A stretch of 49,661 bases of DNA from Candidatus Accumulibacter necessarius (GTDB lineage: Bacteria > Pseudomonadota > Gammaproteobacteria > Burkholderiales > Rhodocyclaceae). The notes under the pieces are model-generated. The model ran no database searches, had not been told where the DNA came from, and worked only from the letters and a program-made list of their open reading frames with translations. Below are positions 1 through 49,661 of the stretch, piece after piece (the stretch's first letter is position 1; each line of letters starts with the position of its first letter). The position numbers and the translations under genes were made by a program. Where the stretch lies: the NCBI GenBank assembly GCA_017302435.1, contig JAFLDL010000035.1, positions 1-49,661 of the forward strand, in the 5' to 3' direction.

Positions 1-730
1 GACTGCCGTGCACGGTGAAACGCGGCGCGGGCACCGCGACGAGGGCGCTGCCGTGCAGGATGCAGCGGCTTTGCCCGTAGCGCAGCACGGCGTGGAACCA
101 GTCGTCCGTCGCGGCGCCCTGCCGCTGGTTTGCCAGGTCGAGCGCAATCGTTTCGGGCATCCCGAGGATCTGCAACACTTGGTCGATGAGATGCGCCCCA
201 AGGTCGTACCACAGTCCGCTGCCCGCGCCGGCCTGTTCCCGCCAACGGGCGCGCACTTGCGGCCGGTAGCGGTCGAAGTGCGATTCAAAATGAACGATGT
301 GCCCCAGTTCTCCCGTGGCGATGACTTGCTGCAGCGTCAGGAAGTCCGAGTCCCAGCGCCGGTTGTGGAATACCGAGAGCAGGCAGCCGGCGGCCGCAGC
401 CTCAGCCTGCAGGCAACGAGCCTCGGCCAGGGTTACTGTGAAAGGCTTGTCGACCACGACATGCTTGCCTGCGGCGAGTGCCATGCTGGCCAGCGGGAAG
501 TGGCTGTCGTTGGGTGTCGGGATGACGACGAGGTCGATCTCGGGGCGGGCAAAGAGATCCGCCGGCGTCGCCTCTACCGCGACATCAGGCCAGTCGGCTT
601 TTACTTTGGCCGGGTCGCTGCTCGCGATCGCTGTGAGTTGAAGACCGGGAACGCCAACAATCAGTGGCGCGTGGAAGGTCTTGCTGGCAAAGCCGTAACC
701 GACGATGGCAACGTTCAGGGTTTTGGTCAT
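1..730 (-). CDS. ydgJ: Gfo/Idh/MocA-family oxidoreductase, YdgJ-like (partial at window edge)
   Basis: Reading the minus strand from an ATG at 730 gives 243 codons with no stop before the window edge, so the C-terminus is missing. The N-terminus has the Rossmann motif VGYGFASKTFHAPL (about residues 10-23). It is followed by VIPTPNDSHFPLA and by HVVVDKPFTVT, which carries the conserved EKP-like lysine of NAD(P)-dependent sugar or inositol dehydrogenases. FHNRRWDSDF and YDLGAHLIDQ further match E. coli YdgJ as I recall it. An AAGGAA ribosome site lies 6-7 bases before the ATG. The family oxidises or reduces sugar-like substrates in the cytoplasm; the substrate here is unknown. No operon partner is visible. 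Confidence 0.82.
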   Translation of the reverse strand, partial: MTKTLNVAIVGYGFASKTFHAPLIVGVPGLQLTAIASSDPAKVKADWPDVAVEATPADLFARPEIDLVVIPTPNDSHFPLASMALAAGKHVVVDKPFTVTLAEARCLQAEAAAAGCLLSVFHNRRWDSDFLTLQQVIATGELGHIVHFESHFDRYRPQVRARWREQAGAGSGLWYDLGAHLIDQVLQILGMPETIALDLANQRQGAATDDWFHAVLRYGQSRCILHGSALVAVPAPRFTVHGS

Positions 731-1206
731 GGCTTGCTTCCTTTTCGGTATCGCCGCTCTTTTCTCTCTCGCGAACGAGGGTGACGGGTTCCTCGAGTAC
801 AGTGCCCGCGCTCCCGGCCTGCAATGAGTCGATGAAGTTCATGATCGCACACAGGCCCAATCGCCAGGTTCATCGAGGCGCGTGCTTGGCTCGGGAAAGA
901 TTGGCTGCCGGCACGCTCTCCGAAGCCCCCGCTTCCAATGACCTCTGGGGTATCCGGAATTCTTGCGGTGAGGGAACACTTGTCAAGGCGGTGAGTGGTG
1001 TCGGGCTTTCTTGCACTCCTGGTCGAGCATCTGTCGAGCTGGAATGCAATTGCGTGTTGAAACGGTATCCTACGCTAGAGCCATCTCTAGGGAATGGTTT
1101 TTGCCCCGGTAATACGAGATGTTGGAGCGGGCAGAAAGCCGATGTGGCGTTGGACTACTGCCCGAGGCTTGGTGGGCTTGATCTTTCCTGCGGAGGAACT
1201 GGGACC
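731..1206. other. Intergenic region without recognised gene
   Basis: This 476-base stretch separates the diverging oxidoreductase and secreted-protein genes. No reading frame in it has a credible ribosome site and protein-like composition. It must hold promoters for both neighbours, but I see no convincing -35/-10 pair. The only clear element is the GGAGGA ribosome site at 1192-1197 that serves the gene starting at 1207. Confidence 0.5.
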
Positions 1207-1808
1207 ATGAAAAAAACATCATCGAAGCGATGCGGAAGAAGCCTTGCAGTCACGGTGGCGCTGACAACGACGCTTTTCGCGGCGTCAACGGCGGAAGCAG
1301 CGAAGGTGATCGTCAGCGGTGTGACCGTGCTGGATCCCGCATCAACCGTCCCTGACGAGGCTCCTGGCAGAACGATCGCGGCGTGGACTGCGGACTGGTG
1401 GCGGTGGGCTTGGGGTCAATCCAGGCCGAAAGATGCCTTTACCGACACGACCGGCGAGTTCGCATCGATCGGCCAGTCTGGTCCGGTGTTTTTTCTGGCC
1501 GGTGCCAACACCTCCGACAGCAGGGCCACACGCACGGTCAACGTGCCTGCCAACGCCTACCTGCTCGTGCCGCTCGTGAACAACGAGTCATCCCAACTCG
1601 AAAATCCGCTGGCTCCCCCTAGACCACCCTTGACTCAGGCGGAACTGCTTGAGCAAAGCGCGTTTATCATCGGCAAGGTCGACGACTTGGTAGCGAAGGT
1701 CGACGGCACGTCGGTGGCGGATCTGGCTGGTCTGCGCGTTTACCTGGAACATCTGGACTCGATAACTTTCGAGGCCGCAGGAGACAATCCCTTCGCCGGC
1801 GGTTATGA
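1207..1808 (+). pseudogene. Secreted protein of unknown function, 3' end replaced
   Basis: From the ATG at 1207 (GGAGGA nine bases upstream) the frame encodes a Sec signal peptide of about 31 residues ending in STAEA. A mature domain follows with WTADWWRWAWG, DTTGEFA, GQSGPVFFLAG and VPANAYLLVPLVN. The tryptophan-rich start followed by GQSGPVFFLAG resembles uncharacterised secreted proteins of environmental bacteria; I cannot name the family. The frame stays open to 1992, but from about 1805 the residues are low-complexity and shadow-like. In the +3 frame a DUF4338 protein begins at the same place. I infer that the native 3' end was lost in a fusion. The broken product could still be exported but would lack its C-terminus. 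Confidence 0.6.
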
Positions 1809-2300
1809 AGGCTCGTCACGCACCTCGGCTATCAACCGCTGCCCGGTGCCCAACTGCGCTACTTTGTTCGCGCCGGCGAACGGCTCGTCGCCTTGCTCAG
1901 CTTCGGGACCGCCGCCTGGAAGACCCAGCCGCGCGACCATTACATCGGCTGGACGCCTGCGCAACGCCAAGAGAACCTGTACCGGGTCGTGAACAATGCG
2001 CGATTCCTGATCCTGCCGTGGATCGAATGCAAGAATCTGGCCTCGTCCATCCTGCCTCGCGCCGCCCGGCAGATCGCCGCCGACTGGCAGCTCCAATACG
2101 GTTACCACCCGCTCTTGCTCGAAACCTTCGTCGAGCAAAAGCGCTTTCGTGGCACCGCCTACCAGGCTGCCAACTCGCTCTGCCTCGGACAAACCTCCGG
2201 CCACGGCAAGCTCGATGTCCACCACCAGGCACTGCTGCCTATCAAAGCCGTCTGGGTCTATCCGCTCGACAGGCACTTCAGACGGGTGCTCTGCGCGTGA
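1809..2300 (+). pseudogene. C-terminal remnant of a DUF4338 (DruA/transposase-like) protein
   Basis: In a frame opened by a stop at 1806-1808, about 163 codons run to TGA at 2298-2300. They contain THLGYQPLPGAQLRYFV, YIGWTPAQRQENLYRVVNN, RFLILPWIECKNLASSIL, LLLETFVEQKRFRGTAYQAAN and GQTSGHGKLDVHHQ. This series is the C-terminal half of DUF4338 proteins, a family that includes DruA of the Druantia anti-phage system and many stand-alone mobile-element-like copies. Full-length members have roughly 280-400 residues, so the N-terminal half is absent. No start codon with a ribosome site precedes the first conserved motif. The first internal ATG (1893) would remove further conserved sequence. I call it a remnant left by a rearrangement, not a functional defence gene. 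Confidence 0.72.
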
Positions 2301-2603
2301 ACGCGTCGCTCCGACGCCAACCCAGAGCCATTCTCATGCCCCGGGTTTTTGAGAAGTTACCTGCACCTGGCTTATGTCACTGATTGGAAAACGCTTTACC
2401 TTTCCATGGATGCCGGATTCCGGATCGTCGAATCGCGCTCGCATAGATAAAGGTGTGCCATAATCGGCATCTCTGCATACGGCGCAAGCCTTTTGCGCGA
2501 TCATTTTTGCAGGACGGCCTGGTGAATTGCCCGACAAGGAGGCAAAGCGCAAGCGATCGGGTTCTGGAGGAGCAGGGTTTCAGTTGTTTATGGAGGGATT
2601 CCC
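2301..2603. promoter_or_regulatory. Intergenic leader upstream of the TRAP operon
   Basis: These 303 bases lie between the DUF4338 remnant and the TRAP permease genes. No gene is visible. A CATAAT hexamer at 2459-2464 is a possible -10 element for the transporter, but no good -35 stands 16-18 bases before it. The ribosome site GGAGGGA at 2592-2598 fixes the GTG start at 2604. Confidence 0.3.
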
Positions 2604-3191
2604 GTGAATGGTTTACTCAAGCTTTCAGGCCTGATAGACAGGCTCACCGAACTGGTCGGCAAGAGCATCATCTGGCTCGTGCTGGTCGTCACGCTGATCG
2701 CTGCCGGCAATGCGATCATGCGCTACATCTGGAACTACAGTTCGAACGCCTTTCTGGAGATCCAGTGGTACCTGTTTTCGGCGATATTCCTCTTTGGCGC
2801 CGGCTACACGCTGATGCGCAACGAGCACGTGCGCATTGACCTGATCGCCGGCCGCTTCTCGAAACGTGGGCAGGCGATGATCGACATCTTCGGCATCCTC
2901 TTTTTCCTGTTGCCGATGGCGATTGCCGTGATGTACCTGTCGTGGCCGATCTTTCTGCTCGCGCTGCACAACAACGAGCAGTCGAGCAACGCCGGCGGTC
3001 TGGCGCTCTGGCCCGTGCGGCTGCTGGTGCCGATCGGCTTCTTCCTGCTGGTGATTCAGGGCATCTCGGAACTGATCAAGCGGATCGGCTTTCTCCAGGG
3101 CAGGTGTCCCGACCCGACCGAAAAGGCGCACAAGCCGACACCCGAAGAAGAGCTGGCGCTGGCCATCAAGGCCCAGAAGGGAGAACTGTGA
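2604..3191 (+). CDS. dctQ: TRAP transporter small permease subunit (DctQ family)
   Basis: This 195-residue membrane protein has four predicted transmembrane segments (about residues 20-38, 50-71, 91-112 and 136-154), the usual DctQ plan. Conserved features include NEHVRIDL after helix 2 and NEQSSNAGGLALWPVRLLVP before helix 4. The start is GTG at 2604, with GGAGGGA five bases upstream. DctQ pairs with the large permease DctM to form a sodium-driven symporter fed by a periplasmic binding protein. Its stop overlaps the dctM start by one base (TGATG), so the two are translationally coupled. The matching binding protein is encoded downstream on the opposite strand (4828-5907). The symbol reflects the family, not a proven substrate. 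Confidence 0.9.
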   Translation: MNGLLKLSGLIDRLTELVGKSIIWLVLVVTLIAAGNAIMRYIWNYSSNAFLEIQWYLFSAIFLFGAGYTLMRNEHVRIDLIAGRFSKRGQAMIDIFGILFFLLPMAIAVMYLSWPIFLLALHNNEQSSNAGGLALWPVRLLVPIGFFLLVIQGISELIKRIGFLQGRCPDPTEKAHKPTPEEELALAIKAQKGEL

Positions 3192-4690
3192 TGACCGAGT
3201 TCCTGATCGCCAACATGGCGCCGATCATCTTCGTTTCGATGGTCCTCTTTCTGCTCGTCGGCTTCCCGGTGTCCTTCGCGCTGGCGGCGAACGGCATCTT
3301 CTTCGCCCTGATCGGCATCGAACTCGGGCTGCTCGGACCACAACTCTTCCAGGCCTTGCCGGACCGCATTTTCGGCATCATGAACAACGACACGCTGCTG
3401 GCGATTCCCTTCTTCACCTTCATGGGGCTGATCCTCGAAAGATCAGGCATGGCCGAGGACCTGCTCGATACCATTGGCCAGCTTTTCGGGCCGCTGCGTG
3501 GCGGCCTGGCCTTTGCGGTGATTTTCGTCGGCGCACTGCTCGCCGCGACAACCGGCGTCGTCGCGGCATCGGTGATCTCGATGGGCCTGATCTCGCTGCC
3601 GATCATGTTGCGCTACGGCTACGATACCAAACTCGCCACTGGCGTCATTGCCGCCTCCGGAACGCTGGCGCAGATCATTCCGCCGTCGCTGGTGCTGATC
3701 ATCATGGCCGACCAGCTCGGCAAATCGGTCGGCGACATGTATGCCGGCGCCTTCCTGCCGGCAATGGTGCTGACCAGTTTCTACGTCGGCTATGTTGCAC
3801 TGGTGGCGATGTTCAAGCCGCGCTGGGCGCCGGCCCTACCCGCCGAAGCAAGAACACTGCACGGCGTCAAGCTGCTGCTGCGCGCGCTGACGACGCTGCT
3901 GCCACCCCTGTTCCTGATCTTCCTCGTCCTCGGCACGATCTTTCTCGGCATCGCCACGCCCACCGAGGGTGGCGCGATGGGGGCGACCGGCGCCCTTATC
4001 ATGGCCCTGGCGCGCAAGCGACTGACCTTGAGCCTGTTGAAACAGGCGATGGAAACGACCGCCAAACTGACGACCTTCGTAGTTTTTATCCTGGTCGGGG
4101 CACGGATTTTTTCGCTGACGTTCTACGGCGTCGATGGCCACAAATGGGTCGAGCATCTGCTCACCGGATTGCCGGGCGGCGAGATCGGCTTCCTGATCGT
4201 GGTCAACATTCTTGTTTTCCTGCTCGCCTTCTTCCTCGATTTCTTCGAACTGTCGTTCATCATCGTGCCGCTCCTCGGGCCGGTCGCGCAGGCATTGGGC
4301 ATCGACCTGATCTGGTTCGGCATTCTGCTGGCGGTCAACATGCAGACCTCGTTCATGCACCCGCCCTTCGGTTTTGCACTCTTCTACCTGCGTTCGGTGG
4401 CGCCGGCTTCGGTCAAAACCACCGATATCTACTGGGGCGCGATACCCTTTGTCTGCATCCAGATAATCATGGTCGGCATCCTCATCTTCTTCCCGCAACT
4501 GGTGACCTTTGGCCTCGACAAGGAGGTCAAGGTCGACCTCGATTCGGTACAGATCGACATGCCGGCTTCCGACTACGGCGAGCCATCGAGCCCGGCGGGG
4601 CTGGACGGCCCGAAAGGGTCGCCTGCTGACGCCGAAGACGATGCCAGCAAGGCCATCCGCGACGCGATGAAGCAGGATCAGGCAAAGTAG
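3191..4690 (+). CDS. dctM: TRAP transporter large permease subunit (DctM family)
   Basis: The frame from ATG 3191 encodes 499 residues with many hydrophobic segments and the DctM hallmarks FTFMGLILERSGMAEDLL, GVVAASVISMGLI, LAQIIPPSLVLIIMADQLG and GIATPTEGGAMGATGAL. DctM is the ion-coupled transport channel of tripartite TRAP systems. Members usually have about 430-450 residues. The excess is a charged, low-complexity cytoplasmic tail of roughly 55 residues after the last helix (from DKEVKVDLD to the end), of no function I can name. The start overlaps the dctQ stop. An 18-bp hairpin follows the stop after 45 bases. Confidence 0.93.
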   Translation: MTEFLIANMAPIIFVSMVLFLLVGFPVSFALAANGIFFALIGIELGLLGPQLFQALPDRIFGIMNNDTLLAIPFFTFMGLILERSGMAEDLLDTIGQLFGPLRGGLAFAVIFVGALLAATTGVVAASVISMGLISLPIMLRYGYDTKLATGVIAASGTLAQIIPPSLVLIIMADQLGKSVGDMYAGAFLPAMVLTSFYVGYVALVAMFKPRWAPALPAEARTLHGVKLLLRALTTLLPPLFLIFLVLGTIFLGIATPTEGGAMGATGALIMALARKRLTLSLLKQAMETTAKLTTFVVFILVGARIFSLTFYGVDGHKWVEHLLTGLPGGEIGFLIVVNILVFLLAFFLDFFELSFIIVPLLGPVAQALGIDLIWFGILLAVNMQTSFMHPPFGFALFYLRSVAPASVKTTDIYWGAIPFVCIQIIMVGILIFFPQLVTFGLDKEVKVDLDSVQIDMPASDYGEPSSPAGLDGPKGSPADAEDDASKAIRDAMKQDQAK

Positions 4691-4735
4691 CTGAAGAAGG
4701 GCCCCGACGACCGGCGTCGTCAGGCACAGCCAAGA

Positions 4736-4775
4736 AGGAAAGGGAACGGAGGCTTGCGCCTCCGTTCCCTTTCCT
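4736..4775. terminator. Perfect 18-bp hairpin between convergent TRAP genes
   Basis: Positions 4736-4753 pair without mismatch with 4758-4775 around the tetraloop TTGC. The stem ends in GGAGGC/GCCTCC, and its outer part is A/G-rich on one strand and T/C-rich on the other. It sits between the stop of dctM (+, 4690) and the stop of the binding-protein gene (-, 4828). This is the expected place for a bidirectional terminator or mRNA-stabilising hairpin. There is no long T run on either side, so Rho-independent termination may be inefficient. Confidence 0.75.
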
Positions 4776-4827
4776 GCCTACCTGAGCGAAGCAGCCGACT
4801 GACGACCGCCCCGCCTTCAAGGCAGAG

Positions 4828-5907
4828 CTATCGCTTGCTGTGCATGTAGTTGTTGTAAGAGCCTTCGGCAACGCGCATCCAGAGGATCTGATCGTCCATG
4901 AACTTCTTGTAGTCGTCGTAAATCTTCTTGAAGGTGGGATTGCTCGCCGAAGTCTCCGCGTAGAGTTCCATGGCCGCCTTGTAGCAGGCGTCCATGACCT
5001 CTTTCGGGAACTGTTTCAACTGCGTGCCCGAACCAACCAGTTGCTTGAGCGCGGTCGGGTTCCTGGCATCGTACTTGGCGACCATGTCGACGTGCGCGTC
5101 GGCGCAGGCGAGCTGGAGAATGGTCTGGTATTCCTTCGGCAGTTCCGCCCATTTCTTGGTATTGACGTAAGCCGATACCTGCGGGCCACCCTCCCACCAT
5201 CCCGGGTAGTAGTAGTACTTGGCGACCTTGTTGAAACCCAGCTTCTGGTCATCGTAGGGACCGATCCACTCGGCGGCGTCGATCGTGCCCTTCTCGAGCG
5301 CCGGATAGATGTCACTGCCCGGGATCTGCTGCGGTACCGCGCCCAGCTTGCTGATCACGGCCCCGGCGAAGCCACCGATGCGGATCTTCAGACCCTTCAG
5401 GTCGGCAACGGTCTTGATTTCCTTGCGATACCAGCCGCCCATCTGCGTCGTGGTGTTGCCGCAGGGGATCACCAGGATATTCGACTTGCCGAACAACTCC
5501 GCCATCAGTTTGGTGCCGTTGCCGTGACGCATCCAGGCGTCCATCTGTCGGTTGGTCATGCCGAAGGGAACTGCCGTCTCCAGCGCGTAACTCGGGTCCT
5601 TGCCAAAAAAATAGTAGGAAACGGTATGCCCCATTTCGACGGTACCGTCCTTGACGGCGTCGAAGACTGCCGGCCCGGGAACGATCTCACCGCCGGCGAA
5701 GACCTGGATCTGGAACTTGCCGCCGGTAGCCTCAGACACCCGCTTGGCCATCACTTCCGCCCCCCCGTAGATGGTATCCAGGCTCTTCGGGAAGCTCGAC
5801 GCGAGACGCCACTTGATGGTCGGGGCATTCTGGGCAATCGCCGGCATGGCCACGCTGCCGGCGGCAAGGCCGACACCCGCATTCTTCAGAAACGAACGTC
5901 TTTCCAC
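4828..5907 (-). CDS. dctP: TRAP transporter substrate-binding protein (DctP/TakP-like)
   Basis: This 359-residue periplasmic binding protein begins at GTG 5907, seven bases after AGGAGA. The N-terminus RRSFLK (residues 3-8) followed by a hydrophobic stretch and PAIAQ is a twin-arginine signal. Later motifs include LKGLKIRIGG with the carboxylate-binding arginine (R176) and WIGPYDDQKLGF with YYYYPGWWEG (about 214-240). These are typical of the TakP subgroup that binds 2-oxo acids, so an organic or keto acid is my inferred ligand. It faces dctQM tail to tail, not in one operon. A TATAAT box lies upstream at 5950-5955, which suggests separate expression. Confidence 0.92.
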   Translation of the reverse strand: MERRSFLKNAGVGLAAGSVAMPAIAQNAPTIKWRLASSFPKSLDTIYGGAEVMAKRVSEATGGKFQIQVFAGGEIVPGPAVFDAVKDGTVEMGHTVSYYFFGKDPSYALETAVPFGMTNRQMDAWMRHGNGTKLMAELFGKSNILVIPCGNTTTQMGGWYRKEIKTVADLKGLKIRIGGFAGAVISKLGAVPQQIPGSDIYPALEKGTIDAAEWIGPYDDQKLGFNKVAKYYYYPGWWEGGPQVSAYVNTKKWAELPKEYQTILQLACADAHVDMVAKYDARNPTALKQLVGSGTQLKQFPKEVMDACYKAAMELYAETSASNPTFKKIYDDYKKFMDDQILWMRVAEGSYNNYMHSKR

Positions 5908-5949
5908 AATTTGTCTCCTATAGGGTTCTTGTGAACGAGTTGCCCGCTG

Positions 5950-5955
5950 ATTATA
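5950..5955 (-). promoter_or_regulatory. Candidate -10 box for the TRAP binding-protein gene
   Basis: A perfect TATAAT on the minus strand lies 42 bases upstream of the GTG start at 5907. The -35 region 16-17 bases further upstream reads GTTTCA or TTTCAG, a poor match. The box supports transcription of the binding-protein gene independently of pmbA. Confidence 0.45.
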
Positions 5956-6084
5956 GCGAAAGCCGCCCTGCCTGAAACGAGGATTTACCCGCGCGGAAGC
6001 TGAGCACGGGCCCGGCGATGGCAGAGTTGCGCTCCGGCCAGTCCGGAACAGGCGTCCGTCGCCCGCCCTGCACGACTTTCCCGC

Positions 6085-7458
6085 CTAGTCGCCGGCCACC
6101 CTCATCTGCTCGATGAGGATCGAACCCACCTGCTTCGAGCCGCGAATCAGAACGTCGTTGCCGACCGCCGCGACGTTCCTGAACATGTCGCGAAGATTGC
6201 CGGCAATCGTGATTCCTTCCACCGGGTGAGCGATCTCGCCCCCGTCGACCCAGTAGCCGGCAGCCCCCCGCGAATAGTCCCCCGTCACGTAATTGACGCC
6301 TTGACCAAGCAACTCGGTGACCAGCAGGCCACGCCCCATCTTTTTCAGCAGCCCTCGCAGGTCGCGCTTGCCGGGATGGACGATGAGGTTGTGGCAGCCG
6401 CCCGCGTTACCGGTGGTCTGCATGCCCAGCTTGCGCGCGCTGTAGGCACTCAGGAAATAGCCCTGCAGCCGTCCGTCGACCAGCACTTCACGATCGTGGG
6501 TCGCCACCCCGTCGCTGTCGAAGTGGCTGCTTGCCAGCCCACAGGCAAGATGCGGTCGCTCGCTGATCTGCACCTTCTTCGAAAAGACGCGCCGGCCCAG
6601 GCTATCAACCAGAAAGGATGTCTTCCGGTACAGGCTGCCACCGCTGACCGCGTGCACAAAGTTACCGATCAACGAGGCGGCAAGGGGAGCCTCGAAGATC
6701 ACCGGCACCTTGCAGGTCTTGACCTTGCGCGCGCCGAGTCGCGACAGGGCTCGCCGCGCCGCCTGCTCGCCAATCGACTCAGCTGAGCCGATCGCCAGCG
6801 GATCGCGCGCAACCGAATACCAGTCATCCCGCTGCATGCTTTCGTTCTTGCCGGCGATCACCGAGCACGACAGGTAATGCCGTGAGCTCGGGTAGCCGCC
6901 GACGAAGCCAAGGCTATTGGCCGACACGAATTGTCCTTCCTGGATCGAGACCGTCGCCCCTTCCGAGTTGCTGATCTGCGGGCTGACCGCAAACGCTGCC
7001 TGCTCACAGCGCCGGGCGAGTTCAACGCCCGCTTCAACCGAGAGTAACCAAGGGTGGTACAGGTCGAGGTCCGGCTGCTGATGAAGGTCGATGGCCAGCA
7101 ATTCGGCATCGGGCAAGCCGGCGCAGGGATCTTCAGCGGTGAAGCGGGCAATGTTCAGGGCCGCATCGACGGTCTCACGCAAGGCGCTGGCAGCAAAATC
7201 GGAGGTGCTCGCGTGCCCTTTTCGCTGGCCAAGGTAAACCGAAACGGAAATCCCCTTGTCACGGTTGTATTCGATGGTTTCGACCTCGCCACAGCGAACC
7301 GTGACCGATTGACCGAAGCCAGTAGAGACATCGACCTCGCAAGCGCTCGCCCCCTGCTTTTCGGCATAGGCAAGGACGTCTCGCGCCAGTTCCTGCAGCG
7401 TGTCGAGACGGTGACTGAAGCGCGATTCGGTCAAGGGAGTGGTCGCTGGACGGGACAT
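6085..7458 (-). CDS. pmbA: Metalloprotease TldE/PmbA
   Basis: This is a member of the TldD/PmbA family, whose TldD-TldE heterodimer degrades unfolded peptides and matures microcins. About 457 residues match the family throughout: ELARDVLAYAEKQGAS, VRCGEVETIEYNRDKGISVSV, SLYRKTSFLVDSLG, TTGNAGGCHNLIV and RGAAGYWVDGGEI near the C-terminus. TldE lacks the catalytic HExxxH of TldD, and none is seen here. I chose the ATG at 7458 over the TTG at 7479 because a TATGAT -10-like box at 7488-7493 would start transcription at about 7481. It diverges from darP, the same pairing as in E. coli. Confidence 0.94.
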   Translation of the reverse strand: MSRPATTPLTESRFSHRLDTLQELARDVLAYAEKQGASACEVDVSTGFGQSVTVRCGEVETIEYNRDKGISVSVYLGQRKGHASTSDFAASALRETVDAALNIARFTAEDPCAGLPDAELLAIDLHQQPDLDLYHPWLLSVEAGVELARRCEQAAFAVSPQISNSEGATVSIQEGQFVSANSLGFVGGYPSSRHYLSCSVIAGKNESMQRDDWYSVARDPLAIGSAESIGEQAARRALSRLGARKVKTCKVPVIFEAPLAASLIGNFVHAVSGGSLYRKTSFLVDSLGRRVFSKKVQISERPHLACGLASSHFDSDGVATHDREVLVDGRLQGYFLSAYSARKLGMQTTGNAGGCHNLIVHPGKRDLRGLLKKMGRGLLVTELLGQGVNYVTGDYSRGAAGYWVDGGEIAHPVEGITIAGNLRDMFRNVAAVGNDVLIRGSKQVGSILIEQMRVAGD

Positions 7459-7487
7459 GAGGACGGTGGCCAGAGGCAAAAGCCGCT

Positions 7488-7493
7488 ATCATA
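7488..7493 (-). promoter_or_regulatory. Candidate -10 box for pmbA
   Basis: TATGAT on the minus strand lies 30 bases upstream of the preferred pmbA ATG at 7458. No strong -35 element is seen 17 bases before it. The box is mainly useful for arguing against the further-upstream TTG start. Confidence 0.35.
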
Positions 7494-7575
7494 GCAGTTC
7501 ACCGGAAGGCATCCGCTGCTGCATCGCGCGGGCTTCCACTTTCACCCGCCAGCGCGAGAGACGATTCGCCACGCC

Positions 7576-8115
7576 ATGAGCACCGCCGAAGAAGAATCTG
7601 CACCGCCATCGAAAACCCAGCGCAAGCGGGCGATGGAGGAACTGCAGGTGCTGGGCGAGGATCTGGTGGCACTGCCGGCTGACCGGGTCAGAAAGATTGA
7701 GCTCCCCGAGGACCTGCGGGCGGCTGTCCGTGAAGCGCAGCGCATGACACGGCACGACGACGCGCGACGACGCCAGATGCAATTCATCGGCCGGCTGATG
7801 CGCGACGTGGACCCTGAGCCGATCCGTGAGGCACTGGCGGTGGTACGCGGTGAGTCGGCCGAAGACACGGCCAGGCTGCACCGTCTCGAACGACTGCGTG
7901 CCGACCTGCTCGCTGACGAGAAAGTCCTCTACGAGATCGCCAGCGGATCGCCTTCGATCGACCTGCAGCAGCTGCGCTCCCTGCGCCGGGCAGCGCTGCT
8001 CGAGCAGGCTCAGGGCAAGCCGCCGCGCAGCTACCGGGCTATCTTTCAGTTACTCAAGGAACTCGACAGCGCCGATACCCCGGCCGATCCCGACGATGAA
8101 CTCGAGCCCCCATGA
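7576..8115 (+). CDS. darP: Ribosome biogenesis factor DarP/YjgA (DUF615)
   Basis: This 179-residue, highly charged helical protein contains the DUF615 motifs PPSKTQRKRAMEELQVLGE, DDARRRQMQFIGRLMR and DVDPEPIREAL, plus a C-terminal LRRAALLEQAQGKPPRSYRAIFQLL. DarP binds late 50S precursors and helps peptidyl-transferase-centre maturation in E. coli. Its length equals that of E. coli YjgA to within a few residues. It diverges from pmbA as in enterobacteria. Its last 20 bases overlap the start of the mogA-type gene, so the two are probably coupled. Confidence 0.94.
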   Translation: MSTAEEESAPPSKTQRKRAMEELQVLGEDLVALPADRVRKIELPEDLRAAVREAQRMTRHDDARRRQMQFIGRLMRDVDPEPIREALAVVRGESAEDTARLHRLERLRADLLADEKVLYEIASGSPSIDLQQLRSLRRAALLEQAQGKPPRSYRAIFQLLKELDSADTPADPDDELEPP

Positions 8116-8701
8116 GGAAGTGCTGATCGGCCTGGTGTCGATCAGCGACCGCGCCACGCAGGGCGTCTATCCGGACCAGGGAATTCCGGCCCTGGAGGAG
8201 TGGTTTGCACGGGCTCTGAGCAGTCCATGGCGAACGGAAACCCGTCTGATTGCAGACGACCAGGCGGCCATAGAAGCCACTCTGATCGAGCTGGTTGATC
8301 GGGTCGGCTGCCATCTGGTGCTGACCACGGGTGGCACCGGCCCCGCGCAGCGCGATGTCACTCCAGACGCCACCCTGGCCGTCGCCGACAAGGTGATGCC
8401 AGGCTTCGGTGAGGAAATGCGGCGTATCAGCCTGAGCTTCGTACCAACCGCAATCCTCTCGCGTCAGGTTGGCGTGGTCCGCGGCAAGGCACTGATCCTC
8501 AACCTGCCGGGGCAGCCAAAGTCGATTCGGGAAACGCTGGAGGGGGTCAGGGCCGGCGATGGCACGGTGACAGTGAACGGCGTCTTCGCCGCTGTGCCTT
8601 ATTGCATCGACCTGATCGGCGGTCCTTACATCGAGACAGTCGATCAGGTCATCAAGGCTTTCAGGCCGAAATCCGCGCTCCGGCCAAAACCGATCGCTTG
8701 A
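8096..8701 (+). CDS. mogA: Molybdopterin adenylyltransferase (MogA-type)
   Basis: From ATG 8096, 201 residues form a MoCF/MogA fold. Visible motifs are IGLVSISDRATQGVY at the N-terminus, LTTGGTGPAQRDVTPDAT (residues 76-93, the molybdopterin-binding loop) and LNLPGQPKSIRETL. MogA adenylates molybdopterin before molybdenum insertion. The start lies inside the last codons of darP (20-base overlap), so translation is probably coupled. A molybdopterin oxidoreductase is encoded at 43932-46010, a plausible client, though about 35 kb away. The gene converges on the 8714-10237 gene with only 12 bases between the stops. Confidence 0.92.
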   Translation: MNSSPHEEVLIGLVSISDRATQGVYPDQGIPALEEWFARALSSPWRTETRLIADDQAAIEATLIELVDRVGCHLVLTTGGTGPAQRDVTPDATLAVADKVMPGFGEEMRRISLSFVPTAILSRQVGVVRGKALILNLPGQPKSIRETLEGVRAGDGTVTVNGVFAAVPYCIDLIGGPYIETVDQVIKAFRPKSALRPKPIA

Positions 8702-8713
8702 CTCGACTGCGCC

Positions 8714-10237
8714 TCAGCCAGGCGACTGCTCGCGGAAGCGGGCAATTTCGTAATCGCCGCCGCTTTCCTCCAGTTCAACTGGTATCAAGACGCAAGACCG
8801 ACCTTCCAGGTTGAAGTCGAGGCTTTCTCGCACATTGAACCCCCCCTGTGGCAGGACGATTCGTAACAGGCCAGGCTCGCCACCGTCACGCAGGTAGATG
8901 CCGGGAATGGCTGTCGAAAAACCGCTGCGACGTGGATGCAACTCGACGCTGCGCGCCTGCCGGGAAAGGACCTGGACACCGACGACGGCGCGGCCACCAG
9001 CAAGTCGGTTGAAGCGCCTCGCCACGCCTAGCAACCAGTTTTCGCCACCCTCCGGCTGCATGCTGAACAGCGAGCCCAGCTTGATTCGCTCACCTTTCGA
9101 ATCGTCGAGACAAGCGCGAAATCCCCCGAGACTGACATTTTCAACCAGCCAGTGTTGCACCCCGGCTTCCCCTGCCAGATGCCCGGCGGCCCCCGCGAAA
9201 ACAGCATAGCAGTGGTCAAAACCATCAAGCGCAGCCATTCGTGTCTTGACGGAATGGCGATGGTGTCGCCGTTGCGGCGGCTGCAGTGCCCAGTAGACGC
9301 GCAGATGGTGCAGGACCGGCAGCAACACCTTCGGTGGATACTCCCCTCCAAGATTGAGGTCTGACGGCACTTCGCCGCGTTCGACAAGGTGGATCAATTC
9401 GGTGAGTGCGGTCAGCGTCGGCCCTGGCGAGAAGAAACGCAAACACGGCCTGCTAACCCCCGGACGTCGGGCCAGTCGAGCCGGTGCAACACCGCCACCC
9501 GCGTCGACCCAATACACGCTGTCCGGCCGGCAATCGCGCGAAAAAACGAAGCCGGGAGAGAAATGGGCGACCAACCGATCAGCCAGGTCGATCTGCTGCG
9601 GCAGCAGGCTGTCCATCGAAGAGGTGAAGAATACCAGGCTATGGAGGTAATGCTGCGCAACACTGCTCAGCCCCCGCACGGAGGGATACAGCTGGACCGG
9701 CTTCTGCGCATGACCCACCGCCTCAGCCGCCAGATAGGTCTCGCCAAGCTTGCCCCAGAGGTCTTCCCCAACCGGCCCATAGCGATAGGCCAGCCACCGG
9801 ACTTGCGCACCGAGTGCCGCCTGCACGCGTGTCATCACCAGGGGTAGCGCGCCCTTGAACCTCTCTGTGCCCTTGCTCTTGGGATCCAGCTGAGCCCGTT
9901 GCAGACACAGGCGATAGAGCGCGGCAACTTCACCCCAGTAGTCGTAGCTCTCCGTCCACAGCCGCTGTTGTTCGAGCGGTGACAGGTGAAGAGAGTGGAG
10001 ATAATCCCGTTCCAGGCGACGCAAGTGTGGCTGCGCGGCATCATCGAGCTGGTGAATGACATCCAGGTAGTGGTCAAGGCGGAAATTCTCGGCGTGTTTC
10101 AGTGACTGATACCAGCCCCTCAGTTCCTCGACCGCATTGACCGGTCTGTCGACCAGGATCTCTGCGAGGATCCGCTTGAACTCCTTGCTGTCAGCCAGCG
10201 GATGATCAGGACGTTGCGGGAACAGTTTGAGGATCAT
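8714..10237 (-). CDS. Uncharacterised protein with PilZ-like c-di-GMP-binding motifs
   Basis: I do not recognise this 507-residue soluble protein as a named family. Residues 1-320 are mostly helical and charged, without signal peptide or membrane segment. The C-terminal part has RRHHR at 323-327 and NVSLGG at 367-372. These match the RxxxR and (D/N)xSxxG signatures of PilZ domains in the right order, though about 40 residues apart where 20-30 is usual. Beta-strand-rich sequence follows to about 430 (VGVQVLS). I infer a possible cyclic-di-GMP receptor with a novel N-terminal region. It diverges from thyA and converges on mogA, so the neighbours give no clue to its pathway. Confidence 0.6.
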   Translation of the reverse strand: MILKLFPQRPDHPLADSKEFKRILAEILVDRPVNAVEELRGWYQSLKHAENFRLDHYLDVIHQLDDAAQPHLRRLERDYLHSLHLSPLEQQRLWTESYDYWGEVAALYRLCLQRAQLDPKSKGTERFKGALPLVMTRVQAALGAQVRWLAYRYGPVGEDLWGKLGETYLAAEAVGHAQKPVQLYPSVRGLSSVAQHYLHSLVFFTSSMDSLLPQQIDLADRLVAHFSPGFVFSRDCRPDSVYWVDAGGGVAPARLARRPGVSRPCLRFFSPGPTLTALTELIHLVERGEVPSDLNLGGEYPPKVLLPVLHHLRVYWALQPPQRRHHRHSVKTRMAALDGFDHCYAVFAGAAGHLAGEAGVQHWLVENVSLGGFRACLDDSKGERIKLGSLFSMQPEGGENWLLGVARRFNRLAGGRAVVGVQVLSRQARSVELHPRRSGFSTAIPGIYLRDGGEPGLLRIVLPQGGFNVRESLDFNLEGRSCVLIPVELEESGGDYEIARFREQSPG

Positions 10238-10374
10238 TGAAAGCCAATCTTGGTGCGCAACAGCGAGAGGAGACGACCAATTGTAAACCAGGCGAGCAAG
10301 CAGTGCCGATCAGGAGGGGCAGGCCCCGCCACGATGCGACAGCATGGCGGTGTGGTGGCCTGCTCGCCATGCCT

Positions 10375-10380
10375 TACAAT
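10375..10380 (+). promoter_or_regulatory. Candidate -10 box for thyA
   Basis: TACAAT lies 30 bases before the thyA ATG in the 172-base divergent spacer. A start site about 7 bases downstream would leave a leader of roughly 23 bases. No good -35 was found. Confidence 0.33.
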
Positions 10381-10409
10381 GCTGCCTGGCGGATCAACAG
10401 GTATAAGGC

Positions 10410-11231
10410 ATGCAGCAGTATCTCGACCTGATGCGCCATGTCCTCGAACATGGCAGCCCCAAGGCAGACCGCACCGGAACGGGTACGCGTTCGGTATTTG
10501 GCTGGCAGATGCGTTTCGACCTTGGCGCGGGCTTTCCCCTGCTCACCACCAAGAAGCTGCACGTGCGCTCGATCATCCACGAACTGCTTTGGTTCCTGCA
10601 GGGTGACACGAACATTCGCTATCTGCAGGAGAATGGAGTACGCATCTGGGACGAGTGGGCCGACGAGAACGGCAATCTTGGTCCGGTTTACGGCCATCAA
10701 TGGCGCCACTGGAAAACGCCCGATGGGCGTGAAATCGACCAGATCGCGCAACTGGTCCACGACCTGAAGAAAAACCCGGACTCGCGCCGACACTTGGTGA
10801 CGGCCTGGAACCCGGGCGACGTCGAGCGCATGGCCCTACCACCCTGTCACGCTTTCTTTCAGCTGTATGTCACCCCGCCAGAAGCGGCTGACCGCGACTG
10901 TCGCCCGAAGCTTTCCTGCCAGTTGTACCAGCGCAGTGCCGACATCTTTCTTGGGGTACCATTCAACATCGCTTCATACGCCTTGTTGACCTTGATGCTG
11001 GCACAGGTCTGCGGCTACCGGCCGGGGCACTTCGTGCATACCTTTGGCGATGCGCACCTCTACAGCAATCACTTTGCACAAGCGCGTCTGCAACTGACGC
11101 GCGAGACGCGTAGCTTGCCGACGATGCGACTGAACCCGGAAGTACGCAATCTGTTTAGCTTCGGCTTTCAGGACTTCACGCTTGAAGGCTACGATCCGCA
11201 TCCCCATATCGCTGCGCCAGTCGCCGTCTGA
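10410..11231 (+). CDS. thyA: Thymidylate synthase
   Basis: This 273-residue enzyme converts dUMP to dTMP with methylene-tetrahydrofolate. Visible landmarks are [11 protein letters not shown] (21-31), the GHQWRHW loop (95-101), the catalytic cysteine in LPPCHAFFQ (C146), [25 protein letters not shown] and HIYSNH-like HLYSNH. A short extra loop (about TPPEAADRD) precedes the SCQLYQRS segment; it makes the protein slightly longer than the 264-residue E. coli enzyme. folA follows 48 bases downstream and regenerates tetrahydrofolate from the dihydrofolate this reaction makes. The two likely form an operon. Confidence 0.97.
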
Positions 11232-11279
11232 GCCAGTGAACGGCAAGCGGAATCCCTGCCGGCCCCGGGATCGCTCGCG

Positions 11280-11786
11280 ATGATCTCCCTGATCGCTGTC
11301 GTTGCGAGAAACCGCGCCATTGGCCTGAACCAGAAACTGCTCTGGCACCTGCCGGAAGACATGCGTCATTTTCGCGCAATGACGCACGGCAAGCCGGTGA
11401 TCATGGGGAGAAAGACTTGGGAGTCGCTGCCAGCAGCCTTTCGCCCTCTGCCGAATCGGCACAACATCGTCGTCAGCCGCAACCCCGCCTACCGACCGAG
11501 TGGGGCGACTTGCGCCAGTTCCCTTGCAGAGGCGATCCGTCTTGCCGGGACCGCCAGCGAGGTGTTCGTCATCGGTGGCGCCGAGCTGTATCGGCAGACG
11601 CTGCCGCTTGCCAATCGCCTCTACCTGACCGAAGTCGCCGAGGACCGCGCCGGCGACAGCTTTTTCCCTGAAGTGCCGCTGGCCGAGTGGCGGGAAGTCT
11701 CGCGCCACGCCGGCAAAGCCCAATCGCCGGCCGGCAAGGCCAGCGAAGTCCCGGCCTTTGATTTCGTGGTCTACCAGCGTTGTTAG
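11280..11786 (+). CDS. folA: Dihydrofolate reductase
   Basis: This 168-residue NADPH-dependent reductase regenerates tetrahydrofolate. It shows ISLIAVVARNRAIG at the N-terminus, LWHLPEDMRHF with the catalytic aspartate at position 27 as in E. coli, GKPVIMGRKTWESLP, and IGGAELYRQTLPLANRLYLTEV. It has the standard length. It follows thyA closely on the same strand, and 103 bases separate its stop from the next gene. Confidence 0.97.
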   Translation: MISLIAVVARNRAIGLNQKLLWHLPEDMRHFRAMTHGKPVIMGRKTWESLPAAFRPLPNRHNIVVSRNPAYRPSGATCASSLAEAIRLAGTASEVFVIGGAELYRQTLPLANRLYLTEVAEDRAGDSFFPEVPLAEWREVSRHAGKAQSPAGKASEVPAFDFVVYQRC

Positions 11787-11889
11787 GCAAAACGCTGGGG
11801 CAGCACAGAGCGTCTCCACGTCCCGGCGACTGGCAGAACCCGGGCGCCGGGAAGAGCGGGCGCCTGTCGCCGCCCCTTTGAGACTCAGG

Positions 11890-12324
11890 ATGTCGAACTC
11901 ACTCCAGAACTATCTTGAAGCGGCCGAAGGGGCGGGAAAGGTGCTTGCGCACGCGAGGCTTCTGGTCCAGTTGGCAGGCATCTATCAGGAGATGACACCG
12001 CTGCATCTGGCGCACGCAAGCCGCGTCGCCAACTACAAGTCGCGAGTTCTGGTGATTCATGCCGACAGTGGAGCGGTGGCGACCAAGTTACGTCAGATGG
12101 CCCCGACGCTGGCGACAGAGCTGACCAAGCGTGGACTGGAGTGCAGCGGCGTTCAGGTCAAGGTACACGCCCGGCATAACCATGAGCCTACCCGGGCCCC
12201 CACCCAGAAGCCCCTCAGCGCGAGGACCAGCCAGGACCTGGCCGCGTTGAGCGAGTCCTTGCCGGCATCGCCACTGCGCCACGCACTGGAAAACCTGCTG
12301 ACGCGTTCGGCTAAACGGGAATGA
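11890..12324 (+). CDS. DUF721 protein, DciA-like helicase loader candidate
   Basis: The ATG at 11890 gives 144 residues with a DUF721 core: LQNYLEAAEGAGKVLAHARLL, THAS-like LAHASRVANYKSRVLVIHADSGAVATKLRQMAP, and a basic, proline-rich linker after residue 95. In bacteria without DnaC, DUF721 protein DciA assists loading of the replicative helicase DnaB. That role here is inferred from the family. Its end overlaps the convergent small membrane-protein gene by 14 bases. An in-frame upstream extension to 11758 has no ribosome site and overlaps folA, so I did not use it. Confidence 0.75.
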   Translation: MSNSLQNYLEAAEGAGKVLAHARLLVQLAGIYQEMTPLHLAHASRVANYKSRVLVIHADSGAVATKLRQMAPTLATELTKRGLECSGVQVKVHARHNHEPTRAPTQKPLSARTSQDLAALSESLPASPLRHALENLLTRSAKRE

Positions 12325-12499
12325 CGGCCACTCGCTCGATGATCATCAGCGCGAAAACCAGCAGTGCGACGACCAGCGAATAACGAAACAGGCGCCAGGA
12401 AAACTGCAGATAGCGCGTATCCCGCGTAAACAGGAAGAGCACCACGCCGCCGGCAATGGTCAGGACCGTCAGGACGGCCAGCAAGCGCAGCAGCCACAT
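12311..12499 (-). CDS. Small two-helix membrane protein downstream of lpxC
   Basis: The ATG at 12499 encodes 62 residues with two hydrophobic segments: LLRLLAVLTVLTIAGGVVLFLF (about 3-24) and FRYSLVVALLVFALMIIERV (about 38-57), separated by a polar DTRYLQFSWR turn. It starts four bases after the lpxC stop and so belongs to the end of the dcw-lpxC transcript. Its 3' end overlaps the convergent DciA-like gene by 14 bases. Small proteins of this kind are common in this position in betaproteobacteria as far as I recall. No function is known to me. Confidence 0.62.
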   Translation of the reverse strand: MWLLRLLAVLTVLTIAGGVVLFLFTRDTRYLQFSWRLFRYSLVVALLVFALMIIERVAVIPV

Positions 12500-12503
12500 G
12501 CGA

Positions 12504-13433
12504 TCAGGAAGCCGGCAACGCCATCCACCGGGAGACGGTCTGTGGTGCCAGTTGGTGGTCTTCGAAACTGACGTATTCCCAGGCTTCCGGGTTGGCCAGC
12601 AGTTTGCGGGCCAACTGGTTGTTGATCGCATGTCCCGATTTGTGAGCGGTGAATGACGCCAGCAGCGGATGGCCTAGCAGGTAAAGGTCACCAATCGCAT
12701 CGAGCACCTTGTGCTTGACGAACTCATCGCTGTAACGCAGACCGTCGGCATTCAATACGCGGTATTCGTCAAGCACGACGGCGTTTTCCAGTCCGCCGCC
12801 CTGCGCCAGACCGTTCTCATGCAGCCACTCCACTTCCTGCATGAAACCGAAGGTACGCGCCCGCGCCACCTCGCGCACGTAGGAGTGCTCGGCAAAATCG
12901 ATACTCACCTGCTGACCCGTGCGATCGATCGCCGGATGATTGAAGCCGATCGAGAACGACAGGCGGAAACCATCGTAGGGCTCCAGGCGCGCCCACTTGT
13001 CACCAGCGGGGTCAGTTTCGCGCACTTCGATACGGCGTTTGACCCGGATGAAGCGTTTGGCGACTGCTTGTTCTTCAATGCCGACCGACTGAATCAGGAA
13101 GACGAACGGCGAGGCCGAACCATCCAGGATCGGCAACTCGGCGGCATCAAGGTCGACGAAGGCGTTGTCGATCCCCAAGCCAGCAAAAGCCGACATCAGG
13201 TGTTCAATGGTGCCCACTTTGGCCCCATTGCGCTCGAGGCACGAGCACATCCGAGTGTCGCCGACCAGCAGCGCTGACGCCGGCAGGTCAAGCACGGGGT
13301 CAAGATCAATCCGTCGAAAGACGATGCCCGTGCCGGGGGCGGCCGGGCGCAAGCTGATGGATACCTTGACGCCGGAATGGAGACCGATGCCAGCGGCACG
13401 GACCACCGCCTTGAGTGTTCGCTGCTTCAACAT
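12504..13433 (-). CDS. lpxC: UDP-3-O-acyl-N-acetylglucosamine deacetylase
   Basis: LpxC catalyses the committed step of lipid A synthesis. The 309-residue protein keeps the zinc ligands seen in E. coli: H78 in TIEHLMSA, H241 and D245 in HKVLDAIGD, and the general-acid histidine at 268 in [14 protein letters not shown] near residue 16 and the [16 protein letters not shown] stretch are also typical. The gene ends the dcw cluster, 95 bases after ftsZ, and appears to have its own -10 box (13462-13467). In many proteobacteria the protein is controlled by proteolysis; the hydrophobic E. coli C-terminal degron is not clearly present, as the C-terminus reads RWMALPAS. Confidence 0.96.
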
Positions 13434-13461
13434 GTGTCTGAAAAAATGGGGGAATCGGCGG

Positions 13462-13467
13462 ATTCTA
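13462..13467 (-). promoter_or_regulatory. Candidate lpxC promoter -10 box
   Basis: TAGAAT on the minus strand lies about 28 bases upstream of the lpxC ATG at 13433. A TTCCTG hexamer stands 17 bases before it and could act as a weak -35. It would let lpxC be expressed apart from the upstream dcw genes. Confidence 0.45.
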
Positions 13468-13528
13468 GCACAGGCTGAGCTAGCCAGGAACCCGCCAGTC
13501 CCCGCAGAGGTCTGGCGACTTGCCCGGC

Positions 13529-14698
13529 TCAGTCAGCCTGCTTTCTCAGAAATGCCGGAATATCATAGCGATCGACACCGCTATTGGCCAGCGCTTCGAC
13601 CGTTGCACTGCGCCCCTTGCGAACGATCGCGGGCACCTGGTCGAGCGTCGAGTAATCGATGTTCGGACCATGCGCGAAGCGGCCGTCTGTTCCGGTTCCC
13701 TGGCCATGCGTGTTGCTGATGACTTCGAACTTCTCGCGTTTGGCCTGCGCCTGACCCAGGCCGGTGGCCACCACCGTCACCCGGATGTCCTCGGCCATTT
13801 CTTCGTCATAGACAGCGCCGAAGATGATGTGCGCGTCGTCGGCAGCAAAGGCGCGGACGGTATTCATCACCTCATTGACTTCCTTCATCTTCAGCGAACG
13901 CGTCGCGGTGATGTTGACCAGCACGCCCTTGGCGCCGGAAAGGTTGACCCCCTCGAGCAGAGGAGAAGAAACCGCGCGTTCGGCGGCAATGCGCGCCCGG
14001 TCGACGCCAGCGGCATTGGCCGAGCCCATCATGGCCATGCCCATCTCGCCCATGACGGTACGCACGTCCTCGAAGTCGACGTTGACCAGCCCCGGAAAGT
14101 TGATGATCTCGGCAATGCCGCCAACCGCATTGCGGAGAACGTTGTCGGCTGCCTTGAAGGCTTCGTCCATGGAGACGTCATCGCCGAGCACGTCCATCAG
14201 GCGGTCATTGAGGATGACGATCAGCGAGTCGACATGCTTCTGCAGTTCGGCAATGCCGACGTCTGCGATCTTCAGGCGCTTGCCCTCGAAACCAAAAGGC
14301 TTGGTCACCACGGCGACGGTGAGCACACCCAGCTCGCGCGCCACCTCGGCGACGATCGGTGCGGCGCCGGTACCAGTACCGCCACCCATGCCCGCGGTGA
14401 TGAAAACCATGTGCGCCCCCCTGAGCGACTCGGCGATTGCGTCACGCTCCTCAATCGCCGCGCTGCGTCCGGCTTCCGGCTTGGCACCGGCACCGAGGCC
14501 GGTCTTGCCGAGTTGCAGCTTCTGAATGGCGACGCTGCGACCAAGCGCCTGGGAATCGGTGTTGGCAGTGATGAAGTCCACGCCATTGACCCCCTCGCGG
14601 ATCATGTGGTCGACGGCGTTGCCACCCGCCCCGCCGATGCCGATCACCTTGATCACCGTATCCCGATTGTCGTCTGCCCTGTCGATGATTTCAAACAT
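13529..14698 (-). CDS. ftsZ: Cell division protein FtsZ
   Basis: FtsZ is the tubulin-like GTPase that forms the division ring. The 389-residue protein has [14 protein letters not shown] (19-32), the tubulin signature GGGTGTG at 105-111, and the T7-region ANTDSQAL. The C-terminal peptide [11 protein letters not shown] binds FtsA and ZipA in other bacteria. A strong ribosome site (GGAGGAG, 6 bases upstream) precedes the ATG and fits the high FtsZ demand. A 65-base gap separates it from ftsA, the largest gap within the cluster before lpxC. Confidence 0.98.
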
Positions 14699-14763
14699 TG
14701 TTGTCTCCTCCGCAAAAAAATTGAAAAGTGGTTAAGAACTGGTAATCGTTGCCTGGAAGGTCT

Positions 14764-15993
14764 TCAGAAGTTCTTTTCAAACCAGGACTTCATACGACCG
14801 AACACCTGCTTGACGTCTCGGGTTTCCCGAACCTTCAGGCCACGCTTGCGCTGAGTCTGTGCTTCAAGGAGCAATCCGCAAGCGGTCGCGAAACGTGGGC
14901 TCTGCACGACGTCGGCCAGCGCACCCTGGTACTTTGGCACCCCGAGGCGAACCGGCATATGGAAGATCTCCTCGCCAAGCTCGATCATCCCCGGCATCAC
15001 CGAAGCGCCTCCGGTCAGCACAATGCCGGACGAGAGCACATCCTCGAAACCTGAACGGCGCAGTTCGGCCTGAATCAGTTCATACAGCTCCTCGACCCGT
15101 GGCTGGATGACATCCGCCAGCGCCCGGCGTGACAGCTTGCGCGAAGGACGGTCGTCGACCCCCGCGACATCAAGCACGTCTTCCGGGTCCGCGAGATGGG
15201 CCAGCGCGCAGCCATACTTGCGCTTGATGTCTTCTGCCTCACGGGTCGGCGTACGCAGTGCCATGGCAATGTCATTGGTCACCTGGTCACCGGCGATCGG
15301 GATGACTGAGGTGTGACGGATCGCACCCTGCGTCCACACCGCCAGATCGGTGGTACCGCCACCGATGTCGATCAGGCAGATCCCAAGGTCCTTCTCATCT
15401 TCGGAGAGGACCGCACAGCTCGAAGCGAGCGGCTGCAGCACCAGATCATTCACTTCCAGACCACACCGTCGCACACACTTGACGATGTTCTGGGCCGCCG
15501 AGACTGCTCCGGTCACGATGTGCACCTTCACCTCGAGGCGAAAACCGCTCATGCCGATCGGCTCGCGGATTCCATCCTGGTCGTCGATGATGAACTCCTG
15601 GGTGAGGATGTGCAGGATTTCCTGGTCGGCAGGGATCGGCATCGCGCGTGCCGTCTCGATCACCCTTTCGACATCCATCGTGGTCACTTCCTTGTCCTTG
15701 ATGGCGACCATTCCATTCGAGTTGAAGCTCCGGATGTGGCTGCCGGCGATCCCGGTATAAACGTCGCGAACCTTGCAATCGGCCATCAGCTCCACTTCCT
15801 GCAGCACGCGCGAAATGGTGGCGACGGTCTCCTCGATGTTGACCACCACACCCTTCTTCAACCCTTTCGATTCCTGCGAGCCCATGCCGATGACGTTCAA
15901 CCGCCCTTCCGGGGTGACTTCGGCAACCAGAGCGACAATCTTTGACGTGCCAATGTCGAGCCCTACGATCAGATCCTTGCTATCCCTGCTCAT
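14764..15993 (-). CDS. ftsA: Cell division protein FtsA
   Basis: FtsA is the actin-like ATPase that tethers FtsZ to the membrane. The 409-residue protein begins with DLIVGLDIGTSKIVALVAEV (phosphate-binding loop), then has the SHIRSFNSNGMVAI stretch, LIDIGGGTTDLAVW and VLTGGASVMPGMIELGEEIF. The C-terminal MKSWFEKNF is the expected amphipathic membrane-binding helix. Its ATG overlaps the ftsQ stop in an ATGA junction. Confidence 0.97.
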   Translation of the reverse strand: MSRDSKDLIVGLDIGTSKIVALVAEVTPEGRLNVIGMGSQESKGLKKGVVVNIEETVATISRVLQEVELMADCKVRDVYTGIAGSHIRSFNSNGMVAIKDKEVTTMDVERVIETARAMPIPADQEILHILTQEFIIDDQDGIREPIGMSGFRLEVKVHIVTGAVSAAQNIVKCVRRCGLEVNDLVLQPLASSCAVLSEDEKDLGICLIDIGGGTTDLAVWTQGAIRHTSVIPIAGDQVTNDIAMALRTPTREAEDIKRKYGCALAHLADPEDVLDVAGVDDRPSRKLSRRALADVIQPRVEELYELIQAELRRSGFEDVLSSGIVLTGGASVMPGMIELGEEIFHMPVRLGVPKYQGALADVVQSPRFATACGLLLEAQTQRKRGLKVRETRDVKQVFGRMKSWFEKNF

Positions 15994-16742
15994 TTCTTTC
16001 CTTTGACTTCCTGAACTGCACTGGCCGGAAAGCGCAATGCGAAACCATTTGGATACCGCATGTCGACCGCCGTTGGCCGTACACCGCGCGTGTCCGACAG
16101 GGTCGGGTAGTAGTCGACGAAGCGTTGCAGGCGCATCCGAATTGGCGCCTTGGGCTGTTCTCGTCCGAGTTCAATCCACATTCCATCTTCCAGTTTCACG
16201 AGCCAGGCCAGGCGCGGCGACAGCGCCAGTTGCGCCGGCAGGAGGCCGACCGGTTTCATGACCTGAGCGAACTCCTCGTAACGCCGCAGGACCTCGCCCG
16301 AAGAACCGGTCGGCCCACTCAGCCGCGGCAGCGACTGCTCCCGCAGGAGCGAGGCCGGAAACACCTCGCCGTAGGTATTGACCAACTGTCCCTGCCCTTC
16401 GCCCCAATGGGCAACCGCCTGATGCTCCTCGATGCGAACCTCGATACGTGATGGCCACTTCCGCCATATTTCTGCGCGCCGCACCCAGGGCAAACCCTCC
16501 AGCGACTGCCGCACGGTCTCGATGTTGACCGTGAAGAAATTGCCACGCAACAGTTCCGAAAGAGACTCCTCCAGTTCGCTGCGTTGAACCTCCCGCAACT
16601 CGTGGGTTACCTGCACCTCGCTCAGCGGAAAGAGGCGCAGACGCGGGGCGCCCCAAACGACGGCAGCCGCCAGCAACGCGGCGGCGCCCGCCAGGAAGAG
16701 CAGGTCGGAAACGGCCGTCAGCAGGTGCGGTTTTTGCCACAT
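15990..16742 (-). CDS. ftsQ: Cell division protein FtsQ
   Basis: This 250-residue bitopic divisome protein has a short cytoplasmic start, a transmembrane helix at about 12-30 (DLLFLAGAAALLAAAVVWG), and a POTRA domain from about 33 (FPLSEVQVTHELREV). The C-terminal periplasmic domain includes RMQRF-like RMRLQRFVDYYP and VDMRYPNGFALRF. FtsQ links early and late division proteins through FtsB and FtsL. It starts one codon after the ddl stop and overlaps ftsA by four bases. Confidence 0.95.
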   Translation of the reverse strand: MWQKPHLLTAVSDLLFLAGAAALLAAAVVWGAPRLRLFPLSEVQVTHELREVQRSELEESLSELLRGNFFTVNIETVRQSLEGLPWVRRAEIWRKWPSRIEVRIEEHQAVAHWGEGQGQLVNTYGEVFPASLLREQSLPRLSGPTGSSGEVLRRYEEFAQVMKPVGLLPAQLALSPRLAWLVKLEDGMWIELGREQPKAPIRMRLQRFVDYYPTLSDTRGVRPTAVDMRYPNGFALRFPASAVQEVKGKK

Positions 16743-16745
16743 CGC

Positions 16746-17681
16746 TCATCCCAGTGTGGCAAGTGCAAGCACACGGACCACCAGTTCTTCATACTCAATG
16801 CCTGCGGCGCGTGCCGCCATCGGCACCAGCGAATGATCAGTCATGCCGGGCGAGGTGTTCACCTCGAGAAAGTAGGCCTGGCCTCCGCTGGCTGCGCTGA
16901 CCGGGTCCATGAGGAAATCAACCCGTCCCCAGCCGCGGCCGCCAATGATCCGGAAGGCCTCGAGGGCTTGCGCGCGAAGCTGTTTCTCGCAGCCTTCGGG
17001 GAGGCCGCAAGGGCAGAGGTACGCGGTATCGTCGCGCAGGTACTTGGCTTCATAGTCGTAAAACTCGCCGCTGGGCTCGATCTTGATGATGGGCAGCGCC
17101 TGGTCGCCGAGAATGGCAACGGTGTACTCGCCGCCAAGAATCGCCCGCTCGGCGATGACCAGTGAGTCATGTTTCGCCGCCGCCGCATAAGCAGCGCCAA
17201 GCTCTCCTGGCCGCTTGACTTTGGTGATGCCGATCGACGAACCTTCGCAGGCTGGCTTGACAAAAAGCGGCAGCCCCAGCTCTGCTTCGACTTGTGCAAG
17301 GTCGCTGCTGCCGTCGAGCAGCGTGTACTCCGGGACGGGCAGTCCGGCCGCGCGCCAGAGCAACTTGCTGCGCCATTTGTCCATCCCCAGTGCGGAAGCC
17401 ATGACGCCGCTACCAGTGTAAGGAATGCCCATCATTTCGAGGACACCCTGAATGGTGCCATCCTCGCCATGGCGCCCATGCAGGGCGATGAAGGCCCGAT
17501 CGAAAAGGGCCAGTTCATCGAGTCGGCGCGAGGCGGGGTCGAAGGCGTGGGCATCGACGCCCTGCCGCTGCAAGACCGCCAGCACCCGCGATCCGCTGTT
17601 CAGGGACACCTCACGTTCGGCCGACCGGCCACCGAAGAGCACCGCCACCTTGCCGAAGTTCCTGACGTCCATCGTATTCAT
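16746..17681 (-). CDS. ddl: D-alanine--D-alanine ligase
   Basis: Ddl joins two D-alanines for the peptidoglycan stem. The ATG at 17681 follows the murC stop by one base and gives 311 residues, close to DdlB of E. coli (306). ATP-grasp landmarks include [63 protein letters not shown] and [18 protein letters not shown] second ATG at 17672 (MDVRNF) is also possible. The far-upstream start at 17717 would overlap murC and has no ribosome site. Confidence 0.96.
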
Positions 17682-17682
17682 C

Positions 17683-19071
17683 CTAGCCTGCCGCCAGCTT
17701 GCCGGGAACCGCACCAATCGAGCCGGCCCCCATGGTCACCACCACATCGCCATCTCGCGCGGCATCCAGAATCGCTTGCGGCAGGTCGCCAACAGCCTCG
17801 ACGAAGACCGGTTCGACCTTGCCGGCAACCCGCAGCGCACGCGCCAGCGCACGACCATCGGCCGCGACGATCGCCGGTTCTCCGGCGGCATAAACTTCGG
17901 CAAGCACCAGGGCGTCGACGCCACTGAGGACTTTCACGAAATCGTCGAAACAGTCCCGTGTTCGGGTAAAGCGGTGCGGCTGGAAGGCGAGCAGCAGACG
18001 GCGACCAGGAAAGGCGCCGCGCGCCGCGGCCAGCGTTGCCCGCATCTCGACCGGGTGATGACCGTAGTCGTCGACCAGCGTGAAGCGGCCGCCGCCCGGT
18101 AGCGGCAGGTCGCCGTAGCGCTGAAACCGTCGACCGACACCGCGGAACTCGGCCAGCGCCTTGACGATCGCTGTGTCGGCAATACCCAGTTCGCTGGCCA
18201 CCGCAATCGCCGCCAGGGCATTGAGGACATTGTGCCGTCCGGGCAGATTGAGGGTGACGGCCAGTCGGCTGATGCTGCCGTTGACCCGCACGCAATCGAA
18301 GCGCATCTGGCCTTCGACCGCGGTCACGTTCTCGGCATAGACGTTGGCTGATGAATCGAGACCGTAGCTGACGATCTGCTTGCTCACCAGGGGCATGATT
18401 TCACGGACGTTGGCGTCGTCGGCACACAACACCGCCACCCCGTAGAAGGGCAGGCGCTGGAGGAAATCGACGAAGGCCTGCTTGAGCCGGCTGAAGTCAT
18501 GGCCATAGGTCTCCATGTGGTCGGCATCGATGTTGGTAACGATCGAGATCACCGGGGACAGGAGCAGGAAGGAAGCATCGGACTCATCGGCTTCGGCGAC
18601 CAGAAAGTCGCCAGAACCGAGGCGGGCATTGGCACCGGCAGCGTTGAGGCGGCCACCGATGACGAAAGTCGGATCCATGCCGCCCTCGGCGAGAATCGAA
18701 GCGACCAGGCTGGTGGTTGTTGTCTTTCCGTGCGTTCCGGCGACGGCGATTCCCTGTTTCAGCCGCATCAATTCGGCCAGCATCTGCGCCCGCGGCACCA
18801 CGGGGACCTTGCGCGCGCGGGCTGCGATGACTTCGGGATTGTCCGACCTGACCGCAGAGGACACCACCACCGCATCGGCGGCGCTGACGTTCTCGGCGGC
18901 GTGCCCGACCGTCGTGCGCACGCCCAGAGCAGCGAGATGCCGGGTGGTCGCGTTGTCGGCCAGATCCGAGCCGCTGACCACGAAACCGAGGTTGGCCAGC
19001 ACTTCGGCAATGCCGCTCATGCCGGAACCGCCGATACCCACGAAGTGGATGTTCTTGACTTTATGTTTCAC
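17683..19071 (-). CDS. murC: UDP-N-acetylmuramate--L-alanine ligase
   Basis: MurC adds L-alanine to UDP-MurNAc. I place the start at GTG 19071, which has AGGAG eight bases upstream and overlaps the murG stop as GTGA, giving 462 residues. Landmarks are [19 protein letters not shown], the ATP loop [36 protein letters not shown] and [16 protein letters not shown]. An upstream GTG at 19089 lacks the ribosome site. Confidence 0.97.
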
Positions 19072-20123
19072 GGGGCAAGCTCCTCGCACATCCTGGCAAG
19101 CTCGGCCGTTGCCTCCGGCTTGGCCAGTTCACGCGCTCGTTCGGACATTTCCTGCAACCGACTGCGCGAGTAGTGGCACAACTCACTGATGGATTCGGGG
19201 GTCATTCGTTCCTGCGGCAACAGCGTCGCAGCGCCGGCCAGCGACAGGAAGTTGGCATTGAGCGTCTGGTGGTCGTCCACCGCATACGGAAATGGCACCA
19301 GTACGCTGGCCACGCCGGCGGCGGCCAGTTCTGCGATGGTCAGCGCTCCGGCGCGACAGATGACCAGGTCTGCCCATTCGTAGGCACCCGCCATATCCTC
19401 GATGAAAGCTGTGCAGTGTGCCGGTACGCCCGCGGCCTCGTAGTTCTGCCGCAGTTGCACTAGGTGCTTCTCGCCGGCCTGATGCACCACCAGTGGCCGC
19501 TCCTCGGCTCTGATCTGGGCGAGACCCCGGGGAACGATTTCGTTGAGAGCAGCCGCACCCTGACTCCCACCGAGAACCAGGAGATGCATCGGCGCTTCGC
19601 GACCGGCCAGACGCTGCGCTGGCGCCGGCAGCTTGTTCATCTCCGGGCGCAGCGGATTGCCAACCCAGACCCCGCCTGGCAAGGCACTGGGGAAACCACA
19701 GGCAACCCGCCTGGCAAGCCTGGCAAGCACCCGGTTGGCCAGGCCAGCAATCGAGTTCTGTTCGTGAATGATCAGCGGAAAGCCGAGCAGCGCAGCCATC
19801 ATGCCGCCAGGGAAGCTCACGTAGCCACCCATCCCCAGAACCACGTCCGGCCTCACCCGGCGAATTTCACGCCGCGCCTGCCAGCAGGCAGCGAGCAGGT
19901 GGAAAGGCAGCAGAAGCTTGCGCAGCAGGCCCTTGCCGCGCAGCGCAGCGAAGCGAACCCAGGCCATTTCGTAGCCACGCGAGGGAACCAGCTTCGCTTC
20001 CATGCCATCCGGCGCTCCCATCCAGACGACCCGCCAGTCGCGACTCTTCAGCAGGTCGGCCACCGCCAGACCGGGGAAAACATGGCCGCCGGTTCCGCCC
20101 GCCATGACGAGTAGCGTCTTCAT
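19068..20123 (-). CDS. murG: UDP-GlcNAc:lipid I GlcNAc transferase MurG
   Basis: MurG converts lipid I to lipid II at the inner membrane face. The 351-residue GT28 enzyme shows [83 protein letters not shown] and [15 protein letters not shown]. All glycosyl-acceptor and UDP-GlcNAc binding motifs are present. It overlaps ftsW by four bases (ATGA) and murC by four (GTGA). Confidence 0.97.
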
Positions 20124-21280
20124 ACTTTGGCTCCGCGCATCAACTGGCGATTCTCCCAGTCGATTCGCAGCAGGACTGCCAACGCCACGCAGTTGGCCAG
20201 AATTCCAGAACCACCGAAGCTCATCAGCGGCAGGGTCAGGCCCTTGGTGGGCAGGAGACCCATGTTCACGCCCATATTGATGAAGCCCTGTACGCCCAGC
20301 CAGACGCCAATCCCCTGTGCCACCAGCGCCGAATACAGTCGCTCGAGGCTGACTGCCTGACGGCCGATGGCGAAGGCCCTCTGAATCAACAGACCGAACA
20401 ATACGATGACCAGCAGCACGCCGAAAAAGCCAAGCTCTTCGGCAATCACCGCCAGCAGGAAGTCGGTATGCGCCTCGGGCAGATAGAACAGCTTTTCGAC
20501 ACTCGCACCCAGGCCAACGCCGAACAGCTCACCACGACCAAAGGCGATCAGCGCGTGCGAAAGCTGGTAGCCGCGACCAAAGGCATCCGCCCACGGATCC
20601 ATGAAGCCGAAGATGCGATCGCGTCGGTAGGGTGAGAAGATGATCAGTGCGGCGAAGGCGGCGGCCAGCACGAGGATCAGCACGACGAACAGGCGCGCCC
20701 GCATGCCGCCGAGAAAGAGAATCCCCATGGCAATCGAGATGATCACCACGAAAGCACCAAAGTCCGGTTCCTTGAGCAGCAGGATGCCGACAGCGACCAT
20801 CGCGCTGGCCAGCGGCAGGAAGGCCTTCTTCAGATCATGCATGTGTGGCATCTTGCGTGCCGTGTAATCCGCCGCGTAGAGGACGGCAAACAGTTTCATC
20901 AACTCGGAGGGCTGCAGATTGGCGATGCCCAGAGGAAGCCAGCGGCGTGCCCCGTTAACCTCGCGGCCGATACCGGGAATCAGTACCAGCGCCAGCAGCA
21001 CGAAGCCGGTGACGAACAGCCACGGCGACCAGCGTTGCCAGGTCGACAAGGGCACCTGAAAGGCAATGCCGGCAGCCACCAGCGCGATGATTAAGAAGAC
21101 GGCATGGCGCACCAGATAGTAGGTCGATTGATTGGCTGTCACGCGACCGGCCTCAGCAATGGCCATCGAGGCTGAATAGACCATGACCATGCCGATCACC
21201 AGCAGCATCAGGGTGCTCCAGAGAAGCGCCAGATCGATTTCCGAAGGCAGGCGGCGAGGCCCGTCGAGAGTTCGCAACAT
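20120..21280 (-). CDS. ftsW: Peptidoglycan glycosyltransferase FtsW
   Basis: FtsW is the SEDS-family polymerase of septal peptidoglycan. This 386-residue membrane protein has about ten hydrophobic segments and the SEDS motifs [11 protein letters not shown]-like [75 protein letters not shown] and [12 protein letters not shown]. Its ATG shares one base with the murD stop (TGATG). It acts with the transpeptidase FtsI encoded upstream in the same cluster. Confidence 0.97.
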
Positions 21281-22647
21281 CAGGCGGCCTCTCTTTCGAT
21301 ACTGCGAACGGCCGCGACGAATGCCTCGGCACGATGCGCGTAGTCACGATACATGTCCATGCTCGCGCAGGCCGGAGAAAGCAGGACGGCTTCACCGGTC
21401 TGCGCCTGCGCGGCGCACCAGCGGACCGCTTCCGCCATGTCGACGCAGAGGCGTGTGGGCACACAGCAGCCCTCGAGAACGGCGGCAATCGCCGCCGCAT
21501 CGCGTCCGATCAGCGCCACAGCGCGTGCATGTTGCTCTATTGCACTACGCAGAGGCGCGAAGTCCTGCCCCTTGCCGTCGCCACCAAGGACGATTGCCAG
21601 CCGGCGACCCAGGCCCTGAACGGCTGCCAGAGTGGCGCCGACGTTGGTCCCCTTCGAGTCGTCGAAGTAACTGACACCATTGATTTCGGCGACCCACTCG
21701 ACGCGGTGCGCGAGTCCGTGGAAGGCGGCGAGGGCCGGCAGCACCGAGTGTGGATCGATACCCACCGCCTGACAGAGGGCCAGTGCCGCCATCGCATTGC
21801 TGGCGTTATGACGTCCGACCAGCTTCAGCTCGGCGAGCGGAATCAACGGGTCAGCGCCGCGCACGATGCAACCGCCCTCGAGCCCATAATCAGACGGGCG
21901 CGGTGGCGGGTTGAGGCCAAAGGTCACGACCGCCCGGCCGGGGCGAGCGGCGGCCAGACTGCGCGCATCGTCGCGATTGAGAACCTGCACGCCCTGCCCC
22001 TGGAAGACGCGCGCTTTGCTGGCTGCGTAGTCATCCATGCCGGCATAGCGGTCAAGGTGATCTTCGCTGATGTTGAGGACGGTCGCCGCATCGGCCTGTA
22101 GCGTGTGCGTCGCTTCAAGCTGGAAGCTCGACAGTTCCAGAACCCAGATTGCCGGCAGGTCATTGCCGTCAATCGCGCTCATCAAGGCGTCCAGCGCTGC
22201 CGGACTGATGTTCCCGGCGACCCCGGTCCTGCGGCCGGCAGCGCGACACAGGGCACCGGTGAGGGCGGTGGTGGTGGTCTTGCCATTGCTGCCGGTAATC
22301 GCAATCACCTGCGCCCGCTGTGCGTTCTGCCGCAGGCCCCAGACAAAAAGTTCGATCTCGGAAACAACCGGGATCCCCTGCGCAAGCGCTTGCTGAACCA
22401 GCGGCGCCTGCAGCGGCACGCCGGGAGAAATGGCGACCAGTTCGACCCCGAGAAAAGCTTCCGGCGCAAAAGGACCGGCGAAAAGAGCCGCCTCCGGGAT
22501 GGCGGAACGTAGCGCGTCGGCCTGGGGTGGCGCACGCCGACTATCGGCCACACGTACGCACGCGCCCTGGCGCGCCAACCACCTGGCCATCGCCAGCCCG
22601 CTCTCGCCAAGGCCCAGGACCAACGTCAGTTTTCCCTGCAGGTCCAT
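21280..22647 (-). CDS. murD: UDP-N-acetylmuramoyl-L-alanine--D-glutamate ligase
   Basis: MurD adds D-glutamate to the stem. The 455-residue protein has [20 protein letters not shown], the ATP loop [55 protein letters not shown] and [19 protein letters not shown]. The start follows the mraY stop by one base. Length and motifs are standard. Confidence 0.97.
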
Positions 22648-22648
22648 G

Positions 22649-23737
22649 TCAGCGCAGCTTCAAGGTGGACAGGCCGACCAGCACCAGCATGATGGTGATG
22701 ATCCAGAAGCGGACGACGACCTGTGTCTCTTTCCAGCCGCCCAGTTCGAAATGGTGATGCAGCGGCGCCATTCGGAAGATCCGCCGGCCACCCGTCAGCT
22801 TGTAGTAGATCACCTGGGCGGCCACCGACAGCGTTTCGGCGACGAAAATGCCGCCCATGATCGCCAGCACGATCTCCTGACGAACGATGATGGCCACGGT
22901 GCCGAGGGCTGCACCGAGCGCCAGGGCGCCGACATCGCCCATGAACACTTCCGCCGGATAGGCGTTGAACCACAGAAAGCCCAAGCCGGCACCGGCCATT
23001 GCACCGAGCAGGATGGCGAGTTCGCCAGCCCCCGGAATGTACGGCAGGAAGAGGTATTTGGCATAGACCGCATTGCCCGCAACGTAGGCGAAGATGGCCA
23101 GCGCGGCGGCGATCATGACCGTCGGCATGATCGCCAGGCCATCGAGGCCGTCAGTCAGGTTGACGGCATTGCTCGTGCCGACGACGACGAGATAGCTCAG
23201 GACAACGAAACCGACGACCCCCAGCGGATAGGAGACGGTCTTGAAGAAGGGAACGATCAACTCGAGCTGTGCCGGCCCGCTTGCGCTCAGGCCGAGGTAG
23301 AGCGCCACCAGCAAGCCGATTGCCGATTGCCAGAAGTACTTCCAGCGTGCCGGCAAGCCCCGCGGATCGCGATTGACCACTTTCTGCCAGTCATCGTACC
23401 AGCCGATGCTGCCGAAACCCACGGTGACGATCAGCACCACCCAGACGTAACGATTGCCGAGGTCGCCCCACAGCAGCGTGGTGATGATGATGGCGATCAG
23501 AATCAGGGCGCCGCCCATGGTCGGCGTCCCGGACTTGATCAGGTGCGTCTCCGGACCATCGTGCCGCACCGCCTGGCCGATCTTCTTCGCTGCCAGCCAG
23601 CGGATCACGCGCGGTCCGGCGACAAAGGAAATGATCAACGCGGTCATCGCCGCAAGCACCGTCCGCAGGGTGATATAGCCGAAGACGTTGAACGCCCGCA
23701 CGTCCTGTGCCAACCATTGCGCCAGCAACAGCAACAT
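22649..23737 (-). CDS. mraY: Phospho-N-acetylmuramoyl-pentapeptide transferase
   Basis: MraY moves phospho-MurNAc-pentapeptide to undecaprenyl phosphate to form lipid I. The 362-residue polytopic protein has [12 protein letters not shown], the aspartate-rich [48 protein letters not shown] and the C-terminal [14 protein letters not shown] loop. The HHH motif and the DDxxK-type site mark the active-site face. Its ATG shares one base with the murF stop (TAATG). Confidence 0.98.
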
Positions 23738-25116
23738 TACTCGCCCCCCTCGGATGGCAGGCTGATGGCCTCGGCGACCCGTTCCATGCGCATGAACCGT
23801 GAGCCCTTGACGAGAACCGTTGTCTCCGGAGTCAGCTCAGCGGTCAACGCGGTGATCAGCTTGTCGATATTCGTATAGTGCTCGCCACCGGCACCAAAAT
23901 TATGGGCAGCGAGAGCACTGGCGTCCCCTAACGCCAGCAGGCGATCGACCCCCTGGCTTTTTGCATAGCCACCGATCTCGTCATGGAACTGGCCGCTCAT
24001 CTCGCCGATCTCGCCCATATCTCCAAGCACCAGCACCTTCTTGCCGATCGTCGCCGCGAGAACATCGATGCCCGCGCGGACCGAGTCCGGGTTCGCGTTA
24101 TAGGTGTCGTCCAGCAGTACCGAACCCTGCAGGGCGGCTCGCCGCTGCAGGCGGCCCTTGAGACCACGGAAGCTGGCCAGGCCAGCCTGCACTGCAGCAA
24201 GTGAAACGCCCGCCGCCAGGCAGGCGGTCGCTGCAGCCAAGGCGTTGCGTGCGTTATGCCGACCCGGGAGGGCGAGGAAGACTTCAAACTGGCCATCCGC
24301 CGCGACCACGCTGAGACGGCTTTCGAGCCCATGCAGGTGAACCTTGCCGCTGACGTCGGCTGGTTGTTCGAAGCCGAAAGTCATCACGCCCAGCCCGCGG
24401 CTCTGAGCCCGCCACAGGTCGGCCCAGGGATCATCGGCGCTGAAGACTGCAACCCCGTCCTCGTCCAGACCGGAATAGATGCTGCCCTTCTCGCGGGCTA
24501 TCGCTTCCAGCGAGCCCATCCCGGCCAGATGAGCACGCTGCGCATTGGTCACCACGGCGACACCGGGGCGGGCGATGCCCGCCAGATAGGCGATTTCACC
24601 GGGGTGGTTCATGCCCATCTCGATGATCGCCGCGCGATGGCCAGCATTCAGCCGGAGCAGGGTCAGTGGCAAACCGATGTCGTTGTTGTAGTTGCCCCGG
24701 GTGAACAGCACCGCCTCACCGAAGGCGGCTTTCAGGATGCTGGCGATCATCTCCTTGGTCGTCGTCTTGCCGTTGCTGCCGGTCACGGCGATCACCGGCA
24801 GCGTGAAACGACTGCGCCAGTCGGCGGCAAGCGCCCCCAGCGCCAGCCGCGTCTCGGCTACCTCGATCAGGGGAAAACCAAGCAAGTGCAGGCCAACCGC
24901 AGCATCTGCGGCCACCACCGCGGCCACCGCGCCACGCGCCTGAGCGGCCGCGACGTAGTGGTGACCATCAAAGTTCTCGCCACGCAGGGCAAGAAACAGC
25001 TCGCCGGCCGCAATCGTACGGCTATCGGTCGACACGCCGCAAAAGCCCAGATTGTCGCCGGCGAGCCTGCCAGCCATGGCGCGAGCAGCAGCGAGCAGGT
25101 TCATCATCGCGCTCAC
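23737..25116 (-). CDS. murF: UDP-MurNAc-tripeptide--D-alanyl-D-alanine ligase
   Basis: MurF adds D-Ala-D-Ala, the product of Ddl, to the stem. The 459-residue protein starts at GTG 25116, eight bases after GGGAGA, in a GTGA overlap with murE. Landmarks are [22 protein letters not shown], the ATP loop [37 protein letters not shown]-like sequence, [30 protein letters not shown] and [16 protein letters not shown]. Confidence 0.97.
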
Positions 25117-26621
25117 GGGGCCATCTCCCGACGGGCGGCCAAGGCAGCATGTGCCTGCGCGACATCCGAAAATGGTCGCCGGACGCCGGCGATCTCCTGA
25201 TACGACTCGTGTCCCTTGCCGGCAAGCAGAATCACCTCCGCCGGATGTGCCGAAAGCAGGGTGCGGCGAATAGCTTCGCTGCGATCGACAATCATCTCGG
25301 CGGCTGGCGCAGCAACGCGAATGTCGTCAAGGATCGCCTGCGGATCCTCACTACGTGGGTTGTCACTGGTCAACACAACGCGATCGGCATGACTTGTCGC
25401 GACCTCTCCCATCAACGGGCGCTTGCCGCGATCACGGTCACCGCCGCAACCAAAAATGGCGGTGAGGCCGGCACCCCGCGCGCAGGCCACCGGCCGCAGC
25501 GCGCTAAGGGCGCTCGCCAGGGCATCCGGTGTATGTGCATAATCGATCACCACCAGTGGTTCGTTGTCGCCACCGATCTTCTCAAGACGGCCCGGCGGCG
25601 GAGTCAAGCCGGCAAAGCGCTCGGCGACCGCCTTTGGAGTCAGGCCGGCGTCAAGGAGAACCGCCGCCACAGCAAGCAGATTGGAGACGTTGTAGCGGCC
25701 AAGCAAGTGAGTCTCGATCTGGGCACGACCGCTCGGAGCGCAGAGACGGAAACGTAGCCCGTCAATCGATTCCTCGACGTTTTCAGCACGGAGGGTCCCC
25801 TGTTGATCACTGGGGATGCCCTGCTGCGTATAGCCAACCACCTTGGCTGCCGAACTGAGCGCGGCGAGTTCGCGTCCGAAGGGATCGTCAAGATTGACGA
25901 CCGCCAGGCGCAGGCGTGGCCAGGTAAACAGCTTCGCCTTGGCCTGTGCGTATTCCGCCATATTCCGGTGATAGTCAAGATGGTCACGAGTCAGATTGGT
26001 GAGCACCGCGATGTCAATCCGAGCCCCGTCGAGGCGTCCTTCGGCGATGCCGATCGAACTCGCCTCGAGCGCACACGCCTGGGCTTCCCTGCTGGCAAAA
26101 GCCGCGAGGTAACGCATCAGTGTCGTCGCCTCGGGCGTCGTGAAGCCGGTGTCGACCAACTGACCCGGCAAACCGGCGCCCAGCGTGCCAATGATCGCGC
26201 ATGGCCGGGGGTGACTCATGCCGATCCATTGCGTGACGCTGGTCTTGCCGTTGGTACCGGTGACGGCCACCAGCGACAGACGCTCACTCGGGCGCCCGCA
26301 GACGACGTGGGCCAGCGGGCCGCACAGCTGGCGAAGGCCGCTGACCGGCAGATTCGCAATCTTCCACTCGTCGCGCCAGGCGAAGGCGGCCGATCCGGCG
26401 GCGGCCGACTCCCAGAGAACGGCAGCAGCGCCATTGACAATCGCCTCGGGGATGTAGTGGCGGCCATCGGCGAGGTCACCCGGATAGGCCAGAAAGAGGT
26501 CGCCGGGAACAACCTGGCGGCTATCGTCGCTGACACCGCTCGGCCGAACGCCCAGTGCGCCGAGTTGCGCCAGAACATCACTGGTCGTCTCGTGGCGCAT
26601 CAGCGTGCTCTGGGCGCTCAC
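25113..26621 (-). CDS. murE: UDP-MurNAc-dipeptide--2,6-diaminopimelate ligase
   Basis: MurE adds the third residue of the stem. The 502-residue protein carries the ATP loop VTGTNGKTSVTQWIG and the DNPRSEDP motif (about 410-417), which selects meso-diaminopimelate. The organism's peptidoglycan is therefore of the Gram-negative type. Other landmarks are SDDSRQVVPGDLFLAYPG, ALEASSIGIAEGRLDG, DYAHTPDALASAL and FGCGGDRDRGKRPLMGEVA. The start is GTG 26621, overlapping the ftsI stop as GTGA; an ATG at 26600 is an alternative. Confidence 0.97.
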   Translation of the reverse strand: MSAQSTLMRHETTSDVLAQLGALGVRPSGVSDDSRQVVPGDLFLAYPGDLADGRHYIPEAIVNGAAAVLWESAAAGSAAFAWRDEWKIANLPVSGLRQLCGPLAHVVCGRPSERLSLVAVTGTNGKTSVTQWIGMSHPRPCAIIGTLGAGLPGQLVDTGFTTPEATTLMRYLAAFASREAQACALEASSIGIAEGRLDGARIDIAVLTNLTRDHLDYHRNMAEYAQAKAKLFTWPRLRLAVVNLDDPFGRELAALSSAAKVVGYTQQGIPSDQQGTLRAENVEESIDGLRFRLCAPSGRAQIETHLLGRYNVSNLLAVAAVLLDAGLTPKAVAERFAGLTPPPGRLEKIGGDNEPLVVIDYAHTPDALASALSALRPVACARGAGLTAIFGCGGDRDRGKRPLMGEVATSHADRVVLTSDNPRSEDPQAILDDIRVAAPAAEMIVDRSEAIRRTLLSAHPAEVILLAGKGHESYQEIAGVRRPFSDVAQAHAALAARREMAP

Positions 26622-28375
26622 AGCCTGGCCTTTACTGTCGGTGTCGTGCTTTTCGGCGTCTGCGCGACCACCAGTGGAGCGTCGGGTGCGATGCCGAGAG
26701 TGCGCAGCGAACTGGCCATCACGGCGGAAAATACCGGCGCCGCGACTTCACCGCCATAATGCTTCCCGCCACGTGGTTCGTCGATCATCACGGCAACGAT
26801 CAGGCGGGGGTCCGAGACCGGGGCAAAACCGACGAAGGACGAGACATACTTGTTCGCGTAACGACCGCCTTCGAGCTTGTGCGCTGTACCCGTCTTGCCG
26901 GCTACGCGATAGCCAGGAATCTGCGCCTTGGGGGCCGTGCCGCCGGGCTGGACCGCCATTTCAAGCATCACCCGCACGGCGCGTGCCGTCTGTGGGCTGA
27001 ACACCGTCGCGCCGTGCGGCATCGATGAGTCGACCCGGGTCAGCGACAGCGGCACCAGATCGCCATCGCGGGCAAAGACGGAATAGGCGCGCGCCAACTG
27101 GATCAGCGATACCGAGATGCCATGGCCATAGGCCATGGTCGCCTGCTCGATCGGTCGCCAGCTCTTCCATGGGCGCACCCGGCCAGTCACTTCGCCGGGG
27201 AAGCCCAGGCGCGGCACCTGACCAAAGCCGACATCGTCGAACATCTCCCACATCTTCTGCGAGGGAAGCATGGCGGCGACCTTCGCAGCACCCACGTTCG
27301 ACGATTTCTGGATCACCTCCGCCACGGTCAGCGCACCGTGCGGATGGGCATCGGCAATCGTGGCATTACCGATGGTCAGGCGTCCGGGCGCGCAGTTGAT
27401 GATCGTGTCGAAGCGGACCTTGCCACTCTCCAGCCCGAGGGCAATGGTGAAGGGCTTGAGCGTCGAACCCGGCTCAAAGGTGTCGGTCAGCGCCCGATTG
27501 CGCAGCTGGGCGCCGGATAGGCCCTCGCGATTGTTCGGGTTGTAGGTCGGCAAGTTGGCCAGAGCCAGGATTTCGCCGGTGCGGACGTCAAGCACCACGA
27601 CGCCCCCCGCCTTCGCGTTGTGTTCGCTCATGGCCTGCTTGAGATGGCTGTAGGCCAGGTACTGAATCTTCGAATCAAGCGCCAGACGAACTTCCTTGCC
27701 ATCCTGCGGTGGTTTGATCGAGCCAACGTCCTCGACGATCTGGCCGCGTCGATCCCTGATCACGCTGCGGCTACCGGGCTGACCGAGCAGTTGCCCATGA
27801 AAGGCCAGTTCAACGCCTTCAAGACCCTTGTCGTCCACGCCGGTGAAGCCGACCATGTGCGCCGTCATCTCACCGGTCGGATAAAAGCGGCGGTACTCCT
27901 TGTCCTGGCCGATGCCGGGCAACTTCAACGCCGCAACCTGCTCGGCCACCGACGGTGGAATCTGCCGGCGAAGAAAGACGAAGGGCTTGTCGGTGCTCAG
28001 CTTCTGGCTCAACTGCTTGACGTCCATCTCCAGCAGGGACGCCAGCTGGCCGGTCTGTTCCGGCGTCAGCCTGGCGACTGGTGGAACCGCCCAGATCGAC
28101 TTCATCGGCGTTGAAATGGCCAGAACATCGCCGTGTCGATCGGCAATCCGCCCGCGCGAGGCGCTGATCTCGATGTCGCGCCGGTAACGTGACTCCCCTT
28201 TTTCCTGCAGGAAGTCGTTGTTGAGAACCTGCAGGTAGAAAGCACGGCCGATCAGCACACCAAAGGAACCGAGGATCAGCAGGCCCATCAGGCGCGAGCG
28301 CCAGGGTGGCAGGCGCAGTTGCAGCAACGGGCTTTCGGCAAACTTGTGTGCCACTTTTCCCTTGAAGCGCATCAT
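26618..28375 (-). CDS. ftsI: Division-specific penicillin-binding protein 3 (FtsI)
   Basis: FtsI is the septal transpeptidase that works with FtsW. The 585-residue protein has one N-terminal membrane helix (about 29-48), a dimerisation domain with RGRIADRHGDVLA, and the transpeptidase triad: STLK at 304-307 (active serine), SSN at 358-360 and KTG at 494-496. The stop overlaps the murE start, and the start overlaps the ftsL stop (ATGA). Confidence 0.98.
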   Translation of the reverse strand: MMRFKGKVAHKFAESPLLQLRLPPWRSRLMGLLILGSFGVLIGRAFYLQVLNNDFLQEKGESRYRRDIEISASRGRIADRHGDVLAISTPMKSIWAVPPVARLTPEQTGQLASLLEMDVKQLSQKLSTDKPFVFLRRQIPPSVAEQVAALKLPGIGQDKEYRRFYPTGEMTAHMVGFTGVDDKGLEGVELAFHGQLLGQPGSRSVIRDRRGQIVEDVGSIKPPQDGKEVRLALDSKIQYLAYSHLKQAMSEHNAKAGGVVVLDVRTGEILALANLPTYNPNNREGLSGAQLRNRALTDTFEPGSTLKPFTIALGLESGKVRFDTIINCAPGRLTIGNATIADAHPHGALTVAEVIQKSSNVGAAKVAAMLPSQKMWEMFDDVGFGQVPRLGFPGEVTGRVRPWKSWRPIEQATMAYGHGISVSLIQLARAYSVFARDGDLVPLSLTRVDSSMPHGATVFSPQTARAVRVMLEMAVQPGGTAPKAQIPGYRVAGKTGTAHKLEGGRYANKYVSSFVGFAPVSDPRLIVAVMIDEPRGGKHYGGEVAAPVFSAVMASSLRTLGIAPDAPLVVAQTPKSTTPTVKARL

Positions 28376-28650
28376 TGGGCATTGCCTCCGGTCGGCGCGG
28401 AGGCGATCGCGCGGCCTGCTTGCGGTGTCGTCATCTTGAGCTTCTCGCGTGCAATCTTCTCTATCCGCGGCGCGGCGCCCCAGGTCGATAGCTCGATTTG
28501 CAGTTGGCCAAACTCGACTTCAAGTTGCCGTGCGCGCTCCTGCTCAGCCTCAAGTGCCTGAAAAATCTTGCGTGCCTTGTGCTGTGAAGTCACCACGCCG
28601 AGGCTGCAGATCACCAGCGCCAGCAACAGAAAAATGTTCAGGCGAACCAT
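28372..28650 (-). CDS. ftsL: Cell division protein FtsL
   Basis: From the ATG at 28650, 92 residues form a short bitopic protein: a membrane helix at about 4-20 (LNIFLLLALVICSLGVVTS), then a periplasmic coiled coil rich in E, Q, R and L (KIFQALEAEQERARQLEVEFGQL), ending with KIAREKLKMTTP, a FtsL signature. FtsL forms the FtsQBL complex that activates FtsWI. A longer frame from 28668 overlaps rsmH and I did not use it. Assignment rests on position plus topology. Confidence 0.92.
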   Translation of the reverse strand: MVRLNIFLLLALVICSLGVVTSQHKARKIFQALEAEQERARQLEVEFGQLQIELSTWGAAPRIEKIAREKLKMTTPQAGRAIASAPTGGNAQ

Positions 28651-28651
28651 C

Positions 28652-29602
28652 TCAGGCGGCCTTTCCAAGCAGCTTTTCTGCCACCCGCATCACCGCGCTG
28701 CGCGCCCTCGGGTTGGCGGCCACTTCCGCCGCACTCGCCCTGGCCGGCTTGCCGATCAGACGAAGCCGCGGCTGCGGCAACTCGGCCACGCGCAAGGGCA
28801 ATCTTCTCGGCGAGCGATCCGGATCCGCCTCGTCACGCATGAAGCGCTTGACAAGGCGGTCTTCCAGCGAGTGGAAACTGATCACCACCAGGCGCCCCCC
28901 ATTTTTCAGCACGGTCATGGCCTGTGGCAGCACTAGCGCGAGTTGTTCGAGCTCTTTATTGATATGAATCCGTAGAGCTTGAAAGGTACGCGTCGCCGCA
29001 TCCTGCCCGGGCTCACGGGTGCGCACGGTCGCGCGTACAAGCGCGGCGAGTTCCCCGGTGGTTGCAAGCGGCCGTTCGCCCCGAGCAGCCACAATCTTCT
29101 TTGCAATCTGGAAAGCAAACCGTTCTTCACCATAATTCCTAATGACCTCCGTGATCTCCTGCACGCTGGCCCGCAGAAGCCACTGTGCCGCTGTCTCGCC
29201 TTGTGTCGTATCCATCCGCATGTCGAGAGGCGCGTCGTAGCGGAAACTGAAGCCCCTGTCCCCCTCATCCAGTTGCGGCGACGAGACTCCGACATCGAGC
29301 AGTACGCCGTCGACCGCCTCCTCGACGGCAACCCCTGCTCGCCTGAGCGCGTCGGCGAGATCACCGAAGCGGTGGTGCATGACAAGCAATCTCTGGTCGA
29401 CGATTGTGCAGGCCACGGCCACCGCTTGCGGGTCGCAGTCGAGCGCCAGCAGGCGACCCTCTGGCCCGAGTCGTTCGAGGATGGCCCGCGTGTGCCCGCC
29501 GCGCCCGAAAGTGCCGTCAACGTAAGTGCCTGCGGGCTTGATGTTCAGGGCGTCGACCGCCTCCCGCAGGAGAACGGCCGCATGCTGCGGCGGCCCGCTC
29601 AC
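28652..29602 (-). CDS. rsmH: 16S rRNA (cytosine-1402-N4)-methyltransferase RsmH
   Basis: RsmH (MraW) methylates N4 of C1402 in 16S rRNA. The 316-residue protein has [20 protein letters not shown] (SAM loop), [40 protein letters not shown] and [21 protein letters not shown]. The partner methyltransferase RsmI, which adds the 2'-O-methyl group to the same nucleotide, is encoded at 33178-34017. The start is GTG 29602, overlapping the mraZ stop as GTGA. Confidence 0.97.
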
Positions 29603-30048
29603 AGCGCCAGGTCTTCGAGGCCGGGAGGGAGTATGAACTGGTCGCCCAGCGCAAACACCGCCTCCTGCTGCTTCTGCCAGCCGGCATCCGACCAGATTTC
29701 GAAATGGCTGCCCTGACCAACGAGCCAGACCAGTTTTTCGAGCCTGGCAAACTGGCGCAGTTCAGGCGCGATCAACAGGCGCCCAGCCGCGTCCATCTCC
29801 TCTTCACGCGCGTTACCGACCAACAGCCGCTTGATCGCCGCCGACTGCGGGTTGAAGCTCGAGGCAGCCAACACCTTGTCGCGAATTGGTTCCCAGGCCG
29901 GCTCGGGATACAACAGCAGACAGCAATGCGGGTGAGCCGTAAGAACCAGTTTGCCGCCGGCAGCAGACGCAAGCGCCTCCCGGTGGCGCGCCGGAATCGC
30001 GAACCTGCCCTTGGTATCAAGACTTAACGCCGCCGCACCCTGAAACAT
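29599..30048 (-). CDS. mraZ: Transcriptional regulator MraZ
   Basis: MraZ is a DNA-binding repressor of its own division cluster. From ATG 30048 the 149-residue protein has the two SpoVT/AbrB-like repeats, each with a DxxGR core: DTKGR at 11-15 and DAAGR near 87-91. [11 protein letters not shown] is the usual betaproteobacterial N-terminus; the longer frame from 30099 would cover the operator and was rejected. Three operator repeats lie 47-71 bases upstream of the start. Confidence 0.96.
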
Positions 30049-30094
30049 CAAACGAACTCTTCCCTTGCTCTCCAACCCTGAAAACGGCAGATTC

Positions 30095-30119
30095 CCCACT
30101 TTCTACCACTTGCTCCCAC
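30095..30119 (-). promoter_or_regulatory. MraZ operator: three GTGGK repeats at 10-bp spacing
   Basis: On the minus strand three pentamers, GTGGG (30115-30119), GTGGT (30105-30109) and GTGGG (30095-30099), are separated by exactly five bases each. MraZ is known to bind such TGGGN-N5 repeats upstream of mraZ and so autoregulate the cluster. The array ends 47 bases before the mraZ ATG, a position suited to blocking the promoter. The middle copy differs by one base. Confidence 0.87.
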
Positions 30120-30356
30120 TTTAAGGCAAAGATTCCGCTAAAGCAAGGGGTCAAGCAGCACTTTTCTCAATAGCTACAAGGACTTATGGATGACTTGCAG
30201 AAGATGCGGAAAGAAGGAATTACCTTCAATAAAACAACGCGAAAATCCTTGGATTTAAAGTAATTTCTAAAGAGTTAAGGCCAAGCCAAGGCAAGAAAAA
30301 CGCTAAGGACGGGAAAATCCGGCGCAGTCGCGCCAGCGCAGTCACAGCCGGAGGAG

Positions 30357-30389
30357 AAAAACGCTGAAATGCGGCGCAGCGATCGCTGC
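30357..30389 (-). terminator. Possible rnpB terminator
   Basis: Downstream of rnpB on the minus strand, the palindrome GCAGCGATCGCTGC (30376-30389) is followed by CGCTG/CAGCG complementarity and then a run of five T (complement of 30357-30361). Either hairpin could form before the T run. The geometry is imperfect, so this is a tentative call. Confidence 0.33.
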
Positions 30390-30417
30390 CCGCTAGGCGG
30401 AAGTAGGCGGAAAAGGG

Positions 30418-30781
30418 GGAAGCCGGCCGATAAGCCGGGTTCTGTCGTGGACAGCCATTCCTCTAGGCGTACTGTTGCCAGCACGCTCAAGCAGCCTACC
30501 CGGAAGCAGCGCGAGCCACGCCCATGCTTCCCTATTTGGCCTTGCTCCGGATGGGGTTTGCCGTGCCGTCCGTGTTACCACGGCCGCGGTGAGCTCTTAC
30601 CTCGCCGTTTCACCCTTGCCTGCCCCGAATTGCGCGGGGCATCGGCGGTTTGTTTTCTGTTGCACTTTCCGTCACCTCACGGTGCCCGGTCGTTAACCGG
30701 CATCCTGCTCTGCGGAGCCCGGACTTTCCTCTCGGCGCCAGGTTTGCACCTCTTGCCCAGCGGCTGCCTGACCGACTTCCC
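30418..30781 (-). ncRNA. rnpB: RNase P RNA (bacterial class A)
   Basis: The minus strand encodes about 364 bases with the universal RNase P elements: GAGGAAAGTCCGGGC near the 5' end, ACAGAAA followed by CAAACCGCC, GGTAAGAGCTCACCG, GGGTAGGCTGCTTGAG and the 3' segment ACCCGGCTTATCGGCC. RNase P removes the 5' leaders of pre-tRNAs. The E. coli RNA has 377 bases. The 5' end is set from the TATAAT box at 30788-30793; the 3' end is approximate, from the terminal pairing GAAGCCGGCC. It lies between a DUF3025 gene and mraZ, all transcribed in the same direction. Confidence 0.96.
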
Positions 30782-30787
30782 GCATTC

Positions 30788-30793
30788 ATTATA
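30788..30793 (-). promoter_or_regulatory. rnpB promoter -10 box inside the DUF3025 stop region
   Basis: A perfect TATAAT ends 6-7 bases before the inferred 5' end of rnpB. It overlaps the last codon and the TAA stop of the upstream DUF3025 gene. No consensus -35 is evident 17 bases further upstream, where the DNA is coding and very G+C-rich. Confidence 0.7.
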
Positions 30794-31571
30794 CGCCCGG
30801 GCTGCTGCGACCCGGCCGGAATTGCCAACGGTCGTCATAGTAGGCCGCGGTTTCGCTATCCGCAGTGATGCCTGGCCAGCCCATCAGGGGCAGCGGGTGA
30901 AACGCGCGTGGATTCATATGCTCGCCAGCGGCAAGTTCAACCGCCAGGCGCTGGTCGATGGCAGACACCTGCGCTGCCAGCGGTCGGCTCAGCCAGGCCG
31001 GCGTCACTTCGTACAACACGGCCTTGGCGGTCAGACCACGGAATGGCTGCAACAACTGCTCGTAGGTCGCATGACCAAAAACGAAACAGCGCAGTCGCCG
31101 ACCCAGATCGGATCGCCGCCCCCAGAACAGCGCGGACCATTGAAAATCACGCAGCAGGGCGAGCAGATCCGGGTCGGAGGAGACGACAACGACGCCGCAT
31201 TCATCGAAATGCGTCATCGCGTCGCGCGCGCGGCCACGCGGGCTGGCCGGCGGCGCCAGCGCGCCAGCATGGCGCGCGTTGAGCGCCGCCTTGGCCAGCG
31301 GAAAGGTCAACCAGACCAGCGCATTGAAGAAATCGTGCCAGTTGCCGGGGCGCGTGGCGACTTCGCCACGCGCCCAGATGCGCGCTTCGTAGGCGAGGCC
31401 ATCGGCAGACGGCGGCACAAAGGAGATCCGCTGGCCGGAATGCGTGCGCAGATCACGCGTCGAGTTCAAGAAGGTCAGCGACCCAGGGTCCGGTGCGAAA
31501 GGGACTTGCTCGAGCAGCGATGACAGTGGTGCAAACAGACCGCCCGGCGACGGAAAGTCCGCCCAACTCAC
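30789..31571 (-). CDS. DUF3025 domain-containing protein
   Basis: This 260-residue protein fits DUF3025, found mainly in beta- and gammaproteobacteria. Characteristic stretches are YEARIWARGEVATRPGNWHD, FFNALVWLTFPLAKAALNARH, LTHFDE-like AMTHFDECGVVVVSSD, FVFGHATYEQLL and NPRAFHPLPLMGWPGI. There is no signal peptide or membrane helix, and the function is unknown. The start is GTG 31571, overlapping the lipoprotein stop as GTGA. Its TAA stop lies within the rnpB -10 box. Confidence 0.85.
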   Translation of the reverse strand: MSWADFPSPGGLFAPLSSLLEQVPFAPDPGSLTFLNSTRDLRTHSGQRISFVPPSADGLAYEARIWARGEVATRPGNWHDFFNALVWLTFPLAKAALNARHAGALAPPASPRGRARDAMTHFDECGVVVVSSDPDLLALLRDFQWSALFWGRRSDLGRRLRCFVFGHATYEQLLQPFRGLTAKAVLYEVTPAWLSRPLAAQVSAIDQRLAVELAAGEHMNPRAFHPLPLMGWPGITADSETAAYYDDRWQFRPGRSSPGV

Positions 31572-32017
31572 TGCCCGGCAGTCGCTTCGCCGGCCGTGGC
31601 GTCCTCGCTCTTCGGCGCCGGCACGAAGGTCAGCGTCCCGCTGCGCATCTGGAAAACGCCCTGCAGAGGCCCCATCCCACTCTCCGGATCGGCCTCCAGT
31701 CGCGCAAAGCCCTCACAACTGCGCGTCTCGACGACAAACATGCGCTTGCCCTGTTTGAGAATCCAGGCATCGTTGCCCGGCGCATAGACTTCGACCCGGC
31801 TCTCGGCGCCTCCGGGTCCGATTTCGTGCCGGCGCATGCAATCGGGCATGCGCGCGGCGACGATCGAGTAATCGGCGGTCTTGTCCCAGAAGAAATTCTG
31901 CACCCGGATCAGCGTCAAGGAATGCTGGCTCGAGCCAATCTCGAAAGCCGCGCGCTGATCCGAGCACGCGATCAGCAGTGGCAACAACCACAACGGTAGC
32001 AACTTGTCCCTTAACAC
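31568..32017 (-). CDS. Putative lipoprotein of unknown function
   Basis: The GTG at 32017, preceded by GGGGAGA, encodes 149 residues. A lipoprotein signal ends in LLIAC (lipobox cysteine C18) followed by SDQ, so outer-membrane sorting is likely. The mature part has three further cysteines or so and no family I can name. Its C-terminal 20 residues are low-complexity (A, T, E, G). It sits 40 bases after pyrC and overlaps the DUF3025 gene, so it is probably part of a pyrC operon. Confidence 0.7.
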   Translation of the reverse strand: MLRDKLLPLWLLPLLIACSDQRAAFEIGSSQHSLTLIRVQNFFWDKTADYSIVAARMPDCMRRHEIGPGGAESRVEVYAPGNDAWILKQGKRMFVVETRSCEGFARLEADPESGMGPLQGVFQMRSGTLTFVPAPKSEDATAGEATAGQ

Positions 32018-32057
32018 CGGTCATCTCCCCAGGAAATCGCGCCGTCGGCCGGCGACA

Positions 32058-33092
32058 TCAGTCGAGCATCCGCCAGGGCAGCCACTCGCCGGCGCGCAAG
32101 GGGACCAGCACATCGCCAGCGGCATAAGCGTAGGCTTCCGGCACCCGCCAGTCCTGCCGTTCGAGCGTTACCTGGCCGCGATTGCGCGGCAGGCCATAGA
32201 AATCGGGGCCGTTGAAACTGGCAAACGCCTCCAGCCGGTCCAACCGGCCCACCGACGCAAAGGCTTCGGCGTAGAATTCGAGCGCCGCATGCGCCGTGTA
32301 GCAACCCGCACAGCCGCAGGCCATCTCCTTGGTCGGCTGCGCATGCGGCGCCGAATCGGTACCGAGAAAGAACTTCCGGCCCCCCGAAGTTGCCGCGTGC
32401 AGCAACGCCAGTCGGTGCCGCTCGCGCTTGAGCACGGGCAGGCAGTAATAATGCGGACGAAGGCCGCCGGCAAAAATTGCGTTGCGGTTGTAAAGCAGGT
32501 GATGGGCAGTGATCGTCGCCGCGATGTTGGGCCCGCAAGCGGCAACGAAATCGGCTGCATCGCTGGTCGTGATGTGCTCGAATACCACCTTGAGCGTCGG
32601 GTGACGCACCAGCAGGGGCTGCAGCACGCGGTCAATGAAGACCTTCTCCCGGTCGAACACGTCGATCGCCGGATCGGTCGCCTCGCCATGCACGAGCAGG
32701 GGGACCCCCAGCTCGGCCATCGCCGCCAAGGTCGAATCGCAGCGTTCGAGATCGGTCACGCCGGAGTCGGAGTTGGTCGTTGCGCCCGCCGGATAGAGCT
32801 TCACGGCCTGTACCGAGTCGCTCTCCGCGGCGCGCCGGATCTCGTCAACCGGCGTGTGATCGGTCAGGTAAAGGGTCATCAGCGGTTCGAACGACAGGCC
32901 CGCCGGCAGGGCGGCGAGGATGCGCGCGCGATACTCGCCGGCCGCGGCGACAGTCGTGACCGGCGGGCGCAGGTTGGGCATCACGATGGCACGGGCAAAC
33001 TGGCGCGCGCTGTGTGACAGCACGGCCGCGAGAGCCGGACCATCGCGCAGATGCAAGTGCCAGTCATCGGGACGCGTCAGGGTGATCTGCAT
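32058..33092 (-). CDS. pyrC: Dihydroorotase (class II)
   Basis: PyrC closes carbamoyl-aspartate to dihydroorotate in pyrimidine synthesis. The 344-residue zinc enzyme begins with the metal motif WHLHLRDG (H12, H14). It has the carboxylated lysine K98 in AVKLYPAG, then [29 protein letters not shown] and [13 protein letters not shown] with the catalytic aspartate. Length matches E. coli PyrC (348). It heads a small minus-strand operon. A TAGAAT box upstream (33121-33126) may be its promoter. Confidence 0.97.
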
Positions 33093-33120
33093 GCTTGCAC
33101 CTGCTGGAGGACAAAGCAGA

Positions 33121-33126
33121 ATTCTA
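33121..33126 (-). promoter_or_regulatory. Candidate -10 box for pyrC
   Basis: TAGAAT on the minus strand lies 28 bases before the pyrC ATG. It would give a leader of about 22 bases. No good -35 was seen. Confidence 0.35.
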
Positions 33127-33177
33127 GATGATTTATTCGCCTGCAGCCCGGATCTGCCCGCCGGATGCAGTTGCGCT

Positions 33178-34017
33178 CTATCCCTGCAGGCGCAAGGCGT
33201 GCTGATACAGGACCTTCTTGCCGACGCCGGTGATCAGGTGAGCCAGCCGGCTGGCCTGACTGACCGGCAGACCCTCGTCGAGCAGCAGCTTCAACACTCT
33301 TTCGCCCTCGGCGCTTTCATCGACCGGCGCCGCACCGGCAACAAGCAGCACGAACTCGCCGCGTTGTCGATTGCCGTCGGCCAGCAGCCAGTCCTGCGCT
33401 TCACCCAGCGGACAGGAATGAATGCTCTCGAAGAGCTTGGTCAGCTCGCGCGCGATGACCAACGTCCGTTCAGGCCCGAAGGCTTCGGCAAGAGCTGCGA
33501 CCGTTTCGACGATACGATGCGGCGCCTCGTAGAAAACCAGCGCCCAAGGCAGATGAGCGAGTTGGCGCAAAACCTCGCCGCGCGCCCCGGCCTTGCTCGG
33601 CAAAAATCCATAGAACAGGAACTGGGCTTCGCCAAGTCCGCCAGCAGACAGCGCGACCACCGCCGCACAAGGGCCAGGTAGCGGTACGACACGATAGCCG
33701 GCGGCACGCACCCTCGCCACCAGCCGCGCCCCCGGATCGGAAACGCCGGGAGTACCGGCGTCCACCACCAGGGCGACCGACTCTCCGGCGGCGAGCCGCG
33801 CGACGACCTGTTGCGCGGCATCCTCCTCGTTATGCTGGTGCGCTGCCAGCAGACGGGCATTGCAGCCGTAGTGGCGCAGCAGTGGCCCGCTATGGCGGGT
33901 ATCCTCGGCGGCCACCCACGGCACCTGGCGCAGGACCTCGATCGCCCGCTGTGTGATGTCGCCGAGATGGCCGAGCGGAGTCGGAACTACATATAATGCG
34001 AGGGCTTCTTCTGTCAT
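33178..34017 (-). CDS. rsmI: 16S rRNA (cytidine-1402-2'-O)-methyltransferase RsmI
   Basis: RsmI 2'-O-methylates C1402, the base also methylated by RsmH. From ATG 34017 the 279-residue protein shows [94 protein letters not shown] and the C-terminal [20 protein letters not shown]. It diverges from yraN, as in the E. coli rsmI-lpoA-yraN-diaA-dolP locus. The lipoprotein gene lpoA, normally between them, is absent here. Confidence 0.96.
33992..33997 (+). promoter_or_regulatory. Candidate -10 box for yraN-dolP
   Basis: A perfect TATAAT on the plus strand lies 37 bases before the chosen yraN start, inside the 5' end of rsmI on the other strand. No -35 consensus is found 17 bases before it. Confidence 0.4.
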
Positions 34018-34033
34018 CGGGATCAGCTTGCAG

Positions 34034-34391
34034 GTGAGCGTCAAAGATAACACGGGCGGACACTTGGCCAATGGCCGGATCGCCGAGGAACTCGCCGCGC
34101 GCTTCCTCGAGGGCCGGGGCCTCACCGTATTGGCACGAAATTATCGCTGCCGCGGCGGCGAGGTGGACCTTATCTGCCACGAAAAGCAGACGCTGGTCTT
34201 CGTGGAAGTTCGCCTGCGCCGCAACGCGAACTACGGCGGTGCGGCAGCCAGCATCACCAACGCCAAGCAGCGCCGGATCATTCTCGCCGCCCAGCATTAT
34301 CTGGCTGCCCAAGCGGGCCGCGAGTCTGACTGTCGCTTCGACTGCATCCTGCTCGACGGGCTGTCGGAGGCGGCCATCGAATGGCTGTGTG

Positions 34392-34411
<20 letters not shown>
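34034..34411 (+). CDS. yraN: UPF0102 (YraN) nuclease-fold protein
   Basis: From GTG 34034, 125 residues match the YraN family: GRIAEELAARFLEGRGLTVLARNY, then CRGGEVDLICHEKQTLVFVEVRLR, the ExD/EVK-like restriction-nuclease core, and NAKQRRIILAAQHYL. The family has a Holliday-junction-resolvase-like fold, but its role is not settled. The start is uncertain; an in-frame TTG (34028) and far-upstream codons exist. The last 20 bases overlap the HIRAN gene. Confidence 0.88.
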
Positions 34412-36051
<1,640 letters not shown>

Positions 36052-36195
36052 GGGCCGGCGGATTTTCGGCAGTCAGGCCCTCGGCAGAAGGGGGCTTTTC
36101 GTGCGGAACGGCTTTTCCGTGTTTGGCTTGCCGCCGAATTTTGCTCTTGACTCCGCCGGCCGTGATTCCCCCGCTCGAACCCTCACCAACCCCCG

Positions 36196-36445
36196 TCAAT
36201 CCGGCTTGGATCTATTGTTTTCGCCCAGGGCCATGGCGATGAGCATGCCGCCGAAGGTGCCATAGGCCAATCCCGCAGCTGCGCATAGCAGCAGGATCAT
36301 CAGCAGTTCCTTCTCGGCGCCGTAGGCCATGGAGGCGAAAATGGCTGCGCTGACTGCACCTACCAAGCCCAGAATGACCGCTCCCGCATGAGCGCTGGCT
36401 CTTCTCAGGGCAACCCAGCCGCCGATGGCCCACAACATGAAGGAT
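36196..36445 (-). pseudogene. C-terminal fragment of an unidentified membrane protein
   Basis: About 83 codons in a frame different from the preceding actP fragment encode three hydrophobic segments (FMLWAIGGWVAL, HAGAVILGLVGAVSAAIFAS and LLMILLLCAAAGLAYGTFGGMLIA) and a polar end, ENNRSKPD. The join to actP falls at about 36440-36450, within FIVSY of ActP, with no start codon context at the boundary. I do not recognise the parent family. The fragment probably has no independent function. Confidence 0.5.
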
Positions 36446-37425
36446 AGGAGACGATGAAATTGAGCGCCGCGCCGACGGTGCCGATCCCTTCAGGGGAAAT
36501 TCCCAACCACCAGCCGGCCGGGTTGTTGGCCGCCGGGTTGCGACACTTGAAGTAGTAGATATAGGCGGCGGTAAAGATGATGCCGACAACCATTCCGGCG
36601 ATGGCGCCTTCCTTGTTCATCTTCTTGTTGAAGATGCCCATCAGTATGGCCGGGAAGAACGACGCCGCAGCCAGGCCGAAGGCAAAGGCCACCACCTGGG
36701 CGACGAACCCCGGCGGATAGATGCCGAACAGGCCGGCGATGACCACGGCCACGCCGGCACCGCCGCGCGCCCACCACAACTCCTCCTTTTCCGACATGCT
36801 GGGCTTGACGATCCCCTTCATCAGGTCATGAGAAATCGCGGCCGAGATCACCAGCAACAGCCCCGCCGCCGTGGACAGGGCTGCGGCCAGGCCCCCTGCG
36901 CCGATCAGACCGACGGTCCAGTTGGGCAGCTTGGCGATTTCGGGGTTGGCCAGAACCATGATGTCCGGGTCGATCTTGACTTCATTTTCGCTCTTCGGAT
37001 CGTCCCACGGGCCCTTGCGAAGCTGCATAATGCCGTCGCCATTCTTGTCCTTCCAGCCGACCAGCTTGGTCTTTTCCCAGTTCTTGAACTAGGACGGGGC
37101 ATTGACATATTCGACGTTGTTCACCGTCTTGATGAAGTTGGTGCGGGCAAAAACGGCCACGGCCGGAGCGGTGGTGTACAGCAGGGCGATGAAGATCAGC
37201 GCCCAGCCGGCCGAAAAGCGTGCGTCGCGCATCTTGGGAACGGTGAAGAAGCGGATCAGGATGTGTGGCAGGCCGGCGGTGCCGATCATCAGCGAGAAGG
37301 TGATGAAGAAGACGTCGATCATCGGTCGCTGACCCGTGGTGTACGCGACAAAACCGAGATCCTTGTGCAGGCCGTTCAGTACGTCGAGCAGGTACTTGCC
37401 CTGGGTACTGGGGTCGTTCAGCAGG
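36446..37425 (-). pseudogene. actP: Broken acetate permease actP (internal fragment with amber codon)
   Basis: The translation contains ActP-family stretches: STQGKYLLDVLNGLHKDLG, TTGQRPMIDVFFITFSLM, GTAGLPHILIRFFTVP, LYTTAPAVAVFARTNFI, then after the stop NWEKTKLVGWKDKNGDG, GLAAALSTAAGLLLVISAAI and GIGTVGAALNFIVS. ActP is a sodium:acetate symporter of about 550-600 residues. Here the N-terminal part (about 200+ residues) and the C-terminus are missing. A TAG at 37089-37091 stands where homologues, as I recall, have tryptophan (TGG), consistent with one G-to-A change. The frame is otherwise open through both sides. Confidence 0.8.
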
Positions 37426-38011
37426 CCGCGGTGAGAATCACGGATACCACCCACAACCCCTTGGCGGTCGCGGTGATCCGCGGTGTGATCCTGGCGTCCT
37501 TCATCGGACCCGGCGTTTCCGCCTTGAGCATGCTGCGGCCGCCGAAACCAAGCAGCGGCAGGATGGCCACCGCCAGAACCACGACCCCGAGGCCGCCGAC
37601 CCAGTGCATGAAGGTGCGCCAGAAGTTGATCGACACCGGCAGTTCATCGCGCCCCGAGAGCACCGTCGCGCCGGTGGCCGTCAGGCCGGAGACGGCTTCG
37701 AAGTAGGCATCGGACCACGACAAGCCGGCAATGTGCAGATAGAGCGGCAGTGCGCCGAATGCCGGCAGCAGCGACCAGATCAGCGCAACCAGCAGGATAC
37801 TGTCGCGCACGCGCATTTCGCGTCGCCCCTTGCGGACCGACAGCGAGAGGATGATGCCGCTGGCGACGGTAATCAGCACAGCCTCGTCGTAGGCGCTGTG
37901 CGCGCCGTCGGCACTCAGCCACGAGAGGGTCAGCGGCAGCAGCATCAGGACCCCGAACCCAGTGATCAGGATACCGAGAATATACAGGACCGAGGCGTAA
38001 CGGCTGATCAC
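37426..38011 (-). pseudogene. trkH: N-terminal fragment of potassium transporter TrkH
   Basis: From GTG 38011 (GGGGA upstream) about 195 codons encode the start of TrkH, the membrane subunit of the Trk potassium system: YILGILITGFGVLMLLPL, LVALIWSLLPAFGALPLYL, YFEAVSGLTATGATVLSG (the first selectivity-filter loop) and HWVGGLGVVVLAVAILPLLGFGG. It ends at GLWVVSVILTAAC, where an actP fragment begins in another frame. TrkH usually has about 480 residues, so roughly 60 per cent is lost. No trkA is present in the window. The fragment overlaps nothing functional except folB's close upstream stop. Confidence 0.82.
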
Positions 38012-38024
38012 GTAGGTTCCCCGT

Positions 38025-38381
38025 TCATGCCGCCGCGCCACGCTCGATGACCACGCCGACGCGCTGCACGCCGCGCATCATGCCGAGCTTGGCGATGGAG
38101 ACGCGCACCCAGGTGGCGCCGAAGTCCTCGAGCAGCAGGGTGGCGACATACTCGGCCAGCCGCTCGAGGAGATTGAAGTGGCGGGCAGCCAGTTCAGCGC
38201 GAAGGCGATCGACCACCTGCGCGTAGTCGATGGTATCGCCGATGTCGTCGCTGGCGCCGGCACTGGCAGTCGAGGTGCCGATCTGCAGGGAGATTTCCAC
38301 CGTCTGCGGCATCGCCTTTTCGCGCGGGTAGATGCCGATCAACGTCGAGGCGCGAAGGTCGTTGATGAAGATGATGTCCAT
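38025..38381 (-). CDS. folB: Dihydroneopterin aldolase
   Basis: FolB cleaves dihydroneopterin in folate synthesis. The 118-residue protein shows IIFINDLRASTLIGIYPREKA with the usual N-terminal fold, IDYAQVVDRLRAEL, LLERLAEYVATLLLEDF with the catalytic region, and VRVSIAKLGMMRGVQRVGV. It diverges from plsY across a 118-base spacer and has 13 bases between its stop and the trkH fragment start. Confidence 0.93.
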   Translation of the reverse strand: MDIIFINDLRASTLIGIYPREKAMPQTVEISLQIGTSTASAGASDDIGDTIDYAQVVDRLRAELAARHFNLLERLAEYVATLLLEDFGATWVRVSIAKLGMMRGVQRVGVVIERGAAA

Positions 38382-38499
38382 GCGGCAGGGCGCCAGGTCA
38401 GTGTAGTATCATTGGTCGGCGTTGCGGTCCGCAGCGCGACAACACTGCGCGACAGACATTCTAACCCAGAGCACCACCGACGACCTGAAGACTCACCCG

Positions 38500-39114
38500 A
38501 TGCCGCCCTTGCTGATCACCCTGCTGGTCGTCCTCGCCGCTTATCTGCTCGGTTCCGTGCCCTTCGCGCTGGTCGCCAGCCGACTCTTCGGCCTGGCCGA
38601 TCCGCGCAGCTATGGCTCCGGCAACCCCGGCGCGACCAACGTCCTGCGCAGTGGCCACAAGGGCGCCGCGGTCTTGACCCTGATCGGCGATGCCGCCAAG
38701 GGATGGCTGGCCGTTTTTCTCGCCAGCCGCTATGCCGCCGAGTACGGGCTGGGCGGCTACACGGTCGGACTGGTGGCGCTGGCGGTCTTCTTCGGCCACC
38801 TGTACCCAGTCTTTCTCCGGTTCAAGGGCGGTAAGGGCGTCGCCACTGCCGCCGGCGTGCTGCTGGCGATCAATTCCTGGCTGGGCCTGGCAACGCTGGC
38901 CACCTGGCTGGTCATCGCCTTTGCGCTGCGCTATTCCTCGCTGGCGGCGCTGGTGGCAGCCGCGGCGGCGCCGCTCTACGCCATCCTGATGTGGGGCGGC
39001 GATGGCCGGGTGCTGGTCGTCGGGATCATCGCCATGGCCCTGATCAGCAAACACTGGCAAAACCTGCAGCGACTGATGGCCGGCAGCGAACCGAAGATCG
39101 GCCGCAGGAAGTAG
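38500..39114 (+). CDS. plsY: Glycerol-3-phosphate acyltransferase PlsY
   Basis: PlsY transfers an acyl group from acyl-phosphate to glycerol-3-phosphate at the membrane, the first step of phospholipid synthesis. From ATG 38500 the 204-residue polytopic protein has GSVPFALVASRLFGLADPRSYGSGNPGATNV motifs, GDAAKGWLAV, GHLYPVFLRFKGGKGVATAAG and a C-terminal HWQNLQRLMAGSEPKIG. All three PlsY active motifs are present. It diverges from folB and converges on tsaD. Confidence 0.96.
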   Translation: MPPLLITLLVVLAAYLLGSVPFALVASRLFGLADPRSYGSGNPGATNVLRSGHKGAAVLTLIGDAAKGWLAVFLASRYAAEYGLGGYTVGLVALAVFFGHLYPVFLRFKGGKGVATAAGVLLAINSWLGLATLATWLVIAFALRYSSLAALVAAAAAPLYAILMWGGDGRVLVVGIIAMALISKHWQNLQRLMAGSEPKIGRRK

Positions 39115-39146
39115 CCGCAGGAAGTGGCTGCCCGCGCAGTGGCCGC

Positions 39147-40166
39147 TCAAGCGCCGGTCAACGGCCACCGCGGCCGCACCGCGAACGCACCCGCCGGCTT
39201 GCTGGAAACCCCCGCCTGCAGACGCAGGGCACCGGCGAGCGCGATCATCGCGCCATTGTCGGTACAGAATTCGAGTTCCGGGTAGAAGACTGCGACCCTC
39301 TCCCGTGCCGCCTGTGCGTCAAGCTGGCGCCGCAACGCGCGGTTGGCGCCGACGCCTCCAGCGACCACCAGCTGCTGCAGACCGCTGACCTTCACCGCCC
39401 GCAGGGCCTTGCTGACCAGCACTTCGACGATCGCGTCCTGGAAGCCGCAGGCAATGTCCGCCCGCTGCTCGTCGCTGATCGCGGTCATTTCGCGCACCCT
39501 GGTCACGACAGCCGTTTTCAGACCGCTGAAGCTGAAATCGAGGTCCCCTGAATTCAGCATCGGACGCGGCAGCTTCACCACCCCAGGGCGGCCGCTGTCG
39601 GCCAGCGCGGCCAGCGCGGCACCACCCGGGTAGCCGAGACCAAGCAGTTTGGCAGTCTTGTCGAAAGCCTCGCCGGCAGCGTCGTCGAGCGTTTCACCCA
39701 TCAACTCGTAGCGCCCGACGCCGGTGACGTGCATCAGCTGGCTGTGGCCGCCCGACACCAGCAGTGCGACGAAGGGAAAAGACGGCGGCCTGCTCGACAG
39801 CAGCGGTGACAGCAGATGGCCTTCGAGGTGATGGACCGGCACCGTCGGCACACCAAGTGCGGTGGCCAGGGCTTCGGCAAAGGCGGCGCCGACCAGCAGG
39901 GCGCCCGCCAGTCCCGGCCCCTGCGTGTAGGCGACGGCGTCAAGCTCGGCCAGCGTGCAACTGCTGTCGGCCAGCACCTGGCGGAGCAACGGCACCAGTC
40001 GTCGAACATGATCCCGCGACGCGAGTTCCGGCACCACGCCACCGTAGTCCGCGTGCATGCAGACCTGCGAGTGCAGGGCGTGCGCGAGCAGGGTGCCGCC
40101 AGCATCGGTGCTGTACAGCGCGATACCCGTTTCGTCGCAGGAGGATTCGATTCCGAGAACCAGCAT
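39147..40166 (-). CDS. tsaD: tRNA threonylcarbamoyladenosine transferase TsaD
   Basis: TsaD, with TsaB and TsaE, makes t6A37 in ANN-decoding tRNAs. From ATG 40166 the 339-residue protein has [51 protein letters not shown], the metal site VHHLEGHLL (H113, H117), [38 protein letters not shown] and [13 protein letters not shown] start three codons earlier (40175) is possible. Length matches E. coli TsaD (337). Confidence 0.97.
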
Positions 40167-40176
40167 TGGCCGCATT

Positions 40177-40400
40177 CTACTCCAGCCGGCCGCGCCACCC
40201 GAGCGGCAGCGTTGCGGGCACCTTCGCCAGCGCTTCGGCTTCACGCAGGAACTGTCCCGCATGGCGCGTCATTCCTTCTTGCACGGCAGTCCAGACGCAC
40301 ACGGGAAAATCGTTCGGAAGCGAAGACTGCACGCGATCGAGCACTGCATCCACGCCTGCCGCCATGTCGACCATTTGTGGCCAGGCGCTTGCGGATGTCG
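40177..40400 (-). pseudogene. Possible HipA-like C-terminal remnant
   Basis: A minus-strand frame ending just before tsaD carries a protein-like stretch of about 70 residues with [20 protein letters not shown], then [21 protein letters not shown] and [12 protein letters not shown]. The pattern LPxDFPxxVWxxVxxGMxRxAxxFL resembles, from memory, the C-terminal end of HipA-type kinases. Everything upstream is taken by the end of the M1 peptidase frame. If the homology is right it is a short remnant with no catalytic part. It overlaps the 3' end of the peptidase frame. Confidence 0.3.
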
Positions 40401-42442
40401 GCGCTGTCGGGCGGCAGGATGACGGGGACCGGCGGGTCGATCATCGGCCAGATTCCGCGTTCGACCGCCCGGCCGCCGTCGAAGACCAGCCAGCTCTGGC
40501 TGCCGTAGTGGGGTAATGGCCGCAGCAGAGCGCTCAGGGCGGCGGCGTCCCGGGCTGAAATCACCGCCAGCGCGGTGCGGCCCGGCACGGTCCAGACCTG
40601 TGCCGTGCCACGCTGGCCAGGGTCCGGCGGTCGCGGCGGCAGCTTCGCGGCAGCCAGCGCCGCATCGATCTCGGCATGCAGGCCGACCAGCAAAACCGGG
40701 GTCGCTACCCGGCGGAGTTCGTCGAGCGCGATCTCGCGCGGTGGCGCTTCGAAGACCCGGCCGGCCAGAGCCGTCGCCGCAGCGCGCACCTCGGGCAGCG
40801 CGGACACCTGCAGCAGTCGCGCTTCGCGCGCGACGATCCATTGCCGCAGGATCGGCGGCAACTGCTCGGCGTCGAGCGATCGCCAAAGGCGTAGGTCGGG
40901 GTCCAGGCGAACGCTCTTCGGCAGGCGGTCGACGGCCAGCATCAGCGTTTGCTGCGCTCCGTCCACGCTGAGCGTGCGGCTTTCGACGGCATCTCCATAG
41001 TCCAGCTCGATCGGCAGACGCAAGGCATAGGCGGGGGCGCCCTGGGTCACCTGGAAGCGCAGGCGGTAACCAGCGCTAGACGCCACGGCGCTGGCACCGG
41101 CGATCCTCGGTTGCGGCGCTCCCGGGCGATACAGCCACTGCCTGAAGAAGGAAGTCAGCACTTGCCCGGACGCCTGTTCAAAGGCCCGCTGCAGATCGCC
41201 CCAGGTGGCGACGCGGAAGCGCTGCTCTTGCCAGAAGGTCCGCAGCCCGCGCTGGAAGGCGTCTTCACCCAGCAGGTCGCGCAGCATCACGAAGAGCATC
41301 GCCGACTTGCCGTAGCCGACCGCCGCCGCGCCATGCGTTCGCGATCGGAACGAGGCCAGCGTCTGCCGGCTAGCCACGGGCACGGCGGCGAAGTCGCGCA
41401 GCCAGCCGAGCCGCAGCGCACGCGCGGCGGCGGCTGAGATTCGCTCCTGGTAGGCGTAGTCGGCCATGAAGGTCGTCAGCCCTTCGGCCCAGTTGCCGCT
41501 CGCGTAATCGACCAGGACGCCGTTGCCCCACCAGTTGTGAAGGATCTCGTGGCCCAGCGAGGTGGCGCGAATGAAGGGCAGCTTGAGCACCTCGGCGCCC
41601 AGGTAGGTCAGCGTCGGCATGCCGAAACCGGTCGGCAGCGGGCTGGCGACAACCGAAAAGCCGCGGAACGGATAGGCGCCGATCGCCGCGGCGTAGGATT
41701 CGAGATGCGCGCGCGTTTCGTCGAGATAGCTGTCGGCGAGACCCTTGATCCGGTCGAGATCGCGCGTGAAATAGGTGCGCAGGCGCAGTGGCTCGGCACC
41801 GGCCCGCGCCATCATCTGCTCGCGAATGATCCACGGACCGGCCATCAGGTCGATGCCGTCGGCCGGGTGCGCGAATTCAAAGTCGGCGCGATAGCGATCG
41901 CCACGGGCAAGCGGCAACTCTTCCTTGAGCAGGCGGCCGGCAACCAGTGCCCGCTGGTCGCCGGGCACGCTCAACCGGACCCGATAACGGAAAAACTCAG
42001 CCGGACGCGGATACCAGGCCCCACCGGCGGGCAGAAAGCTGCCTTCGACCGCGGCCATCGGCGGCAATTGGCGCAACACCTGACGATGGTCGAGCCGGGT
42101 GTCGAGCGCCGGCAGCGTGCCCTGATACTCGACGCGCAGCGACCGACTGCCGGCTGGCAGAGGCAACTGCCAGCGACGCAGACTGCCCTGCTGCTCGCCT
42201 GCCGTGATCGGCAGCGGGCGGCCATCCGCCGCAGCCGCGGCGATGGCCAGTGATTCGTGAAGGACGAAACGGAAGGTCGGCGGCACCGGAGTGATCGTGG
42301 CGACCACCGTGAGACGGCGGCTGCCCGGATCGAGATCGACGTCAAGGTCGATGGCCGGCGGGGCGGCGAACGCGACAGGCAGCGGCGCAGCAAGGACCAG
42401 CAGCAACCGCGCCAGTCGCCGCAGCATCGCCGGGAAGCTCAT
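40241..42442 (-). CDS. M1-type zinc aminopeptidase, exported
   Basis: From ATG 42442 the frame encodes 733 residues with a signal peptide ([15 protein letters not shown]). The zinc motif HEILHNWW is followed by [17 protein letters not shown], which gives the second glutamate 17 rather than 18 residues later. Upstream lie [15 protein letters not shown] and a substrate-type [14 protein letters not shown]; downstream are [18 protein letters not shown] and [16 protein letters not shown]. The last 60 or so residues, after [10 protein letters not shown], are arginine-rich and shadow-like and overlap the HipA-like remnant, so the native C-terminus may lie near 40430. Its ATG overlaps the ChaN-PDZ stop (ATGA), so the two are coupled. 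Confidence 0.8.
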
Positions 42443-43680
42443 CCGCCGGCGGGAAATCTGACGACCACTTCGAGCTTCCGCCCGGCGCGCTCGATCTGCA
42501 GCGGCAGCCAGGTTCCGGCCGGCTGCCGGCGGACGGCCGTGAGAACCGAAGACAGTTCCGCGGCCGGTTTGCCGGCGACTTCGAGAATCTGGTCGCCCGC
42601 TTGCAGACCGCTCATCTCGGCCAGGCTGCCGGGGCTGACACTGGCAATCACGACCCGACCGCCCTGCTTGTCGAGTGCCACACCCAGGCGCGGCGGCTCG
42701 GGTGCGGCGTCGGCGGTCACCGGCACGGCGAATACCGCATCGGCAATTCCCGGCCGCAGTTCGGCGCAATCGCCACCTGCCGGCATCGGCAGCAGGGTAC
42801 CGATCGACGGGATGCCGAGCGCGCGCAACTGATGCGGCACGCCATGGCCGAAGCGCAGATGCCCGCTACCCATGATGCCGACCACCAGCGGTCTCTGGTC
42901 GCCGGCGGCCGGCGCCGCCTGACGAGCCAGCACTTCGGCCATCGCCCGATCCCAGGCCAGCTGGGAATCGACGAAGTTGGCAAAGGCCGGATCGCGAGAA
43001 CTGGCTTTCGCCGTCTTGCCGCGCATCGCCGCATGCTGGCGGTAGATTTCGAAGAGGAACTGACGATAGGCGGCCAATGCTGGTGCCGGGCGGCCAACAC
43101 CTTCGCGTTCGGCCGCGGGGACGGCGTCCCATCCCTTCTCGGCAATCGCACGCGTCAACTCGGGTTCGATATTCAGGGCGAGCATCGGGATCCGGTTGAG
43201 GCGGGCGAACTGGAACAGCGGCAGGTAGATTTCAGCCGACACGCTCCAGACCTTCTCCCACTCGGACTGCGCCAGGAAATCCTTGACGCTCAGTTCGCCG
43301 GCCACCCAGCGATCGAGTACCGGCTGCACCCGTCGGGGAAACATTTCGAAACCGATCACCATCTGTGGCCGCTGCGCATGCAGACCGGCGAGCACCTGCA
43401 ACTGCCAGCGGTGATGGTCGGCGTCGTCGTGCTGCTCGCCGAGCAGCACGACGTCACGTCTTGCCAGCTCGGAGAGCACCTGCTGACTGTTGGCGAGCTG
43501 TGCTCCACGGTCGCCGAAGATCGTCCAGCTTGCGGGTGCCAGGCACGGCTTGCCGGTGGCCGGCGATTGCTCGGGCGCCTTGCCGGCCGCGCCGGTTTCA
43601 GTCACCAGGATGCCGGCAGCGACGGCGGTGACCAGGAGCAGAGCGAAGATCAGGCGAAAAAGGGAGGCTGTGGTCATCAT
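42439..43680 (-). CDS. ChaN-family protein fused to a PDZ domain
   Basis: The ATG at 43680 gives 413 residues; an in-frame ATG at 43698 is equally possible, as neither has a clear ribosome site. An N-terminal hydrophobic signal (SLFRLIFALLLVTAVAAGILV) is followed by the ChaN (EreA/ChaN haem-binding-like) domain: VVLLGEQHDDADHHRWQLQ, MVIGFEMFPRRVQPVLDRW, FARLNRIPMLALNIE and VVGIMGSGHLRFGHGVPHQL. The C-terminal 90 residues form a PDZ domain (GVALDKQGGRVVIASVSPGSLAEMSGLQAGDQILEV). ChaN binds haem pairs in Campylobacter; the role here is inferred. It is coupled to the M1-type peptidase gene. Confidence 0.85.
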   Translation of the reverse strand: MMTTASLFRLIFALLLVTAVAAGILVTETGAAGKAPEQSPATGKPCLAPASWTIFGDRGAQLANSQQVLSELARRDVVLLGEQHDDADHHRWQLQVLAGLHAQRPQMVIGFEMFPRRVQPVLDRWVAGELSVKDFLAQSEWEKVWSVSAEIYLPLFQFARLNRIPMLALNIEPELTRAIAEKGWDAVPAAEREGVGRPAPALAAYRQFLFEIYRQHAAMRGKTAKASSRDPAFANFVDSQLAWDRAMAEVLARQAAPAAGDQRPLVVGIMGSGHLRFGHGVPHQLRALGIPSIGTLLPMPAGGDCAELRPGIADAVFAVPVTADAAPEPPRLGVALDKQGGRVVIASVSPGSLAEMSGLQAGDQILEVAGKPAAELSSVLTAVRRQPAGTWLPLQIERAGRKLEVVVRFPAGG

Positions 43681-43931
43681 GGTCGGGATCGGGAGCATTC
43701 GGGGTGAGCTGGCCCGATACGCGGGCTGGCGTGAGCTGACTATTCTGCGGCCTAATTGACAAGGACAAACGAGGCATGATGGGGTTCAACCGGCAGCGTA
43801 CTTTCGCCCTTCCGACGGCGGCTCTCGGCACGGGCGATTCGTGCCAGCGAGCGTGAAAACGCAGCGCAGGGTGCCGGAAAAGTCCTCAAGCTGCTATCTT
43901 GTCGCGGTTGATTCTACCGCGGGAGCGCTCA

Positions 43932-46010
43932 ATGACCGTATCAGCCCCCAAGCCTGCCCTCACCAGGGTCGTGCGCGGTGCCTGCCCGCACGATTGCCCG
44001 GACACCTGCGCACTGGATGTGACGGTCGCCGACGGGCGCGTCGTCAAGGTCGCCGGCGCCGCCGACCACCCACCGACGGCCGGGGTACTCTGCACCAAGG
44101 TCGCCTGCTACCCCGAGCGCATCTACCATCCCGACCGGCTGCTCTACCCGTTGCGCCGGGTCGGCCCCAAGGGGCCCGGCGCGCGCTTCGAGCGCATCTC
44201 CTGGAACGCGGCGCTGGCCTGCATCGCCGAGCGCTTCCGCCAGATTGCCGCAGCCGACGGCGCCGAGGCCATCGTTCCCTACAGCTACGCCGGCAACTCG
44301 GGCCTGCTCGGCTACGGGTCGATGGACCGCCGCTTCTTCCACCGTCTCGGCGCCGCGCAGCTCGACCGGACCATCTGCGCCAGCGCCGGCGCCATGGGCT
44401 ACCGGGCGACGATCGGCGGCAGCGTCGGTTTCGACGCCGACCAGCTCGTCAATGCGCGGCTGATCATCCTCTGGGGTAGCAACAGCGTCGTTTCCAACCT
44501 CCACTTCTGGCGCCTGGCGCAGGCGGCCAAGCGTCGCGGAGCCCGCCTGATCGCCATCGATCCCTGTCGCACGACCACCGCGGACAAGTGCCACCAGCAC
44601 ATCGCGCTGCTGCCGGGAACCGACAGCGCTCTGGCGCTCGGCCTGATGCATGTGCTGATCCGCGACGACCTGCTTGACCACGACTACATCGCCCGCCATA
44701 CCCTGGGCTTCGACGCGCTCAGGCAGCGCGCCGTGGCCTACCCGCCGGAGCGGGTGGCGGCGATCTGCGGCATCAGCACGACGGAAATCGAACAGCTCGC
44801 GCGCGAATACGGCAGCACCCGACCGGCGGCAATCCGCACCAACTATGGCATCAACCGCACCGCAGGCGGCGGCATGGCGCTGCGCACGGTGGCCTGCCTG
44901 CCCGCATTGACCGGTGCCTGGCGAGACGCCGCCGGCGGTGTTCTGCTGTCCACCTCGGGCAACTACCCAGTCGACAGTGCCGCCCTCGAGCGACCCGACC
45001 TGATGCCGACACCGACGCCGAGAACGATCAACATGAGCACCATCGGCCACGATCTGGTGCACGCGCAACCGGCGATCAAGGCGCTGTTCGTCTACAACAG
45101 CAATCCGGTCGCGGTCGCCCCGCAAGCGCAGGAAGTCGTGCGAGGTTTCGCTCGCGACGACCTGTTCACCGTCGTCCATGACCTTTTCCAGACCGATACC
45201 GCCGACTACGCCGACATCCTGCTGCCGGCAACCAGCCACATGGAGCAGCTCGACATCCACAAGTCGTATGGCCATCTGCATCTCCAGGTTAACCAGCCGG
45301 CCATCGCGCCGCTCGGCGAGGCGCTGCCGAATACCGAGCTGTTCCGCCGGCTGGCCAGGGAAATGGGTTTCAGCGAAAGTTGTTTTTCCGACAGCGACGA
45401 TGACCTCTGCCGCCAGGCCTTCGACTGGAGCGATCCGCGCCTCGCGGGATGGTCGTGGGAGAGACTCAAGGCCGACGGCCACGCCCGCCTGAACCTGCCG
45501 CAGAACCAGGCGCCGTTCGCAGACGGTGGCTTCCCGACGCCTTCCGGCAAGTGCGAGTTCTACAGCCAGATGCTGGCCGATCTGGGACTCGATCCGCTGC
45601 CAGACTTCATCGCCCCGCGCGAATGGCGGCAAAGTCCGCTGGCAGCGGAGTTTCCGCTGGCCCTGATCACGCCACCGGCGCGCAATTTCCTCAATACCAG
45701 CTTTGCCAACTCGCCGCGCTTTCTGGCGCAGGAAAAGTCGCCCGCGGTCCATCTCAACCCCGCCGACGCAACCGCCCGTGGCATTGCCGACGACCACCCG
45801 GTGCGCATCTTCAACCGACGCGGCGAATTCCACGCCCGGGCCGTGGTGACCGACCGGGTACGGCCAGGCGTTGCCATGGCGACTTCGATCTGGTGGCGCA
45901 AGCTGTCGCCCGACGGCCGCAACTGCAACGAGGTCACCAGCCAGGCGCTGACCGACATGGCAGGAGGAGCGACGTTCTACGACTGCCTGGTCGAGGTCGC
46001 ATGCCTCTAG
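43932..46010 (+). CDS. Molybdopterin oxidoreductase with N-terminal 4Fe-4S site
   Basis: The ATG at 43932 has GGGAG six bases upstream. The 692-residue protein has four cysteines for a [4Fe-4S] cluster: C18, C22, C26 (ACPHDCPDTC) and C54 (GVLCTK). Molybdopterin-binding stretches follow: RFERISWNAAL, IVPYSYAGNSGLLGYGSMD, LIILWGSNSVVSNLHFW, LIAIDPCRTTTADKCHQHI, ADYADILLPATSHMEQLDIH and the C-terminal MoCo domain SPAVHLNPADATARGIADDHPVRIFNRRGEF. Family (DMSO-reductase type) is clear, substrate is not. No iron-sulphur or membrane partner lies next to it, and there is no twin-arginine signal, so it is probably cytoplasmic. mogA is in the window. Confidence 0.9.
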   Translation: MTVSAPKPALTRVVRGACPHDCPDTCALDVTVADGRVVKVAGAADHPPTAGVLCTKVACYPERIYHPDRLLYPLRRVGPKGPGARFERISWNAALACIAERFRQIAAADGAEAIVPYSYAGNSGLLGYGSMDRRFFHRLGAAQLDRTICASAGAMGYRATIGGSVGFDADQLVNARLIILWGSNSVVSNLHFWRLAQAAKRRGARLIAIDPCRTTTADKCHQHIALLPGTDSALALGLMHVLIRDDLLDHDYIARHTLGFDALRQRAVAYPPERVAAICGISTTEIEQLAREYGSTRPAAIRTNYGINRTAGGGMALRTVACLPALTGAWRDAAGGVLLSTSGNYPVDSAALERPDLMPTPTPRTINMSTIGHDLVHAQPAIKALFVYNSNPVAVAPQAQEVVRGFARDDLFTVVHDLFQTDTADYADILLPATSHMEQLDIHKSYGHLHLQVNQPAIAPLGEALPNTELFRRLAREMGFSESCFSDSDDDLCRQAFDWSDPRLAGWSWERLKADGHARLNLPQNQAPFADGGFPTPSGKCEFYSQMLADLGLDPLPDFIAPREWRQSPLAAEFPLALITPPARNFLNTSFANSPRFLAQEKSPAVHLNPADATARGIADDHPVRIFNRRGEFHARAVVTDRVRPGVAMATSIWWRKLSPDGRNCNEVTSQALTDMAGGATFYDCLVEVACL

Positions 46011-46100
46011 ACAGACATCAAGGACTTGGGAACCTGCGCTCGCTTTACAATGAGACGGCTGGCTGGTTCGGCCACCTGAAGCGTTGACAGGATTCCCGTG

Positions 46101-47336
46101 ATGCGTCAGAAGATCTCGCTCATCGTTCAACCGGGCGACAGTTTTTTCCCCATCGTACGCGCGATTGACCGGGCGGAGCGCTCGATCAACCTGACCGTAT
46201 TCCGGATGGACGACCCGATCATCCAGCAGGCGCTGCTCGAAGCTCGCCAGCGCGGCGTCCGGATTCGCGTGCTCATATCAAGCAGTGCTCGCGGCTGGGA
46301 GGAGAAGAACCGCAAGCTCCTCAAGGACGCCAAGGAGACCGGTATTGCCACCAAGGAACCGGCGGGTGACAGCAAGCGGGCGCGATACCACTACAAGGTA
46401 ATGACCGTAGACGACGAGGAGGCTCTCGTGTTCACCTTCAACCCGACTCGGGAAAACCTTCACTACACGCGCGACTTTGGCATCCAGGTCTACAACCCCG
46501 CGATCGCCACCGAGATCAACCGGCTCTTTAACGCTGACTGGAATGATCTACCCTTCGCACCCGACCAGGAGTCGCCGTTGCTGGTCAGCCCGTTCAACAG
46601 CCGGCAGAAAATGGAGATGCTGCTCGAAAACGCCGGGGAGTCGATCCAGATCGCCGACGCGAAACTGACCGACCCGGCAATCATCCGCCTGCTGGTGAAG
46701 AAGGCCCGCAGCGGCATCCCGATCCGCGTCCTTGGTGACGAGGAACACGGCAGCGAGCTACCTTCCGAGATCGATTTCCGGGCGGTGCCACGCTACAGAC
46801 TGCACGCCAAGTGCGCGATCATTGACGGTGTCACGGCGGTCATCGGCAGCATGAATCTGCGCACGGAGAGCCTCGATCGGCGCCGCGAACTCTCCATCAC
46901 GGTCGACGACGCCGACGTCCTGCGCGGGTTGGCGGCCGTCTTCGAGAGTGACTGGGAGCACAAGGCACCGGCATCCGACAGCACTGCCACGCAGGTCATG
47001 AGGGCATTTGACACGCTGTCCACAGAACCGGCCACGGTCTCGGTGGTTGGCTTCGTGCTCATCTCCCGCACCAACGCGCTGGTCCGGCATGCCGTTCGCG
47101 AAGGGCTGACCGCCATCGGGCGCGCGCAGGAGAACGACATCGTGATCACCGACGCCCTAGTGAGCAGGCACCACGCGCAGATCGCGCTCGACGGGGGCAC
47201 CTGCCGAATAACGGACCTTGGCAGCGGCAACGGAACTTTCCTGAACGGGGAACGAATCACCGGGAGCAAGTGCCTGCGCCCAGGCGATGTCGTAAGGATT
47301 GCCGAGAGCGAAGAGTTTCGCCTCCTGGAAATCTAA
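46101..47336 (+). CDS. Phospholipase D-like protein fused to an FHA domain
   Basis: The ATG at 46101 (GTG at 46098 is also possible; AGGA lies upstream) encodes 411 residues without signal peptide. Two PLD repeats each carry HxKx4D: H97/K99/D104 in YHYKVMTVDD and H235/K237/D242 in LHAKCAIIDG, the second followed by GSMNLRTESLDRR. Residues about 325-411 form a forkhead-associated domain with GR at 340-341, SRHH at 355-358 and GNGTFLNG (376-383), all phosphothreonine-binding signatures. PLD enzymes cleave phosphodiesters in lipid or nucleic acid. The FHA part could recruit it to phosphorylated partners. Its target is unknown. Confidence 0.88.
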   Translation: MRQKISLIVQPGDSFFPIVRAIDRAERSINLTVFRMDDPIIQQALLEARQRGVRIRVLISSSARGWEEKNRKLLKDAKETGIATKEPAGDSKRARYHYKVMTVDDEEALVFTFNPTRENLHYTRDFGIQVYNPAIATEINRLFNADWNDLPFAPDQESPLLVSPFNSRQKMEMLLENAGESIQIADAKLTDPAIIRLLVKKARSGIPIRVLGDEEHGSELPSEIDFRAVPRYRLHAKCAIIDGVTAVIGSMNLRTESLDRRRELSITVDDADVLRGLAAVFESDWEHKAPASDSTATQVMRAFDTLSTEPATVSVVGFVLISRTNALVRHAVREGLTAIGRAQENDIVITDALVSRHHAQIALDGGTCRITDLGSGNGTFLNGERITGSKCLRPGDVVRIAESEEFRLLEI

Positions 47337-47613
47337 CGCCGACGGCGATCCGGTCGGAGACCTGGGTGACACGTCGTGCATCCGAACCGCATGGCTTGCT
47401 GCCGGGTTCTGGGCGCGGCGACCGGGGTGCGTGAGTGAAACACATCGGACAGAGAGCCCGTGCCCTGCGCAATGGATGCCAATCGAAGTGAGGGCAATTC
47501 GCCATGGTGTCGCCAGGGTTCCTGTCCCCAGAATTCCTGTCCCGACAATTCGAATCCCTCTCACCCGCTTGCGCGAGCGAGAGGGACGGGCGTGAGAAAG
47601 CGACTACACTCAA
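47337..47613. other. Intergenic region with hairpin and short direct repeats
   Basis: Between the PLD-FHA stop and the PEP-CTERM stop no gene is convincing. Two TTCCTGTCCC copies lie at 47519-47528 and 47534-47543, five bases apart. A two-part hairpin follows at 47556-47585. Confidence 0.5.
47556..47585. terminator. Hairpin between convergent PLD-FHA and PEP-CTERM genes
   Basis: CCCTCTC (47556-47562) pairs with GAGAGGG (47579-47585), and CGCT/AGCG inside adds a second stem. It begins 28 bases beyond the PEP-CTERM stop on the minus strand. No T run follows, so it could be a weak terminator or simply an mRNA end structure. Confidence 0.35.
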
Positions 47614-48396
47614 TCAAACAGCGTTGTGTCCCTTGCGGAGTCTGGCACCAAGCAAACCCAGACCGGCCAGGACCAGTGCCATCGAGCCCGGCTCCGGCAG
47701 ATCAGTCAAGGTGGTCACTTCGCCGGCAATGATCGCCGGGTTGCCGTTGTCGAAGATCGCCAGCACCTGAGCCGGATTGACATTGGTCACGGTAGCGCTG
47801 AACTCGACTGCACCGGGGTTATACGGGAAGGAGACGCCTGCGGTGACCGGGCTGACCAAGCCAGCCGGGGTAACAACGACGTCACCGCTGGAACCTCCCT
47901 GGTTGAAACCTGAGACACCGGAATTCCCGTTGATCAGGCCAATGGGATTGCGGCCATCGTCGTTCGACGCAAACGCCGAGAAGGAGCCAATATACTCGCC
48001 GATATAGCCGCCGCCCGGATTGGTCAGCACGTAGGCCAGCGCCTGATTGAACAACTGATCAGTTTGCGCTGCGCCGATGTCATCCTGAAAATCACCGTTG
48101 AACAGTACGACATTGCCCGTCACGTAATTCTTGACGTTTGCCGCCGCAGTAAGCGAAAGTCCGGTGCCAAAATTGGAACCATTGCGGGTGAAGACAAAGG
48201 CGTCGAAATCAGTGGAGTTCAGAAAGCCCGCGGTGGACAGCTGGGCGTCTGTCACGTAGCTGACGGTGTGCGACGCGCTGTATAGTGAGCCGATATTGTT
48301 CTGGCCGAAGACAGCCAGATTGGCTGCCGACGCCGGGGTAGCAAGGGCTGCCGAAGCAGCGAGTACGGCCAGGGTGACCCGTGAGATTGTTTTCAT
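47614..48396 (-). CDS. PEP-CTERM sorting-domain protein
   Basis: From ATG 48396 the 260-residue protein has a signal peptide (about 1-25, ending ATPASAA), a glycine- and asparagine-rich secreted domain (FDAFVFTRNGSNFGTG, NVKNYVTGNVVLFNGDFQDD, NPGGGYIGEYIGSFSAFASNDDG) and the sorting tail LPEPGSMALVLAG followed by a hydrophobic helix and RLRKG. The PEP-CTERM tail is processed by exosortase and archaeosortase-like systems in exopolysaccharide-forming bacteria. No exosortase is in the window. Only three cysteines or fewer are visible, none in the tail. The domain family is unnamed to me. Confidence 0.88.
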   Translation of the reverse strand: MKTISRVTLAVLAASAALATPASAANLAVFGQNNIGSLYSASHTVSYVTDAQLSTAGFLNSTDFDAFVFTRNGSNFGTGLSLTAAANVKNYVTGNVVLFNGDFQDDIGAAQTDQLFNQALAYVLTNPGGGYIGEYIGSFSAFASNDDGRNPIGLINGNSGVSGFNQGGSSGDVVVTPAGLVSPVTAGVSFPYNPGAVEFSATVTNVNPAQVLAIFDNGNPAIIAGEVTTLTDLPEPGSMALVLAGLGLLGARLRKGHNAV

Positions 48397-48902
48397 AGTA
48401 GTGTCATCATCCAAGGAATTGGGGGAAAGGAACTGGAACCAGACTAGTTGGCTGATCCTGCAGCTACCTATAAGCAAGCAACATGCCACAGTTTGTATGT
48501 GTATGAGTTTTCTCGATTCTCTTGCTGTACTGCGGTTTCTGATCTGACCTCATGTAAGGAAATCCGACAGCTGGCGCGCCGCGACATGGCCCTGATCCTG
48601 GACTTGACAGTGCGCACCGGATGCCGATCGCTCATACCGGCAACCGAGTCTTACACTTGCTGCGGGATGCTTCCCTCGCCCCGCATGCCTCAGCGGGGGA
48701 GATCGTTGAAGGCGGTCAAGGCATTAGGACTGGCGGTCGTGTTGTTGGAACTCTACGCTGCCATAGACCAAGAAATAGGCTGCGCGATGCGATTGAGCGC
48801 CTGAAGGGTTGCGCCCATTTGAGTCGTAGGGACGAGCTGCCCGCGAGATCTGCGCTATCATCACAGTCAAGCATTTCGCATGAGGCAGCCAACCTGGGAA
48901 AC
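48397..48902. other. Intergenic region without recognised gene
   Basis: About 506 bases separate the PEP-CTERM gene from the Uma2 pseudogene. Frames here (for example a plus-strand frame through RRDMALILDLTVRTGCR at about 48575-48625) are short and lack ribosome sites. The stretch must include the promoter of the PEP-CTERM gene; none stands out. Confidence 0.45.
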
Positions 48903-49538
48903 ATGAGCGAACTGATGGCGCAGGCACGCCACCGGATTAGCGGCGACGACTATTAAAAAACGGCCAAGGCGGGGGTTTTTGGCGAAGACAGCCGCGTGGA
49001 ACTCATTGACGGGGAGATCGTCGATAAGGCGCCGATTGGCAGCAAGCATGCTTTTGTCGTCAGCCGTCTGGCCCAGTTATTCACCCTGGCTGCCCGCGAT
49101 GATTATCTGGTCAGCGTCCAAAATCCTATCCGGCTCGACAACTACTCGGAGCCGCAACGCGATATCGCCTTGCTCAAGCCAGGTAACTACATGGACAGCT
49201 TACCCGGCGCCAGGGATGAGCTTTTGATAGTCGAAGTCGCCCACTCCTCCATCAGCTTCGACCGTGGCGTGAAGCTGGATCTTTACGCGCGTCACGCCAT
49301 TCCGGAAGTCTGGCTGCTCGACCTGATGGACGGACAGTTGCTCGTCAGCCGCAAACCTGTCGACGGGCAATATCGGACAATGCACAAGCCGCTCCCCGAT
49401 GAAACCGTCTCGTCCCTGCTTGCGCCGCAGCTTGCGTGGACTTTGGAGAGCGGGAAATCCTGGTCTGATAATCATCTAGCCGGCCTCCCACCGCCGCGGT
49501 GGCGGTGGGTTTATAGTGAGTTTGCATGCTTACGTTAG
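48903..49538 (+). pseudogene. Uma2-family (DUF820) nuclease gene with in-frame stop
   Basis: Two frame-matched halves join across a single TAA at 48954-48956: MSELMAQARHRISGDDY, stop, then KTAKAGVFGEDSRVELIDGE and on through IGSKHAFVVSRLAQLF, LLIVEVAHSSISFDRGVKL and YARHAIPEVWLLD. Homologues, as I recall, read DYYKMAE here, so the stop fits one TAT/TAC-to-TAA change. The conserved catalytic PD pair reads RD (PQRDIALL). After LLAPQLA the C-terminus departs from the family. Uma2 proteins have a PD-(D/E)XK fold and are common in cyanobacteria and Rhodocyclales. A restart at GTG 48996 is possible but would omit the N-terminus. Confidence 0.75.
49487..49509 (+). terminator. Hairpin in the altered 3' end of the Uma2 pseudogene
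   Basis: CCCACCGCC pairs with GGCGGTGGG around a five-base loop and is followed by TTTAT. It has the form of a Rho-independent terminator with a short T tract. It lies inside the extended reading frame, which supports the view that the native stop was upstream. Confidence 0.45.
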
Positions 49539-49661
49539 TCGGCCCTGCAATAAACCTGCAGCCCGCATGAAAACTGGGTTTCTGCCCAAAACTCCCCATC
49601 GAGATCCCCGAGAAATTAGAATAGAGGTAACCGAAACCTGAGGGAAATCGAGCGAATTGCA

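What the first reader, a model, noticed from the sequence alone, without database searches (positions are those of the whole stretch)
46101..47336. PLD-FHA fusion: a phosphodiesterase with a phosphothreonine-reading module
Two intact HxKx4D repeats are joined to a complete FHA domain in one cytoplasmic protein. I know of no named family with this order. It could be a phospho-regulated lipid- or nucleic-acid-cleaving effector, perhaps tied to a Ser/Thr kinase elsewhere or to a type VI secretion or defence setting. No kinase or secretion gene is adjacent, so the role is open.
Basis: partly seen in the sequence, partly recalled or inferred. Interest (0 to 1): 0.72.

Follow-up and report, generated by a model that had tools for sequence, protein, structure and literature searches.

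The report
Phosphodiesterase fused to phosphothreonine-reading domain
A sludge bacterium (Candidatus Accumulibacter) carries a conserved protein joining a phospholipase-D-type enzyme to a domain that reads phosphorylated proteins, which may let protein kinases switch or position the enzyme.

Summary
Window 46101-47336 (+) encodes an intact 411-aa protein: two PLD-like domains, each with HxKx4D, a variable linker and a complete FHA domain. The host is Candidatus Accumulibacter (relatives). The fusion is real: full-length orthologues (73-86% identity) occur in 18 of 27 other genus genomes and one Blastocatellia MAG (57%), as one clade. Across six compared pairs, dN/dS is 0.11-0.17 in PLD, 0.13-0.34 in FHA and 0.39-0.50 in the linker. 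Sampled family, order, class and phylum genomes outside the genus gave no full-length copy. T6SS is not supported: TssC is absent from 25 of 28 genus genomes, this one included. Neighbours are not conserved, but neither is a control gene's 3' side. Seven Hanks kinases are encoded on other contigs. New: the linker keeps D-x3-T297-Q-V-[LMI]-R (Thr in 20 of 20), recalling the GarA/OdhI phosphosite. Best reading: a cytosolic PLD-type phosphodiesterase gated or placed by FHA-phosphothreonine binding, possibly to its own linker; substrate unknown. Plant TDP1-beta is a published HKD+FHA precedent. New variant of a known kind.

The parts
46101..47336 (+). PLD-PLD-FHA fusion gene, 411 aa plus stop
   Evidence: orthologues
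46152..46541 (+). first PLD-like domain, residues 18-147 (best PLDc_2 stretch)
46389..46412 (+). HKD motif 1, H97-x-K99-x4-D104; followed by F111-T112-x-N114 in place of G-S-x-N
46578..46958 (+). second PLD-like domain, about residues 160-286 (limits from the predicted model)
46803..46826 (+). HKD motif 2, H235-x-K237-x4-D242; followed by G249-S250-x-N252
46977..47003 (+). conserved linker motif, residues 293-301 (D293 ... T297-Q-V-M-R301), candidate phosphothreonine site
   Evidence: T297 in 20 of 20 rows; residues 297-301 mean identity 0.86 against 0.46 for 302-317
47052..47333 (+). FHA domain, about residues 318-411 (Pfam core 338-400)

Best explanation
A cytosolic, two-HKD PLD-superfamily phosphodiesterase whose activity or location is set by Ser/Thr phosphorylation. 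The two HKD repeats form one active site in a single chain (inferred from fold and conserved residues). The C-terminal FHA domain binds a phosphothreonine made by one of the genome's Hanks kinases (inferred from conserved FHA residues). The ligand is either a partner protein or the protein's own linker Thr297; the latter would be a GarA/OdhI-like intramolecular switch that opens or blocks the enzyme or the FHA face. Shown here: architecture, conserved catalytic and FHA residues, purifying selection on both parts, conserved Thr297, kinases present elsewhere in the genome. Inferred: catalysis, phosphorylation, binding, switching. Substrate undetermined; I lean slightly to a membrane phospholipid over nucleic acid.
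For: Domains. Catalytic and FHA core residues invariant in 12 of 12 rows. dN/dS over the six pairs computed: PLD 0.11-0.17, FHA 0.13-0.34, linker 0.39-0.50 (ratios from the dN and dS). The 20 fusions form one side of a branch with 100/99 support. Linker motif in 20 rows: T297 20, Q298 19, V299 18 (Leu in 2), hydrophobic at 300 19, R301 17, D293 17; Thr codons vary between ACG, ACC and ACA. 167 of 20000 column shuffles give as conserved a 5-block. Residues 288-315 have pLDDT under 50, in line with a flexible segment. The GarA/OdhI peptide SDEVTVETTSVFRADFL (passages of PMC8546545), read from its second Thr, shares Thr, Val at +2, a hydrophobic at +3 and Arg at +4; a solved structure is named Rv1827 pThr 22. 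Seven Hanks kinases in this genome, 3 to 12 in each of 28 genus genomes. Closest solved structure by sequence and fold is the PLD 7e0m. Lipid lean: the PLD-only relatives lie next to an ABC exporter gene in 4 of 7 loci examined; these exporters are 60-75% identical to each other.
Against: Kinase presence does not track the fusion. No gene neighbour is conserved across the genus. The linker resemblance to GarA is four of five residues in a short motif; with residues 278-411 as query the GarA match covers the FHA part only, and the best solved FHA match is Rv1747, not GarA. The paper assigns the PknG site to GarA Thr21, the first Thr of ETTS, in which register the match is poorer. PLD-only relatives also have a conserved tail after the DW, so residues 290-303 could be a structural end of the PLD part. 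The Blastocatellia copy keeps Thr and Val but not Gln or the hydrophobic at 300. HKD1 lacks G-S. Substrate evidence is split between lipases, nucleases and polyphosphate kinase. The rows are close kin, which inflates conservation.
Confidence: 0.55

Rival explanations
1. The FHA domain is a docking module only: it brings a constitutively active PLD-type nuclease or lipase to a phosphorylated partner, with no intramolecular switch; the linker motif is a kinase-docking or structural element.
For: FHA core residues conserved. In plant TDP1-beta an FHA domain accompanies HKD sites, and the paper describes FHA as mediating phosphorylation-dependent interactions in DNA damage signalling (passages). 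A conserved tail after the PLD part also exists in PLD-only relatives.
Against: Does not by itself explain why one Thr is kept in 20 of 20 rows of a fast-evolving linker.
Confidence: 0.3
2. A defence or effector protein: a DrmC-like PLD nuclease acting against phages, or a secreted toxin.
For: DrmC models match the PLD part (PADLOC 1.5e-20, NCBIfam 1.2e-15). Patchy presence in the genus, 19 of 28. A Uma2-type protein with weak PADLOC hits lies 1.7 kb downstream.
Against: Below the NCBIfam DrmC cut-off (57.7 against 133 bits). None of the 7 neighbours scanned matches a DISARM model. TssC absent in 25 of 28 genus genomes, this one included. Viral contigs gave no relative; phage records gave 2 FHA-only matches and plasmid records none covering 80%. 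Both domains are under purifying selection.
Confidence: 0.08
3. The PLD part is catalytically altered (HKD1 has F-T in place of G-S) and acts as a binding module or as a transferase in polyphosphate or cardiolipin-type chemistry rather than as a hydrolase.
For: F111-T112 in 12 of 12 rows. Pfam PP_kinase_C_1 scores 28.0 against 25.7 and PP_kinase_C 25.8 against 25.8. PPK1 structures rank right after 7e0m. The host genus accumulates polyphosphate (general knowledge).
Against: H, K, D of both motifs, N114 and N252 are invariant. PPK matches are expected from the shared fold, at about 20% identity, and the PPK1 equivalog score is far below its cut-off (30.5 against 465.85).
Confidence: 0.07

Closest known systems
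Plant TDP1-beta
   Same: HKD phosphodiesterase motifs and an FHA domain in one chain (passages of PMC5704218 and PMC10137840).
   Different: Tyrosyl-DNA phosphodiesterase type, 1085 aa in Arabidopsis, with a HIRAN domain; its sequence was not fetched or compared here.
Serratia plymuthica phospholipase D (SpPLD, PDB 7e0m), PLDc_2 family
   Same: Best solved match by sequence (E 3.5e-13) and by fold (E 2.3e-19); two HKD motifs in one chain.
   Different: SpPLD has a predicted signal peptide and GS/GT after its two motifs (passages of PMC8004604); no FHA is mentioned in the passages seen; 19% identity.
GarA / OdhI (actinobacterial FHA regulators)
   Same: FHA domain preceded by a segment with a conserved Thr motif; FHA match E 1.3e-11 (6i2q).
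   Different: No enzyme domain; OdhI equivalog score far below cut-off; phosphorylation here is untested; Rv1747's FHA domain is a slightly better match.
PLD-only relatives (e.g. G000:C43:28225-29124)
   Same: Two HKD repeats, 33-35% identity over residues 6-293 in this genome.
   Different: No FHA domain; other side of a 100/99 branch; beside an ABC exporter gene in 4 of 7 loci examined.

Membership tests
PLD superfamily (PLDc_2) | two HxKx4D motifs in PLD-fold repeats | tested here: met
PLD superfamily (PLDc_2) | GG or GS after each HKD | tested here: inconclusive
   present after HKD2 (G249-S250), F-T after HKD1 in 12 of 12 rows. The pair varies in known members; SpPLD has GS/GT, so I do not treat it as excluding
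FHA phosphothreonine reader | conserved Gly-Arg, Ser, His and Asn-Gly core | tested here: met
   invariant in 12 of 12 rows; Pfam 72 bits. The role of these residues is recalled knowledge
FHA phosphothreonine reader | binding to a pThr peptide | not testable with these tools
   needs an assay
GarA/OdhI | NCBIfam OdhI equivalog score over cut-off | tested here: not met
   49.8 against 200 bits; I claim only that it may work like GarA
GarA/OdhI | phosphorylatable Thr motif N-terminal to the FHA domain | tested here: inconclusive
   T297-Q-V-[LMI]-R conserved; phosphorylation untested
DISARM DrmC | NCBIfam equivalog score over cut-off; DISARM partners nearby | tested here: not met
   57.7 against 133 bits; no DISARM model among 7 neighbours scanned
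T6SS-associated protein (TagH or effector) | TagH score over cut-off; T6SS in the genome | tested here: not met
   TagH 33.4 against 120.25 bits; TssC 0 in own genome, 3 of 28 in genus
Polyphosphate kinase 1 | equivalog score over cut-off | tested here: not met
   TIGR03705 30.5 against 465.85 bits
Plant TDP1-beta type | sequence homology to TDP1 and a HIRAN domain | tested here: not met
   no HIRAN or TDP1 model among the Pfam matches up to E 0.01

The most novel reading that the evidence does not exclude
An enzyme with a built-in GarA-type phospho-switch: a Hanks kinase phosphorylates Thr297 in the linker, the protein's own FHA domain captures pThr297, and this intramolecular clasp turns a PLD-type phosphodiesterase on or off, giving a bacterial lipid or nucleic-acid cleavage event under direct Ser/Thr kinase control.
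Probability: 0.3. Interest if true: 0.65.

Novelty: new variant of a known kind. Interest (0 to 1): 0.5.

Why it matters
From general knowledge, FHA domains in bacteria are best known in regulators, secretion parts and kinase partners; a conserved fusion to a PLD-type enzyme would turn Ser/Thr kinase signalling directly into phosphodiester cleavage. The conserved linker Thr offers a one-residue test. The host genus drives biological phosphorus removal in sludge.

Tried and rejected
T6SS setting: not supported, TssC in 3 of 28 genus genomes and not in this one. Mobile-gene idea: the gene has different neighbours, 9 groups by downstream flank among 19 genus loci (23 of 171 pairs share it; upstream 18 of 153 pairs), and DNA similarity ends at the gene in the 8 fusion-bearing genomes among the 12 I chose. 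But the 3' side of the neighbouring molybdopterin oxidoreductase is as rearranged (6 of 55 pairs, 11 loci), so I drop any claim of mobility. That control's upstream side is trivial because it lies inside the control gene. Phage or plasmid origin: no full-length match. Linker homology to GarA: the first run's alignments reached into the linker, the run with residues 278-411 did not, so only a motif resemblance is kept. Shared neighbour in the Blastocatellia locus: the alpha/beta hydrolase after the gene is 28-32% identical to the one beside the gene in five Accumulibacter loci, but this genome has no orthologue of it and only 15 of 28 genus genomes do, so I draw nothing from it. The model is modest (mean pLDDT 70.4, pTM 0.62, 12 sequences), so fold ranks are used only at superfamily level. 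Literature: searches showed no bacterial PLD-FHA protein; one search listed 20 of 55 papers, and the library is open-access only.

Full report
Observation. The window holds an intact ORF at 46101-47336 on the + strand, 411 residues. Pfam assigns two PLDc_2 stretches (E 5.6e-38) and one FHA domain (E 5.6e-20). Both HKD motifs are complete; the second is followed by G-S-M-N, the first by F-T-F-N. Upstream on the same strand is a molybdopterin oxidoreductase; downstream are a PEP-CTERM protein on the other strand and a Uma2-type protein.

Host and distribution. The 10 closest named loci are 73-86% identical over all or nearly all of the protein; 9 are labelled Accumulibacter and one only Pseudomonadota. 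In the genus, a full-length fusion is present in 19 of 28 genomes including this one; 5 of the other 9 have only a PLD-only relative and 4 have no match at E 1e-20. Among 199 family genomes sampled the full-length match occurs only in the 6 of this genus; among 399 order, 398 phylum and 369 class genomes the only full-length match is the window's own. These samples overlap, and in the last three the tool scored at most four candidates per genome. Outside, one Blastocatellia MAG has it at 57% identity (L046). Its other neighbours do not resemble those in Accumulibacter apart from an alpha/beta hydrolase at 28-32% identity and an ABC ATPase. That fits horizontal transfer; a binning error is not excluded. 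Other phyla could not be sampled (one search failed). Viral contigs gave nothing, phages two FHA-only matches, plasmids 40 records, none covering 80% of the protein.

Evidence that the fusion is real. In 20 rows (19 genus loci and L046) the protein aligns nearly end to end; three rows were cut at residue 403 or 404 by the local alignment. Of residues 293-320 one is invariant, of the first PLD half 50%, of the second 35%, of the FHA part 25%. For six pairs with the window, dN/dS is 0.11-0.17 in PLD, 0.13-0.34 in FHA and 0.39-0.50 in the linker (ratios). A tree of 44 PLD parts puts all 20 fusions on one side of a branch with 100/99 support; several PLD-only rows have long branches. So the fusion arose once as far as these rows tell, and both parts are under selection.

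The linker motif. After residue 301 the linker averages 46% identity, but residues 293-301 stand out: T297 20 of 20, Q298 19, V299 18, hydrophobic at 300 in 19, R301 17, D293 17. Residues 297-301 average 0.86, and 167 of 20000 shuffles of columns 291-317 give as conserved a block; the shuffles do not model relatedness. The GarA/OdhI peptide SDEVTVETTSVFRADFL is given in PMC8546545 (passages seen). Read from its second Thr it shares Thr, Val at +2, a hydrophobic at +3 and Arg at +4. The same passages place the PknG site at GarA Thr21, equivalent to OdhI Thr14; a solved entry is named Rv1827 pThr 22, and the abstract of PMC2784874 reports OdhI Thr14 and Thr15 phosphorylated in vivo. That the phosphorylated segment there binds its own FHA domain rests on cited titles (Nott 2009, Barthe 2009, seen in the reference list) and on recall. 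Cautions: PLD-only relatives carry a conserved tail of their own after the DW; Rv1747's FHA is a slightly better match than GarA's; the rows are close kin.

Kinases and context. The genome has 7 Hanks-type kinases over the Pfam cut-off, none on the window's contig. All 28 genus genomes have 3 to 12 at E 1e-20, with or without the fusion. A cluster on contig C17 has a kinase, a PP2C phosphatase, a second kinase and an FHA-trypsin-like protein. TssC is found in 3 of 28, not here. The fusion's flanks fall into 9 groups by downstream side, but the control gene's 3' flank is no better conserved.

What the enzyme may cut. The closest solved relative by sequence and fold is SpPLD 7e0m. It is followed in fold by PPK1, vaccinia F13, PLD3 and PLD1/2, and in the family profile by Nuc, PPK1 and mitochondrial cardiolipin hydrolase. 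This does not choose between lipid and nucleic acid. The only hint is that PLD-only relatives lie next to an ABC exporter gene in 4 of the 7 loci examined with flanks (L083 and L087 by Pfam, L088 and L089 by 60-75% identity to them; not L084, L085, L086), which tilts me slightly to lipids.

Comparison. Plant TDP1-beta has HKD sites, a HIRAN domain and an FHA domain (passages of PMC5704218), so the pairing has a eukaryotic precedent. Six searches of the open-access library showed no bacterial example in what they listed. I call this a new variant of a known kind: a PLD-superfamily enzyme with an added phosphothreonine reader, and a testable candidate for an intramolecular phospho-switch.

Noticed in passing
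G000:C43:28225-29124 (L083 9208-10284): The PLD-only relative lies 11 bases after an ABC exporter gene; the same pairing, with exporters 60-75% identical, appears in L087, L088 and L089 from other genera.
   Followed up: partly
L100 6015-11668 (G000:C17): Cluster of Ser/Thr kinase, PP2C phosphatase, second kinase and a protein with two FHA stretches plus a trypsin-like domain.
   Followed up: partly
window 48996-49538; L040 9327-10091; L044 8008-8730; L077 8462-9226: A Uma2-type protein lies 1.7 kb after the PLD-FHA gene in the window, and a 61-62% identical one lies directly after it in three loci of one synteny group.
   Followed up: partly
window 42439-43698 (-): ChaN-like haem-binding domain joined to a C-terminal PDZ domain in one protein.
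   Followed up: no
L046 7992-9239: A Blastocatellia MAG carries the fusion at 57% identity, a possible cross-phylum transfer.
   Followed up: partly
window 17683-19089, 21280-22647, 23737-25116 (-): Three ORFs in the window cluster as homologues of one another; not identified.
   Followed up: no
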